This document shows positions 1 through 49,604 of a DNA stretch of 49,604 nt, one piece after another. Positions within the stretch are counted from its first letter, which is position 1, and each line of letters starts with the position of its first letter. A program made the position numbers and the translations under genes. Source of the DNA: a bacterium (GTDB taxonomy: Bacteria > UBP15 > UBA6099 > JAJRTR01); the NCBI GenBank assembly GCA_024278215.1, contig JAJRTR010000202.1, positions 1 to 49,604 of the forward strand, written 5' to 3'. The notes beneath the pieces are model-generated. The model ran no database searches. It was given only the letters and a program-made list of their open reading frames with translations, and was not told the DNA's origin.

Positions 1-192
1 AACCCGGCAAAGCCGGAACCAAACAGGCCGCATTTTCGTGCCCAAACAAATGCGGTTTGAGCACTGCACACAGAGTTTCATCGTTCCAAAGGTCTACCTT
101 GGAAACGCCTGTAACTGGAAGCTCCAGCTTTCACCGATCTCTTTTCAGCATTTCTTTTTGCCATTCTGCGTAGCATTTCAATCGTAAAATAC
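1..192. repeat. Dispersed repeat family A, copy 1 (cut by window edge)
   Basis: The first 59 bases are identical to 19429-19487. The rest, to about 190, matches 19488-19620 with scattered substitutions, about nine in ten positions by eye. It holds two short inverted repeats: CCGGC/GCCGG near the left end, and TTCCAAAGGT pairing with ACCTTGGAA near 90-110. A further CTGGA/TCCAG dyad lies near 120. It lies downstream of the minus-strand CC-motif gene, contains no open frame of note, and probably starts left of the window. It looks like an intergenic mobile or RNA-forming repeat of unknown type. Confidence 0.85.
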
Positions 193-197
193 TACTG

Positions 198-269
198 AAC
201 TTGTGCGAATTCGGATGAGAACTCCGGGGACATGACCGGATCGTGTCCCCGGGAAATTCTGCGCAAGTT
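198..269. repeat. Large two-tier inverted repeat / stem-loop
   Basis: An outer arm AACTTGTGCGAATT (198-211) pairs with AATTCTGCGCAAGTT (255-269) with small bulges. An inner arm CCGGGGACA (224-232) pairs perfectly with TGTCCCCGG (244-252). It follows the stop codon of the minus-strand gene 293-625 and could act as its transcript end, but no U-tract follows on that strand. The AACTTGTGC stretch recurs near 17127 and in repeat family B. Confidence 0.65.
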
Positions 270-292
270 TCAAAAACGCACTGTTTCTGCTC

Positions 293-625
293 TTACAAAA
301 AATTCACCTGGCAATACAGTTCGGTGCTGTCGATAAGCTGCTCGATGCCGCGCTGCGCGGCTTCGTCCTCGACCGGCTCCACTTCTGAAACGGGCGTCCC
401 CTCCGGCGTGGACTTGTTTTTCCACTTCAACACATAGCCGGGCACATTCGCGAACCTGCAACCCGCTCCGCCTCCGCAGCACGACTTGTCAACCACCGCG
501 TACCCGAACACCACCAGCAGTTCCCTGCCGCCGTAGTCCAGCCTGCGTTCTTCCTGCACGACGTAATGACCGGAAACGCTTTCGGTCTCCGTGCCGGGTT
601 CACTGTGAATATAATCGACGGGCAT
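293..625 (-). CDS. Small conserved-looking hypothetical protein with CCGGG cysteine motif
   Basis: This 110-residue protein has no recognised function. Its central motif is DKSCCGGGAGCRFANVPGY at about residues 48-66: a Cys pair, a glycine run and a third Cys. It is preceded by a short beta-rich stretch (GHYVVQEERRLDYGGRELLVVFGYAV in two pieces) and followed by a charged Glu/Val-rich helix. From memory, small proteins of this style with a CCG...GC motif occur in several anaerobic lineages without assigned function; metal or disulfide chemistry is inference. There is no signal peptide or membrane segment. It ends in TAA, and the upstream GGGGC gives only a weak ribosome site. Protein-like composition in this frame argues against a shadow ORF. 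Confidence 0.65.
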   Translation of the reverse strand: MPVDYIHSEPGTETESVSGHYVVQEERRLDYGGRELLVVFGYAVVDKSCCGGGAGCRFANVPGYVLKWKNKSTPEGTPVSEVEPVEDEAAQRGIEQLIDSTELYCQVNFL

Positions 626-1295
626 TGACTGTATCGCCCCCGCGTTATCGAAACGCTCTTTATTGATTTATACGTAATGCACCTGAAAAAAATTCGAGAA
701 TACCGGATTGCTTATATTATAAATTCCCGATTGGCAACCGAATCGAGGAGTTTGTGTATTATATCACAAGAGAGGGTGTGTACGGCAAGAGCGGGGATAA
801 AACAGTAGCGCGACAGCGAGCCGATTGCAAATTCTGATTCTGTTGAGGTCGACCGCAATTGCCCGGAGCCGCATTGGCGGCACGAGGGAGCAGGCAGGAA
901 AAATGAGGCAAAAATGCGACAAAAGTGCGGCATTTATGCCACACCTGCACCTGTTTTCGGCCTGTTCGTCCCGGGCAGCCTGTTTTGCGAATTCAAAAAA
1001 CAGCTTTCTGTAAGGGGGAAATCGATATTTCGCGTAAATGTATAAAATCGCGAATTATGGCACAAATATTGCTGTGTATGGATGGTAAACGCCGACGCTT
1101 TCGGTTTTATGCGTTCCCAAGGTGGACTCTGGGAACGAGAACAAGATTCAGTGAAGAGCCCAAAAAGCATTTCAGTAACATTGCATGTGGATGGTGAAGA
1201 GCGAAAAGAATCTGGATTTTTCAAGATTCGTGTGCCGTGCTCAAACCGTTTTTGTTTGGGCACGAATAATTAAATCTGAAAACATGAGGGGACCG
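626..1295. other. Non-coding gap with degenerate repeat
   Basis: No convincing gene lies in these 670 bases. Short frames on both strands have non-protein-like composition. The right half contains an inverted, interrupted copy of repeat family A (about 1106-1270). An AT-rich stretch around 700-765 may contain promoters in either direction, but no -35/-10 pair close to consensus stands out. Confidence 0.6.
1106..1270 (-). repeat. Dispersed repeat family A, degenerate inverted copy 3
   Basis: On the minus strand, two blocks match copies 1 and 2. GCGTTCCCAAGGTGGACTC at about 1111-1129 corresponds to the GTTCC...GGTCTACC block. GTGCTCAAACCG followed by TTTGTTTGGGCACGA near 1237-1264 corresponds to the CGTGCCCAAACAAA block. 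About 90 unrelated bases separate the blocks here, whereas they are adjacent in the other copies. The hairpin arms here read GTTCCCA/TGGGAAC, against TTCCAA/TTGGAA in copy 1. Confidence 0.6.
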
Positions 1296-4200
1296 ATGAC
1301 AATGTCACAGAAACAATGTCACAGATTACTTTCATACTTTATGGTTGTGGCTGCGTTTTTCATTTTTTGCGCCGCGACGGCAGCAGCCGATGATGTGGAA
1401 TTCAACTTCTTTGTCCCACGCGCTCCTTACCCACCTGAAATAACATCGGTGAATAATTCGCAAGCGATACAGGGGTGGGAAAGTTTCACTGTTTACGCGA
1501 CTATCGAAACCCGGACACAATACGAACCATGCTGTGACGGTGTGTGCGAACATGCCTGTGCGCCGAACTGTGACTTTTCCGAGTGCGAAACGAATGATTT
1601 CTATGGCGAACCCGACCCGCGCATTGTTCCGAACCCGCCCTGCATACCCAATATAAACGACACTTCGGGCGGCGCAAACGCGGATGTTTGCGGCAACAAA
1701 CCCGGCAACCCGAAGCTGTTCTACTACTACAACGGAGACACTTCAAGAGGCGGAAGCGTCGATATGGTCTACGATCAGAATACAGGCCAATTCAAGGCGG
1801 AAGTGCCGATGTTGGGTTCTGCTCATGACACTGAAATAATATACTACATCATTGCGGCGGACAGCACGGGAAATGTGGTTTCTCAAGTACCCGATACGAA
1901 AACAGTTGCTATGGCAACAATCTCCAGTTGGTACCCGGATTACTCGACACCTGCACTGGACAACTGCACGGTCGCCAACAGCTACGAAAGATGCGGCCGG
2001 TATATAAGCGGAACACCGACATGCTTTTCTTCGGACTACACAGTGAATGACCCTGAAGACGACACATGCGATGTCGACGGCAACCCGACAGACGGTCTCG
2101 AGATTGACGACATACTCGGATTCTCGGTCAGTGCGGGAAAGGGCTTTTTCGATATGCCCTCCGATGACGTAGTTGCCGTACAGGTTCAACTCGGCGCGAA
2201 CCCACCTGATCCCGGCACAAACAGCGGATCGATCGAGGCATATATTATCTCATTTTACAATCCGGATATACCCGACGCGAATCCTTATGACGTGCATATG
2301 CAAAATTCTTTTATTGTCACTTACCTGCCCGAAGCAGCCGGTTGCGACCCCAATCTTATAAAAGTGCTCTGGGACGGCGAATGTGTCACCAATCCCAACA
2401 CCCCCGATTTTTTAGGATGCAAACTTATTGTCGGCAGCCTGAGCGAGACAACCCTTCGGACCGGCGCATCAGGCGGCAAGTTGAATGTCGTGGCGAAAAA
2501 CGCTCTGCCTAACGGAGATACGATTATAGGCGGCGCGTCGAAAGAAGTGTATGTTAATGTGCAGACCGGCGCTATAGACCTCGCCGGCAGTATACCCTTC
2601 TGGCTTGTGGACAGCAGCAATGCGATGAATTTGATGAGAGAAAACCAGACAATTCAAGGAGATATTTGTATATGTTATGACTTCCCGCCTATAGTTATGT
2701 CGCCTGCCGAATGCAGACATCCGGACGGCTCTTCTTTCCCGGACGGCATCTGCGCGCAGAGCGACTCGGAGCCGGAGTACAACGAATGCTATCTCACAAT
2801 CCATTCGGCTCCCGACGTGGGATTCGTCGACAAATACAACATATATCACACCACCATCGACGACCCCTACACCGCGACGCTGGTACACACGATAGATACG
2901 AACATCACTGGCACCAACTATTACACATACAGAGTGGGCGACGAAGACGACGAATCGCTGGACGGCAAAACCCATTACTTCTATCTTACCAGTGTATTCA
3001 AAAACGGCCCCTATGAAACAAGAATGTCGAATGCGGGGAGAACCTACTGCACCGTGGAAGACTGGGTGCCGTCTGCCGCGCCGACGGATATGTCGTGCGC
3101 CACGCCGTCCGGAAGCGAGGGCATCTGCGAATGCACATGGAAGATGAACACACTCGACGATCCGTCAGTTAACGGTTTTTTCATCAGCCGCGACCAGGTC
3201 AACATCAACGCCAGGCCACTTAGAGCAGTATCCAACCAGTCGAGCTACCAGTACAGCTACACGGACAAATCCGACTATCTCGAGACCGGCGGCGGCCCCT
3301 ACACCTACAGGGTGAAATCTCTCGATGCCGGCAGCAACCAGTCCGCGCCGGCACCCGACGGCGGCGACTCGGCCTATTGCACACCTGAAGATTTAAAAAA
3401 ACCCGCAAAAATCGACAGCATGAGTATTACCTATAAATCCGACATTTATGGCGTCGATCTTTCCTGGGAACCAGGTGCGGACGACGACATCGCCGGCTAC
3501 AATGTCTACAAGTGTGAGGTAACTACAAGCGAGTTGGTCGACTGCCAGACAAAAGACGATTACCTGACCGGCGGCTATAACGAAAAAATCAACACGAGCC
3601 TTATCGCTCCCAACGAGCCGTTACAGATTTCCACAGAGAACTTCCCGCAGTCGGATGCAACATTCTGCTTCTGGGTGGAAGCCTGCGACAACTGCGACAC
3701 AGCGGGGACATGCCCGAGCAACGGCGGCGAACCCAATTGCAGCAGCCACGATACATCCAAAGTCCACAGAAAATGTCTCGCACTGACGTTATCCGATACG
3801 TCGTCTCCGCCCGACCTGCCCGTGTCGGTAAGCGCGTCGCCACTTCCGGAAGGCGGCACGTGCAAAGTCTCTTTCAGCCGTGTGACAACCGACGACGAAG
3901 GCGAATTCGAAAATGCGAGCTACCCTATACCGACAGAACTAATGGGTTACTATCTAATGCGCACGGAAGCCATCGGCGACGACTGCACAACAACGCCACT
4001 GGGTAATCCCGGAGACCTCGGCGGTTCTGTAATAGCAAAAACCATTTCTGCCGCACAGCAACTCGAAGACACGCTCGACGCTACCGACGACAACGGCGGA
4101 ACCGGCCTCACAAACGGGACTATGTACTGCTACACCGTTTACTCCTTTGACGCCGCCGGAAGATTCAAGACCGACACATTGACATCCAGCCGGATAGGAG

Positions 4201-5693
4201 CATGCACACCCTCGGACACAGAGCCGCCGGGCAAGCCGGAGATGGAACCGATAACCTGCGACGACTACACCTTCACACTGGGCTGGATCGGCCAGACGGA
4301 CAAAGACACGCTTACATACAACTTATACAGATGCGGCGACACGCTCGACAACTGCACCGCGACAGACTCCTACTCTCTGCTGCCGGAAGGCGCGGGCATC
4401 ATCGACACTACACTTCAAGACTACAATGTCACAACCGGCGACAACTACACATACTGCGTAACAGCAATCGATGCGGCCGGAAACGAAAGCGCCGTATATG
4501 AAAGTTCCAGCTACGCAAACTGCAAATACAGCACTCCTTCGGACAGACCCGTGGCGCCTGACGCGACAACCGCCTGGCAGGTTTCCGTATCACCTAACTA
4601 CGGTGCGAAGGCCTGCTGGACGGATTCCATCGACTACGATGCCGGCGGGCAGGGCTACAACATCTATGCCTGCAAAACGGATTGCAACGGCAAGGACGCT
4701 TCCTCCTGCTGTGAACTCAAGGTCGAGACAGGCTACACCGGCAGCCATGCCTGTACAGACGGCAGCGAATGGATGAAAAACAGTATTCCAGTGATCGAAA
4801 CAACCGACTACTACATCGGTGTCACTTATGTCGACGACAACGGAATAGAATCGTTAGCGTCTCTAACGAGCAATACCGTTGATATTGCAACGCTGGACAA
4901 ATGTTTTATCAATCCCCTTGCCTGCAAGACCACTGTTTCACTTACAAATCCAGTAACAAAGATGCTTGTCGAACCCTGCACGGGAGCCGACATCGGCGAC
5001 GCGACCGCCTGCAAAGTCACCGGCGAAGCGGCGACCGGCGGCTCATGCAGGTCCAACGGCATAATGAGAAAATGCGACGTTCCCATTAGCGGCATAAAAG
5101 TGGAAATCGTGCCCGTAACCTCCAGCGGACCGGGCTCGACCGGCAGTGACTACGGCGCTCCCATCAAAACAGGAGTCACAAACGCCGGCGGCACAGTCGA
5201 ATTCCAAGTCAAAGACTCGTATATCCAGACCGGCACGGAGTATGTTATAAGATTGCGCATCGACAACTATGATCCCGCCATTGAAAATATGTGCGACAAC
5301 GACGCTGAAAGTGACGGTTTCTGCGGCATGGCCCTTACGGACCCGATGGAAATCGACACCTCCGCCGGTACTGTAACAATGGCGGGAACGCCGCCCACAC
5401 TGCCCCCGGACTCCAGCGACGGCGGCTTCACTGGCGACATCGGCAACTTCAATGGCGACGGCAAAGTTGATGCACTCGATCTTGCAAAGATGAAACCCAC
5501 ATGGGGAAAGGTCAACGGTGCCCCATGCTACCGAACATGGGCCGATGTCAACTTGGACGGAAACATCAACGCACTTGATCTCGCAATCATGAAAAAATAC
5601 TGGGGGAAAGTAGTGGATAAATCCAAAATAAACAGGAACGCGCCCGGCGCGATGGTAGCCGAAGACGGCTGGCCGCCACCCGAGTGCAAGTGA
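1296..5693 (+). CDS. Secreted cysteine-rich FN3-like multidomain protein with C-terminal type I dockerin
   Basis: About 1465 residues. The frame is open from 1185, but the ATG at 1296 (with ATG 1302 as alternative) follows GAGGGG at 1286-1291 and starts directly at a signal peptide (hydrophobic core VVAAFFIFCAATAAA). An N-terminal Ig-like module carries the YYIIAADSTGNV signature. A beta-rich module follows, then about six fibronectin-III-like repeats (motifs such as DLSWEPGADDDIAGYNVYKC and TYNLYRC). Next is a Big/carboxypeptidase-regulatory-like domain. A dockerin begins near residue 1380 with two calcium loops: NFNGDGKVDALDLAKMK and DVNLDGNINALDLAIMKKY. Dockerins bind cohesins in cellulosome-like assemblies (family knowledge); no cohesin is in the window. 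Cys content is strikingly high for FN3 domains, with clusters such as CCDGVCEHACAPNC. The most likely role is an extracellular structural or binding protein. It ends in TGA. Confidence 0.9.
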   Translation: MTMSQKQCHRLLSYFMVVAAFFIFCAATAAADDVEFNFFVPRAPYPPEITSVNNSQAIQGWESFTVYATIETRTQYEPCCDGVCEHACAPNCDFSECETNDFYGEPDPRIVPNPPCIPNINDTSGGANADVCGNKPGNPKLFYYYNGDTSRGGSVDMVYDQNTGQFKAEVPMLGSAHDTEIIYYIIAADSTGNVVSQVPDTKTVAMATISSWYPDYSTPALDNCTVANSYERCGRYISGTPTCFSSDYTVNDPEDDTCDVDGNPTDGLEIDDILGFSVSAGKGFFDMPSDDVVAVQVQLGANPPDPGTNSGSIEAYIISFYNPDIPDANPYDVHMQNSFIVTYLPEAAGCDPNLIKVLWDGECVTNPNTPDFLGCKLIVGSLSETTLRTGASGGKLNVVAKNALPNGDTIIGGASKEVYVNVQTGAIDLAGSIPFWLVDSSNAMNLMRENQTIQGDICICYDFPPIVMSPAECRHPDGSSFPDGICAQSDSEPEYNECYLTIHSAPDVGFVDKYNIYHTTIDDPYTATLVHTIDTNITGTNYYTYRVGDEDDESLDGKTHYFYLTSVFKNGPYETRMSNAGRTYCTVEDWVPSAAPTDMSCATPSGSEGICECTWKMNTLDDPSVNGFFISRDQVNINARPLRAVSNQSSYQYSYTDKSDYLETGGGPYTYRVKSLDAGSNQSAPAPDGGDSAYCTPEDLKKPAKIDSMSITYKSDIYGVDLSWEPGADDDIAGYNVYKCEVTTSELVDCQTKDDYLTGGYNEKINTSLIAPNEPLQISTENFPQSDATFCFWVEACDNCDTAGTCPSNGGEPNCSSHDTSKVHRKCLALTLSDTSSPPDLPVSVSASPLPEGGTCKVSFSRVTTDDEGEFENASYPIPTELMGYYLMRTEAIGDDCTTTPLGNPGDLGGSVIAKTISAAQQLEDTLDATDDNGGTGLTNGTMYCYTVYSFDAAGRFKTDTLTSSRIGACTPSDTEPPGKPEMEPITCDDYTFTLGWIGQTDKDTLTYNLYRCGDTLDNCTATDSYSLLPEGAGIIDTTLQDYNVTTGDNYTYCVTAIDAAGNESAVYESSSYANCKYSTPSDRPVAPDATTAWQVSVSPNYGAKACWTDSIDYDAGGQGYNIYACKTDCNGKDASSCCELKVETGYTGSHACTDGSEWMKNSIPVIETTDYYIGVTYVDDNGIESLASLTSNTVDIATLDKCFINPLACKTTVSLTNPVTKMLVEPCTGADIGDATACKVTGEAATGGSCRSNGIMRKCDVPISGIKVEIVPVTSSGPGSTGSDYGAPIKTGVTNAGGTVEFQVKDSYIQTGTEYVIRLRIDNYDPAIENMCDNDAESDGFCGMALTDPMEIDTSAGTVTMAGTPPTLPPDSSDGGFTGDIGNFNGDGKVDALDLAKMKPTWGKVNGAPCYRTWADVNLDGNINALDLAIMKKYWGKVVDKSKINRNAPGAMVAEDGWPPPECK

Positions 5694-5742
5694 GGATATA
5701 CACCTTGTCCGGGACTTGCGCCCGGAAGAGGTTGCGCAGCAC

Positions 5743-5885
5743 GGAAAAGTGTAGGGCGTGATCGCCGCACCCCGCCTCAACCTGTGTCCGCACAAACAGT
5801 TTTCGCGCAATATGTGCTCGAGCGTGATACAGAGGTCCCGCCCGCCCTGCATACATCGACACAAAGTTGACACGACACTACCCCG
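5743..5885 (+). repeat. Dispersed repeat family B, copy 1
   Basis: It shares with 17201-17330 the order AAAAGTGT, a G-rich/C-rich dyad ending ACCCCGCCTCAAC, TGTG, AACNGTTTTCGCG and a CCCGCCC tract. Its right end, GACACAAAGTTGACACGAC, recurs at 16107-16125. Conservation is mosaic, as expected of an old or structure-constrained intergenic repeat. Confidence 0.65.
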
Positions 5886-5933
5886 GATGCCTAACAAAGA
5901 AATCCGGATGCCGCCGATTTCATCTTCCCACAA

Positions 5934-5962
5934 TTGCCCCACCCTGAAAATAATTGTATGAT
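5934..5962 (+). promoter_or_regulatory. Candidate sigma-70 promoter for the 347-residue exported protein
   Basis: TTGCCC (5934-5939), a 17-base spacer, then TATGAT (5957-5962). An overlapping TATAAT at 5962-5967 would sit 22 bases from the same -35. The ribosome site CGGGAG (5987-5992) lies nine bases before the ATG. The -35 is weak. Confidence 0.35.
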
Positions 5963-6001
5963 ATAATTTGGAATCATCACTAAAAACGGGAGCGTCGAAA
6001 A

Positions 6002-7045
6002 ATGAAAAAATATGGTTTTGTAATAGTTGCGTTGTTTGTATTCGCGGCAGTAACGATAAGTCGGGCCACCGGGTCGGCAGCCCGCTACAAAAATAACGAG
6101 CGGCTGGGGAATGTGCTCAGCGATAAGTTCACGCTTTACTATCTGGAAGACGAACTCGGGGCGACGATTCAGACTTATCTCGACCAGAACGAGCCGCCGA
6201 TGCTTTATAACCTGGCCATCTCGCCTGCCGAACCGGCCCCCGGCGACGAGATCACGATCACTGCCGAAATACGAAACAACCCGGTAAACACGGATTCGGA
6301 AACAATGACGGTCACCCTCAATTATTCATACGATGAAGGAGAAACATGGCTCGATATGGATATGGAAGATCAAGCAGGTGAAGGAAAATCATGGTCGGCT
6401 ACAGTCCCGCCTATGCAAAACGCCGGTACGTTTCGCTATTTCTTTCTGGCCGAAGACGACGCGGGAAACTACTATGTGGAAGTCCCCGAGACAGACATAG
6501 AGTGGGCTGCTGATAAGGATGAAGGATATGTCGTTTCCATCGACGACGAAAATAAAATCTACAGGATAGTCCCCGACGATCTGGACATGCTGTCTCTTTC
6601 TCTGGGATACGACGGCGAGCTTCTGTACTTTAAGACTGTTGTCGAAGGCGACATAGCGGCAGGCACCATCACTCCGTTCAATGTCAATGTTTACTCGGTC
6701 GGCTTTTTCTTCCCGGACAGCCCGGGCGGCATGGGGCCAAAACCCGATTACGTTCTGATCCATTCCCAGCACGCGCAATTTATCGGCTTCCCGATCATCG
6801 GACTCCTTGATGTCGATAAAAACCTGAGTGAGATTTACGCGGCGGACGCGAGGTATTATTCACGGCGCAATACGCTGTATATGCGAATAAAACAATCTGT
6901 TTTCGACAAGCACGATTATGATGTCATAAGAATCGTTTTCGGCACGGCCATCGGGACGAGCGCCATGCCGATCGAACTGGAAACCAAAGACATATCGCGC
7001 TTCATGAATTTCGTGCCGGGCGGCCATTCTCTTGAGATCAGATGA
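6002..7045 (+). CDS. Exported two-module beta protein (Ig-like plus DOMON-like)
   Basis: 347 residues. The N-terminus MKKYGFVIVALFVFAAVTIS is a signal peptide. Residues about 65-165 form an Ig-like module (ISPAEPAPGDEITITAEI, then FRYFFLAEDDAGNYYVEVP) typical of extracellular sugar-binding or structural proteins. Residues about 170-345 are beta-rich (LSLSLGYDGELLYFKTVVEG; YYSRRNTLYMRIKQSVFDK) and resemble DOMON/glucodextranase-C-type sandwiches; that assignment is tentative. The same order of modules seems to occupy the N-terminal 400 residues of the dockerin protein upstream, so the two may be paralogous parts of one surface system. It lies 64 bases before the glycoside hydrolase-like gene, probably co-transcribed. 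No dockerin or anchor is present. Exact function unknown. Confidence 0.75.
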   Translation: MKKYGFVIVALFVFAAVTISRATGSAARYKNNERLGNVLSDKFTLYYLEDELGATIQTYLDQNEPPMLYNLAISPAEPAPGDEITITAEIRNNPVNTDSETMTVTLNYSYDEGETWLDMDMEDQAGEGKSWSATVPPMQNAGTFRYFFLAEDDAGNYYVEVPETDIEWAADKDEGYVVSIDDENKIYRIVPDDLDMLSLSLGYDGELLYFKTVVEGDIAAGTITPFNVNVYSVGFFFPDSPGGMGPKPDYVLIHSQHAQFIGFPIIGLLDVDKNLSEIYAADARYYSRRNTLYMRIKQSVFDKHDYDVIRIVFGTAIGTSAMPIELETKDISRFMNFVPGGHSLEIR

Positions 7046-7109
7046 CCTGCGCCGCTTGCAAAAGTCTGTGAAAAGAATCTCCACTACAGATGCTTTTTAA
7101 CCGGATTGG

Positions 7110-9860
7110 ATGTTCATTATGGCGGAAAACAAGGTCTATATAGCTGCCGGATTCCACGTCAATTATAATCACTCCTGGCGTGGCGACCGAAACGATCGCA
7201 CCGGCTTCGGGCTCGATTCGCAGGTCATCGAGGGCATCCTCGACACACTCGACACCGCCAATGAAAGCGGCCTCGAAGCGCGGGGCACATGGGACTTCGA
7301 CAATTACTGGAGCCTCGAACACTGCATGCCCATGTTCGCGCCCGAACTTCTTCAGCGGATTCAAAAGCGCGTCATTGACGGCCCCGACGAAGTAATCCTC
7401 GACGCCTGGAACAACGGCTTGTACGGCGGCATGACCGAACACGAGTTCAGGGAAACACTCGCCCGCACTATCTCCAACGATGCCGGCTCCGGAATAAAAG
7501 ACCTTTTCGGCAACTACTCACCTGTGATTCGCACACAGGAAACCATGTTCACGCAGGGCGGCATCGAGTTGATGAAGGAATTCGGCATCGACGCTATCGC
7601 CCTCTACTACAGCAGCATCCCCTTCGACTCCATACGCAACTTCGTCCGCAGACTCACTCCCACTGAAATGTACAATCCCCTATGGTTCAACTCCACCGAG
7701 TCCGACGCGCGCTTGTTGATGATCCCCATGTACAACCAGGGCGATACTCTCAACCACGGCTCGATCTCAAAATGGGCCAGAGAGCTCCATCGCCGTCAGG
7801 AAAAAGGTGAACTCGACGGCAACGCGCTCATCTATATAAACATGGACGCCGACGCCGATATCTGGAACGGACTGCCGCTGCCCGGCGTTCTGAAAAAGAT
7901 TCCGAACACGCGCGGCCTGTCCGAATTTATCGAGACGGTTAACAAGCTGGATTACGTGGAATTCGCCACACTCGGCGATTATATAAGAGATAATGCGCCA
8001 GTCGGAGACCTGACCGTGTCGCAGGACCTCGCCGACGGCTCCTACACCGGCTATAACAGCTGGACGGAAAAAGAAGAGAACCATCGCCTGTGGCGCATCG
8101 CTGAACGCGCGCGCCGCCTGGCTGGCATCGCGGAATTCGCCACGGAAAAAGCGGATGTGGCGGACGACCGGCGGGCTGCTGCGCAAGAAGAACTGTACGA
8201 TTCGCCCGACTCGTATTTCGAGAACAAACTGCGGCTCCTTTCGACAACTCACTTCGGCATGCACGCGCCCGCCGTCCACTCGGAACGCGCGCAAGCGGGT
8301 TTCCATTACGCGCGAAATGCCTTCGAGAAAGCGATGCGACAAGCCGAAGATGCCGCCGGGTTGCTGAACGGGGACGCCGTGCCGGATGCCGATCCGCTGC
8401 TGTTCGCCTTCTCGATACTGAACCAGCCGAAATACAACAACGCGCCGGCCGCAACATCGCGGGCGAACATACTCGCCCGCGTACACTTCGGTCCGCTCGA
8501 TAAAAAGTGCAGGCCCACCGACCTCGAACTCGTTGCCGCCGACGGCTCGCCGTGCGCCTTCGACATTCTTAATCCGGTCATGGACGAGGCGGGCAATATC
8601 GTTTCCGGTACGCTCGTGTTCGTTAACGACGCTTCCGAACATCTCGCTTCATTCGCGCTTACTGTGAAAAAGGGCGAGCCTCCGAAAGATGAAATAAAAG
8701 TTTCAAAAGCCGGCATGTCAAACAGCAGGATCGACCTGAAACTCGACGACCGCGGCAGAATATATTCACTGAAGATGGACGGCAAAGAATTCTCTTCAGA
8801 GCAACTCCTTTCCCTTTCAGCGCTTTACAGGATCGACAGAAACAAAAAAACATTCTCTCCGCGCACGTATAAAGTCAAAACGGTGGAGACAGGCCCCAAA
8901 GGCCGCCTTGGCAGGCTCGGACTCGAAACACAGGTCGTGATTTTCTCGAAAGGAAAGAACTACACGATCAAAGCAGCGTATGACATAATGCTGTTCGATA
9001 AACTTCCTTATGTGTTTGTGGACGCCGACGTCAGGTTCCCCGACACGCCGCGCGGAGGCGGCGAGAAAGGACTGGCAACCGGCTCGGAACGTGAATTCGA
9101 CACAAACTGGTTCGAGGTCGCCCCCGCTCAGATAGCGCCGGGCATCCACAACAAGCCGGGTAGCTTCCTCAAGGTGTGGAAACACAATTACATGAACAAA
9201 ACAAATTGCTACGAATTCAATTACGGCGAGATACACAGGGGCAACAGGAATGTGGACGCATGTAACAACCACATAACCGACGGCTGGGTCGCCGTCTCGA
9301 ACGCTGACAGGGGATTCCTCCTGAGCTGCGACGCGGTAGTGAACTCCTCGGCAGCATACTGCCCGATGCGGCTGCGCGAGCGCGGTGGCAGGCAGCATGT
9401 GTTCCTGAACCCGTTCGGCACGTATCACGGCGAACAGTTCACACACCTGAACGACGGCTTCAATCTCGCGGCGTATATCACGACACTGGTGGGCGCGCAA
9501 CTCAAATCGGTCGCGCCGTCGTATAACAACCGTCGAGTACGCATAAATATGATGTGGGCACCATACATGGGCGACGAGCCGCCGGCGCAGACAGCGACAG
9601 ACGCCGACAGGTTCAGCATGCCGCCCGCTGTGCTTCTGCATGAAGACGGCGCCACAAAGCTATATATCGATCCGGTTGCCGCTGAAGAACTGAGGGAAGC
9701 TGTCGAAGAATATAATCTCGATCAGTGCCGCGGCTGGTCGTATAAAGACTTCCTCGAAGAAAGAAACAGGGGATTGCCCAAAGGTGTACCGCCGAAAGAC
9801 AAAAGCGGCGACAGGTTTATCCACCTGATTAAAGGATTGTTCGACGGAATGAAACATTAG
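7110..9860 (+). CDS. GH38/GH57-like glycoside hydrolase
   Basis: 916 residues (or 913 from ATG 7119). The first 330 residues have the look of the glycoside hydrolase/deacetylase beta-alpha barrel: an opening HVNYNHSWRGD, GTWDFDNYWSLEHCMP, and IRTQETMFTQGG at about residue 147, placed like the catalytic 'R-x-P/Q-E' strand of GH57-type enzymes. A helical middle region (about 330-430, including TTHFGMHAPAVHSERAQAG) and a long beta-sandwich C-terminus follow, as in GH38 alpha-mannosidases. Substrate and catalytic residues are not certain. There is no signal peptide, so unlike its two upstream neighbours it is probably cytoplasmic. It ends in TAG, so TAG terminates translation here. It lies 64 bases after the exported beta protein, with a weak ribosome site. 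Confidence 0.7.
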   Translation: MFIMAENKVYIAAGFHVNYNHSWRGDRNDRTGFGLDSQVIEGILDTLDTANESGLEARGTWDFDNYWSLEHCMPMFAPELLQRIQKRVIDGPDEVILDAWNNGLYGGMTEHEFRETLARTISNDAGSGIKDLFGNYSPVIRTQETMFTQGGIELMKEFGIDAIALYYSSIPFDSIRNFVRRLTPTEMYNPLWFNSTESDARLLMIPMYNQGDTLNHGSISKWARELHRRQEKGELDGNALIYINMDADADIWNGLPLPGVLKKIPNTRGLSEFIETVNKLDYVEFATLGDYIRDNAPVGDLTVSQDLADGSYTGYNSWTEKEENHRLWRIAERARRLAGIAEFATEKADVADDRRAAAQEELYDSPDSYFENKLRLLSTTHFGMHAPAVHSERAQAGFHYARNAFEKAMRQAEDAAGLLNGDAVPDADPLLFAFSILNQPKYNNAPAATSRANILARVHFGPLDKKCRPTDLELVAADGSPCAFDILNPVMDEAGNIVSGTLVFVNDASEHLASFALTVKKGEPPKDEIKVSKAGMSNSRIDLKLDDRGRIYSLKMDGKEFSSEQLLSLSALYRIDRNKKTFSPRTYKVKTVETGPKGRLGRLGLETQVVIFSKGKNYTIKAAYDIMLFDKLPYVFVDADVRFPDTPRGGGEKGLATGSEREFDTNWFEVAPAQIAPGIHNKPGSFLKVWKHNYMNKTNCYEFNYGEIHRGNRNVDACNNHITDGWVAVSNADRGFLLSCDAVVNSSAAYCPMRLRERGGRQHVFLNPFGTYHGEQFTHLNDGFNLAAYITTLVGAQLKSVAPSYNNRRVRINMMWAPYMGDEPPAQTATDADRFSMPPAVLLHEDGATKLYIDPVAAEELREAVEEYNLDQCRGWSYKDFLEERNRGLPKGVPPKDKSGDRFIHLIKGLFDGMKH

Positions 9861-9875
9861 GCATTTATCGCGCCG

Positions 9876-9899
9876 TAAGCGACGACATGTTGTCGCTTA
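9876..9899. repeat. 24-base near-perfect palindrome after the hydrolase gene
   Basis: TAAGCGACGACA followed by TGTTGTCGCTTA gives twelve-base arms with one mismatch and no spacer, beginning 15 bases after the hydrolase stop. As RNA it would be a hairpin with a small loop, but no T-run follows. It could be a rho-dependent or processed transcript end, or a protein site. Confidence 0.5.
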
Positions 9900-10192
9900 G
9901 CAGATGCAGATAATGAAGGCGAACACAGAGCATCCAGTCGTTGCGTTACGGGTCTGAGCCCCGGAACGATAAAACCCCCGCCCCCCGCTTTTGGTTCAGT
10001 ACGATTTCTCCCGCAAAGAACAGGTTTATTAAGATTACCGATAAGGGAACAAAAGTCGGCGGTGTTGTGTTTTTCATAATAATGTAAGACAATATTATGG
10101 CTTTGAATTTCAGCACGTAAAGATCGGATTTTCGGCGTTGTAAAAAAAACGGCGTGAAACACGATATTATTTAGTGATACTGCAGCATGATG

Positions 10193-10222
10193 TTGACAGT
10201 TTTTTATTGGTAAAATTATAAT
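10193..10222 (+). promoter_or_regulatory. Consensus sigma-70 promoter of the pilM operon
   Basis: TTGACA (10193-10198), an 18-base spacer, and TATAAT (10217-10222) match both hexamers exactly. Transcription would start near 10229, leaving a 5' leader of about 270 bases before the TTG start at 10501. Confidence 0.75.
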
Positions 10223-10325
10223 TTATCTGTATGTGTTGGAGAGGACAGCCGGTTGCGTTATGACCGGATACAGACAGACATTTCGAAAAATTCCGGAAAA
10301 ACGACGGAAAAGAAATGTTGGCTTT

Positions 10326-10364
10326 AGACAGGCCGAGCGAAGAAGGCTTTGCATACGGCTGTCT
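10326..10364 (+). promoter_or_regulatory. Hairpin in the pilM 5' leader
   Basis: AGACAGGCCG (10326-10335) pairs with CGGCTGTCT (10356-10364) with a one-base bulge, giving a nine-pair stem and a 20-base loop. It sits inside the predicted untranslated leader. I could not match it to a known riboswitch; the conserved core of the cyclic-di-GMP class I motif is not apparent. Confidence 0.35.
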
Positions 10365-10500
10365 GCTGTTTATTGGAAGAGCAGCTAGGATACGCAGCGT
10401 TGAAAATGACATAAAAGCAGGTAATATGCACACTAAGAGGTCTGTTACAATTCAGGTGTGAACGACTCTAAACACAGAGTTGGTTTTGTAAAGAGGAAAT

Positions 10501-12018
10501 TTGGATAGACTGCTCAAAACAGAAAGTGTCGTGGGTGTGGACGTAGCGCCCGACTATATTCGAGCGACGGAGATCGAGCGGGTCGGCGAAGACTACTATC
10601 TGCGCAACATCGGCCTGAAGGCGACCCCCGAAGGAGCGGTGGTCGATGGACTGATCGTCGACACCGCGGCGGTTGCGAAAGCGCTCAGATCATTGTTCCG
10701 CGAGCGCCGATTCGAGTCGAACCGGGTGGTGGCGGCTGTTCGGGGCAAGGGTGTAGTGAGCCGGATCATCACCCTGCCTTCGATGCCCCAGGACCGCCTC
10801 AGCAAGCTCATCGAAAACGAAGTCAACCGCTACGTCATATTCAGCGAACAGGACAAAGTAGTTTTCTATTATCCACTCGAAGAATTCGACGAATACGACC
10901 GCCGCAAAGTCAACGTGCTGCTTGTGGTAGCGCAAAAAAATATTTGTAATTCCTTCAACGAGGCTTTCAAACAGGCAAAACTCGAGCTGGTAGCTCTTGA
11001 TTTCAGCATTTTCTCGATTCTGCGCGAGCTCCGCAACAGCACACAGCACCTGTCGCAAGGCAACACGATGACCGTGATCTTCGACCATCACGGCGCTTCG
11101 CTCAACATCTTCCATCGCGACATCATGCGCTATACGAGAACCATCAAGTTCGATCCTGAACGGTTCACGTCGGCAAGCAACGGTTTCCTTGACAGGATTA
11201 TCGCCGAAACACTGCTTTCTATGCAGTATTACCAATCCGAATCAATAGGTCACGAACCCATATCGCGAGTTGTGCTGAGCCTTGGCGGCACGGGCAGCAC
11301 AGAAGCGTATAATGCAATCCAGGAATCCATCGACGACATCCCCGTCGAAGCACACGCGCCGTTCTCGAACATAAAAGTCAACATGGACGATTTCCCGCCC
11401 GACATTATGGAACAGGTGGACACAAGTTTTATCACCTCCATCGGGTTGTCTCTAAGGGGCCAGGAACTCTATTTCCTCCCCTTCCAGGTCGACCTCATGC
11501 CCGCGGAGATCGCAGAAGGCAAAAATCTCAGACAACACATAAAATGGCTCGCTGTGATCCTCGGCATCATTTTATTGGGATTCATGATTCCGGGCGAATT
11601 CATCCTGCCCGCGCAGGAAAGAGCCGCAGTAAACGAGCAAACCACCCTGAAAATGGACCTACAGGGCAACGAAGCAAAGCTTACAAAACTGAAAAAACAG
11701 CAGGAAACCGCCATGCGGCTCAACCCTCTTGCTATCAACGTGCCGCTCACCGACAACTGGTCTCCCATGCTCGAAAGCATAAAACAGGTGATTCCCAAAA
11801 ACGTGCAGCTTACCAGCCTTTCGATGGAACCGCCCAACAGCATCGAGTTCATGGGCATCGCCGACTCGAACCCGTCGATATTCTATTTTGTTTCTTCGCT
11901 GCGGAATTCGCCGAACTTTGCAGATGTCGAACTTGGCCCGCGCAACGCCGTGCCCGTCTACGACAAGCCAATGGTCAATTTCGTGATACACTGCAAATAT
12001 ACCGGGTCAATGGAATAA
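10501..12018 (+). CDS. pilM: PilM-PilN fusion, type IV pilus/type II secretion inner-membrane assembly protein
   Basis: 505 residues from a TTG start four bases after AGAGGA. Residues 1-330 are PilM-like (actin fold): SVVGVDVAPDYIRATEIE at the N-terminus, a PilM-type midsection, and the adenosine-side loop VVLSLGGTGSTEAY. Near residue 320 the PilM-docking motif that normally begins PilN appears as FQVDLMPAEI. A transmembrane helix follows (WLAVILGIILLGFMIPGEFIL), then a coiled coil (about 380-405) and a ferredoxin-like periplasmic domain as in PilN. Separate PilM and PilN normally meet through exactly this peptide, so one chain carrying both is coherent. The phosphate-binding loops look degraded: VAPD replaces the usual IGSS, and FDHHGA stands where DIG is expected. 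PilO-like and PilP-like genes follow at 9 and 3 bases. Confidence 0.85.
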   Translation: MDRLLKTESVVGVDVAPDYIRATEIERVGEDYYLRNIGLKATPEGAVVDGLIVDTAAVAKALRSLFRERRFESNRVVAAVRGKGVVSRIITLPSMPQDRLSKLIENEVNRYVIFSEQDKVVFYYPLEEFDEYDRRKVNVLLVVAQKNICNSFNEAFKQAKLELVALDFSIFSILRELRNSTQHLSQGNTMTVIFDHHGASLNIFHRDIMRYTRTIKFDPERFTSASNGFLDRIIAETLLSMQYYQSESIGHEPISRVVLSLGGTGSTEAYNAIQESIDDIPVEAHAPFSNIKVNMDDFPPDIMEQVDTSFITSIGLSLRGQELYFLPFQVDLMPAEIAEGKNLRQHIKWLAVILGIILLGFMIPGEFILPAQERAAVNEQTTLKMDLQGNEAKLTKLKKQQETAMRLNPLAINVPLTDNWSPMLESIKQVIPKNVQLTSLSMEPPNSIEFMGIADSNPSIFYFVSSLRNSPNFADVELGPRNAVPVYDKPMVNFVIHCKYTGSME

Positions 12019-12027
12019 GGAACAGAA

Positions 12028-12621
12028 ATGATCGCGCTCTACTCGAAAATGACTATGCCCCAGCGGATCATCGCCGCCGTGCTGATCATAGCCGTTGCAG
12101 CAGCAAGCCTCTTTTTCCTTTATCTCGATCCGAAAACAAAAAATGTCCATGCGCTCAAACAAAAAAATGAAAAAACATCAAAACTGATACGCCTCCAGGA
12201 GGCGCAACTGGCAAGAATCAAAAACCCGGGTAAAATAAACGAATTCCTGCCTCCCGAAAAGCTCGAAACCCTTGCTTCTTTCGACAACAAAACCCTCTAT
12301 TCGTCGGAAATACCGGTTCTCATCGAACTGCTCGAGCAGGTTGTCGAGAAATCCGGTGGAAAAAATATCAGGATAGAAGAAGGCGAATCGTCGCCCGTAT
12401 ACATAAAAATGGGCAGACGAAACCAGATCTATGAAATGAAAGCCCTGCCGCTTCTGGTGGTTTTTGACGCTTCTTACGCTTCTGCATCCAACTTCCTTTT
12501 CCAGATCAAGGCGATGCGCAGAATGCTCAAGCTGACAAAAGTCGAATTGCGGTCGGAAGACCTCACGGGTAAAATTAAAGTGATGGCGGATTTTCAATTG
12601 TATTTTGCCGAGGAGCAATAA
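12028..12621 (+). CDS. pilO: PilO-like inner-membrane assembly protein
   Basis: 197 residues with the PilO/GspM layout. A short cytoplasmic N-terminus is followed by one membrane helix (IIAAVLIIAVAAASLFFLYL), a coiled coil rich in Lys/Glu/Gln (about 45-70) and a periplasmic alpha/beta domain. In the family, PilO pairs with PilN in the periplasm and scaffolds the alignment complex between the inner-membrane motor and the outer-membrane secretin. Sequence similarity among PilO proteins is low, so the name rests mainly on topology and on its position between PilMN and the PilP/GspC-like gene. The start follows GGAAC close to the pilM stop. Confidence 0.75.
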   Translation: MIALYSKMTMPQRIIAAVLIIAVAAASLFFLYLDPKTKNVHALKQKNEKTSKLIRLQEAQLARIKNPGKINEFLPPEKLETLASFDNKTLYSSEIPVLIELLEQVVEKSGGKNIRIEEGESSPVYIKMGRRNQIYEMKALPLLVVFDASYASASNFLFQIKAMRRMLKLTKVELRSEDLTGKIKVMADFQLYFAEEQ

Positions 12622-12624
12622 GAC

Positions 12625-13497
12625 GTGGGAATAAGCAGAAATTCATGGATTATCGCTATAATACTGATCGTGATGATACTAATAGCATGGTCTACCGACC
12701 CACGTCGCAACAAAATGAAATCCGGCGCAATGAGACCCCCGCCTAATCCGCTCATGCAACAGTTCGCCGCCGCTCCACAGGAACAACAACCCAACAACGC
12801 CGGACAACAGGCTTCCGGGCAGCAGAAAAATCGCAAAAAGACAAACAGCAGGTCACGCCGCCGGCAGGGCGCTTATGACGCAGCCGGATTCTCCGACTTC
12901 GAACTCCTCAACGACAGGTATGGCCGTAGTGATCCCTTCGCGCCTTTCTACGATATTCCGGAACCCGATGAGACGCTTCTCGATATACCCGCCATCGAGC
13001 CGCTGCCGCCCATGATACTCGAGAGCCCCGCCAATATGAAGCTTACCGCCGTTTCAATACAGGACGACGGTACAGGCATGGCCATCATCAACGGTGAAAT
13101 CGTTCGCGTCGGCGACTACGTACTCGGCTTCAGAGTTCACTACATCTCGCAAAACCGCGTCGAACTCATCAACGAACTCGGCGACAAAGCCATTCTCCGC
13201 ATCAAACAGGCTGTTCCCACAGGCTACGAAGTTACTCGCGGCGAGATCAGCAACATCCAGAAAGTGCCGGAAAAACAACCCCAGCGAACTGTCATACCCA
13301 CAAGACAACAATCGCCACTTCCGCTACCGCCGTCGAACTGGACAAACCTTCGCCCCGACGAACTTCCATCAGCACCGTCCACAAGACAGCACAAAAAAAC
13401 AAAACCGAATATCAGCATCACTCCGGACCCGCAGCAGGAAGCGCTCGACGAGATCCGGAAAATACTCTCCAATCCCGAAAATCTGCCTCTGAACTGA
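12625..13497 (+). CDS. PilP/GspC-like pilot of the alignment complex
   Basis: 290 residues from a GTG start nine bases after AGGAG. An N-terminal membrane helix (WIIAIILIVMILIAWS) replaces the lipoprotein signal usual for PilP and is more like GspC of type II secretion. A disordered Pro/Gln/Asn-rich linker spans about 30-85, and then comes RSDPFAPFYDIPEP, the PilP-type DPF motif. A small beta domain (about 130-195, LTAVSIQDDGTGMAIINGEI then VGDYVLGFRVHYI) corresponds to the HR/PilP fold that contacts the secretin N-domains. A second Pro/Gln-rich tail ends the protein. No secretin gene follows here, so the outer-membrane partner must be elsewhere. Confidence 0.75.
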   Translation: MGISRNSWIIAIILIVMILIAWSTDPRRNKMKSGAMRPPPNPLMQQFAAAPQEQQPNNAGQQASGQQKNRKKTNSRSRRRQGAYDAAGFSDFELLNDRYGRSDPFAPFYDIPEPDETLLDIPAIEPLPPMILESPANMKLTAVSIQDDGTGMAIINGEIVRVGDYVLGFRVHYISQNRVELINELGDKAILRIKQAVPTGYEVTRGEISNIQKVPEKQPQRTVIPTRQQSPLPLPPSNWTNLRPDELPSAPSTRQHKKTKPNISITPDPQQEALDEIRKILSNPENLPLN

Positions 13498-13665
13498 AAT
13501 CCCGCGGCTACCTATCCATAAACAGCTGCGTGTATCCGCATATCTCACAGCCGCCGCAACGGACGTGGAACAAGTGTTATCGCGATTTTGGCGCCGCGCT
13601 TGTGAAATATGTCGGCCAACCCGCGCAGGTGACTTATGCAGTACATGCTATATGCACTTGCAATA

Positions 13666-13694
13666 TTGAAAGTAGATCGGAAAACGACTATTAT
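13666..13694 (+). promoter_or_regulatory. Predicted sigma-70 promoter of aspS
   Basis: TTGAAA (13666-13671), a 17-base spacer and TATTAT (13689-13694), with a predicted start near 13701. It lies in the 245-base gap between the pil genes and aspS, where I see no other feature. Confidence 0.55.
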
Positions 13695-13742
13695 ATTACT
13701 CTGGTTTATATGTAGTAATTTACTTGCTTGGAGGAAATTAAC

Positions 13743-15569
13743 GTGCAGGTTGTTCCGCAGGGCGACTGGAAAAGAACACATAATTGCGGGGAATTACGCG
13801 AAGGCAACGTAGGCGCGAAGGTGTGCCTGATGGGCTGGGTCAACCGGTATCGCGATCACGGGGGCGTAATATTCATAGACCTCCGGGACCGCTACGGACT
13901 CACCCAGATTGTATTCGACCCGAGTGATTATCCCGACATTTTTGATATAGGCGACTCGCTTAGAAACGAGTACGTTATTGCGATAAAAGGCAATGTCCGC
14001 AACAGGCCGGAGGGCATGGCCAACCCTAAACTGCCCACAGGCATGATCGAGGTTCTTGTCGGCGAGGTAAAAGTACTCAATGTCTGCAAGAGTCTTCCCA
14101 TCGCGGTGAATGAAGAAGGCGACGAGGACGAAAGAGTGCGCCTGCGATACAGGTTCCTCGACCTGCGCCGCGAGCGGATGCAGAAAAACCTCATATTTCG
14201 CAGCAAAATGAACAAGGTAGTGCGCGACTACTTCTCGGGCAAAGATTTTCTCGAGATCGAGACCCCGGTGCTGACGAAATCCACGCCCGAAGGTGCCCGC
14301 GACTTCCTCGTGCCGAGCCGCCTGAGCAAGGGCTCGTTCTATGCGCTTCCGCAGTCGCCTCAACTCTTCAAGCAGATTCTGATGGCCTGCTGCTACGACA
14401 AATATTTTCAGGTGGTGAAGGCATACCGCGACGAAGACCTGCGCGCCGACCGGCAGCCGGAGCACACTCAGATCGACCTCGAAATGAGCTTCCCCGACGA
14501 AGAAGACATCTTCAGCCTGATCGAAGAACTCATGAAAAAAATGTTCAAGGAAGGTCTGGATATCGACATCGAGCCACCTTTCAGACGCATGACCTACGAA
14601 GAAGCTATGCTCAAATACGGTTGCGACAAACCGGACCTGCGCTACGATCTCGAAGTAACCGACGTGACGGAAGTCGTCCGCGGCTCCGACTTCAAAGTAT
14701 TCGAGAAAGTTATCGCCTCGGGCGGTCGCATCAGGGGCATCAGGGTACCCGGCGGCGCGGCTATGACACGAAAGAAGATAGACGATCTTATCACATATTC
14801 ACAAAAACTCGGTTCGACCGGACTCGCATGGATGAAGGTCAACGAAGAAGGACTTCAGTCCAATATCGTGAAGTTTTTCAACAAGGAAAAACAACAGGGC
14901 TTCATAAGAGAGTTCGGGGCGCAACCCGGCGACCTGCTCACTTTCGTCGCGGGCAGAGCAGCGGATATATGCCCGATACTCGCGGCCGTGCGGCTCGAAA
15001 TCGCACGCCGCATGGAAATGAAACCACTCGAGGAGTTCGCGTTCGCATGGGTCACCGACTTCCCGCTCTTCGAGTGGGACCCGACCGAGAAACGATGGGC
15101 TCCCATGCACCACATATTCTCGATGCCGCGCGACCGGGACATGAAACACCTCGTGGACCCGGACAGCGACGATTATGATCCGGCAAAAGTCTACGGTCGT
15201 CTCTACGACCTCGTGCTCAACGGCGTCGAACTCGGAAGCGGCAGCATCAGGATTCACAACACCGGTCTGCAACAGAAAGTGTTCGACGTGATCGGCATCG
15301 ACGAGGAAACAGCGCAGGAGAGGTTCGGGTTCCTGCTCGAAGCGTTCCAGTACGGCGCACCGCCCCACGGCGGCATCGCGCTCGGACTCGACCGCCTGCT
15401 TGCCATTATGTGCGGCGAGTCTTCCATCAGGGAAGTCATTCCGTTCCCGAAAACCTCGACCGGCACATGCCTCATGACCGGCGCGCCCTCCACAGTGGAT
15501 AAAGCGGCCCTGAGGGAAGTCGGCGTGAAAGTGAATATTCCGCAAGAAAAACAAGTCGACGAAACATAA
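13743..15569 (+). CDS. aspS: Aspartate--tRNA ligase (bacterial type)
   Basis: 608 residues from GTG 13743, eight bases after GGAGG (13730-13734). An upstream in-frame TTG overlaps that ribosome site and is rejected. The domain order is an anticodon-binding OB fold (GWVNRYRDHGGVIFIDLRDR), the class II catalytic core with motif 2 (YRDEDLRADRQPEHTQIDLE), the bacterial GAD insertion (about 300-410) and motif 3 (GGIALGLDRLLAIMCG). Length and order fit the bacterial family, which attaches aspartate to tRNA. The His in DHGG matches, from memory, the residue found in non-discriminating enzymes that also charge tRNA-Asn and depend on GatCAB; this is only a hint. It ends in TAA. Confidence 0.96.
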   Translation: MQVVPQGDWKRTHNCGELREGNVGAKVCLMGWVNRYRDHGGVIFIDLRDRYGLTQIVFDPSDYPDIFDIGDSLRNEYVIAIKGNVRNRPEGMANPKLPTGMIEVLVGEVKVLNVCKSLPIAVNEEGDEDERVRLRYRFLDLRRERMQKNLIFRSKMNKVVRDYFSGKDFLEIETPVLTKSTPEGARDFLVPSRLSKGSFYALPQSPQLFKQILMACCYDKYFQVVKAYRDEDLRADRQPEHTQIDLEMSFPDEEDIFSLIEELMKKMFKEGLDIDIEPPFRRMTYEEAMLKYGCDKPDLRYDLEVTDVTEVVRGSDFKVFEKVIASGGRIRGIRVPGGAAMTRKKIDDLITYSQKLGSTGLAWMKVNEEGLQSNIVKFFNKEKQQGFIREFGAQPGDLLTFVAGRAADICPILAAVRLEIARRMEMKPLEEFAFAWVTDFPLFEWDPTEKRWAPMHHIFSMPRDRDMKHLVDPDSDDYDPAKVYGRLYDLVLNGVELGSGSIRIHNTGLQQKVFDVIGIDEETAQERFGFLLEAFQYGAPPHGGIALGLDRLLAIMCGESSIREVIPFPKTSTGTCLMTGAPSTVDKAALREVGVKVNIPQEKQVDET

Positions 15570-15650
15570 TGTAACGGGTAGCTTTCACAGGCAGTCTTTC
15601 ACATGTCTGTATCAATAATAAAGCACAAATTTAAGGGAGGAAGATAGAAG

Positions 15651-15950
15651 ATGAGCGAAGAAAACTATTCAGACAGGATCAAGGACCTTGTCGAGGAGAC
15701 CGTTGACAAGGTAAACGAAGTATTCGACGAATTCGGAGAAAAGGCCGGCGAGATCATCAAGGATATCGCGGACAACGAAAAAGTGGAAGACATTATCGAC
15801 AAAGTGCTCGAAAAGCGCAGAGACATTGCCGAAAATTCCGGCGACCTGATCAAGAAACTTACAAACGCCGTCGTCGACGCAGGCGACACCATCTCCGCAA
15901 TGTTGAACAAAGATGACGACGACGATGACGACGATTTTTTCGACGATTGA
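15651..15950 (+). CDS. Small acidic helical protein with Asp-run tail
   Basis: 99 residues, ATG ten bases after a strong GGGAGG. Residues 1-85 are almost entirely amphipathic helix with repeated Glu/Asp/Lys/Ile (DLVEETVDKVNEVFDEFGEK, VLEKRRDIAENSGDLIKKL), reminiscent of apolipoprotein-like or YtxH-type stress proteins. It ends NKDDDDDDDDFFDD, a run of eight aspartates. There is no signal peptide or membrane span. It is a single-gene unit: its own ribosome site precedes it and a strong terminator follows 29 bases after the stop. Function unknown; an abundant cytoplasmic accessory protein is a guess from codon start strength and isolation. Confidence 0.8.
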   Translation: MSEENYSDRIKDLVEETVDKVNEVFDEFGEKAGEIIKDIADNEKVEDIIDKVLEKRRDIAENSGDLIKKLTNAVVDAGDTISAMLNKDDDDDDDDFFDD

Positions 15951-15979
15951 CTTTTCACAGAACTACTTGATATTCAAAT

Positions 15980-16007
15980 AAGCCCGGGGGCAACCCCGGA
16001 CTTTTTT
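15980..16007 (+). terminator. Rho-independent terminator after the acidic protein gene
   Basis: CCGGGG (15984-15989), loop GCAA, CCCCGG (15994-15999), extended by outer AAG/CTT pairs around one C/A mismatch, then six Ts (16002-16007). Confidence 0.92.
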
Positions 16008-16054
16008 GTATTGTATTTTACTAATCCGTATCACGGGTAATGTAGTAGAAGAAA

Positions 16055-16135
16055 CAGAAAAAGTGTAGCGTGGGATACGGTGACCCCGCCATGCAAGTAC
16101 AATGTCAACACAAAGTTGACACGACCCTGTGGACG
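16055..16135 (+). repeat. Dispersed repeat family B, copy 2
   Basis: AAAAGTGTAG at about 16057 is followed by a GGG/CCCCGCC dyad, as in copies 1 and 3. The right half carries a perfect 7-base inverted repeat, TGTCAAC (16103-16109), ACAAA, GTTGACA (16115-16121). The last part, ACACAAAGTTGACACGAC, is shared with 5868-5885. No gene lies between the terminator at 16007 and the ATG at 16295. Confidence 0.65.
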
Positions 16136-16294
16136 GTTTTCTGCATGACGGATTCATTTCAGACCCTGGCCAAAGTGCTCGCAACAGACATGAAAAGTTG
16201 CGGTGGGAACGAATCTATCCTGTAGATTGTTAATATTTTCTGAATTATGCCGTAATATATAGTGTAAGGTTGTAAACGCAAAGAGAAGTGTACT

Positions 16295-17080
16295 ATGGCT
16301 GAGGCGAAAAGGACATGCAGGTATTGCGGGCGTGAGGTCGGCGTGACGGAGTGGCAGTGTCCGGCATGCGGCAAAGCGCTTGTCGCCCAGCTTCATATAA
16401 ACAAAGAAAAACCCGCAAAACCCACGCAAAACACAAGCGGTCCGGGGCTCATTGTTGTCGGTCTGCTTATCGCCATCTTTGTTTTTCTCGCGTATCAGTC
16501 GTGGGTATACCCGAATATGATGGTAGATGTGGAAGTCGGCGAGGTGGAGGTGTGCGTGGGCACCGGAGAGAGACGAGTCAAATACATCGAACGCAAGAAG
16601 GTCAGGAGAAAAGAAGCGCAACTACCCAGGAATAGTGTTCGTGAGTTATACATAAACTGCGAATCCGGCAGTAAGGTCGCCTCAGTATCTTCAGACGCAC
16701 TCGCGGAAGTATCCGACATAAGTGACGCCGCTCGACAAAGAACATCGGCAACCGAACAAGATGATCTCGCAGCTACTCCGGATCGAGGCGGCGAACGCCC
16801 CCCTGCCGCCGCCGCTGACCTGCCATACGAACCTCTCGACTTGAACATGACCAACGAAGCTGTTGTTTCCGCCTGGGGCGCTCCCCTGAAGGTCGAGTAC
16901 ATGGTGAAGGGGTCAGTCGAGGTCGAGCGATGGTATTACGGCGACCCGCTGTACGGGCTCCTTATTTTCGAGCGCTACGTGGACTTTAAAAACGGGCGTG
17001 TCATCGGCTTCCACACAGACACCGAACTTACTAATCTCTATGAACAGGTCCTGGCCGAGCGCCGCGAAGGCGTTTTCTGA
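16295..17080 (+). CDS. Zinc-ribbon, single-span membrane protein with BamE/SmpA-like C-terminus
   Basis: 261 residues. The N-terminal zinc ribbon has CRYCGREVGVTEWQCPACGK (CxxC...CxxC, about residues 8-27). A membrane helix follows (GLIVVGLLIAIFVFLAYQSW, about 50-70), so the ribbon is cytoplasmic if the chain is N-in. Then comes a low-complexity Ala/Asp/Arg linker, and from about 185 a small domain reading LNMTNEAVVSAWGAPLKVEY, RWYYGDPLYG and YVDFKNGRVIGFH. That pattern of a start helix, W-G-x-P and a Y-y-G...v.F.nGkV strand is typical of the BamE/SmpA-like fold. The combination suggests a membrane-tethered regulator or assembly protein; no specific role can be assigned. It appears to be monocistronic. 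Confidence 0.75.
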   Translation: MAEAKRTCRYCGREVGVTEWQCPACGKALVAQLHINKEKPAKPTQNTSGPGLIVVGLLIAIFVFLAYQSWVYPNMMVDVEVGEVEVCVGTGERRVKYIERKKVRRKEAQLPRNSVRELYINCESGSKVASVSSDALAEVSDISDAARQRTSATEQDDLAATPDRGGERPPAAAADLPYEPLDLNMTNEAVVSAWGAPLKVEYMVKGSVEVERWYYGDPLYGLLIFERYVDFKNGRVIGFHTDTELTNLYEQVLAERREGVF

Positions 17081-17449
17081 TTTTTTCAGTTCCGTTTACA
17101 TCATAGCAACCACACAGTAATAATCTGAACTTGTGCGTTTTTATAAAAGGCAGTGCCATGTCAACAAAGAAAAGATGTAAGGTGGGGTAGTGTGAAAAGT
17201 ATAAAAGTGTGGTGCGGGGACACCGTACCCCGCCTCAACTTGTGCCTGTAATAACCGTTTTCGCGAGAAATATATTCAGGCGGTGTACGGTGCCCCCGCC
17301 CTTGTCTACACCTTCCAGCGACATTACAAGCCTGACCTGGCAGTAGTAGAATTCACTGGGAACACGATCCGGAATTAAAGGTCAAATTTCAGTCATGTTC
17401 CCAAAATTCTCACAATATATTGAAAAATGCACAGGTGTAGTAATAATAA
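17081..17449. other. Convergent intergenic gap with repeat
   Basis: No gene is present between the convergent 16295 and htpX genes. TGAACTTGTGCG near 17126 repeats the outer arm of the stem at 198-211. Repeat family B copy 3 fills 17201-17330. No clear T-run terminator is visible for either gene. Confidence 0.55.
17201..17330 (+). repeat. Dispersed repeat family B, copy 3
   Basis: AAAAGTGTGG then GCGGGG/CCCCGC arms (17214-17233) make a hairpin. CTCAACTTGTGCCTG, AACCGTTTTCGCGAGAAATAT and CCCCCGCCCTTGTCTACACC follow, the last also present in part near 23550 (CGCCCTTGTCTTCAC). Alignment to copy 1 is continuous over about 85 bases with substitutions. Confidence 0.65.
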
Positions 17450-18292
17450 TCAAACAACCATATTTTCGAGTCGTGCGATGCGCTCGGCGGTGGGCGGATG
17501 TGTCGAAAAAAGGCCTGTTATGCCGCCGCTCTTGAACGGGTTAACGATAAAAAGGTGAGCTGTGGCAATGTTCCCACCTGCTACAGGGTGTCGATGTGCG
17601 ACCATGTCGAGTTTGCGAAGCGCACGTGCGAGTCCATCCGGATTTTTCGTAAGTTTCGCGGATGTAGCATCCGCCCGGAACTCGGCGGCCCTCGATATTG
17701 CCATCTGGATCATCATGGCGCAGATGGGCGAAAGTATGGCCAAGAAAAGAAGTTCCAGGATATTGTTGTTTCGCCCACCCCTGCCGAACCCGCCGAAAAT
17801 CGCCGCCCAGCGCGCCCAGGTTGCAAGCATCATTATAGCGCCCGCCATCGCCGCCGCGAGACAGGAGATCAGTGTGTCGCGCCCCACGATGTGTCCCATC
17901 TCATGGGCCAGCACACCTTCGATCTCTTTCTCATCCAGCATCTCCAGCAATCCCCGCGTCACGGCAACCACTGCATGATTCGGATCACGTCCCGTTGCGA
18001 ATGCATTCGGCACAGGCATCGGCACAAGATACAGTCTCGGCTTCGGGATGCCCGCCGCCGCTGATATTTTCCGCACCAGCCTGTGTACCTGCGGTGCCTG
18101 GTCTTGAGTCAGCTCCTGCGCCTTATACATCGAAAGCACTATGCTGTCACTGAACCAGTACATTCCGACATTCATAACAAGCGCAATCGCAAACGCCATT
18201 ATCACACCCGATTGACCACCGATCACCGCGCCGACCAGCATGAAGAAACCGAACATGACTCCCATAAGAAATGTTATTTTTAAAGAACTCAT
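17450..18292 (-). CDS. htpX: HtpX-type membrane zinc metalloprotease (M48)
   Basis: 280 residues. Two N-terminal membrane helices (about 6-26 and 28-46) are followed by the M48 core: NAFATGRDPNHAVVAVTRGL, the zinc site HEMGH (His130, Glu131, His134) and the third ligand in AAEFRADATSA (Glu204). Two more hydrophobic segments lie between them (about 142-160, 178-196). It ends with the usual STHPPTAERIARLE signature. HtpX degrades misfolded inner-membrane proteins. The start follows GGAGGG. The more common LAHELSHVKNRD box reads LAHEMGHIVGRD here, a modest variation. Confidence 0.95.
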   Translation of the reverse strand: MSSLKITFLMGVMFGFFMLVGAVIGGQSGVIMAFAIALVMNVGMYWFSDSIVLSMYKAQELTQDQAPQVHRLVRKISAAAGIPKPRLYLVPMPVPNAFATGRDPNHAVVAVTRGLLEMLDEKEIEGVLAHEMGHIVGRDTLISCLAAAMAGAIMMLATWARWAAIFGGFGRGGRNNNILELLFLAILSPICAMMIQMAISRAAEFRADATSAKLTKNPDGLARALRKLDMVAHRHPVAGGNIATAHLFIVNPFKSGGITGLFSTHPPTAERIARLENMVV

Positions 18293-18467
18293 TGTTTGAA
18301 CCCTCCTGTTACAATCATATTGTCATGCTGTCTTATAACGAAACCCTCGGACGAACATAATTTTGCAATTGGCTCTTATTATTATAGTCAACCGACCTGA
18401 AAATTACTCGTCGTCGTGCTGATGTCGAAAACTCCGGAGAATCAAAGGAAAGACGTAAAAAGTAGTT

Positions 18468-19379
18468 TTATTTCTGCTCGGGGGCCGGCACATCGCGGTA
18501 ATGATCGTAGTCCGCATAGTACCTCATTATATGTTGCCTGTTGCTGTTCGATGTGTTTTTTATTTCGACAAGGAGAAGTTTTTCATCCCACGCGGCGCGG
18601 ACAACGCTTGCCCCACAATCGATTTCCGCCGGAGCGACATCTGCGCTATTTCCAAACAATCTTACAACAGTACCTTCCCATTCAAGTTTTCCGCCGACAT
18701 ACATGTCAGGGAAACCGACATCCGCGTTCTTTTTACCTGTCGTATTATTCTTTATGGTGTTGATTCCGGCGCGTTGTGTCGTGGACCTCGCGGTTGATTT
18801 TGTCTCGCAGGTATGACGGCATTTTTCGTAGCCTTTGGCTGTATCGTTTCCCGTATCGGCGACACATCTCCTGACACATTTCATAAGGTCGTTTCCGTTT
18901 TTATCAAACGCACTGATATTATCCGGTCCACTTTTGAAAATCACAGGTTTCAAAAGCAGCGATGCAATGACAAGCACGGCGACAACAGATGCTGCAATCA
19001 GGGATATTCTGTTGCCGCCGGGTTTCTTCAGTTTGACGATATCGTGCGATGAGCCGAAACCGTCTGACAGAGACACCTGCGGCCTCTTTTTACAGTCGAC
19101 CTGTATCGTTGTTGCCGCTTCGACATCTTGCCTGTCCGCCGCTGCCGGACTGCTATGAACCGGTTTCCCGACGGGGAGCGCCGGTGCATCCGTAATCTCA
19201 ACCGAGACTATCCAGCCGAGTTCACCCACCGATCCAATCGGCATCCAGTTGTCCATGCCTTCGCGCCACACGTATGTTGCTTCGGTCACCCTGCCCTGCA
19301 TACGCAGTTCCTTGACCTCCGGCACAGACAGGGGGCCGGACTGCTCACCATCTGTTGCGACGAACCAGATTTTTATCAT
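18468..19379 (-). CDS. GYF_2-domain membrane protein
   Basis: 303 residues. Residues 1-60 form a GYF_2 (DUF4339-type) domain: IWFVATDGEQSGPLSVPEVK, then the WREGMDNWMPIG signature. This module is a small cytoplasmic peptide-recognition or adaptor domain in many bacterial membrane proteins. A linker leads to a single membrane helix (ISLIAASVVAVLVIASLLL, about 127-145). Outside it is a Cys-bearing stretch (CVRRCVADTGNDTAKGYEKC) and then a beta-rich C-terminal domain (about 215-290). The ATG lies nine bases after GGGAG. Function unknown. The four regularly spaced cysteines (CxxxC...CxxxC) resemble a helical-hairpin disulfide motif. Confidence 0.75.
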   Translation of the reverse strand: MIKIWFVATDGEQSGPLSVPEVKELRMQGRVTEATYVWREGMDNWMPIGSVGELGWIVSVEITDAPALPVGKPVHSSPAAADRQDVEAATTIQVDCKKRPQVSLSDGFGSSHDIVKLKKPGGNRISLIAASVVAVLVIASLLLKPVIFKSGPDNISAFDKNGNDLMKCVRRCVADTGNDTAKGYEKCRHTCETKSTARSTTQRAGINTIKNNTTGKKNADVGFPDMYVGGKLEWEGTVVRLFGNSADVAPAEIDCGASVVRAAWDEKLLLVEIKNTSNSNRQHIMRYYADYDHYRDVPAPEQK

Positions 19380-19428
19380 TCGGTTTTTCTCCCGGCCTGC
19401 TTTCCGCTATAAGCGCGGTTTGTTCTCT

Positions 19429-19620
19429 AACCCGGCAAAGCCGGAACCAAACAGGCCGCATTTTCGTGCCCAAACAAATGCGGTTTGACCGCGGCACACA
19501 GAGTTTCATCGTTCCCAAGGTCTACATTTAAAACGACTGTAACTGGAAGCTCCAGCTTTCACCGATCTCTTTTCAGCATTTCTTTACCATCCGGCGTAAC
19601 ATTTCAGCCGTAAGATACTT
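19429..19620. repeat. Dispersed repeat family A, copy 2
   Basis: Same orientation as copy 1 at the window start and identical over its first 59 bases. A 48-base block around CTGGAAGCTCCAG is also identical. It fills the gap between the 3' end of the sensor gene and the start of the GYF_2 gene. The TTCCAA hairpin of copy 1 is lost here. Confidence 0.88.
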
Positions 19621-19660
19621 TTATGATAGCCATCGTATAAATATAAAAACGTGTAACACT

Positions 19661-21325
19661 TTATTTCTTTTTGTGGAACCTGCTTTCGATAGGCCGCCGG
19701 AGTATTTTCAAGTAATTGCGCACTTCAACGACGATGTTGCGCTGTTTTCTTGATGGAGAATTGACAGACGCGACAAATTTCTCGAAAAGCATATCCATCT
19801 TTTCAATGTCGGCTTCCCGCTCCTTTATTATCGAGTGAAACTCTTCTGTGCGAACTTCGAGTTTTCGCTTCTCCTCGGTCAACTCGCTGTTTACTGAAGT
19901 GAGTATTTCGTTGAGAGCGGCCGTATCGCCGAGTTTGACAGCTTTTCGGTCTGTATCCAGCAACCGCCTTTTTTCACGCGCAATAATAAGATTGGCCGCC
20001 ACCAGAACAACAAGAAGAAACAGTGCCGAGAATGAATACTTCGCAGCCAGCCCCGCGAGGAAAGGTGTACTCTTTATCTCGAACGCCGCTCCCACAGACC
20101 ATACACGGCCACCGAATTCTATCGGCGCGTAAGCCAGCATCCATTTTGTGTCTATCGAACCGGTTTTCGTGTCGGGCGAATAATAAACACCGTCTCCGAT
20201 TTCGCCTTTCTTCATCTTTTGTATAAGTTTATCAAAATCCACATAATGTGACAGGCTGAAAGCTGCTGTTGAATCCGCGCCGATAAAGTTGGGGTCGGGA
20301 TGTGAAAGAAGCAACCCGTTATCCGACAACATGAATAACAGAGAATCATACCCTTTTCGGTCCGGCATCTGCGCGGCTTGTCCGAATTCCCGAAGGTCTG
20401 TCAGCGCTACAAGAAAACCGTTTTCGACAATTGATTCTCTCTTTATCACCACTCGGTCAGGTGGTGCAGCCGGTTCGGAATCAGCCGCATCGGTTTCATT
20501 ATTGGTATTTTCAGCAGGATGCGCATCTACGCAGGCGATGTCCGTGCCTTTTCCAGCGACCGTCGCTTTGCCCGGTATTGTCTTCTCTTCGCCGCCTGAT
20601 TCTTTTTTACTTTTATTGTCAGGCGCAGCCGCTGCCGTTTTGCTTTTATCTCCAGGAACATCCTGTTTGCCGCCGTCACCCTTATTGATTTCGTCGTTGA
20701 CGACAGCATCGGATTCTTTTTTACCCTCATCATTATTCGTGGAAAGCGCGGGAGGCGGACGGGTGACCACGACTTTTTTCCCGACCACTCTCTTAAATGT
20801 CACAGGCACTGCAATGAAGGAATATGCGAAATCGGGTGAATCCTGATCGGGGCCGGGAATAGAGAACACCTGCGACATATCTGCCTGCTCGTGTAGTTCG
20901 CCGCGTGTAGAGTTAATAAACTCCCATAGTTTCGCCGCCGGCCAGTCTTGGGGCAGACCGGGATGAGCTTCAGCCATGGGCGGCCCGCTTTCGCCGAAAA
21001 GAACAAGTCCTTTTATGTTGCTTTTTGAAAGGGCGGCAAGCCTGTCGCTCAGCATGGTCGCCAGTTCATCCTCCGACATTCCTTCTTCCATCATGATTGA
21101 AGATGCGATGCGGTCCATCCTTGCTGCAGTTTCCGCAAGTTTCTTGTCACACATCGCAGCCACACGCAACACAAGCTCTTCCTGGTGCGAAAGGTACATG
21201 TCGATTATGTGGCCCCTGTGCATCTCGTAGAGATAACGTGTCCAAACGGCAGCAAGGATGAAGACAGCAAGTGAAGCCGCGGCAAGGATGAAAGTTGTTT
21301 TCCGAAGATTCGTTTTACTGACCAT
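19661..21325 (-). CDS. Cache-like membrane sensor without a recognisable output domain
   Basis: 554 residues. The first membrane helix is at about 11-31 (FILAAASLAVFILAAVWTRY). The extracytoplasmic region (about 32-430) has a double-Cache look: an N-terminal helix, a beta domain, and membrane-proximal YDSLLFMLSDNGLLLSHPDP with VYYSPDTKTGS and WMLAYAPIEFGGRVWSVG. It is interrupted by a low-complexity Lys/Asp/Glu/Ala/Pro insert at about 197-290. A second helix (FSALFLLVVLVAANLIIA) leads to about 110 cytoplasmic residues that are mostly coiled coil (ELTEEKRKLEVRTEEF). No kinase, methyl-accepting, GGDEF, HD-GYP or phosphatase motif is present. Its ATG lies inside the end of cca (11-base overlap), implying translational coupling. 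Length and frame look intact. Confidence 0.8.
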   Translation of the reverse strand: MVSKTNLRKTTFILAAASLAVFILAAVWTRYLYEMHRGHIIDMYLSHQEELVLRVAAMCDKKLAETAARMDRIASSIMMEEGMSEDELATMLSDRLAALSKSNIKGLVLFGESGPPMAEAHPGLPQDWPAAKLWEFINSTRGELHEQADMSQVFSIPGPDQDSPDFAYSFIAVPVTFKRVVGKKVVVTRPPPALSTNNDEGKKESDAVVNDEINKGDGGKQDVPGDKSKTAAAAPDNKSKKESGGEEKTIPGKATVAGKGTDIACVDAHPAENTNNETDAADSEPAAPPDRVVIKRESIVENGFLVALTDLREFGQAAQMPDRKGYDSLLFMLSDNGLLLSHPDPNFIGADSTAAFSLSHYVDFDKLIQKMKKGEIGDGVYYSPDTKTGSIDTKWMLAYAPIEFGGRVWSVGAAFEIKSTPFLAGLAAKYSFSALFLLVVLVAANLIIAREKRRLLDTDRKAVKLGDTAALNEILTSVNSELTEEKRKLEVRTEEFHSIIKEREADIEKMDMLFEKFVASVNSPSRKQRNIVVEVRNYLKILRRPIESRFHKKK

Positions 21326-22724
21326 TTATGTTCCACTCGCGATCAAGAATAACGCGGCGCGCGGTGTCTGCGTCGCCGGATTCGAGTTCGCCTGATATTA
21401 TCATGTCTTTGAGAAAATTTGTCACGTGTCCCACAACCGGTCCGGGAGTCACGCCAAGCAACTGCATGATCTCATATCCGTCCAGAGGCGGCCTGGGGTT
21501 CAACACGACTTCACGCTCGATGCCGTCCACACGCTCGAGAAACCTGTCGACCGATGCGAGCCGTTCGGCTACTTTCAGGCGGTCCGAACTGGTGATGTCC
21601 GCACGCGCAAGCGCGATAAGTTCATCGAAATAGCGGCCCATATCGTGGACAGCGCGCCGCACCGCCGAGTCGGTCCATTCGTTGCTGTATTCAGCTACCC
21701 TCGAGTGTTTTGCAATCACGGAGACAATGTGATCGCGGTCGACATTGCTCCAGCGCATTCGTTCGCAGACAACACGGGCCTGCTCCGCACCCTTCTTCTC
21801 ATGGCCGTGGAAGGAATATTCGCCGTTTTCGAGCCTGCGGGTTTCAACCTTACCGATGTCATGCAGCAGAGCGGCGAAACGGAAAGCTGCGTCGCGCGGG
21901 CCGGTGGCGGCGGCTGTATCAAGAACTTTTAATGTGTGCTCGAATACATCTTTATGGTGTGTTCCCGGCTCCGGCGTCATCTCCGCAAGAGCATCCACTT
22001 CGGGCAGCCATACTTTCAACAGTTCCCAGTCTCTCATCAATGCAAAATAACGCGAAGGCGCATCGTCCAGCAGCATCTTCTCGACTTCTTCGCGCACACG
22101 CTCGACGGCAACACGGTCGAGCCAGTCGGTTTCATTCACTGTCTGGCGTACAGCCGCCACGAGCCCGGCGTCAGGATCGAGACCGAAACTTACGCAAAAC
22201 CGCACAGCCCGCAACGGTCTCAGCGGATCATCCCGAAAGGTGGACATCGGATCAGCAGGTGTGCGCAGAACACCATTCTCGAGGTCATCCGCCCCGCCGA
22301 ACGGGTCAAAAACAGTTCCCGAATCATCCGGCGACAGAGAGACAGCTAAAGCATTAATGGTAAAATCCCTGCTTCCGAGGTCTTCGTCCAGTGTGGGGCA
22401 GCCCCGCGTATTCTCCATGAAAATTGCTCTTCGAAAGGGGGTTATTTCAATTTCAACGTCATTACTAAGCAATATACCCTGTGTTTCGTAGCCTTTTGCT
22501 CTTGATTTGTCAAAAACCGCCTTCGAAACTGATCGAATAATATTGCGAATCTCGCTTGCAGCAGCAGATGTGGTGAAATCGAAATCCGAGGGGCTGCGAC
22601 CCGTGAGAATATCCCTCACAGCGCCGCCGACAAGATAAATATCTTTCCCGGCATCGGCAAAAAGGCGACCGATCTGAAAAATATTGTTTTCAATATAATG
22701 TTCTAATTCTATTTTTCTACTCAT
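21315..22724 (-). CDS. cca: CCA tRNA nucleotidyltransferase / poly(A) polymerase family with HD domain
   Basis: 469 residues. The class II nucleotidyltransferase core has YLVGGAVRDILTGRSPSDFD with the metal-binding Asp47 and Asp49, SRDFTINALAVSL and RDDPLRPLRAVRFC. An HD domain follows (HHKDVFEHTLKVL, FAALLHDIGKVETRR) and a C-terminal region containing a second His-rich segment. It adds or repairs the CCA 3' end of tRNA; in some lineages such proteins are split into A-adding and CC-adding enzymes, and I cannot tell which this is. The gene ends inside the start of the sensor gene. Confidence 0.92.
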   Translation of the reverse strand: MSRKIELEHYIENNIFQIGRLFADAGKDIYLVGGAVRDILTGRSPSDFDFTTSAAASEIRNIIRSVSKAVFDKSRAKGYETQGILLSNDVEIEITPFRRAIFMENTRGCPTLDEDLGSRDFTINALAVSLSPDDSGTVFDPFGGADDLENGVLRTPADPMSTFRDDPLRPLRAVRFCVSFGLDPDAGLVAAVRQTVNETDWLDRVAVERVREEVEKMLLDDAPSRYFALMRDWELLKVWLPEVDALAEMTPEPGTHHKDVFEHTLKVLDTAAATGPRDAAFRFAALLHDIGKVETRRLENGEYSFHGHEKKGAEQARVVCERMRWSNVDRDHIVSVIAKHSRVAEYSNEWTDSAVRRAVHDMGRYFDELIALARADITSSDRLKVAERLASVDRFLERVDGIEREVVLNPRPPLDGYEIMQLLGVTPGPVVGHVTNFLKDMIISGELESGDADTARRVILDREWNINGQ

Positions 22725-22912
22725 CTATTATATTGTCCGTGAACAAAACTGCCTGTTTCAGGGTACAGTCGACAGCAGCGGCAACAAAAACACCATACCT
22801 GTGCATTTTTGAAAATCGATGTATTTCACTTCCTTCAGCACAACAAGACTATTTTAGTCGTTGCCGGCCACATGCACAAGGAATCTTTTATGCAAAGTTT
22901 GTGCCGGGTGCT

Positions 22913-22939
22913 TAAAGTTTTCCCGGCGAATGCCGATAA
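22913..22939 (+). promoter_or_regulatory. Perfect sigma-28 (FliA) promoter of the flgM-like gene
   Basis: TAAAGTTT (22913-22920), eleven bases, then GCCGATAA (22932-22939). This equals the enterobacterial flagellar sigma-28 consensus at all 16 specified positions with exact spacing. Transcription would start a few bases downstream, leaving room for AGGGGG (22962-22967) before ATG 22978. Confidence 0.88.
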
Positions 22940-22977
22940 TAGTAATGAATTAAAACTTGGAAGGGGGATTGAAGACA

Positions 22978-23292
22978 ATGGAAATACCTTATGTACTAAA
23001 AGCATTTCTTCAAAAAACGGAAATCCCTGAACAAGTGCGTCCCGCCCGGTCGAAACAGGTTGCCGACGCTTATGCGTCTGGAACTGGAACTGTGCAAGAC
23101 AAAAGGGACGAAGTCAAGATATCCTCGGAATCCAGGCTCCTGCAGAAACTGCAAGTGGACTACAAAAAACTGGAAAGTGTAAAAAACAGCACATTCGAAA
23201 CCAGAGTTGACACGGAAAATCTATCGCTGAGTATGTCGGCGGAAGACATTGTGGAAGGAATCCTGAAAGGCACACTGTTCGAAGTTATTTAA
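22978..23292 (+). CDS. flgM: FlgM-like anti-sigma-28 factor
   Basis: 104 residues from ATG 22978, ten bases after AGGGGG; an upstream in-frame TTG at 22957 precedes the ribosome site. Residues 50-104 fit the FlgM pattern: VKISSESRLLQKLQ, a spacer with R near TFETRVDT, then LSMSAEDIVEGILKGTLFE, the C-terminal helices that grip sigma-28. The N-terminal half is Lys/Gln/Arg-rich and probably disordered, as in FlgM. Sequence alone would be moderate evidence; the perfect sigma-28 promoter just upstream makes the autoregulatory flgM identity strong. In the known circuit FlgM holds FliA inactive until it is exported through the completed hook. No other flagellar gene is in the window. Confidence 0.8.
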   Translation: MEIPYVLKAFLQKTEIPEQVRPARSKQVADAYASGTGTVQDKRDEVKISSESRLLQKLQVDYKKLESVKNSTFETRVDTENLSLSMSAEDIVEGILKGTLFEVI

Positions 23293-23726
23293 CCTGCATT
23301 GGTGAAATATGCTGTTGAACAGGGTTTATCACGAATAGAATTGCCCACCTGATTTCAGAGCAAAATATTTCTCTTTCCTTCAGAATCCCTATAAGATACA
23401 AGTGGTTTATAGGATTCATCATTTCGTTAATCAGGGCTATATATCATAAACTAACAGGCATAATAATCTCCGGTGTTTTCCGCATACTCCACTATTTTTC
23501 TGGCAATATCATTTACAATTGCAATTTACCCGCATATTGTGACCGCGCCCTTGTCTTCACTTTTTCTGTTCTTTCCACTAAATTATTTTCTTACGTCTTT
23601 TCATCGTTGACACGACAATGAAGTGTTCTTGCCTTTGTACATGATAATCGTAACTATACGTATGCAATTATAAATAATAAATGCTATATACTTACACGTA
23701 TGAAAATTTAATTCATTCACAAACAC
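23293..23726. other. AT-rich intergenic gap
   Basis: No gene is supported. CGCCCTTGTCTTCAC (about 23546-23560) and, on the other strand, GTCAACGATGAAAAGACGTAAG (about 23590-23612, two pieces) echo parts of repeat family B near 17157-17310, so a fourth, scrambled copy may lie here. The rest is AT-rich with no clear structure. Confidence 0.45.
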
Positions 23727-23756
23727 AAAAAAGCCGGCTCGTGGCCGGCTTTTTTT
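23727..23756. terminator. Bidirectional rho-independent terminator
   Basis: Six As and GCCGGC (23727-23738), loop TCGTG, then GCCGGC and seven Ts (23744-23756). The A and T runs make it work on both strands: for the flgM-like transcript from the left, and for the 1899-residue gene from the right, whose stop is 26 bases away. Confidence 0.93.
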
Positions 23757-23781
23757 ATGTCAATGAAAAGTCACTCCGGGA

Positions 23782-26700
23782 TCATTGATCCGGTTCCGGC
23801 AGCGTATTCGCTGTAACACACACAAAGTTACTGATGTGTCCGTAATGATTGATGTAGAACGAGTTATCCACGGTCCTGATGCAGATTGCATATTCAGTGT
23901 CGGGCGAAAGGCCTGTCACATCCGCGCTGGTTGCGGAAGCGCCGTAAATGCCGGCAATATGTGTCGGCGGTGTCTGGTCGTCGGGCATCTGCGATTCGAC
24001 ATAGATAATATACTCGCCACCGGCGGGTGGAACTTCGGGATATGACAACGCCTGTCCGGATGAGGCCGGCGGGCAATTCACAGGTTGCGTCCACGACAGT
24101 GTTGCCGAATAGATATCCGGTGTAGCGGTGACATTCTGCGGGACCGGCGGGCGCTTGAAATATTTCCATGTATCGGAATATATCCATGTGAATCCGCAGT
24201 CTCCACTCGCGTCTGCGATGCTTGCTCCTACTCGCCAGTAGTAGACTACTCCGTTTGTCATCGGTATGTAATCCGTCGTATCTGCCTGGTAGCCGTTATA
24301 AAGTCCTGTTGAAGTTTTCAGGAACAATGATGGGTCGCTCGTGTCGGCGCTCATGATAAGGTTTCTGAAATCAGCCGTATCGGATACATCAATCTTGTAA
24401 CATGATAACCCGAAGGCATCCGGTATGGGACTCCAGTAGAAAGCCTGGTTGAGACAGTCCACGATTGTGCATTGTGTCTGTATGGTGTCTGGGTCGTTAT
24501 ATGGATCGCAAACATCGCTGTTGTCCGGTGGCGAAGCAAGCACAACAGGTGGTATAAGCACTGTGAACTGGTTTATGGACGACCACGGGCCGGGGTATCC
24601 GGTTCCGGACTGTGTGCTTTCGCCCGAGGCGTCTCTTGCTCTGACACGCCATGTGAAGACATCGCCGTTGACAACGGACGGTGTGGACATATCACAGAAT
24701 GTATAATTCGTCGGTGTGAAAGGCGGATCGGGCGGGTTGCCGGGGTCGTAGGTAAACTGCGGTGTGCAGAGGAACGGCAGGCCATTCTTGAGAATTTCAA
24801 CATCGTAACTTTCTGCACCGATTATGCCCGGTATTTCCCTGACAACATCATTCTGATCGGTATATGTGCCGCCGTTCCAGTCAAAGTGCAGACATAGCGT
24901 CGAGGACTGGCTATCGCAATTGGTAACGAGCAACACCTGCTGGCCGTCGAGCGGTGAGATCAGGTCGGGTGCCGGAAGCCCTGTAATAAATGTTTTCGCA
25001 TTATCCGCATCATAGGGAGATTCTCCGGCTGTAATGTTCCATCTGAATTTGCGACCGGCTGAGAACGGTATCACGTCGCTGCTGCCGAAACCGCAGTTTG
25101 CATTCACATCGAACTGGCCGGCGGACATCTCGCCTTCATATATCACGACGATATTCGGGTCGTCCGGGTTGGATGCGTCGTCGGACGCCTCTATGTCCTC
25201 TATCCTTATCGAATAAGAGTCTGCTCCTATATCGCTCCACCTGAATGTTATCGCGTAGTTGTATGTCGGATTTCCGTAGAAGTCCTGTGTCAGCGCACAT
25301 GACACGTCAGGTCCTATAATCTGGCCGTCCGCGGGGATAATCAGTTGCGGCGCTTCTCCGAATACTTTATAGAATAATTCGCGGTTGACATTTTCCCAGC
25401 TTCCGGATGTCGCTCCGTTTGAATCATAAGCACGGATTTCCCAGTAATATGAGCCGTCGATGGAGCATGTCGCGTCGTTTGAAATGTCACACCTGTCCAG
25501 ATCGGATGAATTATAGGAATAGGAAGTTGTTGTTCCCCCTGTGACATCGGTCTGGAAAACAATAGGCAGTGAACGGCAGTCTGTGCCGCTGCCGACCCGT
25601 TTGCATATCCTCAGCGTATAACCCGCCGCGCCCGGTGTTTCCGTCCACTGGAATAAAATAGTGTCCGTGACAATCTGTTCGGGTGGCGGACTTTTCGGAC
25701 TGACAGTCAGCGGCGGCTTGAGGTTTTTGTAGAACTGTGACGGGTTGGAACACTGCGGAATCGTGTAACGATCATTCATCGAGCACACTCTCCACTGGTA
25801 CTGGGTTCCCGAAATATCCGGGTCCGATGGATTCACCAGCGGGCTTTCCGCGGTACCGTCCTGGTTGAATGTCACCGTGTAGACTCCGCTGCCGGATGTC
25901 GAGAGAGAATATGACCACAGCAGGTCGGTCGAATTACTGAATGTGTTCGGTTTTTTCACCATCTGCACGAGATATTGCGTGGCGCCGTCTTCCCGAAGGA
26001 ATGTGAGTTCCGGCTCGGGAACATATATCACCTGGTCATAAACGGGGGTGATGAGGGTCGGCCCCTTGAGCAGCAGAACAACTTCCAGGGTATCCGACTT
26101 GTCGCTCACCCTGTCTTCAGAAGTGGAACTGTTCGGGTCGCCCTTGTCCACCGCCTGTATATTGTAGTAATATGTGCTGCCGCGTTCGAGATTGGTGTCT
26201 TCGAAACAGACGACTTTTGTCTTTGTGCCGCAGGCCACATTGTCCGCTGTAGATACGAATGAGCTGCATATTCCGGACGTATCCTGACAGCGGTAAATGC
26301 GGTACTCATCGACATTATCCGCCGTGGGTTTTTCCCAGTAAAGTGTAATCGAGTTGTTCGAAGTGCCGGTTTCATAGGGGTCGGATTGCTGCCCGGAACA
26401 ATATGTACCGCCGCAGAAATAAGGTTTGTCCGGCCTGTTAGTAGCCTCGACTTTTGTGAATCTGTACGTCTGGCTGTCCTCGGATTGCTTGAGGTCGTTG
26501 AACGCCTTGACCGTCCACCTGTAGCTCTTGCCTTCCTCCAGAGCCGGCGCGGATGAAGTGTCATATTGCTTCGACGTGCCGCTTATTGTCGGCTGCCAGA
26601 TTATTATATCCTGTGCGTCGTCATACAATGAAAGTATATACTGCACACTCGGCCCGTTTATCGGGAACCACTGGAACAGCGGTTCCTTTTCCGAAACATT

Positions 26701-29481
26701 CTCGGCGGTGACGTTGCCCGGCCCGATAAGTTCCGGGCGCTGCAATTCGAGTGTGATCGACTGCAACACGCTCTTGTCGCCCGCCACGTCGCCGGTTTTC
26801 ACCGCGGCGACTTTGTAGTAATACTTCGTTCCGTTATCCACACTGATGTCGCAATAGCCGGGGTTGTTCTGCGTGAACGATATCGGGCAGTCCGGGTCGG
26901 GCATGGGACCGCCGAGTTGCGTTTTGTATACTATATCTATAGGGCTGCTGGAGTCGAGTTGTGTCGGGTCCTCGGTCCTGTAGATCGCGTAGCCTGTGAC
27001 GATGGTGTCTTCGATGCGCACCCAGTTGAGAGACACAAGCTGGTCGCCGCCGATCAGCGGCACCTTGCCCGTGCCCGATGCCCATTGCGGGATCGGCAGT
27101 TCCGCCACGCCCGGTGTTACTTTTGTAAATTTGAAACTCTCGCCTATCGCTGTGTCGCCGCAATCGTTTCTCGCTGTGACATACCAGAGATATTCGACAT
27201 CGTCTGTAAGGTCCACGCTGCTCAGGCTGGTTGTAGTACCCGTCTCTGTTTTCTGGTACACCAGTTGTGAACTCTCGTTGTAGACTGAAACGTCGTAATA
27301 CGTCGCACCGTCCACTGTCGTCCACACGAGCGTGGGATTATCCGTAGTTTCCGTGCCGTTATTCGGCAGCAGGTTTGTCGGGCCCGATGTCAGCACGACA
27401 CATCCGCTTTCCCCATTGTAAACAAAGGTAAAGGGCAAAGCCTCCACCGTCGATCCCGAGTTCTGGTAACCTTTTACACTCCACCTGTAAGTTTTCCCGC
27501 TGTCGAGGTCGCTCCCACCATAAGTAACACTGTAATTCTTTCTTACGGGCGGATCGGTGTCGGAACCTTCTCCCGATATATTGCCGCTGTCGTATATCAC
27601 ATTTCCTGTTTCGACATCCGTTACCTGGAGAATATAGAAGTCCATATCGCCCGCGCCGATGAACTGGAATTCAGGCGTCGAGTTTGTTGTTGTCGTTCCA
27701 TCTTCCGGATATATCAGCGTAATGGTATGCTCCTGGCAATCTTTCGGATCGGAGGAAGGGGTCGTGCATTTTATCTCGGATTTGCTCGCGTCCTGTTCAG
27801 TGTTTGAACTCATGCCCGAAACGGCGTAGCATACTTCCACACCGTTGGAGACACCGGTTATCGTGGTCGAAGTTTCGGATGTACTGTATATTGTTTCAAC
27901 CGGTGTCGCCCCGCAACTCGTTTCCGTCTTTCCCGGACAACTGAATACCTGATAGCCGATATTGTTTGTATCACTTACCTTGATCCAGCTTAATTTTACA
28001 GTCTGATTATCACACGAGATGTAAGTGGTCGGAGCAGATATGGGATCGATCCGCTTGTCGATAACGACAAGATAGGGCGTGAAGTGCGACACCGGGCAGG
28101 TTACCCCGTACTTGTCGCCGAAGTAACTTATTTTCTGGTAAGTCGCGCTTATCAATTCCCAGCCGCCGGCATCCGTGCATGTGCCGCATTTCAGATCGTT
28201 GAGATCATTGCTCGTATAGCCGTTTGTCTGACCCAGATAATCTTCTATTTCAAATGATATGTAATAGCTGACTTCAGGCGGAAAATCCGGTGACTTGGGA
28301 CTTGTCTGGAGTGAAAAGTTGAATGCCGTGTCCGGCAATTCATCTATCGACGAATTCGATTGGTAGCATTCCATTAATGAAGACAGCGCCGCCGGGTCTA
28401 TTTTTATCGGTTTTGCCGGAATGTAATCGGGATCGAAGTTTGTCGGGGAATATACAGCAGACATATTGGCACCAACCACAACCGTTCCGGTCGATGGGGT
28501 AGGCGTAACCGTGGTCGTATCATTCGGCCTCAAGTTATCCATTGTAGTTTGATTTTCAGCTTTATTGCCGCCCCTTGATACCGCGGCTATCACGCCGACT
28601 GCAAGAACACCCAGAAGCAATGGATTGAGCTTCTTCTTCTTCGGCACACGCTTTGTAGTGCCTTCCGTGCGCTCGAGCACGACCGGCGTGTACACCAGCC
28701 TCACCTTATCACCTACAGAAACGGTTGTCCCCGTCTGTTGCCCGATGATATTGGCCCTCGAGTGGGCAATTGTGACTTCTTCGACTTCCAGAGACGCGAT
28801 CTGTGTATTTGTGCCTCGCTTCAATACCGCGAGTTCCGCTCCTTTGCGCACATTGTCGCGGTCCGCCAGGCTACAGAGGATGTCGTTCCCTTTTACGAGT
28901 GTCACAACTCCGAATGTCGTCAGATTTTCAAATATATATCCGGCGGCATTGCTGACACCGTCGCGGATGGCGAGTTCGGCGAGTTCGGCAAGCGATCCCG
29001 AGAACCCGAGACGGGTACTCCTGCCCTGGACGACTGCCTCGCTCATAAGACTGCCGTCGTCGACTTCGTACATCGACAGCCCCACTTCGATCACCGCCTG
29101 CTCGGTGCCGTCAAACTCCAGGTTTGACACGAAACCCACCAGCACCGCACTTGCACCAAGCGCGCGGCCTACTGAAATCGCCACGTCCGGATTCGGCTTA
29201 AGGTCTCCCATCGCCGCCATTACATCATCCTGCGGGAGGAGCTTCACCCCTTCAATACCACTGATATGAGCAAGCAGTAAGTTGACACCATAATCTTCTT
29301 CAAGCAATTCGTACTTGGTAAGATTCTCGATGCCTATGGCGGCAAGTGTGATGTCGAGCGGCTTCTGCCTGGCCTCCGCTACCCGTGGACTGTTGACGAT
29401 TGTCATCGTCATTGTAAATGTTACTATTAAGAATGCGGCAAACGCGCGTATGCCTCTCATCCCTAAAATCCGACCGAACAT
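23782..29481 (-). CDS. Giant exported CsgG/FlgT_C-like plus FN3-repeat protein
   Basis: 1899 residues. The ATG lies six bases after GGAGG. A signal peptide (about 8-37, FAAFLIVTFTMTMTIV) precedes a CsgG-like alpha/beta domain (about 42-185, LDITLAAIGIENLTKYELLE, then ALGASAVLVGFVSNLE). A small beta domain follows (about 192-272, FGVVTLVKGNDILCSL, RKGAELAVLKRG, VSVGDKVRLVY) that resembles FlgT_C. KRVPKKKKLNP and a hydrophobic segment LLLGVLAVGVIAAVS (about 297-311) follow. From about 380 to the end are roughly twelve fibronectin-III-like repeats with signatures such as ELTFLREDGATQYLVQMV and VSLNWVRIEDTIVTGYAIYR. CsgG-type domains sit in periplasm or outer membrane in known systems. How a mid-chain hydrophobic segment is placed is unclear. 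Probably a cell-surface or envelope structural protein. Confidence 0.88.
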   Translation of the reverse strand: MFGRILGMRGIRAFAAFLIVTFTMTMTIVNSPRVAEARQKPLDITLAAIGIENLTKYELLEEDYGVNLLLAHISGIEGVKLLPQDDVMAAMGDLKPNPDVAISVGRALGASAVLVGFVSNLEFDGTEQAVIEVGLSMYEVDDGSLMSEAVVQGRSTRLGFSGSLAELAELAIRDGVSNAAGYIFENLTTFGVVTLVKGNDILCSLADRDNVRKGAELAVLKRGTNTQIASLEVEEVTIAHSRANIIGQQTGTTVSVGDKVRLVYTPVVLERTEGTTKRVPKKKKLNPLLLGVLAVGVIAAVSRGGNKAENQTTMDNLRPNDTTTVTPTPSTGTVVVGANMSAVYSPTNFDPDYIPAKPIKIDPAALSSLMECYQSNSSIDELPDTAFNFSLQTSPKSPDFPPEVSYYISFEIEDYLGQTNGYTSNDLNDLKCGTCTDAGGWELISATYQKISYFGDKYGVTCPVSHFTPYLVVIDKRIDPISAPTTYISCDNQTVKLSWIKVSDTNNIGYQVFSCPGKTETSCGATPVETIYSTSETSTTITGVSNGVEVCYAVSGMSSNTEQDASKSEIKCTTPSSDPKDCQEHTITLIYPEDGTTTTNSTPEFQFIGAGDMDFYILQVTDVETGNVIYDSGNISGEGSDTDPPVRKNYSVTYGGSDLDSGKTYRWSVKGYQNSGSTVEALPFTFVYNGESGCVVLTSGPTNLLPNNGTETTDNPTLVWTTVDGATYYDVSVYNESSQLVYQKTETGTTTSLSSVDLTDDVEYLWYVTARNDCGDTAIGESFKFTKVTPGVAELPIPQWASGTGKVPLIGGDQLVSLNWVRIEDTIVTGYAIYRTEDPTQLDSSSPIDIVYKTQLGGPMPDPDCPISFTQNNPGYCDISVDNGTKYYYKVAAVKTGDVAGDKSVLQSITLELQRPELIGPGNVTAENVSEKEPLFQWFPINGPSVQYILSLYDDAQDIIIWQPTISGTSKQYDTSSAPALEEGKSYRWTVKAFNDLKQSEDSQTYRFTKVEATNRPDKPYFCGGTYCSGQQSDPYETGTSNNSITLYWEKPTADNVDEYRIYRCQDTSGICSSFVSTADNVACGTKTKVVCFEDTNLERGSTYYYNIQAVDKGDPNSSTSEDRVSDKSDTLEVVLLLKGPTLITPVYDQVIYVPEPELTFLREDGATQYLVQMVKKPNTFSNSTDLLWSYSLSTSGSGVYTVTFNQDGTAESPLVNPSDPDISGTQYQWRVCSMNDRYTIPQCSNPSQFYKNLKPPLTVSPKSPPPEQIVTDTILFQWTETPGAAGYTLRICKRVGSGTDCRSLPIVFQTDVTGGTTTSYSYNSSDLDRCDISNDATCSIDGSYYWEIRAYDSNGATSGSWENVNRELFYKVFGEAPQLIIPADGQIIGPDVSCALTQDFYGNPTYNYAITFRWSDIGADSYSIRIEDIEASDDASNPDDPNIVVIYEGEMSAGQFDVNANCGFGSSDVIPFSAGRKFRWNITAGESPYDADNAKTFITGLPAPDLISPLDGQQVLLVTNCDSQSSTLCLHFDWNGGTYTDQNDVVREIPGIIGAESYDVEILKNGLPFLCTPQFTYDPGNPPDPPFTPTNYTFCDMSTPSVVNGDVFTWRVRARDASGESTQSGTGYPGPWSSINQFTVLIPPVVLASPPDNSDVCDPYNDPDTIQTQCTIVDCLNQAFYWSPIPDAFGLSCYKIDVSDTADFRNLIMSADTSDPSLFLKTSTGLYNGYQADTTDYIPMTNGVVYYWRVGASIADASGDCGFTWIYSDTWKYFKRPPVPQNVTATPDIYSATLSWTQPVNCPPASSGQALSYPEVPPAGGEYIIYVESQMPDDQTPPTHIAGIYGASATSADVTGLSPDTEYAICIRTVDNSFYINHYGHISNFVCVTANTLPEPDQ

Positions 29482-29594
29482 AAGAATCCTCCGCAGTGTT
29501 ATTTACGTGTCCTGAAAACTTCACGCTTACTGCACAAATGCTGAAAGCCGGCACTATTCCAACGCCTGGCTGTCATGATTATCAGTTATAATTT

Positions 29595-29610
29595 TTGTTC
29601 GCACGAACAA
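29595..29610. promoter_or_regulatory. Operator-like perfect inverted repeat upstream of the giant gene
   Basis: TTGTTCG (29595-29601), CA, CGAACAA (29604-29610) form a perfect 7+7 dyad, 114 bases before the giant gene start and 56 bases after recO. An AT-rich stretch with a TATAAC-like hexamer adjoins it on the minus strand. It could be a repressor site. The half-site order GTTC-N4-GAAC is the reverse of the Gram-positive SOS box. Confidence 0.4.
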
Positions 29611-29665
29611 CTTCTGTTGACGGAAAGCAACATTTCTATTCTTTCCTCTGACTCCCCTGTTATGC

Positions 29666-30478
29666 TCATATTCCCGGAGGCTGAAGTCTTACCAGCCAGA
29701 ACGGGATGTCTTCCCTCAGGTGATACCGGCAAAATCTTACCAGCACTTTCGCAAGCTCTCGCGTTTCATATCTTCTGCCTGCCTGCCGTTCTGCGGCAAA
29801 CCATCCGGAGCTTATTCCTTCAGCTTCTTCCATTGTTTCTATCTGTGATCCCTCGAGGATGTCGCATAAGCTTTTCACTCGTTCACTGTATTGAACCACA
29901 CCCGGACTCAACCTGCTCATCGTCTCTCCATTTTGCGGTGTGCAGTTCGGACAGTAGACGGCGCCTTCTGCAATATCGAGCAGGAAATCACCATCCCCAC
30001 TTTCAGCGCCGCACTCCGCGCAGACATCCAAAACAGGCAATATCCCGGCAACCTTAAGAAACTGCCATTCAAACAGCGTTTTAATTATATCATGATGATT
30101 GTTAACTTGTAAAAGAAAATGTATATTTTTTATTATATTGTAGAGGTGAATTTCACTGCTGCGGGAGGGAAGCAGGGTAAGAACGAATCTCGACATGTAT
30201 CCGATCAGGGCTATCGCGTCAGGGTCCTGCCTGAGACGGTTGAATTCCACCAGCGGTGCCCACTCCGTCAGGAGATCGACAGTTCGCCTTTCCGCAATAA
30301 AAAAAAGACCTTCATGCAGAAAGTCAAGCGCGGGTCTGAGCGAACTCGCGACTTTTTTCGTGCCCCGCACTGCTACTCTGAATTTGCCTTCCTCCTCCGA
30401 GAAGAGTGTAAGTTGAACTTCGTTTTCTCTCGTGTCGATACAATCTATCGGGATAGCTTTTACGCGGTACGTTCCCAT
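29666..30478 (-). CDS. recO: DNA repair protein RecO
   Basis: 270 residues. An N-terminal OB fold (about 1-80, YRVKAIPIDCIDTRENEVQL, RGTKKVASSLRPALDFL) is followed by a helical domain and a zinc finger with CAEC and CPNC (about 157-190). The C-terminal helical region ends with FCRYHLREDIPFW. RecO loads RecA onto SSB-coated single-stranded DNA with RecR in gap repair. There is no clear ribosome site before the ATG; it lies 155 bases after the TPR gene and is probably co-transcribed with it. Confidence 0.93.
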   Translation of the reverse strand: MGTYRVKAIPIDCIDTRENEVQLTLFSEEEGKFRVAVRGTKKVASSLRPALDFLHEGLFFIAERRTVDLLTEWAPLVEFNRLRQDPDAIALIGYMSRFVLTLLPSRSSEIHLYNIIKNIHFLLQVNNHHDIIKTLFEWQFLKVAGILPVLDVCAECGAESGDGDFLLDIAEGAVYCPNCTPQNGETMSRLSPGVVQYSERVKSLCDILEGSQIETMEEAEGISSGWFAAERQAGRRYETRELAKVLVRFCRYHLREDIPFWLVRLQPPGI

Positions 30479-30633
30479 TGGCGTTTATAACCGTTCGTTT
30501 TTTCCCACTCAGTCCGCATATCTCAACAATACGGGGGGAAAAGTGGGTAAAACAACACAGATACTAATACGTTATTACGGCATGGAAATCAGAAGGCCTG
30601 CCTGCGCGTCGTGTGTGTTGCCCGTCAGGATAT

Positions 30634-32115
30634 TTATCTGTATTTCAGTGTGAGCTTGTAGGGTGCGACAACATACTTGAGCCTGAGTTCGATGGGCTTG
30701 CGCCATGTTGTCGGCGATGGACCGTCTCCGACAGACCTCTGGACATCAAGGTAAAGAGTTCCGAGATTGTTCAGTGCGTCGGTGAAGGTCGGATCGATCT
30801 CGAGCGCTCTCTTGTACGAAAGCGCGGCCTGGTCCAGCAACCCGATATTTGTATACATGACACCAAGGTTATACTGAATTACCGGGTCGGTATCGTTTAT
30901 TGCGCGGGCTGTTTCCCATTCCTGGATGGCAGCGTGATACATGCCCCTCTGTGCGTATACGATGCCGAGGTTCATGCGTGACTTGAGATACCTCGGGTCT
31001 TTCGACAGCGAAGTCTTCCAGGAGTTGATCGCTTCGTCGATCATCCCCTTCTGGGCATAAGCTACACCGAGGTTGTTGTAGTCGTGTTCGTCGCCGCCAC
31101 TGATGGCGATGACCTGTTTCCACTCACGAATCGAGGCGTCAAAGTCGCCCTTTATCAGGTGGTTGACACCGAGACTGAAGTGCGTGGGAACATAGTCGGG
31201 GTTCAGGCTGCTTGCGCGTCTCCAGGCTTCTATGGCGTTATCATGGTCGCCGGCTTTGTTGTAGACGGCACCGAGCACGTAGAAGCCCATCGAGTCTTTC
31301 GGGTTTTGCTTGAGGAGCTCGCCAAGATGATAAACCGCTTTTGCATACTGTCTTGCGCGGGTGTAAACTATTGCAAGATTATATCTTACCGTATTATTTC
31401 TGGGGTCCAGTGCGAGTGTTTTTTCCCATTCCTGAATTGTGCCGTCGAGCAGATTTTTCTTGAGGTACGCGGCACCGAGATTGTAGTGCGCGATGGGATC
31501 GTTGGGGATTATCTCCAGAGCCTGCTGGAGCATGACTATGGATTTCGAGAGCGGGTCGCCCGACTGGTAGGCTTCAACAGTGATCTCGGGGGTTGCAACG
31601 GAGATGTCGCTGGGCGGTTCGGGATAGAATGTCTCGGACTCGGCAGGCTTGCTGATTGTCGATTCGACAGGCGTAGCCCGCTTTGTGGATTTCGCGGTTT
31701 TAAGATTATTGGCGGCTTCTGTGTAGCCGGGATCAATTTCAAGTGCGATTTCCCATTCGGCAATCGCCTGATCGATTTTGCCCTGTTTGTAGAATACTAC
31801 TCCGAGGTTGTTGTGCGCGTCGACGTTGCCGGGATCAAGTGCTACAGCTTTCCTGTAGTGGGCGGCGGCATTATCAAGGTCGCCAAGCTCATCATACACA
31901 ATGCCCATATTATTCTGGATTTCGGCGCTCTTGGGTTTCTTCTCAAGAGCCGACTCGAATTCCTCGAGAGCTTTTGAATACTCTCCGGCATTGTAGTATG
32001 CCACACCCCTGTTATTATGCTCTTTAAATGTATCCGAAAACGCTGTAGTTGCGCCGAGCATTAGGGTTAAAAAGACAACCGCCGTCGTGAAAGTGGTGGC
32101 GTATCTGCGATGCAT
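30634..32115 (-). CDS. Exported TPR-repeat protein
   Basis: 493 residues from ATG 32115, ten bases after GGAGG. A further upstream ATG at 32139 lies at the predicted transcription start and lacks a ribosome site. A signal peptide (TTAVVFLTLMLGATTAFS) is followed by three TPR repeats (about 30-130, NNRGVAYYNAGEYSKALEEF). A Thr/Ser/Pro/Glu-rich linker (about 145-185) leads to about eight or nine further TPRs (YNLGAAYLKKNLLDGTIQEW, NNLGVAYAQKGMIDEAINSW). A basic tail ends the protein. TPR arrays are protein-protein scaffolds; a periplasmic role in envelope or pilus assembly is likely, but the partner is unknown. recO follows. Confidence 0.88.
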   Translation of the reverse strand: MHRRYATTFTTAVVFLTLMLGATTAFSDTFKEHNNRGVAYYNAGEYSKALEEFESALEKKPKSAEIQNNMGIVYDELGDLDNAAAHYRKAVALDPGNVDAHNNLGVVFYKQGKIDQAIAEWEIALEIDPGYTEAANNLKTAKSTKRATPVESTISKPAESETFYPEPPSDISVATPEITVEAYQSGDPLSKSIVMLQQALEIIPNDPIAHYNLGAAYLKKNLLDGTIQEWEKTLALDPRNNTVRYNLAIVYTRARQYAKAVYHLGELLKQNPKDSMGFYVLGAVYNKAGDHDNAIEAWRRASSLNPDYVPTHFSLGVNHLIKGDFDASIREWKQVIAISGGDEHDYNNLGVAYAQKGMIDEAINSWKTSLSKDPRYLKSRMNLGIVYAQRGMYHAAIQEWETARAINDTDPVIQYNLGVMYTNIGLLDQAALSYKRALEIDPTFTDALNNLGTLYLDVQRSVGDGPSPTTWRKPIELRLKYVVAPYKLTLKYR

Positions 32116-32149
32116 GCCGCCCTTTCCTCCGTTCTTCATAGTCTTCAGG

Positions 32150-32179
32150 ATTATATCACCTCAATTATTATATTGACAA
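32150..32179 (-). promoter_or_regulatory. Predicted sigma-70 promoter of the TPR gene
   Basis: On the minus strand, TTGTCA (32179-32174), an 18-base spacer and a perfect TATAAT (32155-32150). The start of transcription would be near 32143, which rules out the ATG at 32139 and supports ATG 32115. The remainder of the 32116-32396 gap is AT-rich with no supported gene. Confidence 0.6.
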
Positions 32180-32396
32180 GAAGTTGTAAAATAAATTGAA
32201 TAATAGTATTCGCTTCTTCTTTTCCTGCTTCCTTCCCGCCAACCTGTGTGATATAACTCCGGGCATTATCGAACCGTCTTTCCGGTCCATCTATAAGAAT
32301 TCATTCCCCCGGTTTAGAATAGTATCCAACTTTGATGAAAAACTTTATCTAATTATTTTTTTTGTCGTTTTTCTTTCTGATTTGTTTTTCTTCATA

Positions 32397-33200
32397 CTAT
32401 TCCGAACCCGATGATTCTTTTACCCTATTTGCTTTAACGCAACAACTCTTTTCGTAGTCGACCCTGTATAAATAAAGGCCCTGCGGCCCTACCGTCCGGC
32501 CCGCGAGTGTCCGGTCTCCCGACTCGAGCACTTCGCGTATCCACCGCGTGTCCCGCTTCCCAAGCCCGACTTCCAGCACCGTGCCGACTATGTTCCTGAC
32601 CATTTTATACAGGAAACCCGACCCATATACAACAATTTTTATAAAGCAACCTTTTCTTGACGCCCCGGTACGGTATATTGTCTTTACCGGGTTCGCAGGT
32701 GACGAACCTTCATTCTTCAGTGCGGAGAAATCGTGTTCCCCCTCTAAAATCGTTAGCGCTTCCGCCATGGCTGCGCAATCAATTTCGCCCGGAACGAACA
32801 AAGCATAATTCCGGAGCACAGGCACCGGCGCGGCAGACTGGTACAGATAGTATCCATACTCTTTCGCCCTCGCTGAAAATCTTGCGCTGAAATCCCCGTC
32901 AACCTCAATCGAGTCGACTGTCTGTATGTCTTCGGGCAGATACACTCTCAGGGCCGACGCGATTTTCACTGGCGGTATTCTTGTTGTTGTTTTAAAACTC
33001 ACCACCTGCCCGAGCGCATGAACACCGGCGTCTGTTCTGCCCGCGCCCTCTGTCGGTGTTGTTTCCCCGGTCAGCCTTTCGAGCGCTTTCTCGACTTCTT
33101 CCTGGACTGTTCTGGGTCCATCTTTCTGTTTCTGGAAACCATGGAAAAGTGTTCCGTCATACTGGATGACCAGTTTTATATTTTTCTCAGGCGATTCCAT
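32397..33200 (-). CDS. truA: tRNA pseudouridine synthase A
   Basis: 267 residues. Typical TruA motifs are IQYDGTLFHGFQKQ, the catalytic GRTDAGVHALGQVVSF with Asp57, FSARFSARAKEYGYYLY, and the C-terminal GSGFLYKMVRNIVGTVLEVG. It modifies uridines 38-40 of the tRNA anticodon arm. It follows rplQ after 424 bases, so it may be a distal member of the ribosomal operon or separately transcribed. The ATG has no strong ribosome site. It ends in TAG. Confidence 0.96.
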   Translation of the reverse strand: MESPEKNIKLVIQYDGTLFHGFQKQKDGPRTVQEEVEKALERLTGETTPTEGAGRTDAGVHALGQVVSFKTTTRIPPVKIASALRVYLPEDIQTVDSIEVDGDFSARFSARAKEYGYYLYQSAAPVPVLRNYALFVPGEIDCAAMAEALTILEGEHDFSALKNEGSSPANPVKTIYRTGASRKGCFIKIVVYGSGFLYKMVRNIVGTVLEVGLGKRDTRWIREVLESGDRTLAGRTVGPQGLYLYRVDYEKSCCVKANRVKESSGSE

Positions 33201-33624
33201 GTCAAGGTTTCAGGATATAACCACTATTCGCTCCGGTGTTCCGCCCCTGTATGCGACAACCTGTTGTTGTAAGTGTAAATATCGGCTAAAAAATGTATTT
33301 TTTAATTACCGCGAAATTTCTTTTTCGTGTAAGAGCCAACTGCAAAATTATGTTCGTTCAGAATCTTGCAGTTATCGCATAAGCCGGTGTTTTCAGTCTT
33401 TTCAATCACAGGGCGAACCCTGTGATCGAGCATTAAAATATTTTTTCTTTGCCGGACTCCGGGCAGAGTCTTCCGGGTTCCGTCTTCTCTGTCGAGCTAA
33501 GTCTTGAAAGGGACGTAGTAATTATATTGCCATAATGCTGTCGTGCCGAGTCCGGATGTATCCTCCGGAGAAACACTCAGGACTGTACGGGGCCGTATTT
33601 TCTGTCGACCACGCATGTGAAAAA
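33201..33624. other. Gap between rplQ and truA
   Basis: No gene is supported on either strand. A perfect inverted repeat, ATCACAGGG (33405-33413), CGAA, CCCTGTGAT (33418-33426), lies in the middle. It may mark the end of the ribosomal operon, though no T-run follows on the minus strand. The left part is AT-rich. Confidence 0.6.
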
Positions 33625-33984
33625 CTATTCAGAGTCTACGAAAGTAAGCATGGCCATGTCGGCGGCGTCACCGCGCCGCGGCGGCAATTTTACGATGCTG
33701 ATGTATCCACCGGGCCGTGTTGCGTATTTGGGCACGTATTCGCTGAATATTTTCTTGAATGCTTCTTTGTTGTTGATGACGCGGCGCACCCGTCGCTTTG
33801 CGCTCAGATCGTTTTTCCTTGCTGTGGTAAGCGTTTTCTCGGCCATACGCTTTGTTGCTTTTGCTTTGGCTTCGGTTGTGGTCAATTTCCCGTGCAGGAA
33901 CAGATTGGTAACCTGGTTCTTGAGCAGGGCCATGCGCTGGTCCGTGGGACGCGCGAGTTTTTTTATTTTTTTTCTGTGTCTCAT
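33625..33984 (-). CDS. rplQ: 50S ribosomal protein L17
   Basis: 119 residues, normal for bL17. MRHRKKIKKLARPTDQR and the NQVTNLFLHGKLTTTEAKAK signature are at the N-terminus, and KLPPRRGDAADMAMLTFV at the C-terminus. It is the last gene of the alpha part of the ribosomal operon, after rpoA. It ends in TAG at the position where the family normally ends, so TAG is read as stop here. Confidence 0.96.
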   Translation of the reverse strand: MRHRKKIKKLARPTDQRMALLKNQVTNLFLHGKLTTTEAKAKATKRMAEKTLTTARKNDLSAKRRVRRVINNKEAFKKIFSEYVPKYATRPGGYISIVKLPPRRGDAADMAMLTFVDSE

Positions 33985-34018
33985 TTTTCAATACCTGCAA
34001 TTCAAAATAATGTGGTAG

Positions 34019-34993
34019 CTATTCAGCATCGTCCGGAGCAAGATTCAGCCCCATGGAGATAAGTTTCGCTTTGATTTCCTTGAGTGATTTTTCGCCGAAG
34101 TTGCGCAGTCCGCGCAGCCGGGTTTCGGACCATGGCAGAAGTTCTTCCACCATGTTGATATTCGCATTCTTTAGGCAATTGTAGGAACGCACCGAAAGGT
34201 CGAGTTCGTCGATGGTCTTTTTGAGGTCCTGTCCCTTTTTCTTTTGCTCTTCCTCTTTCTTTTCCTCTTCTATAAGGATGCGTTCCTTGAAGTCGACAAT
34301 GAAGCTGAATTCCTTGATGAGTATGCGTGCGGCCTCGCTGAGAGAATCGGCGGGCAAGACGGAACCGTCTGTGTACACCTCGATTGTGAGCTTGTCGAAG
34401 TCTGTCCTCTGGCCTACGCGGGCGGGTTCCACGAAGAACCGTGTTCGCACGACGGGCGAATAGTTCGAGTCGACGAGAATTACACCGCGTTCGGTTGGAA
34501 TATCCGGATCTTCCCGGTGCCATTCGGTGGGTACGTATCCACGCCCCCGGCGGACTCCCACTTCCATTTTAAACTCGATAGCGTCGCTGGTCACTGTGCA
34601 GATCGGGAAGTCGGGCCTGGGAAATTCGACTCTGTCGTCGGCTTCGAAATCACCTGCGGTTACCACGCCGGTTTCGCCTTTATCGAGTTTCAGTACGACC
34701 ATTTCATCGGAGTTCACTGCAATCGGCAGTCCCTTGAGGTTCAGCACGATGTCCGTAACATCCTCGACAACGCCTTCAAGGGCGGTGAACTCGTGGAGGA
34801 CACCTTCGATTTTCATGTACACTACAGCCGAACCTGTGATCGAAGAGATCAGGATTCGACGAAGTGAGTTTCCAAGGGTGGTTCCAAAACCGCGGATCAG
34901 AGGCTGGATTTCGTATCGACCGTAATTTCCTGTTCCGTCTTCGTTGCTTTTCTCTTCTATAATCTTGATGTTCGGTCTTTCAATCGTGTTCAT
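34019..34993 (-). CDS. rpoA: RNA polymerase alpha subunit
   Basis: 324 residues. The N-terminal dimerisation and assembly domain (about 1-230) contains RGFGTTLGNSLRRILISSI and LKGLPIAVNSDEMVVLK. A Lys/Glu-rich linker (EEEKKEEEQKKKGQDLKK, about 240-260) is unusually charged. The C-terminal domain (about 262-324) has the paired helices IDELDLSVRSYNCLKNANI and LRGLRNFGEKSLKEIKAKL, which bind UP elements and activators. It sits between rpsD and rplQ. It ends in TAG at the natural end. Confidence 0.97.
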   Translation of the reverse strand: MNTIERPNIKIIEEKSNEDGTGNYGRYEIQPLIRGFGTTLGNSLRRILISSITGSAVVYMKIEGVLHEFTALEGVVEDVTDIVLNLKGLPIAVNSDEMVVLKLDKGETGVVTAGDFEADDRVEFPRPDFPICTVTSDAIEFKMEVGVRRGRGYVPTEWHREDPDIPTERGVILVDSNYSPVVRTRFFVEPARVGQRTDFDKLTIEVYTDGSVLPADSLSEAARILIKEFSFIVDFKERILIEEEKKEEEQKKKGQDLKKTIDELDLSVRSYNCLKNANINMVEELLPWSETRLRGLRNFGEKSLKEIKAKLISMGLNLAPDDAE

Positions 34994-35008
34994 TTATCCT
35001 CCTATTTG

Positions 35009-35650
35009 TTATCGAGAATAGAACTCAACAATCAGGTGATCCTGTACCGGAATATCGAGTTTATCGCCTTCCGGCAGTTCAAGAACCGTACCCTTGAGTT
35101 CGATGGGGTTGGTCTCTATCCATGCGGGTATTCTGGCCCTGGTGCTGGCCGAATTCGCGGCGTCGCGGATAGCCTGTTGTTTCTTGCTTTTTTCTTTTAC
35201 CTCAATTACGTCGCCTGATTTAACGGTGAAGGAGGGAATGTCTACTATTCTTCCGTTGACAGTGATGTGCCTGTGCCTGACAAGCTGGCGTGCCATGCGG
35301 CGGGATGCGCCGAACCCCATCCTGTAGACTACGTTGTCGAGCCGTCGCTCGAGGTACTGGAAGAGCATCTCGCCGGTGATGCCGACTTTCTGCGATGCTT
35401 TCTCGTAACATTTATGAAACTGCTTTTCGCTTATTCCATACATGCGCCTCGCACGCTGTTTCTCGCGTAGCTGCACGGAATATTCCGATGCGTTTCTCTC
35501 GCGCCTCGAGAAGCGGCCCACGTGTCCCGGGGGATATGTTCTTCGCTTGTAGCCACACTTGTCGTCGTTGTAGCAACGCTCGCCTTTAAGAAAAAGTTTC
35601 ATGCCGGCGGAGCGGCATTGCTTGCACTGTGGTCCTGTATCTTTTGCCAT
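35009..35650 (-). CDS. rpsD: 30S ribosomal protein S4 (zinc-binding form)
   Basis: 213 residues. The N-terminus keeps four cysteines (CKQC ... CYNDDKC), the zinc-binding C+ form. REKQRARRMYGISEKQFHK and LERRLDNVVYRMGFGASRR precede the S4 RNA-binding domain HRHITVNGRIVDIPSFTVKS. It nucleates 30S assembly on 16S rRNA and in other bacteria represses its own operon. It lies between rpsK and rpoA. Confidence 0.97.
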   Translation of the reverse strand: MAKDTGPQCKQCRSAGMKLFLKGERCYNDDKCGYKRRTYPPGHVGRFSRRERNASEYSVQLREKQRARRMYGISEKQFHKCYEKASQKVGITGEMLFQYLERRLDNVVYRMGFGASRRMARQLVRHRHITVNGRIVDIPSFTVKSGDVIEVKEKSKKQQAIRDAANSASTRARIPAWIETNPIELKGTVLELPEGDKLDIPVQDHLIVEFYSR

Positions 35651-35677
35651 TATCCGGTACCTCTATCTAAAAATCTA

Positions 35678-36070
35678 TTATACTCTTCTTCTCTTCTTGG
35701 GCCTGCATCCGTTGTGCGGGATAGGCGTTACGTCTTTAATGCTGCGAATCTGGAAGCCCTGTGCCTGGAACGATCTTATGGCGGACTCCCGCCCCGCGCC
35801 CGGCCCCTTTACGTATATATCTATTTTCTTCAATCCAAGGGCGATTACTTCTTTGCCGACGGATTCAGCAGCCATCTGGGCGGCATAGGGGGTTCCTTTT
35901 CTGGAGCCCTTGAAACCGACGGTTCCGGCGCTTGCCCATGTGACTACGTTTCCATTCATGTCGGTTATGGTTACCAGCGTGTTGTTGAAGCTGGATTTGA
36001 TTCTGACAATACCCTCGGATATTGCAAGCTTTTTCTTAGCTTTGGTTTTCCCTCTGCCTTTTTTCGCCAT
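35678..36070 (-). CDS. rpsK: 30S ribosomal protein S11
   Basis: 130 residues, normal length. [40 protein letters not shown] and the C-terminal [18 protein letters not shown] are characteristic. A basic start ([14 protein letters not shown]) precedes it. It is the platform protein near the mRNA exit side. A gap of 103 bases to rpsM, larger than its neighbours, holds complementary ends (GCGCAC/GTGCGC) but no gene. Confidence 0.97.
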
Positions 36071-36173
36071 GCTTTCTACTCCTTAAATATTCGCCGCGCA
36101 CGTATCCGGTTTTTCCGCTTGCATCGTGTCTGAAAAGCTCACGTTGTGCAAGTCGCAAGTGTGGTGCGCGCTA

Positions 36174-36560
36174 TCAGCCTTTTTTGCCTACCTTGCCTTT
36201 TTTCATGCCGACCGGTCTGCGGCGGCCTTTCTTCGATCTTGCGTTGGTGTGGGTTCTCTGGCCGCGCACCGGCAGGTTGAGCCTGTGCCTCAGCCCGCGG
36301 TATGAGCCGATCTCTATCAATCTTTTTATGTTGTTCTGCACTTCACGGCGCACTTCGCCTTCCACCTTATACTTTGTTTCTATCTATTTGCGCAGCCTGG
36401 AGATCATTTCCTCGGAAAGGTCTCGAACCCTTATGTCGGGGTCTATGTGCGCATCGCCCAGTATCTTCATCGCAGTGGTGTTGCCGATGCCGTGTATATA
36501 GGTCAATGCTACTTTGACCTTCTTTTCTCTCGGTATGTCTATTCCCGCTATACGTGCCAT
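36174..36560 (-). CDS. rpsM: 30S ribosomal protein S13 with in-frame TAG at codon 59
   Basis: The full S13 reading runs from ATG 36560 (eight bases after AGGAGG) to TGA at 36174 in one frame, but codon 59 (36386-36384) is TAG. Codons 1-58 read [20 protein letters not shown] through [12 protein letters not shown]. After the TAG comes [18 protein letters not shown] and the normal end [14 protein letters not shown]. Both halves align without a gap to S13, where the interrupted position usually holds Tyr, Ile, Glu or similar. A GTG at 36365 could restart the second half, but no ribosome site precedes it. TAG is a genuine stop in map, rpoA, rplQ and truA, so general recoding is unlikely. Sequencing error, a population variant, readthrough or a two-piece S13 remain possible. 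Confidence 0.9.
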
Positions 36561-36584
36561 TGTACTTCCTCCTTGCAGGTCGTA

Positions 36585-36698
36585 TCAGCCCTGCCGCTGT
36601 TTGTGTTTCGGGTTTTCGCAGATCACGCGCACTACTCCGCGCCGCTTGATGATCTTGCACTTTTGACATATCTTTTTCACTGATGCTCTGACTTTCAT
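36585..36698 (-). CDS. rpmJ: 50S ribosomal protein L36 (zinc form)
   Basis: 37 residues: [20 protein letters not shown], then [17 protein letters not shown]. The three cysteines and a histidine (C11, C14, C27, H32) make the zinc ribbon of the C+ paralogue. It sits between infA and rpsM as in most bacteria, and 24 bases separate it from rpsM. Its small size explains why it is easily missed. Confidence 0.96.
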
Positions 36699-36709
36699 GA
36701 ATCATCACC

Positions 36710-36961
36710 TTATCTGTAATATTTTTTGTTTTCCCTGCCCTTTGCAGGGTAGCGCCATGTTATGCGTCCGCGATTGAGATCATACTGGCTGAGCTCCATT
36801 TTTACGCGGTCGCCGGGCACTATGCGGATGAACCGCATCCGTATCTTGCCGGATATTGTGGCAAGCACTTCATGCCCGTTCTCAAGTTCTACCCGGAACA
36901 TCGCGTTAGGAAGTGATTCCGATACTGTTCCGTCTACCTCAAGCACATCGTCCTTACTCAT
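36710..36961 (-). CDS. infA: Translation initiation factor IF-1
   Basis: 83 residues, a single OB fold: [39 protein letters not shown], and a C-terminal extension [21 protein letters not shown], about ten residues longer than the usual 72. IF-1 occupies the 30S A site during initiation. It lies between map and rpmJ. Confidence 0.96.
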
Positions 36962-37001
36962 ATAACTCCCTTTTATGCTTTTGCTTCCACCGCCCGCGCG
37001 G

Positions 37002-37760
37002 CTATGGAAGTGTCAATATCTCCGGTCCGTCCGCCGTGACAGCCACTGTATGTTCGAAGTGGCAGGATAATTTCCCGTCGGTTGTTACTACCGTCCAGCC
37101 GTCGGGAAGTGTTTTTACCTTATACGTGCCGACATTTATCATCGGCTCTATCGCGATTGTCAGACCTTCGCGCAGAATCGGTCCCGTTCCCGCCTGGCCG
37201 AAGTTCGGCACCTGGGGTTCTTCGTGCATTTCCGTGCCGATCCCGTGTCCCACAAGCGCGCGAACCACCGAGAATCCTTTGCTCTCGGCTTCTTTCTGGA
37301 CAGCGTTCGAGATGTCGCCCAGTTTGTTGCCGGCACGCATCTGTTCGATTCCTTTGAACAGGCCGTTGCGTGTGGCTTTCATCAGCTTCTCTATGTGCGG
37401 CGGAGGTTCGCCGCCTATATAGAAACTCTTTGCCATGTCGGAATGATATCCGTCGAGTATCACCCCGCAGTCTATCCCGAGCAGGTCGCCGGCTTTCAGC
37501 TTTCTTTCGCCGGGTATTCCGTGTACCACCTGCTCGTTGAACGAAGTGCAGATGCTGCCCGGGAAACCGTTATAGCCCTTGAAGGAGGGCACACCGCCGT
37601 GATCCCTGATGAATGTCTCGGCTTTCCTGTCCAGGTCGCCGGATGTAATGCCCGGCTGTGCCATCGACTCGAGATAATCAAGTGTCGCTGCAAGCACTTT
37701 ACCCGAGCGGCGCATCGCTTCGATCTCGTCGGATGTTTTGTATTTTATTCTTCCTCCCAA
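37002..37760 (-). CDS. map: Methionine aminopeptidase type I
   Basis: 252 residues. Metal ligands are in [19 protein letters not shown] (two Asp), [14 protein letters not shown] (His), [11 protein letters not shown] (Glu) and FEHTVAV (Glu); the substrate His lies in [16 protein letters not shown]. It removes the initiator Met from nascent proteins. The start is unusual: TTG 37760 overlaps GGGAGGA and would use GGTGGA further upstream, while the family start would fall on an ATA codon at 37748. It ends in TAG. It lies in the spc operon, after adk. Confidence 0.95.
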
Positions 37761-37782
37761 GGTGATTCATCCACCGGAATTC

Positions 37783-38433
37783 TCACTCGAAGAGTGTCAT
37801 TATTTTGTCTGATGTTTCCTTCGGCGTACCGGTTCCGTCTATCTCTTTAAGAAGGTCCCTTTCTTTGTAATAGTCCATGACGGGACTGGTCTGCTGATGG
37901 TAAGTGTCCAGCCTCTGGCGAATGACTTTTTCATTGTCGTCTTTGCGGATAATGAGCACTTCGCCGTCGTGGTCGCAGACACCTTCTTTTTTGGGCGGTT
38001 TCGCCGTGATGTGATAGATCATATTGCATGCGGGGCACATGCGCCTTCCGGTGAGCCTTGTGACGATGTTTTCGTCTGGCACCATGATGGCGATTACAGC
38101 GTCGATGCTCCTGCCGAGTTTTTCGAGCATTGCGTCGAGCGCTTTTGCCTGGTCGAGCGTGCGAGGGAACCCGTCGAACAGCGTTCCCATATCTTTGTCT
38201 ATTGAAGCTACTTTTTCTTCGACGATCTTGATTACTACTTCGTCGGGCACGAGTTTGCCGGCTTCTGTGTACTGTTTCGCAAGCTTGCCGGTTTCAGTTT
38301 CGTTTTTTATAGCTTCCCGAAGCATGTCACCCGTCGAGAGGTGGAACACGCTGATTTTCTCTTTGATGACTTCACTCTGGGTGCCTTTGCCGGCCCCCGG
38401 TGGTACGAAAATTATTAGATTTTTACCTGCCAT
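37783..38433 (-). CDS. adk: Adenylate kinase (zinc LID type) with altered P-loop
   Basis: 216 residues. It carries STGDMLREAIKNETETG, the DGFPRTLDQAKALD segment, TGRRMCPACNMIYH and GVCDHDG (a three-Cys-plus-Asp zinc LID), and RLDTYHQQTSPVMDYY. It interconverts ATP, AMP and ADP. The Walker A loop reads IFVPPGAGKGTQ; the first Gly of the usual GxPGAGKGT is Val, encoded by GTA, one base from GGA. This could be a real variant or a base error. It is placed between secY and map, as usual. Confidence 0.95.
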   Translation of the reverse strand: MAGKNLIIFVPPGAGKGTQSEVIKEKISVFHLSTGDMLREAIKNETETGKLAKQYTEAGKLVPDEVVIKIVEEKVASIDKDMGTLFDGFPRTLDQAKALDAMLEKLGRSIDAVIAIMVPDENIVTRLTGRRMCPACNMIYHITAKPPKKEGVCDHDGEVLIIRKDDNEKVIRQRLDTYHQQTSPVMDYYKERDLLKEIDGTGTPKETSDKIMTLFE

Positions 38434-38487
38434 TTTCGCCTCCTGTTTCGCGAACGGCGCCCGGCGCCCCCGCTGTTGTTGTTTATG

Positions 38488-39744
38488 TTAGAATCCTTCG
38501 TAATGCCTCATTAACAGTTGCGCTTCGATCTGGTATACCGTGTCGAGCGCGACGCCGACAATGATCAGAATGGACGTGCCTCCAAGCCCGAAACTGCTGA
38601 GTTTGGTCAGTCCCACCACTATCGAGGGCAGTACCGCTATCGAGCCGAGGAACAGAGCGCCGAGAAATGTTATTTTGACCATGATTCTCTCGAGGTACTC
38701 TGCTGTCGGATGTCCGGGCCTGATACCGAGTATGAAACCGCCCTGTTTTTTCATTCTGTCCGCTACGTCTTTCGGGTTGAAGATTACTGCCGTGTAGAAG
38801 AACGTGAATACGAACACGAGTATGAAATATGAAAGGTTATACCATACGGCCGACGAGTTGAATTTCTGGGCCATGAGTTGCAACGGCGGGTACGGCACGA
38901 ATTGCGCGATGGTCGCCGGAAACATCAGCATGGATATCGCGAAGATGATGGGGATGACCCCGGCCGTGTTGACTCGAAGCGGCAGGTATGTCGTCTGTCC
39001 GCTGATTACTTTTCGCCCGATGATACGCTTTGCGTACTGAACCGGTATTTTCCTCTGCCCGAGATGGACAAAGATGATGAAGCCGATTGTTGCGAACGAG
39101 ATAATAATCAGCGCGACGAGTCCCATGTAATTGTTGTTTAGCTGAGCCTGCTTGTATGTCTGTATTATCTGCTGCGGCAGCGAACCGACTATGCCGATGA
39201 AGATAATAAGTGATATTCCGTTGCCTACGCCTTTTGTCGTTATCTCTTCGCCGAGCCACATGAGGAAAGCTGTGCCGCCTACCAGTGTAAAGATGACGAC
39301 GAAGCGATAGGGCCATGAATCGCTCTGCAGGATTGTACCGGTCTGGCTGAGCATGATGTACATGCCGATGGACTGAAAGAATGCGAGCGCGATCGTGAGA
39401 TACTTGGTCCATGTCGAAATAACTTTCCGACCGGTAGCGCCTTCCTTGGCGAGGTCTTCGAGCTTGGGAACAACGACTGTGAGCAACTGCATGATGATGG
39501 AGGCGTTGATGTATGGCGTAATACCGAGCGCGAAAATGGAGAATCGTCTCAGCGAACCGCCGACAAACATATCCATCATGCCGAAAAGCGTATCGCGCCC
39601 GATAATGTTGCCTAATGCGACAGTATCAATACCCGGAACAGGTATATGCGCACCAAGAGAATAGATAAAAAATGCGAAAAGCAAAAACAGCAACTTTTTG
39701 CGTATATCAGGTACGCTAAATGCGTTAACAAGTATCGTCAGCAT
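38488..39744 (-). CDS. secY: Protein translocase subunit SecY
   Basis: 418 residues with about ten membrane helices. The start MLTILVNAFSVPDIRKKLLF leads to helix 1, then IPVPGIDTVALG (plug region), GITPYINASIIMQLL, the cytosolic loop QRKIPVQYAKRIIGRK and the C-terminal GTSILIIVGVALDTVYQIEA. It forms the Sec channel for exported proteins, including the signal-peptide proteins of this window. Its ATG follows the rplO stop by one base, so translation is likely coupled. Confidence 0.97.
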   Translation of the reverse strand: MLTILVNAFSVPDIRKKLLFLLFAFFIYSLGAHIPVPGIDTVALGNIIGRDTLFGMMDMFVGGSLRRFSIFALGITPYINASIIMQLLTVVVPKLEDLAKEGATGRKVISTWTKYLTIALAFFQSIGMYIMLSQTGTILQSDSWPYRFVVIFTLVGGTAFLMWLGEEITTKGVGNGISLIIFIGIVGSLPQQIIQTYKQAQLNNNYMGLVALIIISFATIGFIIFVHLGQRKIPVQYAKRIIGRKVISGQTTYLPLRVNTAGVIPIIFAISMLMFPATIAQFVPYPPLQLMAQKFNSSAVWYNLSYFILVFVFTFFYTAVIFNPKDVADRMKKQGGFILGIRPGHPTAEYLERIMVKITFLGALFLGSIAVLPSIVVGLTKLSSFGLGGTSILIIVGVALDTVYQIEAQLLMRHYEGF

Positions 39745-39745
39745 A

Positions 39746-40189
39746 TCAGTCGAGTTTAATCAGCTCTGAGCCGGCTTCCTTTGCTTTTTTTTCCGCCGCA
39801 GCGCTCCATGCGTGCGCCTGGATTTTAAGTTTCTTTTCGAGTTCTCCGCGAGCAAGTACTTTTATCAGCTTATCGTTTTTCCTTATTATGCCCGCTTCTA
39901 CAAGTTTCTCGTGCGTGACTTCCGTACCGTAGTCGAACATGTTCAACGCTTCGAGGTTTACCGGTGCGTATTCTTTGCGGTTGATGTTCTTGAAACCGCC
40001 GAGCTTCGGTACGCGGCGGAACATCATGAGCCCGCCGCCCTGAAAATAAGCGGGGATATTCCCGCCGGAGCGGGATTTCTGTCCGTTGCTGCCGCGACCT
40101 GCGGTTTTTACTGTTCCGCAACCATGTCCGCGCGCAAGCCTTTTTCTTTTCTTCTTGCTTTTATCTTTCGGCAGTTCGTGCAGTTTCAT
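39746..40189 (-). CDS. rplO: 50S ribosomal protein L15
   Basis: 147 residues from ATG 40189 (GGAT ten bases upstream); an in-frame GTG at 40198 overlaps that site. MKLHELPKDKSKKKRKRLAR, a glycine-rich segment GRGSNGQKSRSGGNIPAYFQ and the C-terminal KIQAHAWSAAAEKKAKEAGS identify L15. rpmD, which normally precedes rplO, is absent. Confidence 0.96.
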   Translation of the reverse strand: MKLHELPKDKSKKKRKRLARGHGCGTVKTAGRGSNGQKSRSGGNIPAYFQGGGLMMFRRVPKLGGFKNINRKEYAPVNLEALNMFDYGTEVTHEKLVEAGIIRKNDKLIKVLARGELEKKLKIQAHAWSAAAEKKAKEAGSELIKLD

Positions 40190-40239
40190 TACAGGCACAT
40201 CCTTCGATCTGTTTGTTTTCCCGTTTATTTTATCTTATG

Positions 40240-40920
40240 TCAGGCGTTGGTTTCGCCGCCGACAGGTTCTTTGCTATCCATCTGCACCGCCGGGACAGGC
40301 GCTGCTTCGGGGGCGGGCGCTTCCGGAACCTTTTTGGGCGCGTGCTTAGCAGCAGCTGTTTTTTCCCGTTTCGGTGTCTGTTCCCGCTTCTCATTCTTTT
40401 TCTTCTTTTTAGAGTCTTCGCTGTCTCTCGACCTGCGTATCCTGAAATCTTCCGCAGATTTCAGGCTCCTGAGTCCTTCAATTGTGGCTTTAGCGGTGTT
40501 GATATGGTTTTTCGTGCCAAGGTTCTTTGTAAGAATGTCTTTTATTCCGGCTGCTTCGACAATAGCCCTTACCGCACCGCCGGCTATGACGCCTGTACCG
40601 GGTGACGCGGGTTTGAGAACAACTCTCGCCGCGCCCTGGTGGGCAACAATTTTATATGGGATCGTGTTTTCACGCAGGTTGACTTTGAACATGTTGTTCT
40701 TGCCGTCCTGAATGGCTTTCCTGATGGCTTCCGCGACTTCGTTTGCCTTGCCGAAGCCCAGCCCGACCATTCCTTCGCCATCGCCCACGACAATAAGTGC
40801 GCTGAAGCTGAACCTGCGTCCACCTTTTACAACCTTTGCTACGCGGTTGATGTGGATCAGTTTCTCTTTTATCTTGTCTTCGGGTTCCGCGGCTTTGTCC
40901 CTGAAAAATTTCTTCTGCAT
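40240..40920 (-). CDS. rpsE: 30S ribosomal protein S5 with long C-terminal tail
   Basis: 226 residues against a usual 160-170. The core (about 1-165) has [39 protein letters not shown] and [19 protein letters not shown]. From about 167 a tail runs through a Lys/Arg/Glu block ([18 protein letters not shown]), then an Ala/Pro-rich end ([16 protein letters not shown]). The tail occupies the place where rpmD would start. S5 helps decoding accuracy and mRNA unwinding. The tail is probably disordered and solvent-exposed. Confidence 0.95.
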
Positions 40921-40992
40921 CCCGTCTACTCCTGTCTTATTTGCAATTAACCGTGTCTCTCGGAATTGTCGTCTCGTTTTCTGGGATGTCGC

Positions 40993-41358
40993 TCAGAATT
41001 CGAGTCCGCCTTTTCTTGCTGCATCAGCCATAGCGCTGAGTCTGCCGCTATAGCGATAACCGGATTTATCGAATACTACCTTTGTGACGCCGGCCTCTTT
41101 CGCGAGTTCGGCAATTCTTCCGCCGATTATTGCAGCGATCTGTTTTTTGTTTTTGCCTGCGACCTCGGCTTTGAGCGGTTCCTGGAGCGTGCATGCGGAA
41201 ACAATAGTTCTGCCGGCCACATCATCTATTATCTGCGAATATACGTGCCTGTTGCTGATGAACACGCACATACGGGGCCGCTCGGGTATGCCCTTGATTT
41301 TTCGGCGACTTCTTTTGTGCCGCATTATTCTTCCTTGTTCTCTTGTTCTCTTAGACAC
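40993..41358 (-). CDS. rplR: 50S ribosomal protein L18
   Basis: 121 residues from a GTG overlapping the end of rplF by eight bases. RHKRSRRKIKGIPERPRMCV, the Ala/Gly-rich IIGGRIAELAKEAGVTKVVF and the C-terminal GRLSAMADAARKGGLEF are typical. It binds 5S rRNA with L5 and L25. Confidence 0.95.
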   Translation of the reverse strand: MSKRTREQGRIMRHKRSRRKIKGIPERPRMCVFISNRHVYSQIIDDVAGRTIVSACTLQEPLKAEVAGKNKKQIAAIIGGRIAELAKEAGVTKVVFDKSGYRYSGRLSAMADAARKGGLEF

Positions 41359-41887
41359 CGCTCTTACCTTCCTTCAATCTCACTTGTTCGTCCTTGTAGC
41401 GAATTCCCTTGCCTTTGTAGGAATCGGGCGGCCTGATGGCTCGTATCTCCGCCGCCACCTGCCCCACCTGCTGCTTGTCGATTCCCGTTATGGTTATGTT
41501 GTTCTGTTTGTCTATTTCGGCCTTGATACCGGCAGGGATTTTATACTCTTTGGGCTGAGAGTATCCGACGTTGAGCACGATCATGTCTTTTTTCATGTCT
41601 GCCCTGTAGCCTACGCCATGGACGGCGAGTTCTTTCTTGAATCCTTCGGAAACGCCCTGCACCATATTCGCGATGAGAGCGCGGGTGAGACCGTGCAGCG
41701 CGCGGTCCTCTTTATCGTCGGTTGATCTTGTGACACTGATCTCGCCGTTTTCGCTTACCACGGTTACTTTCGGGTGGTGGTCAAGATTCAGTTCGCCGAG
41801 CTTGCCTTTAACCTTGACGGCCGTGCCCTCGATCGCGGCTGTTGTGCCTTCCGGCAGTTTTATTTTCAGTTTGCCTATTCTGGACAT
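41351..41887 (-). CDS. rplF: 50S ribosomal protein L6
   Basis: 178 residues. MSRIGKLKIKLPEGTTAAIE opens two related alpha/beta domains. ALIANMVQGVSEGFKKELAV links them, and IRAIRPPDSYKGKGIRYKDE near the C-terminus is the L6 signature that touches 23S rRNA near the factor-binding site. It has normal length and order. Confidence 0.96.
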   Translation of the reverse strand: MSRIGKLKIKLPEGTTAAIEGTAVKVKGKLGELNLDHHPKVTVVSENGEISVTRSTDDKEDRALHGLTRALIANMVQGVSEGFKKELAVHGVGYRADMKKDMIVLNVGYSQPKEYKIPAGIKAEIDKQNNITITGIDKQQVGQVAAEIRAIRPPDSYKGKGIRYKDEQVRLKEGKSGV

Positions 41888-41926
41888 TTCTGCATCCTTA
41901 TCCTTTCGACCCGTCCGGCCCGCTGC

Positions 41927-42325
41927 TTACCAGATGTTGCAGACTACTTCTCCGCCTATCTTTCTTCGCCTGGCTTCGTGGCCGGTCATTATACCCTGTG
42001 ATGTGGACACCACCGTGATGCCCATACCGCCCGCCACCAGGGGGATATTGTTCTTGTCGACGTAGACCCTTCTTCCGGGCTTACTTATTCTTGTGATGTA
42101 GTCGAATGAGGGAACACCTTCGTCGGTGTACTTGAGGTATACCTTGAGCACGTTGTGCCCTTTCCTCTTGCGCACGACGAAATTTCTGATGAAACCTTCT
42201 TTCTTGAGCATCTTGAGAATTTCCATTTTCATTCGTGATGCCGGCATTTCCACGGTGGCGAAGCTCTGGTCTTTCGCGTTCCGCATTCTTGTCAGCATAT
42301 CACTGATGGGATCCACCATTGCCAT
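41927..42325 (-). CDS. rpsH: 30S ribosomal protein S8
   Basis: 132 residues. DPISDMLTRMRNAKDQSFAT, the middle beta segment and the C-terminal STSQGIMTGHEARRRKIGGE signature identify S8, a central-domain 16S binder and, in E. coli, the spc operon repressor. It has normal length. Confidence 0.96.
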   Translation of the reverse strand: MAMVDPISDMLTRMRNAKDQSFATVEMPASRMKMEILKMLKKEGFIRNFVVRKRKGHNVLKVYLKYTDEGVPSFDYITRISKPGRRVYVDKNNIPLVAGGMGITVVSTSQGIMTGHEARRRKIGGEVVCNIW

Positions 42326-42368
42326 AATTAAACACCTCGTTGCTGTTGGGCGCGCCGTGCCGGTATGA

Positions 42369-42554
42369 TTACCAGCTGGATTTCGTCACGCCGGGAATTT
42401 TCCCCTCGTGCGCCAGCGTCCTGAAGCAGATTCGGCAGATTCCGAACTTGCGGTAGTAGCCCCGCGGCCTGCCACAAAGTTTGCAGCGGTTCCGCTGGCG
42501 GGTCGAGTATTTCGGTTTTTTCATCGCTTTGTTGTAAAGTGCTTTTCTTGTCAA
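42369..42554 (-). CDS. rpsN: 30S ribosomal protein S14, zinc-binding short form
   Basis: 61 residues from a TTG start placed five bases after [26 protein letters not shown] carries both CxxC pairs of the S14Z form, followed by [15 protein letters not shown]. The short zinc form is the ancestral type; the longer C- form is absent from this operon. Confidence 0.96.
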
Positions 42555-42569
42555 AACAACACCCCTAGC

Positions 42570-43169
42570 TTATGAAGCGAAAGGCATGCCGAATCTTCTC
42601 AGCAACGACACGCCTTCCTGATCTGTTTTTGCTGTTGTTACTATCGTTATATCCATTCCCCTGACCTTATCGACTTTGTCGTATTCGACCTCGGGGAAAA
42701 TAAGTTGCTCGCGAATTCCGATGGAATAGTTGCCGCGTCCGTCCATTTTCTTTGTCGAGTAGCCGCGAAAGTCACGCACACGCGGTGTGGCGGTGTTGAT
42801 GAAACGATCAAGAAAGTCAAACATCTTCCAGCCCCGCAACGTAACTTTTGTGCCTACCTGCCATCCCGCACGTATTTTGAAGTTCGATATGGCTTTTTTC
42901 GCGCGGGTTATTATCGGTTTCTGGCCGGTGATAACGGTCAGGTCGCGCACGGCATTTTCCATGGCTTTAGGCTCGTCCTTGGAGTTGCCGACACCAATGT
43001 TGACAACGATCTTCTCCAGTCTTGGAACCTGCATAACGCTGCTGTAGTTGAACTCTTCCACCATTTCCTGCACTATCTTATCCCGGTACATCTTTTTATA
43101 CCTGGGTTCGGTCAGCGGTGCGGCGGCTTCTTTCGCCTTCTTCTGTTTTTTTCCATTTTTATCAGCCAT
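42570..43169 (-). CDS. rplE: 50S ribosomal protein L5 with basic N-terminal extension
   Basis: 199 residues, about 20 longer than usual. The extra N-terminus is Lys/Ala-rich ([19 protein letters not shown]), then [20 protein letters not shown] begins the normal protein. [40 protein letters not shown] and [20 protein letters not shown] are typical. It binds 5S rRNA and contacts P-site tRNA. It overlaps the end of rplX by eight bases. Confidence 0.95.
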
Positions 43170-43518
43170 CGATCAATTCACCACATTTCCGGCACTTCCT
43201 GCTTGTCCGGCCTTCCTTGTCTTTCATGTAGGTGACCCTCGCCGTCTTCGAGCAGCGCGGGCATATCAACTGGACGTTCGAGACATCCATGGGCGCGGGC
43301 AATTCGATGACGCCGCCCTGCGGGTTCTTCTGCGGATCGGGCCTCACGGCTTTCTTCATCAGGTTGATCTTCGCGACCGAGACTTTGCCTTTTTTCGGGT
43401 CCACTGTCAGCACTTCGCCCTCTTTGCCCCTGTCTTTTCCGCATATAACCCTGACTGTGTCGCCTTTGCGGATTTTTATCTTTCTTCTCACTGTTTTCGT
43501 TTTTGCCTTCGCCGGCAT
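43162..43518 (-). CDS. rplX: 50S ribosomal protein L24
   Basis: 118 residues. The KOW motif [20 protein letters not shown] is followed by [20 protein letters not shown]. The C-terminus carries two CxxC pairs (CPRCSK and CRKCGE, about 89-113), which suggests a zinc site, and a slightly longer N-terminal basic stretch. L24 initiates 50S assembly. Confidence 0.95.
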
Positions 43519-43538
43519 GACTTGTCTCCTGTTCCTGC

Positions 43539-43907
43539 TTAAAGCACTTCGGGTGCGAGTGATACGATTTTCATGAACTGCTTCTCCCTCAGCTCGCGGC
43601 CCACCGGCCCGAACACGCGCGTGCCGACCGGATTGCTCTGGGCATCAATTACAACAGCGGCGTTGTCGTCGAATCTTATGTACGATCCGTCCGCCCTGCC
43701 TGTCGCTTTTTTCGTCCTGACTATCACCGCCTTGATTACCGTCCCTTTCTTGATGTTCGAGTTCGGGATCGCCTGTTTAACCGTGGCCGTGATCACATCG
43801 CCCATTCCGGCATATCTCCGGTGACTTTCACCGGGGATCCTAATACAAAGAATTTCTTTGGCTCCTGAATTATCGGCTATCTTAAGCCTTGACTCCACCT
43901 GTATCAT
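43539..43907 (-). CDS. rplN: 50S ribosomal protein L14
   Basis: 122 residues, canonical length. [40 protein letters not shown] and [20 protein letters not shown] are diagnostic. The first 26 bases lie inside the end of the extended rpsQ frame, and its ribosome site GGAGAG is within that tail. Confidence 0.97.
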
Positions 43908-44544
43908 CTGTCTCTCCGGTTTCCGCTTCCTGCTGTTCTTCTATTTCCTGAGCTTCAGGCTCAGTTCCGTTTTCCGTCTTTACTTCTTCCGGTTCCGCTT
44001 CCGGCTCCGAGTCTACTGGCGCGGCTTCGGGTTCCTGTGCGTCTGCTTCCACAGCTTCTTCCGCCACTGCCTCTTCCGGCACGGTCGTTTCTTCCGTTAC
44101 TTCTTCGACCGTCTCTTCAGCTTCCTGCGCTTCTTCCGCCGCAGCTTCAGGTTCCACTTCTGCTTCAGGTTCTGCCGCGCCCGCGACGCTTTCCGGCGCT
44201 TCAGTTTCCGGCGCTTGCGCAGCAGCCTTCTGCACCGGTTTCTCTTTTTTCATTACGAGTTCGTCTGTTTCCACTATCTCTTCGGTAGATACATATTTAC
44301 GTCGCAGTATCTCGACGATTCTCCATCTTTTATCCTTGCTCAGCGGACGGCATTCCATACATGTCACCATGTCGCCCAGTCTGCATTCGTTTTCTTCGTC
44401 ATGCGCTTTATATCTTTTGCGCCGTGTTATAAATTTCTTGTATCTCGGATGTTGTTTCCGAGTCTCGGTCTGGACAATAACCGTCTTGTCCATTCTATCA
44501 CTTATAACCGTTCCTGTGATCGTTTGCCTGCTGGTGGTTCTCAT
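43882..44544 (-). CDS. rpsQ: 30S ribosomal protein S17 with about 130-residue acidic tail
   Basis: 220 residues from ATG 44544, which overlaps the rpmC stop (TGATG). Residues 1-88 are a normal S17: [58 protein letters not shown]. From about 95 an Ala/Glu/Pro/Val repeat-like tail begins ([40 protein letters not shown]) and continues to the end, strongly negative and without Trp or Cys. S17 normally ends near 85-90. The tail runs 26 bases into rplN, so it is not an assembly join. The most likely state is a disordered, surface-exposed extension. Confidence 0.95.
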
Positions 44545-44744
44545 CACTTGGCTTCCTTCCGGTTTCTATCATTCATTATTGTATTTATGCGGGCGATATT
44601 TCTTCGCACTTCGCGTGCCCTTTTCGGATTCTGGTTCTGATGTGAAGCCGTCTGCCACCTCAGGTTAAACTGCTCCTTTTTGTAACTTGCAAGTTTTTCT
44701 ACAAGTTCAATATCGGTCATTTTATGCAATTCTGCAGCTTTCAT
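44544..44744 (-). CDS. rpmC: 50S ribosomal protein L29
   Basis: 66 residues from ATG 44744, five bases after GGTGGA; the frame is open further upstream into rplP but without a start that fits. MKAAELHKMTDIELVEKLAS, EQFNLRWQTASHQNQNPKRA and REVRRNIARINTIMNDR are the L29 helical hairpin near the peptide exit tunnel. The TGA stop overlaps the rpsQ ATG. Confidence 0.95.
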   Translation of the reverse strand: MKAAELHKMTDIELVEKLASYKKEQFNLRWQTASHQNQNPKRAREVRRNIARINTIMNDRNRKEAK

Positions 44745-44758
44745 GTCGAATCCACCTT

Positions 44759-45163
44759 TTATCTTTCTACAACCCGGCACCTGATGGGCATTTTGTAGCT
44801 GGCGAGTTTCAGCGCTTTTATCGAAAGGTCGTGCGGCGCGCCCGCCAGTTCAATCATCATGGTTCCCGGTTTGACAACCGCTACCCAGCTCTCCGGTGCG
44901 CCTTTTCCTTTTCCCATGCGTGTTTCCGCGGGCTTTTTGGTGATGGGCTTATGAGGGAAAATGCGAATCCACACTTTCCCCCCCCTTTTGACGCATCTCG
45001 TGACTGCGATACGGGATGCCTCTATCTGCCTGGCGGTTATCCAGCCCGGCTCGAGGGCCTGCAAACCATATTCGCCGAAGGATACGTCCGTACCCTTGCG
45101 TGGGGAACCCTTCATGCGGCCCCTCTGCACTTTTCTGTGTTTAACTTTTCTTGGTTGAAGCAT
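44759..45163 (-). CDS. rplP: 50S ribosomal protein L16
   Basis: 134 residues, usual length. [40 protein letters not shown], and the central [20 protein letters not shown] with [17 protein letters not shown] are diagnostic. It organises the A-site region of 23S rRNA. Confidence 0.97.
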
Positions 45164-45178
45164 GGCCGTTCTTTCCTT

Positions 45179-45907
45179 TTAGTCGTTGAGGCCCAGCGCA
45201 AGGTCCGCTTTGAACCTTTTGGGGTCTTTTATTCCCTTAAATATCCATACTTTTATTCCGATTTTCCCATAAGTCGTGAAGGCTTCCGTGATTGCGTAAT
45301 CGATGTCGGCCCTGAGCGTGTGCAGGGGCACACGTCCCTGTCGATACCATTCTTTTCGTGCTATCTCAGCGCCGCCGAGCCTGCCGGAACAACATATTCT
45401 GACTCCACCGGCACCTGCTCGCAGTACCCTGTCCATCGACTGCTTGATGGCCCTCTTGACACTGAACCGCCGCTCGAGCATCATCGCTATTCCCTGCCCC
45501 ACAAGGTTCGCGTCGAGGTCGGGCTGTTCTATCGGCCTGATCTTGATGTCGACATTCTTGCCGGTCTTGTTGCGCAGGTTCGATGTCAGCGCCTCGATGG
45601 TTTCTCCGTTTTTGCCTATGACGATACCGGGTTTGGACGTTTTTATATACACGGTAACATTCCTTGCTTTGCGCTCTATCTCGACCTTCGAGATGCCGCT
45701 GAAGCGCAGTGTGTCGCGCTGGTAGCGTTTGAGCGCGCGGCCTGTGAAACCTCTGGTATCGCCTCTGTAATTCCATTTCTTCACGATGTCGTTCAGCATA
45801 AAATCTTCGTGAAGATTTTCCATATAGTCTTTTTCGGCATACCATCGGCTGTCCCAGGTGTCTATGACGCCGAGCCGCATTCCTCTTGGATGTACTTTCT
45901 GGCCCAA
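45179..45907 (-). CDS. rpsC: 30S ribosomal protein S3
   Basis: 242 residues from TTG 45907, seven bases after GGAGG. The longer frame starting at 45964 overlaps rplV and lacks a ribosome site; family alignments start at (M)GQKVHPRGMRLGV. KH domain: VYIKTSKPGIVIGKNGETIE. C-terminal domain: GVRICCSGRLGGAEIARKEW and DIDYAITEAFTTYGKIGIKV. It sits at the mRNA entry site. The tail after VWIFKG is short but extended by about 20 residues. Confidence 0.95.
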   Translation of the reverse strand: MGQKVHPRGMRLGVIDTWDSRWYAEKDYMENLHEDFMLNDIVKKWNYRGDTRGFTGRALKRYQRDTLRFSGISKVEIERKARNVTVYIKTSKPGIVIGKNGETIEALTSNLRNKTGKNVDIKIRPIEQPDLDANLVGQGIAMMLERRFSVKRAIKQSMDRVLRAGAGGVRICCSGRLGGAEIARKEWYRQGRVPLHTLRADIDYAITEAFTTYGKIGIKVWIFKGIKDPKRFKADLALGLND

Positions 45908-45921
45908 AACCAAGCCTCCGT

Positions 45922-46263
45922 TTATTTCATTTTTTGATCTGTCAGCACAAATGTTATGTGACATGTGCGTTTTCTAATTCGGCACGCTCTGCCCATCGCG
46001 CGAGCTCTGATCCTCTTCTGCATGGGCCCTTCGTCCGCAATCGCATTTTTTACATACAATGCGTCTTTAATCATATTGTGGTTTTCTTCCGCGTTCGCTC
46101 CTGCCGCAGCCAGCACTTTCAGCAGTTTCGCCGATGTGGGCGAAGGCTGGAACTCCAATATTGATATTGCTTCAGAAAACGGTTTGCCTTTAACCAGATT
46201 CATATAGCGCCTGACCTTATTGGCCGGAACGCTCAGATATTTGGCTGTCGCTTTTGCTTCCAT
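45922..46263 (-). CDS. rplV: 50S ribosomal protein L22
   Basis: 113 residues. AKYLSVPANKVRRYMNLVKG, the helix with AKLLKVLAAAGANAEENHNM, and MQKRIRARAMGRACRIRKRT, the hairpin that lines the exit tunnel, are typical. Normal length. Order rpsS-rplV-rpsC as usual. Confidence 0.96.
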   Translation of the reverse strand: MEAKATAKYLSVPANKVRRYMNLVKGKPFSEAISILEFQPSPTSAKLLKVLAAAGANAEENHNMIKDALYVKNAIADEGPMQKRIRARAMGRACRIRKRTCHITFVLTDQKMK

Positions 46264-46314
46264 GGTTGACGCCTGCCTTATCGAGCTTGTTTTATTGCTT
46301 TTCCTTCCTTACGC

Positions 46315-46596
46315 TTAACGAACTCTTGATTTCTTATCCGAACCCGCATGGCCCCTGAATGTTCTTGTCGGTGCAAATTCACCGAGTTTGTGGCCGACCA
46401 TATTTTCAGTGATGTACACAGGCATGTGTTTTCTGCCGTTGTGCACGGCTATGGTCAGACCGACCATCTCCGGAACCACCATTGACGCACGGGACCATGT
46501 TTTGATCATTCCGCCGCTCTTGTGCTTCTGGGCGGCCTTGACCTTTTTCATCAATTTCTCGTCCACGTAAGGACCTTTTTTTAATGACCTTGGCAC
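46315..46596 (-). CDS. rpsS: 30S ribosomal protein S19
   Basis: 93 residues from a GTG start seven bases after [44 protein letters not shown] and [20 protein letters not shown] are diagnostic. It is the head protein next to S13, its direct contact in the 30S subunit. Confidence 0.97.
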
Positions 46597-46630
46597 TACG
46601 TTGCTCCTATAGTGTATTTATGCGCAATAA

Positions 46631-47479
46631 TTAACGTCTGCGTTTCTTGTGTCGCGATGTTACGATCGCCTTGTTGCTCTTGCTCTTCTTGCGCCGCCTG
46701 CCGCCTTTTGCGGGTACTCCCCATGGGGATACAGGATGCCGACCTGCTGTTTTATTCCTGCCCTCGCCGCCGCCGTGGGGGTGGTCGCACGGGTTCATGA
46801 CCGTGCCGCGCACTGTGGGGCGTATGCCGAGCCAGCGTTTCCTGCCGGCCTTGCCGATTGAAATGTGGCTGTGATCTTCATTTCCCACCTGGCCGATTGT
46901 GGCACGGCACTTGATGCTTATCAGCCGCACTTCGCCCGAGGGCAGTCTGACATGGGCCATTTTGCCTTCTTTGGCCATTATCTGCGCGTACATTCCGGCC
47001 GACCTGGCGAGCTTACCGCCACCGCCCGGCCTCATCTCCACATTGTGGATATATGTACCCAGCGGTATTTCCGACAGTGGGAGCGCGTTGCCTTCCGCGA
47101 TGTCTATCTCCGCGCCTTCTCCGGCAGACATTATCCTGTCTCCGACCTTCATGTTCTTTGTCGCGATTATGTAACTCTTTATTCCGTTCTCATAGTGAAT
47201 CAGCGCTATGCGGCTCGAGCGGTTCGGATCGTATTCTATCGCTGCAACTTTTCCTTCGACACCGTCGCGAACTCTCTTGAAATCGACGTCTCGCAGGCGT
47301 CTCTTGTGCCCGCCGCCCCTGTGCCTCACGGTGAGTTTTCCGGTGTTATTGCGGCCACCGTTTCTTTTCTTTATCCTGGTCAGAGATTTTTCCGGCTTGT
47401 CCTTGGTAATATCATCGTTGGACAGCGCGATATAAAATCTACGGCCCGGGGTTGTCGGTTTATGTTTTTTTACGCCCAT
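46631..47479 (-). CDS. rplB: 50S ribosomal protein L2
   Basis: 282 residues, slightly longer than usual. [60 protein letters not shown] and the C-terminal [20 protein letters not shown] are the L2 signatures; the histidine of DHPHGG lies close to the peptidyl-transferase centre. Position after rplW is canonical. Confidence 0.97.
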
Positions 47480-47492
47480 CTCGCAACCTCTC

Positions 47493-47786
47493 TTACATGC
47501 CTTCGAAGAAGCCCTGTATCTTCTGGTCTTTGTTTATCGTAACTATTGCCTTTTTCCATTTCGGGGTGAAGCCCGAGTAACGGCCCATGCTTTTTCTCTT
47601 ACCACGCTTGTTCACTATGTTGACTTTCTCGACTTTCACCTCGAACAGTTCCTGTATCGCTTTCTGCACATCCGTCTTTGTAGCGTTGCGCGCGACTTTA
47701 AAGTAATACTTGCTGGACTGCAAGTCATGGTGACTCTTTTCAGAAATCACCGGCGCGATGATTATATCTCTCGGATCGACTTTCAT
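47493..47786 (-). CDS. rplW: 50S ribosomal protein L23
   Basis: 97 residues. [40 protein letters not shown] and [20 protein letters not shown] are typical of L23, the docking site for trigger factor and SRP at the tunnel exit. Normal length and order. Confidence 0.96.
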
Positions 47787-47802
47787 ATCTCAACATCCTC
47801 AA

Positions 47803-48381
47803 TCAGTTTGACAGGTTGTACTGCTCTGCTATGGCGGGCGTTGTCACCAGCCAGTCCGTGCGGAGCAATGCCTGCATATTTATCTTGTCCGCGTGCACCA
47901 TTATTACGTTCGGCAGATTCCTGGCGGATTTTATCGCATTCTCCAGTGCTTCGTCGCTGTTGTATATGAAAAGAACTTTTCCCTCGATGTTCTTTTCCTC
48001 GAGGAAGCTCCTGAACTGCTTTGTGGAAGGCGCTTCGAAAACAAAGCTGTCGATCAGGACTCTTTCCGTGTCCTTCTTCCATTCGATAATAGTTGCCATG
48101 GCCTTGCGGCGCACCTTCTTATTGATCTTGCGGTGGTGGTTCCTCAGTGATGTACCCACCGCGCGACCGCCTCCGCGCCACTGGACCGCTCTGATGCTGC
48201 CCTGCCTGGCGCGACCGGTGCCCTTCTGCCTCCACGGTTTCGCTCCGCCGCCTCTGACCTCGCCGCGTGTCTTCGCTTTCGCCGTGTCGCGCCTCATGTT
48301 TGCGCGCTCTATCCTGAGGCTCTCTGCTATCAGCTTCTGCTCTCTGTCTCTTATCATTTTGTTTTCAGCCATTTTTGTCAC
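47803..48381 (-). CDS. rplD: 50S ribosomal protein L4 with divergent N-terminus
   Basis: 192 residues, GTG start five bases after AGGA (an in-frame ATG at 48372 is the alternative). KTRGEVRGGGAKPWRQKGTG, RARQGSIRAVQWRGGGRAVG and the C-terminal Rossmann-like part (VIMVHADKINMQALLRTDWL) are clear L4. The N-terminal stretch before KTRGEV is 36 residues instead of about 45 and lacks the usual first beta strand, reading MAENKMIRDREQKLIAESLR. rplC ends only 29 bases upstream, so no missing exon-like piece can be hidden there. Confidence 0.94.
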   Translation of the reverse strand: MTKMAENKMIRDREQKLIAESLRIERANMRRDTAKAKTRGEVRGGGAKPWRQKGTGRARQGSIRAVQWRGGGRAVGTSLRNHHRKINKKVRRKAMATIIEWKKDTERVLIDSFVFEAPSTKQFRSFLEEKNIEGKVLFIYNSDEALENAIKSARNLPNVIMVHADKINMQALLRTDWLVTTPAIAEQYNLSN

Positions 48382-48410
48382 AGCCGTCCTGTATCATGTG
48401 CTTCCGGCAA

Positions 48411-49133
48411 TTACATGTTTTCCAGAATTACCAGCGAATTCGGTTTGCCGGGTATGGAACCCCTGAGCGCTATAACGAACTTTGTCGCGCCGCCCTTTTC
48501 CCTGCTCTTTTCTTTCTTTTCCACCTGCTCGCCTTCAGCAGCTTTTTCCGGTATTTCGACAGGTTTGGGCGCGTCGAGAGCTTTTATCCGTACGATCCGG
48601 CAGCTCTTCTGGGTCACCTGCACATTGCCCATGTGCCCCGGAGACTTTTTGCCCTTGAAGATGCGTGCGGCATCCGTTGCGCCGGCGCTCATAGGGCGCC
48701 TGTGCACTCTCTTTGCGCCGTGGCTCGCCGGCCCTCCGTGGAAACCGTGTCTCTTCATGGCTCCCGCGAATCCTTTGCCTGAACTTGTCCCCGTCACTTT
48801 CACCAGGGCGGATTCCTTGAACACGTCTTCCGCGGTGATTTCCGTGCCTACTTCCAGGTCCGGTGTTCCATCCATAAGGAATTCCCTGAGCACTTTGAAT
48901 CCGCCGTCTTTGCAGGCTTTCCTGAAGTGCCCTTTCATGGGCTTGTTGAGCTTGTCGGCCTTTACAGGCTGGAAGCCCAGCTGGACGCTGTTGTAGCCGT
49001 CGCCGCCATCGCCGGATTTTATCTGCACTACCGTGCAGGGCCCGACCTCGAGCAACGTGACAGGAATATTGTAGCCTTCCTTGTCGAATATCCGGGTCAT
49101 ACCCAGTTTTCTGCCAATTAGTCCTTTAACCAT
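48411..49133 (-). CDS. rplC: 50S ribosomal protein L3 with C-terminal insertion
   Basis: 240 residues. [40 protein letters not shown], the loop [20 protein letters not shown] and [20 protein letters not shown] are diagnostic; this loop reaches the peptidyl-transferase centre. Near the C-terminus about 30 charged residues ([20 protein letters not shown]) are inserted before the terminal strand [17 protein letters not shown]. Confidence 0.96.
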
Positions 49134-49138
49134 GACCC

Positions 49139-49447
49139 TTACCTTTTAATCTCGATATCCACACCGGATGGTAGCTCCAACTGCTTGAGCGCTTCGATGG
49201 TGGCAGGTGTGGGGCTGTCTATGTCTATCAGCCTTTTATGCGTGCGCATCTCGAAATGTTCTCTGGATTTTTTGTCCACATGAGGCGACTTGAGAACACA
49301 GTATTTCTGAATATCCACAGGCAGCGGTATCGGCCCCATGGCCAACGCGCCCGTGCTGTTCACTGTGTCTACAATCTTCTCCGCGGCCGCATCCAGAATG
49401 GTGTGGTCGAATGATTTAAGTTTTATCCTGAGTTTCAGCTTCGCCAT
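49139..49447 (-). CDS. rpsJ: 30S ribosomal protein S10
   Basis: 102 residues, standard length. [40 protein letters not shown] and [20 protein letters not shown] identify S10 (NusE), also a partner of NusB/NusG in antitermination. It follows tuf by 11 bases. Confidence 0.97.
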
Positions 49448-49458
49448 AATGTCTTCTC

Positions 49459-49604
49459 TCAGTCAACGATCTTTGTGATGACGCCGGCGCCGACTGTTCT
49501 GCCGCCCTCTCGGATAGCGAACCGCAGTCCCTCTTCCATCGCTATCGGCATTATCAGATCCACTTTCATTTCTATTTCGTCTCCCGGCATTACCATTTCC
49601 ACTC
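49459..49604 (-). CDS. tuf: Elongation factor Tu, C-terminal 48 residues (partial)
   Basis: The visible end reads [20 protein letters not shown], then [20 protein letters not shown] and KIVD followed by TGA. This is the last beta barrel of EF-Tu, which delivers aminoacyl-tRNA. The rest lies beyond the right edge of the window, and the tuf-rpsJ junction matches the usual operon order. Confidence 0.97.

Follow-up and report, generated by a model that had tools for sequence, protein, structure and literature searches.

Positions 10501..12018 (+) of the window, by which we mean the whole stretch of 49,604 nucleotides analysed here, carry a fused PilM–PilN (GspL-like) gene of 505 aa. All 505 codons are open, with zero internal stops when the window is read in this frame; the frame begins at a TTG codon, and AAAGAGGAAA, read directly upstream of it at 10490..10499 (+), is its likely ribosome-binding site. 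The chain scores above threshold for both partners, with Pfam PilM_2 (PF11104) at residues 12–223 (1.5e-22, 80.5 bits against a cut-off of 27), NCBIfam TIGR01175 pilM at 136.5 bits against a cut-off of 133, and Pfam PilN (PF05137) at residues 423–499 (4.7e-11, above the gathering score). A single stop-free frame holding both Pfam domains thus bears out the proposal, made in an earlier note on this DNA, that PilM and PilN share one polypeptide; the PilM part, by the family's usual definition a separate soluble chain, is here fused in the same frame.

The actin-like PilM domain spans residues 8–323 (10522..11469, +), as judged from PilM_2 and from PilM fold matches with Z of 28–34. Within it, Arg21 (10561..10563, +) aligns with Lys26, the lysine with which T. 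thermophilus PilM binds ATP, and takes its place, and the segment named 2B after actin-fold usage is shortened to 24 aa (residues 213–236, 11137..11208, +) compared with 65–67 in separate PilM. The junction, GLSLRGQELYFLPFQVDLMPAEIAEG, runs from the PilM end through a short linker into a PilN-type peptide; sequence and model alignment place the junction and docking peptide, LPFQVDLMPAEI, at residues 326–337 (11476..11511, +), in which the VDLMPAEI peptide singled out earlier is intact at residues 330–337 (nt 11488–11511). It is followed by a predicted transmembrane helix at residues 346–366 (11536..11598, +), seen as a hydrophobic stretch and as a model helix at 335–362, a coiled-coil-like helix at about residues 371–407 (11611..11721, +; model helix 365–405) and a periplasmic PilN (ferredoxin-like) domain at residues 423–499 (11767..11997, +). 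The PilN features (NLLP-type peptide, transmembrane helix and PF05137 domain) are all present, as is the single-chain GspL-type layout, in which an actin-like domain, a transmembrane helix and a ferredoxin-like periplasmic domain follow one another. Because PilM and PilN are covalently linked, the fixed 1:1 stoichiometry and the membrane tether that the note had proposed would follow.

The model of the fused chain built from a 36-sequence alignment reached a mean pLDDT of 84.9, while an earlier model from 5 sequences was poor (59.6). Its best match in the PDB is chain B of 5eou, the P. aeruginosa PilM:PilN1-12 molecule, listed as the single chain PilM,PilN (Z 34.4 over 320 residues, model 8–335), and this alignment takes in the VDLMPA part of the docking peptide, up to residue 335. 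Other matches are 2ych (PilM–PilN, Z 33.2), PilM crystallised without peptide (about 28) and cytoplasmic GspL 1yf5 (15.6, 6% identity); the fold search and its match table cover residues 6–338, with the periplasmic PilN/GspL domain outside this span and assigned from Pfam PilN and predicted secondary structure. Compared in this way, as the note had proposed, with the PilM–PilN peptide complex, the predicted fold is compatible with docking of the peptide in cis. The T4aP PilM proteins, including the single-chain crystal construct, share the fold and the position of the docked peptide with the fused chain, whereas the fusion in the window is natural, has a full-length PilN behind the peptide and has lost the ATP-binding lysine and most of 2B.

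Two further genes continue the operon, starting 9 and 3 bases after the gene before them. The first (gene 2; 12028..12621, +; 197 aa) is PilO/GspM-like; it matches PilO alone at 0.016, its homologues match T2SSM in 4/5 cases (best 4.2e-7) and PilO in 3/5, and a profile search of the PDB reaches PilO at 6.9e-5. The second (gene 3; 12625..13497, +; 290 aa) is GspC/PilP-like, with an N-terminal membrane helix, no lipobox cysteine and weak matches to GspC_delta (0.0065) and, in four of five homologues, to CdsD_C (best 0.0014). The PilO-like half of the earlier description of these two genes therefore holds in the form PilO/GspM-like, and 'PilP-like' for gene 3 is a guess by position, drawn from order, topology and weak matches. 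Elsewhere on the plus strand of the window lie a 1502-aa protein that carries a type I dockerin domain at its C terminus (1185–5693), a 916-aa protein for which Pfam gives no family at E<=1 (7110–9860) and a 99-aa protein with an aspartate run at its end (15651–15950).

Conservation and spread of the fusion

Of the seven phylum genomes, five, from three family groups, carry the fused gene uninterrupted at 39–52% identity to the window copy; it is absent from G004 (67% complete) and G005 (97% complete). The junction LPFxVDLxPxE is kept, with L326, P327, F328, V330, D331, L332, P334 and E336 identical in all five; the G002 frame opens farther upstream (596 aa), and the start matching the window copy was used. 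Scanning genome contigs with peptide patterns returned four loci, all phylum orthologues (MAGs ADurb.Bin236, USCA_metabat.19_sub, RA.bin91 and DeMMO6_30), a low yield due to the narrowness of the patterns. Could the fusion be an artefact of sequencing or assembly that erased a stop or frameshift separating two genes? In G213, pilM and pilN share a frame and are one stop and one codon apart, and a single error could join such genes. However, the same fusion with its conserved linker recurs across five genomes at the divergence given above, which makes a slip scarcely credible, and it was rejected for the lineage; separate genes at this junction, the finding that would have counted against the earlier note, were seen in none of the five genomes that have the gene.

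The fusion is also widespread. Profile searches of 386 genomes, with candidates taken among the matches listed so that the counts are lower bounds, gave at least 50 fused frames in at least 45 genomes and at least 32 family groups (hand count). The first 19 long frames comprised 14 fused and five that were not (four in which PilN is separate from a long PilM, and the G213 pair), 35 further candidates comprised 31 fused and four that were not, and the five own-phylum frames complete the number. PilM_2 is found in 50/50 of these chains and PilN at E <=0.01 in the same chain in 34/50; the remaining frames were called by an NLLP-like motif after the PilM end together with a membrane helix, and the motif is poor in five fused frames (L197, L200, L207, L214 and L217). 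Among the first 14, five from other phyla (L090, L095, L096, L099 and L101) stand directly after pseudopilin- or GspK-like genes and are followed by GspM-like or secretin genes (by reading, with Pfam on part of them). Another six (L089, L093, L094, L097, L098 and L103) form one clade in trees; four of them lie behind a frame of about 940–1070 aa, which in L094, the one case shown by Pfam, is an AMIN-domain secretin, and the other two begin near a contig end. In L100 (G213), L061 (G262) and others, pilM and pilN share a frame with one stop between them, and loss of that single stop would therefore yield a fusion.

The architecture has been published for both secretion systems and pili and is not new in kind. 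Two papers regard GspL (EpsL/XpsL/PulL) as PilM and PilN fused by nature (PMC10191384, PMC6325625), and two others equate the two GspL domains with PilM and PilN (PMC3815138, PMC3724824). According to a 2025 preprint (PMC11870540), pilM and pilN are fused in most Campylobacterota T4P clusters; the available portions of PMC4471445 and PMC6744442 contain no further fused case. The Campylobacterota genes, likened here by published description alone, share with the window gene the joining of both in one gene of a pilMNOPQ-type cluster, but the window has no pilQ downstream and its genome has a separate pil operon. The Amuc_1101 family model (NF045709, 608 aa) likewise spans PilM, junction and PilN region; its positions 262–462 align to residues 230–432 of the window chain and it matches all five own-phylum fused proteins, although the window chain, at 69.8 bits against a cut-off of 650, is not a member. 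The earlier note's framing of the gene as an exception does not survive, since GspL is fused as a rule and fusion is common elsewhere.

Origin of the fused chain and changes at its ATP site

Trees were built after one of 45 rows, L091 (a truncated near-copy of L090), had been left out. In the 44-row tree, the own-phylum fused clade groups among separate PilM rows, apart from the other fused rows (95/95), and on a long stem branch of 1.72; the same placement is recovered in an 84-row tree with a support of 95 by SH-aLRT alone, where the fused L207, L214 and L217 nest inside separate rows. Because the own-phylum clade and these three sit among separate rows, the trees suggest more than one fusion event; yet in AU tests on the 44-row tree neither a single clade made up of the 18 fused rows (p 0.15) nor one joining own fused with own separate rows (p 0.098) is rejected. 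The same tests gave p 0.0455 for own fused with T2SS-type fused and 0.22 for own fused with AMIN-type fused.

The ATP site sets the two kinds of chain in the phylum apart. PMC6325625 reports that Lys26 of T. thermophilus PilM is required for ATP binding and that the K26A variant keeps its binding to PilF and, with PilN, its stimulation of PilF. The fused chain, with Arg at this position and DHHG in place of the phosphate motif DxGA, lacks the conserved ATP-site lysine and phosphate motifs of PilM. The position is Arg in 5/5 fused and Lys in 7/7 separate phylum proteins; the phosphate-2 motif is degenerate in all five of the former and kept in all seven of the latter, and the 2B segment has 23–24 residues in fused and 65–67 in separate phylum PilM. 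Long low-complexity inserts of up to about 200 residues occur in the PilM 2B loop of L085–L087, L092 and L090/L091, the last two with PPEKPPE repeats.

A rule by which fusion leads to loss of the lysine was considered and weakened as the sample grew, and none is claimed. The lysine is lost in 12/18 fused and 2/26 separate rows of the first sample, compared with 16/49 fused (13 Arg, 1 Val, 1 Thr and 1 Asn) and 2/35 separate rows of the larger one, a comparison that has only 3–4 phylogenetically independent pairs and hence no statistical power. It is kept in 33/49 fused and 33/35 separate rows, and a 2B segment of <40 residues is found in 9/49 fused rows, mostly of one clade, and in 0/35 separate rows. 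Because most fused proteins elsewhere keep the lysine, its loss is, on these alignments, a trait of the own-phylum clade and a few others and not a general consequence of fusion.

A probable second platform beside the pilus operon

The fused gene is not the sole PilM/PilN of its genome. Contig C109 carries separate pilM (401 aa), pilN (205), pilO (259), pilP (250, with lipobox) and a 966-aa secretin (pilQ), and a separate PilM is present in 7/7 phylum genomes. In contrast, a short secretin whose N0 domain is of the GspD type has the distribution of the fused gene, with matches at E <1e-100 in exactly those five genomes and none in the remaining two. G003 and G006 have it downstream of the fused gene on a shared contig: the G003 operon continues with a Wzy-like TPR protein, the 456-aa secretin (GspD-type N0), a TPR protein and an HtrA-type protease, and a single G006 contig holds the fused gene together with genes 2 and 3, the Wzy-like gene and the secretin. 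In the window genome, the Wzy-like, secretin, TPR and HtrA genes stand together on contig C67. The secretin scores 195.2 against TIGR02515 (PilQ) and 187.6 against TIGR02517 (GspD), below both cut-offs. The short-secretin copy of G001 (L115, G001:C98) has an in-frame TAG within the match.

Three PilB/GspE-type ATPases are encoded elsewhere in the window genome, with no ATPase or GspF gene in the fused-gene cluster, and a second GspF-type gene is present also in G005, which is without the fused gene. Contig C200 of the window genome (L045:554-2626, -) has a tandem array of five closely similar prepilin genes next to GspF- and GspE/PilB-like genes. Searches with the GspK (T2SSK) and GspG (T2SSG) models recognised no T2SS pseudopilins in the window genome; T2SSK matches in one of the seven phylum genomes, and T2SSG is above cut-off in none of them, a model that matches only 4/14 control genomes.

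We assign the fused gene to a second platform because its presence matches that of the short secretin, in the same 5/7 genomes and on the same contig in two, and it is probably the GspL-type coupling protein of a T2SS-like platform that stands beside the ordinary T4P set. The pseudopilin-, GspK- and GspM-like neighbours of fused frames in other phyla also favour this reading. On the cytoplasmic side, the actin-like domain would bind a PilB/GspE-type ATPase through the N-terminal part of the latter, while the chain's own PilN peptide would fill the docking groove in cis; the single membrane helix and the coiled coil would lead to the ferredoxin-like periplasmic domain, presumably paired with the PilO/GspM-like neighbour, and the GspC-like product of gene 3 may bridge to the short secretin on C67. 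We infer ATPase binding, assembly and a function in secretion or as a pilus, as well as a docking of PilN that ATP no longer gates.

Like the window protein, GspL, EpsL, XpsL and PulL are single chains in which one membrane helix links an actin-like domain in the cytoplasm to a ferredoxin-like one in the periplasm; the neighbours of the fused gene resemble GspM and, weakly, GspC. The window chain differs in that its actin-like domain is nearer T4P PilM, in that it keeps a PilN docking motif at the junction and in that its genome is without recognised pseudopilins. The T2SSL (PF05134) and GspL (TIGR01709) models gave no match to the chain at E<=1, a GspL/T2SSL search at E<=0.1 found nothing in the seven phylum genomes (21 genomes searched, five with a match), and a profile comparison with E. 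coli GspL and HofM reached probabilities of only 0.3 and 9.9, too low to be of use. Above PilM and PilN cut-offs and above no GspL cut-off, the chain is by sequence a PilM–PilN fusion that would probably work like GspL.

Several of these observations count against a coupling protein, namely the missing T2SSL/GspL and pseudopilin matches, the PilM-like actin domain, the lack of a clustered ATPase or GspF, the second GspF-type gene of G005, the incompleteness of G004 and a secretin whose PilQ score is as good as its GspD score. In a different account, the fused gene is the duplicate PilM–PilN of a second true T4P, retractable or adhesive, with the short secretin as its PilQ. The TIGR01175 score, the fold closest to T4P PilM, the slightly higher PilQ score of the secretin and the prepilin genes on C200 would all suit this account, as would the fused T4P pilMN described for Campylobacterota in PMC11870540. 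We nevertheless think it unlikely, given that gene 2 matches T2SSM better than PilO, that the N0 part of the secretin matches the GspD model and that gene 3 encodes a membrane helix but no lipobox, unlike both PilP, a lipoprotein according to PMC3724824, and the C109 pilP, which has a lipobox. The loss of ATP-site residues and most of 2B in 5/5, together with the long stem branch, could also mark a functionless paralogue of the pilus PilM–PilN in decay, but an open frame and operon kept in five genomes, invariant junction residues and a secretin that co-occurs in the same 5/7 make this very improbable.

A more specific history is possible, though doubtful: PilM and PilN of this phylum may have fused independently of the classical GspL and converged on it, lost the ATP-binding lysine and most of 2B, and built with the short secretin a secretion-type machine without recognised pseudopilins. 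If this were true, ATP gating of PilN docking would have become dispensable once docking was covalent. The PilM–PilN fusion itself is a common architecture and no surprise. The only part worth a test is the contrast within one genome between a separate PilM that keeps the ATP site and a fused chain that has lost it, which could show whether ATP binding by PilM matters only for docking PilN from a separate chain.

Follow-up and report, generated by a model that had tools for sequence, protein, structure and literature searches.

A FlgT-like head with a giant FN3 tail: the UBP15 form of an undescribed, probable envelope protein family

What kind of protein is encoded when a head recalling CsgG and FlgT is followed by a long chain of FN3-like repeats, and on which side of which membrane would that chain lie? 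The question is raised by a gene in a contig of a UBP15 bacterium (JAJRTR010000202.1; the window is the whole stretch analysed, 49,604 nucleotides). An earlier sequence-only reading had described its product as a CsgG/FlgT_C-like head joined to about twelve FN3-like repeats, possibly an envelope anchor displaying a surface fibre, and had pointed to CsgG pores, flagellar rings and a flgM-like neighbour. The literature searched describes no CsgG or FlgT head joined to an FN3 array. The answer developed here is that the 1899-residue protein is best read as a giant UBP15 version, expanded in its FN3 repeats, of an undescribed envelope family built from known parts.

The gene and its conservation in UBP15

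The frame is uninterrupted over 1899 residues and has exactly the extent first noted. It starts at an ATG with GGAGG 5' of it and is preceded in this genome by an rpoA-truA-TPR-recO stretch; a scan for sigma-70 promoters at the gene gave matches no better than chance level. The proposed signal peptide is confirmed (h-region, residues 10-32), with A37 and Q38 at least 90% conserved among 22 distant family members, and the proposed KKKK and hydrophobic segment were both found, at residues 281-284 and about 285-304, the latter ending in SRGG (Table 1).

Table 1. Positions of the gene, its parts and its neighbours in the window, and of one distant relative
Feature	Position	Strand	Evidence or remark
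Whole gene, 1899 aa	23782..29481	-	ORF; kept in 5 relatives
Intrinsic terminator 3' of gene	23727..23755	-	strong hairpin, 12-pair stem and T run
recO, adjoining the gene upstream (context only)	29666..30478	-	same position in all five relatives
Signal peptide, residues 1-37, AEA/RQ, no lipobox cysteine	29371..29481	-	sequence
CsgG/TolB-N/LpoB/PelC-type domain, residues ~40-185	28927..29364	-	hhalign to FlgT; LpoB and PelC by profile; PelC by Foldseek on low-confidence model; secondary structure order
FlgT_C-like (TsaP-like) beta domain, residues ~189-265	28687..28917	-	hhalign; TsaP by profile
KKKK, short hydrophobic helix and RGG, residues 280-304	28570..28644	-	K/R bias before helix, 52/53 members
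d0, Cys-containing domain without assignment, residues 335-479, end HFTPYLVV	28045..28479	-	kept in relatives; unlike every FN3 repeat
12 FN3-like repeats in two classes, residues 480-1899, with most of 40 post-helix cysteines	23785..28044	-	Pfam, motif, profile comparison
Small convergent gene, called flgM-like	22978..23292	+	ATG at 22978; TIGR03824 FlgM 13.7 bits vs cut-off 40.75
3275-aa relative in G168	L123 7724-17548; also L124		group of only three genomes

Of the seven genomes in the order, six carry the gene, although in one of the six (G005) it is spread over two contigs. Because five relatives retain the whole architecture (48-51% identity over the full length) with dN/dS values over the whole chain of 0.07 and 0.10 (two comparisons in the sister genus), the arrangement is more than chance, and judging from this divergence the gene is under purifying selection in UBP15 relatives and kept at full length. 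A search for the same architecture, suggested with the sequence-only reading, thus found it in five UBP15 relatives, and two other groups hold it as well. In all six UBP15 genomes recO lies directly upstream, and the remaining surroundings vary; a few genes upstream of it the relatives encode FapA and a FliA-like sigma factor, and downstream a DUF4175 protein. Omp85 was found in all seven carriers tested and FlgH in six of the seven UBP15 genomes, so the carriers are diderm and have an outer membrane.

A head related to FlgT domains M and C

The identity of the head depends on the depth of the profile used. With the target protein alone, Pfam and NCBIfam are empty for the head: CsgG (PF03783) has no match, and in the genome only FlgT matches it; FlgT_C (PF16538) has no match at E<=10, although the genuine FlgT encoded in this genome exceeds its cut-off. 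As a profile, the six UBP15 heads alone retrieved only FlgT_C, plus chance PDB entries, and in hhalign they matched the C domain of the FlgT found in their own lineage at about 90% (E about 1e-6). A deep profile of 22 members was required to recover both head domains. It aligns to the same-lineage FlgT at 98.65% (hhalign, E 4.9e-16) over 227 columns with both domains collinear, and the alignment starts at FlgT profile column 181: the FlgT N domain is absent, and the CsgG-fold domain comes directly after the signal peptide. The same profile matches solved structures, with LpoB (E 4.7e-5) and PelC (5t11, E 8.5e-4) hit by the first domain and TsaP (3jc8, E 1e-4) by the second. Individual members also match Pfam models: LpoB in 5 of the 22 (best 3.4e-8), TolB_N in three, CsgG in two (best 5.9e-7) and FlgT_C in two.

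Structure prediction by segments added to this within limits. AlphaFold2, given only 5-6 close homologues, returned models with pLDDT 40 and 41; that of residues 1-720 was poor (mean pLDDT 40), with a strand order at 44-185 corresponding to the CsgG-type fold. Foldseek with these low-confidence models retrieved PelC and, for the tail, FN3 tandems; given the pLDDT values, its matches serve to supplement the sequence results, and the coordinates were not interpreted.

Taken together, the 22-member profile, the solved relatives and the individual Pfam matches argue that the head is the FlgT M+C module and not a CsgG pore, its two domains being recovered by profile comparison as one unit rather than as two unrelated modules. 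The CsgG-like and FlgT_C-like assignments of the sequence-only reading therefore stand by profile-profile and PDB-profile comparison and fail by plain Pfam on the target; that reading had named lack of HMM support as grounds for abandoning them, and such support is indeed lacking with plain HMMs, whereas the deeper profile supports both. LpoB, PelC and TsaP are all periplasmic proteins, and PelC and TsaP form rings.

Tails and relatives in two further groups

Behind the helix, the tail opens with d0, a conserved domain that has a CxxC and that we take to recall ZU5-like autoprocessing domains. The repeats that follow match Pfam fn3 (PF00041; E 7.4e-15, 55.4 bits vs a cut-off of 25) in four significant stretches. 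An F-strand motif occurs 12 times, at residues 550, 665, 764, 887, 987, 1104, 1228, 1345, 1479, 1609, 1747 and 1864, with a spacing of about 100-130 residues; a thirteenth match to the pattern, at 1824, falls within the last repeat. By hhalign the repeats fall into two classes, one of d1, d4 and d6 (mutual probability 92-95%) and one of d2, d3, d5 and d7-d10, which are linked to one another at up to 97%; d11 and d12 show weaker similarity. Twelve motif recurrences and two profile classes bear out the earlier count of "about twelve". Cysteine makes up 2.51% of the residues behind the helix, vs 0.96% in neighbouring minus-strand ORFs; the head has a single cysteine (C203), with none near the signal peptide, and 37 of 41 are invariant. 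This enrichment and invariance fit an oxidising compartment, and suggest that the FN3 tail carries disulfides and is exported.

The family extends beyond UBP15. A profile of the six UBP15 heads picked up two remote ones outside the phylum, in G158 (6.3e-11) and G297 (1.1e-8); these share one second phylum, presumably Armatimonadota, and rerunning the phylum search from G297 found nothing further. A seven-head profile, which includes two second-phylum members, themselves first found by UBP15 heads alone, matches 228 of 251 genomes there (169 of 179 among the better ones), mostly in single copy. The second-phylum form is compact, a protein of 600-790 aa, with open frames mostly of 600-850 residues, and every member examined has a signal peptide, head, basic stretch, hydrophobic helix, Gly-rich turn and tail. 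The compact tail has about 330 conserved columns, and the FN3-like part at its C-terminus can be aligned to d2, d3, d5, d7, d8 and d11 of the UBP15 array (57-91%); as only these align, the first FN3-like region of such tails was not demonstrated to be homologous to the class A repeats. Some cultured species seem to carry the compact form. A third group (G168, and G021, where the gene is cut by the contig end) has a form of 3275 residues with the same head and helix. The tail of the G168 protein holds 7 significant Big_1 and 4 Invasin_D3 stretches, TIG and one FN3, and coaE lies just upstream. Across three diderm groups, then, the head-helix part is constant in sequence comparison and the passenger changes; this constant order of head, helix and tail with differing tails fits an anchor with an exchangeable passenger.

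The neighbourhood of the gene in UBP15 is unlike that in the second phylum. In most of the 19 loci there with the gene, it is flanked by a protein of 1800-2100 residues on one side and subtilase/FlgD_ig proteins on the other, or comes immediately ahead of such subtilase/FlgD_ig proteins, and in many of these loci coaE and ribosomal protein S1 lie upstream. Large proteins ending in FlgD_ig, one of them a subtilase, thus flank the compact gene, and a Big_1 protein is close by. The cluster as a whole (L084-L103) comprises ribosomal protein S1, coaE, the 1800-2100 aa protein (in L088 containing PD40, CarboxypepD_reg and FlgD_ig), the compact member, an S8 subtilase and other FlgD_ig-ending proteins, and the FlgD_ig tails resemble a common sorting or attachment signal.

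Topology and possible roles

With a probability of about one half, the 1899-residue protein is a periplasmic, possibly ring-forming anchor whose tail lies outside the cell. Sec would export the protein, and signal peptidase I would release it, as the conserved AxA/Q site suggests. The head (FlgT domains M and C) would then fold in the periplasm and probably oligomerise on the periplasmic side of the outer membrane, by analogy with the ring-formers FlgT, PelC and TsaP; the short helix with its basic N-flank would be a membrane element, and the FN3 chain, probably rich in disulfides, would extend outside the cell as a fibre with an adhesive or structural role. Surface display is favoured, as the best reading of the sequences, by the invasin-type tails, the Cys-rich tail, the FlgD_ig neighbours and the diderm carriers. 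An envelope anchor with a surface fibre, as first proposed, remains the best reading, strengthened by the layout kept in three diderm groups, and its surface location is presumed. Against display, a strongly hydrophobic helix after a cleaved signal peptide should stop in the inner membrane.

A stop-transfer helix after a cleaved signal peptide leaves the tail in the cytoplasm and, under the positive-inside rule, has its basic residues on the tail side. Here the 25 residues before the helix contain more K/R than the 25 after it in 52 of 53 members, and the reverse holds in none. The basic N-flank thus contradicts a normal inner-membrane stop-transfer anchor, because the positive-inside rule predicts the opposite bias; this conflict is the most interesting fact about the protein. 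To our knowledge, single alpha-helices spanning the outer membrane are almost unknown. The nearest precedent for outer-membrane helices is Wza, an oligomeric helical barrel through that membrane (PMC9601211). Wza resembles the model in having alpha-helices that cross the outer membrane beside a periplasmic ring, a comparison of layout rather than of sequence; its helix is C-terminal, whereas in the target an array comes after the helix. The more specific proposal of a FlgT-like periplasmic ring with one outer-membrane-crossing helix per subunit and an exchangeable Ig/FN3 fibre outside, with no beta-barrel, is accordingly offered as tentative and rather less probable than the anchor in general.

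Three other placements of the tail or the head have to be weighed against the anchor with an external tail. The protein could be a periplasmic tether, with head and tail both staying in the periplasm, the helix anchoring from the periplasmic side or packing in the core of an oligomer, and the FN3 chain spanning or organising the envelope. This is possible, though clearly the less probable reading: the relatives of the head are periplasmic, the protein encodes neither a beta-barrel nor a known outer-membrane exporter, and presence in 228 of 251 genomes of one phylum suits a housekeeping envelope role, but a 12-domain array of 1400 residues is far longer than the periplasm is wide, and the tail types include invasin-like Big_1 arrays typical of surface proteins. 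A role as assembly or secretion platform, in which a head ring would form a periplasmic collar aiding export or attachment of the FlgD_ig neighbours and the tail would be a docking arm, draws on the embedding of the second-phylum gene among these large proteins in most sampled loci and on the resemblance of the head to PelC, a collar on an export barrel; such partners do not adjoin the gene in UBP15, and we consider this role unlikely. Less likely still is an ordinary single-pass inner-membrane protein with a periplasmic head, a stop-transfer helix and a cytoplasmic FN3 tail. It is the default reading for a signal peptide followed by a hydrophobic helix, yet it runs against the charge bias described above, the 37 invariant cysteines and the surface-type repeats.

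The flagellar and pore roles raised by the sequence-only reading are both very improbable. A flagellar ring component, that is, a FlgT paralogue with a tail, would account for a head homologous to FlgT M+C and for the FliA-like sigma factor and FapA near the gene in relatives. But flagellin was found in 69 of 121 second-phylum genomes, and all 20 listed flagellin-negative ones retain the family gene, while the target genome has its own, genuine FlgT in a separate gene (L015 3376-4725, minus strand) that matches both the FlgT_C and the CsgG models. This persistence without flagellin and the separate FlgT make a flagellar role unlikely, and the flagellar part was rejected; FlgT_N is also absent from the target. 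Each of the seven genomes in the order has a FlgT counterpart, which makes it probable that UBP15 does build a FlgT-type flagellar ring. As for the flgM-like convergent neighbour, a gene is present there, but its FlgM match is far below the cut-off and the linkage is not conserved. CsgG itself is a nonameric pore to which each subunit contributes two membrane beta-hairpins. The target shares with it the general fold of the first head domain, which is what speaks for a CsgG-type secretion pore; it has no lipobox, no CsgG HMM match and no evidence of a beta-barrel, and in its CsgG-like part of about 145 residues no space was seen for membrane hairpins. The pore was rejected on the absence of lipobox and model match.

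FlgT, both the Vibrio H-ring protein (3W1E) and that of the same genome, shares the collinear CsgG-fold and FlgT_C module; the target differs in lacking the N domain, in continuing into a hydrophobic helix and then a long tail of Ig/FN3 type, and in not being tied to flagella. TsaP, the LysM-containing collar of the type IV pilus secretin, shares the FlgT_C-like domain; the target lacks LysM and has in addition the CsgG-fold domain, the helix and the tail. PelC and LpoB, periplasmic CsgG-fold lipoproteins of which PelC is a dodecameric ring, resemble the first head domain, but they are short lipoproteins, whereas the target has a signal peptidase I site, a second domain and a tail. PelC offers the precedent of a CsgG-fold collar at the outer membrane (PMC12141448). 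In function the protein would most resemble, by analogy, an inverse autotransporter minus its beta-barrel. Intimin, invasin and YeeJ have the same order of periplasmic N-terminal anchor, membrane element and Ig-like array (in the target, an array that is presumably exposed), and the G168 member shares Big_1/Invasin_D3 repeats with them. In YeeJ, LysM binds peptidoglycan and the passenger is surface-exposed (PMC5595812). The target has a single hydrophobic helix where these proteins have a barrel: LysM was not found in it, and Pfam outer-membrane beta-barrel domains were found neither in it nor in the G168 form.

The family gene, present in nearly all sampled genomes of one phylum and common to UBP15 and a third group, encodes a head with no Pfam family. 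It indicates that the FlgT M+C module, otherwise a part of collars in flagella and pili, is also used independently of flagella, at the base of long Ig/FN3 proteins. A sharp question is how the tail gets out when the signal peptide is cleaved and the hydrophobic helix has its charges on the "wrong" side; if the helix does carry the tail across the outer membrane, this would be a display route that needs no barrel.

Elsewhere in the window, positions 1185-5693 (plus strand) encode a 1502-aa protein with a C-terminal type I dockerin domain (E 3e-12), and positions 10501-13497 (plus strand) contain a PilM-like gene and, after it, two genes resembling those that occupy the PilN/PilO or GspC place in assembly clusters for type IV pili or type II secretion.
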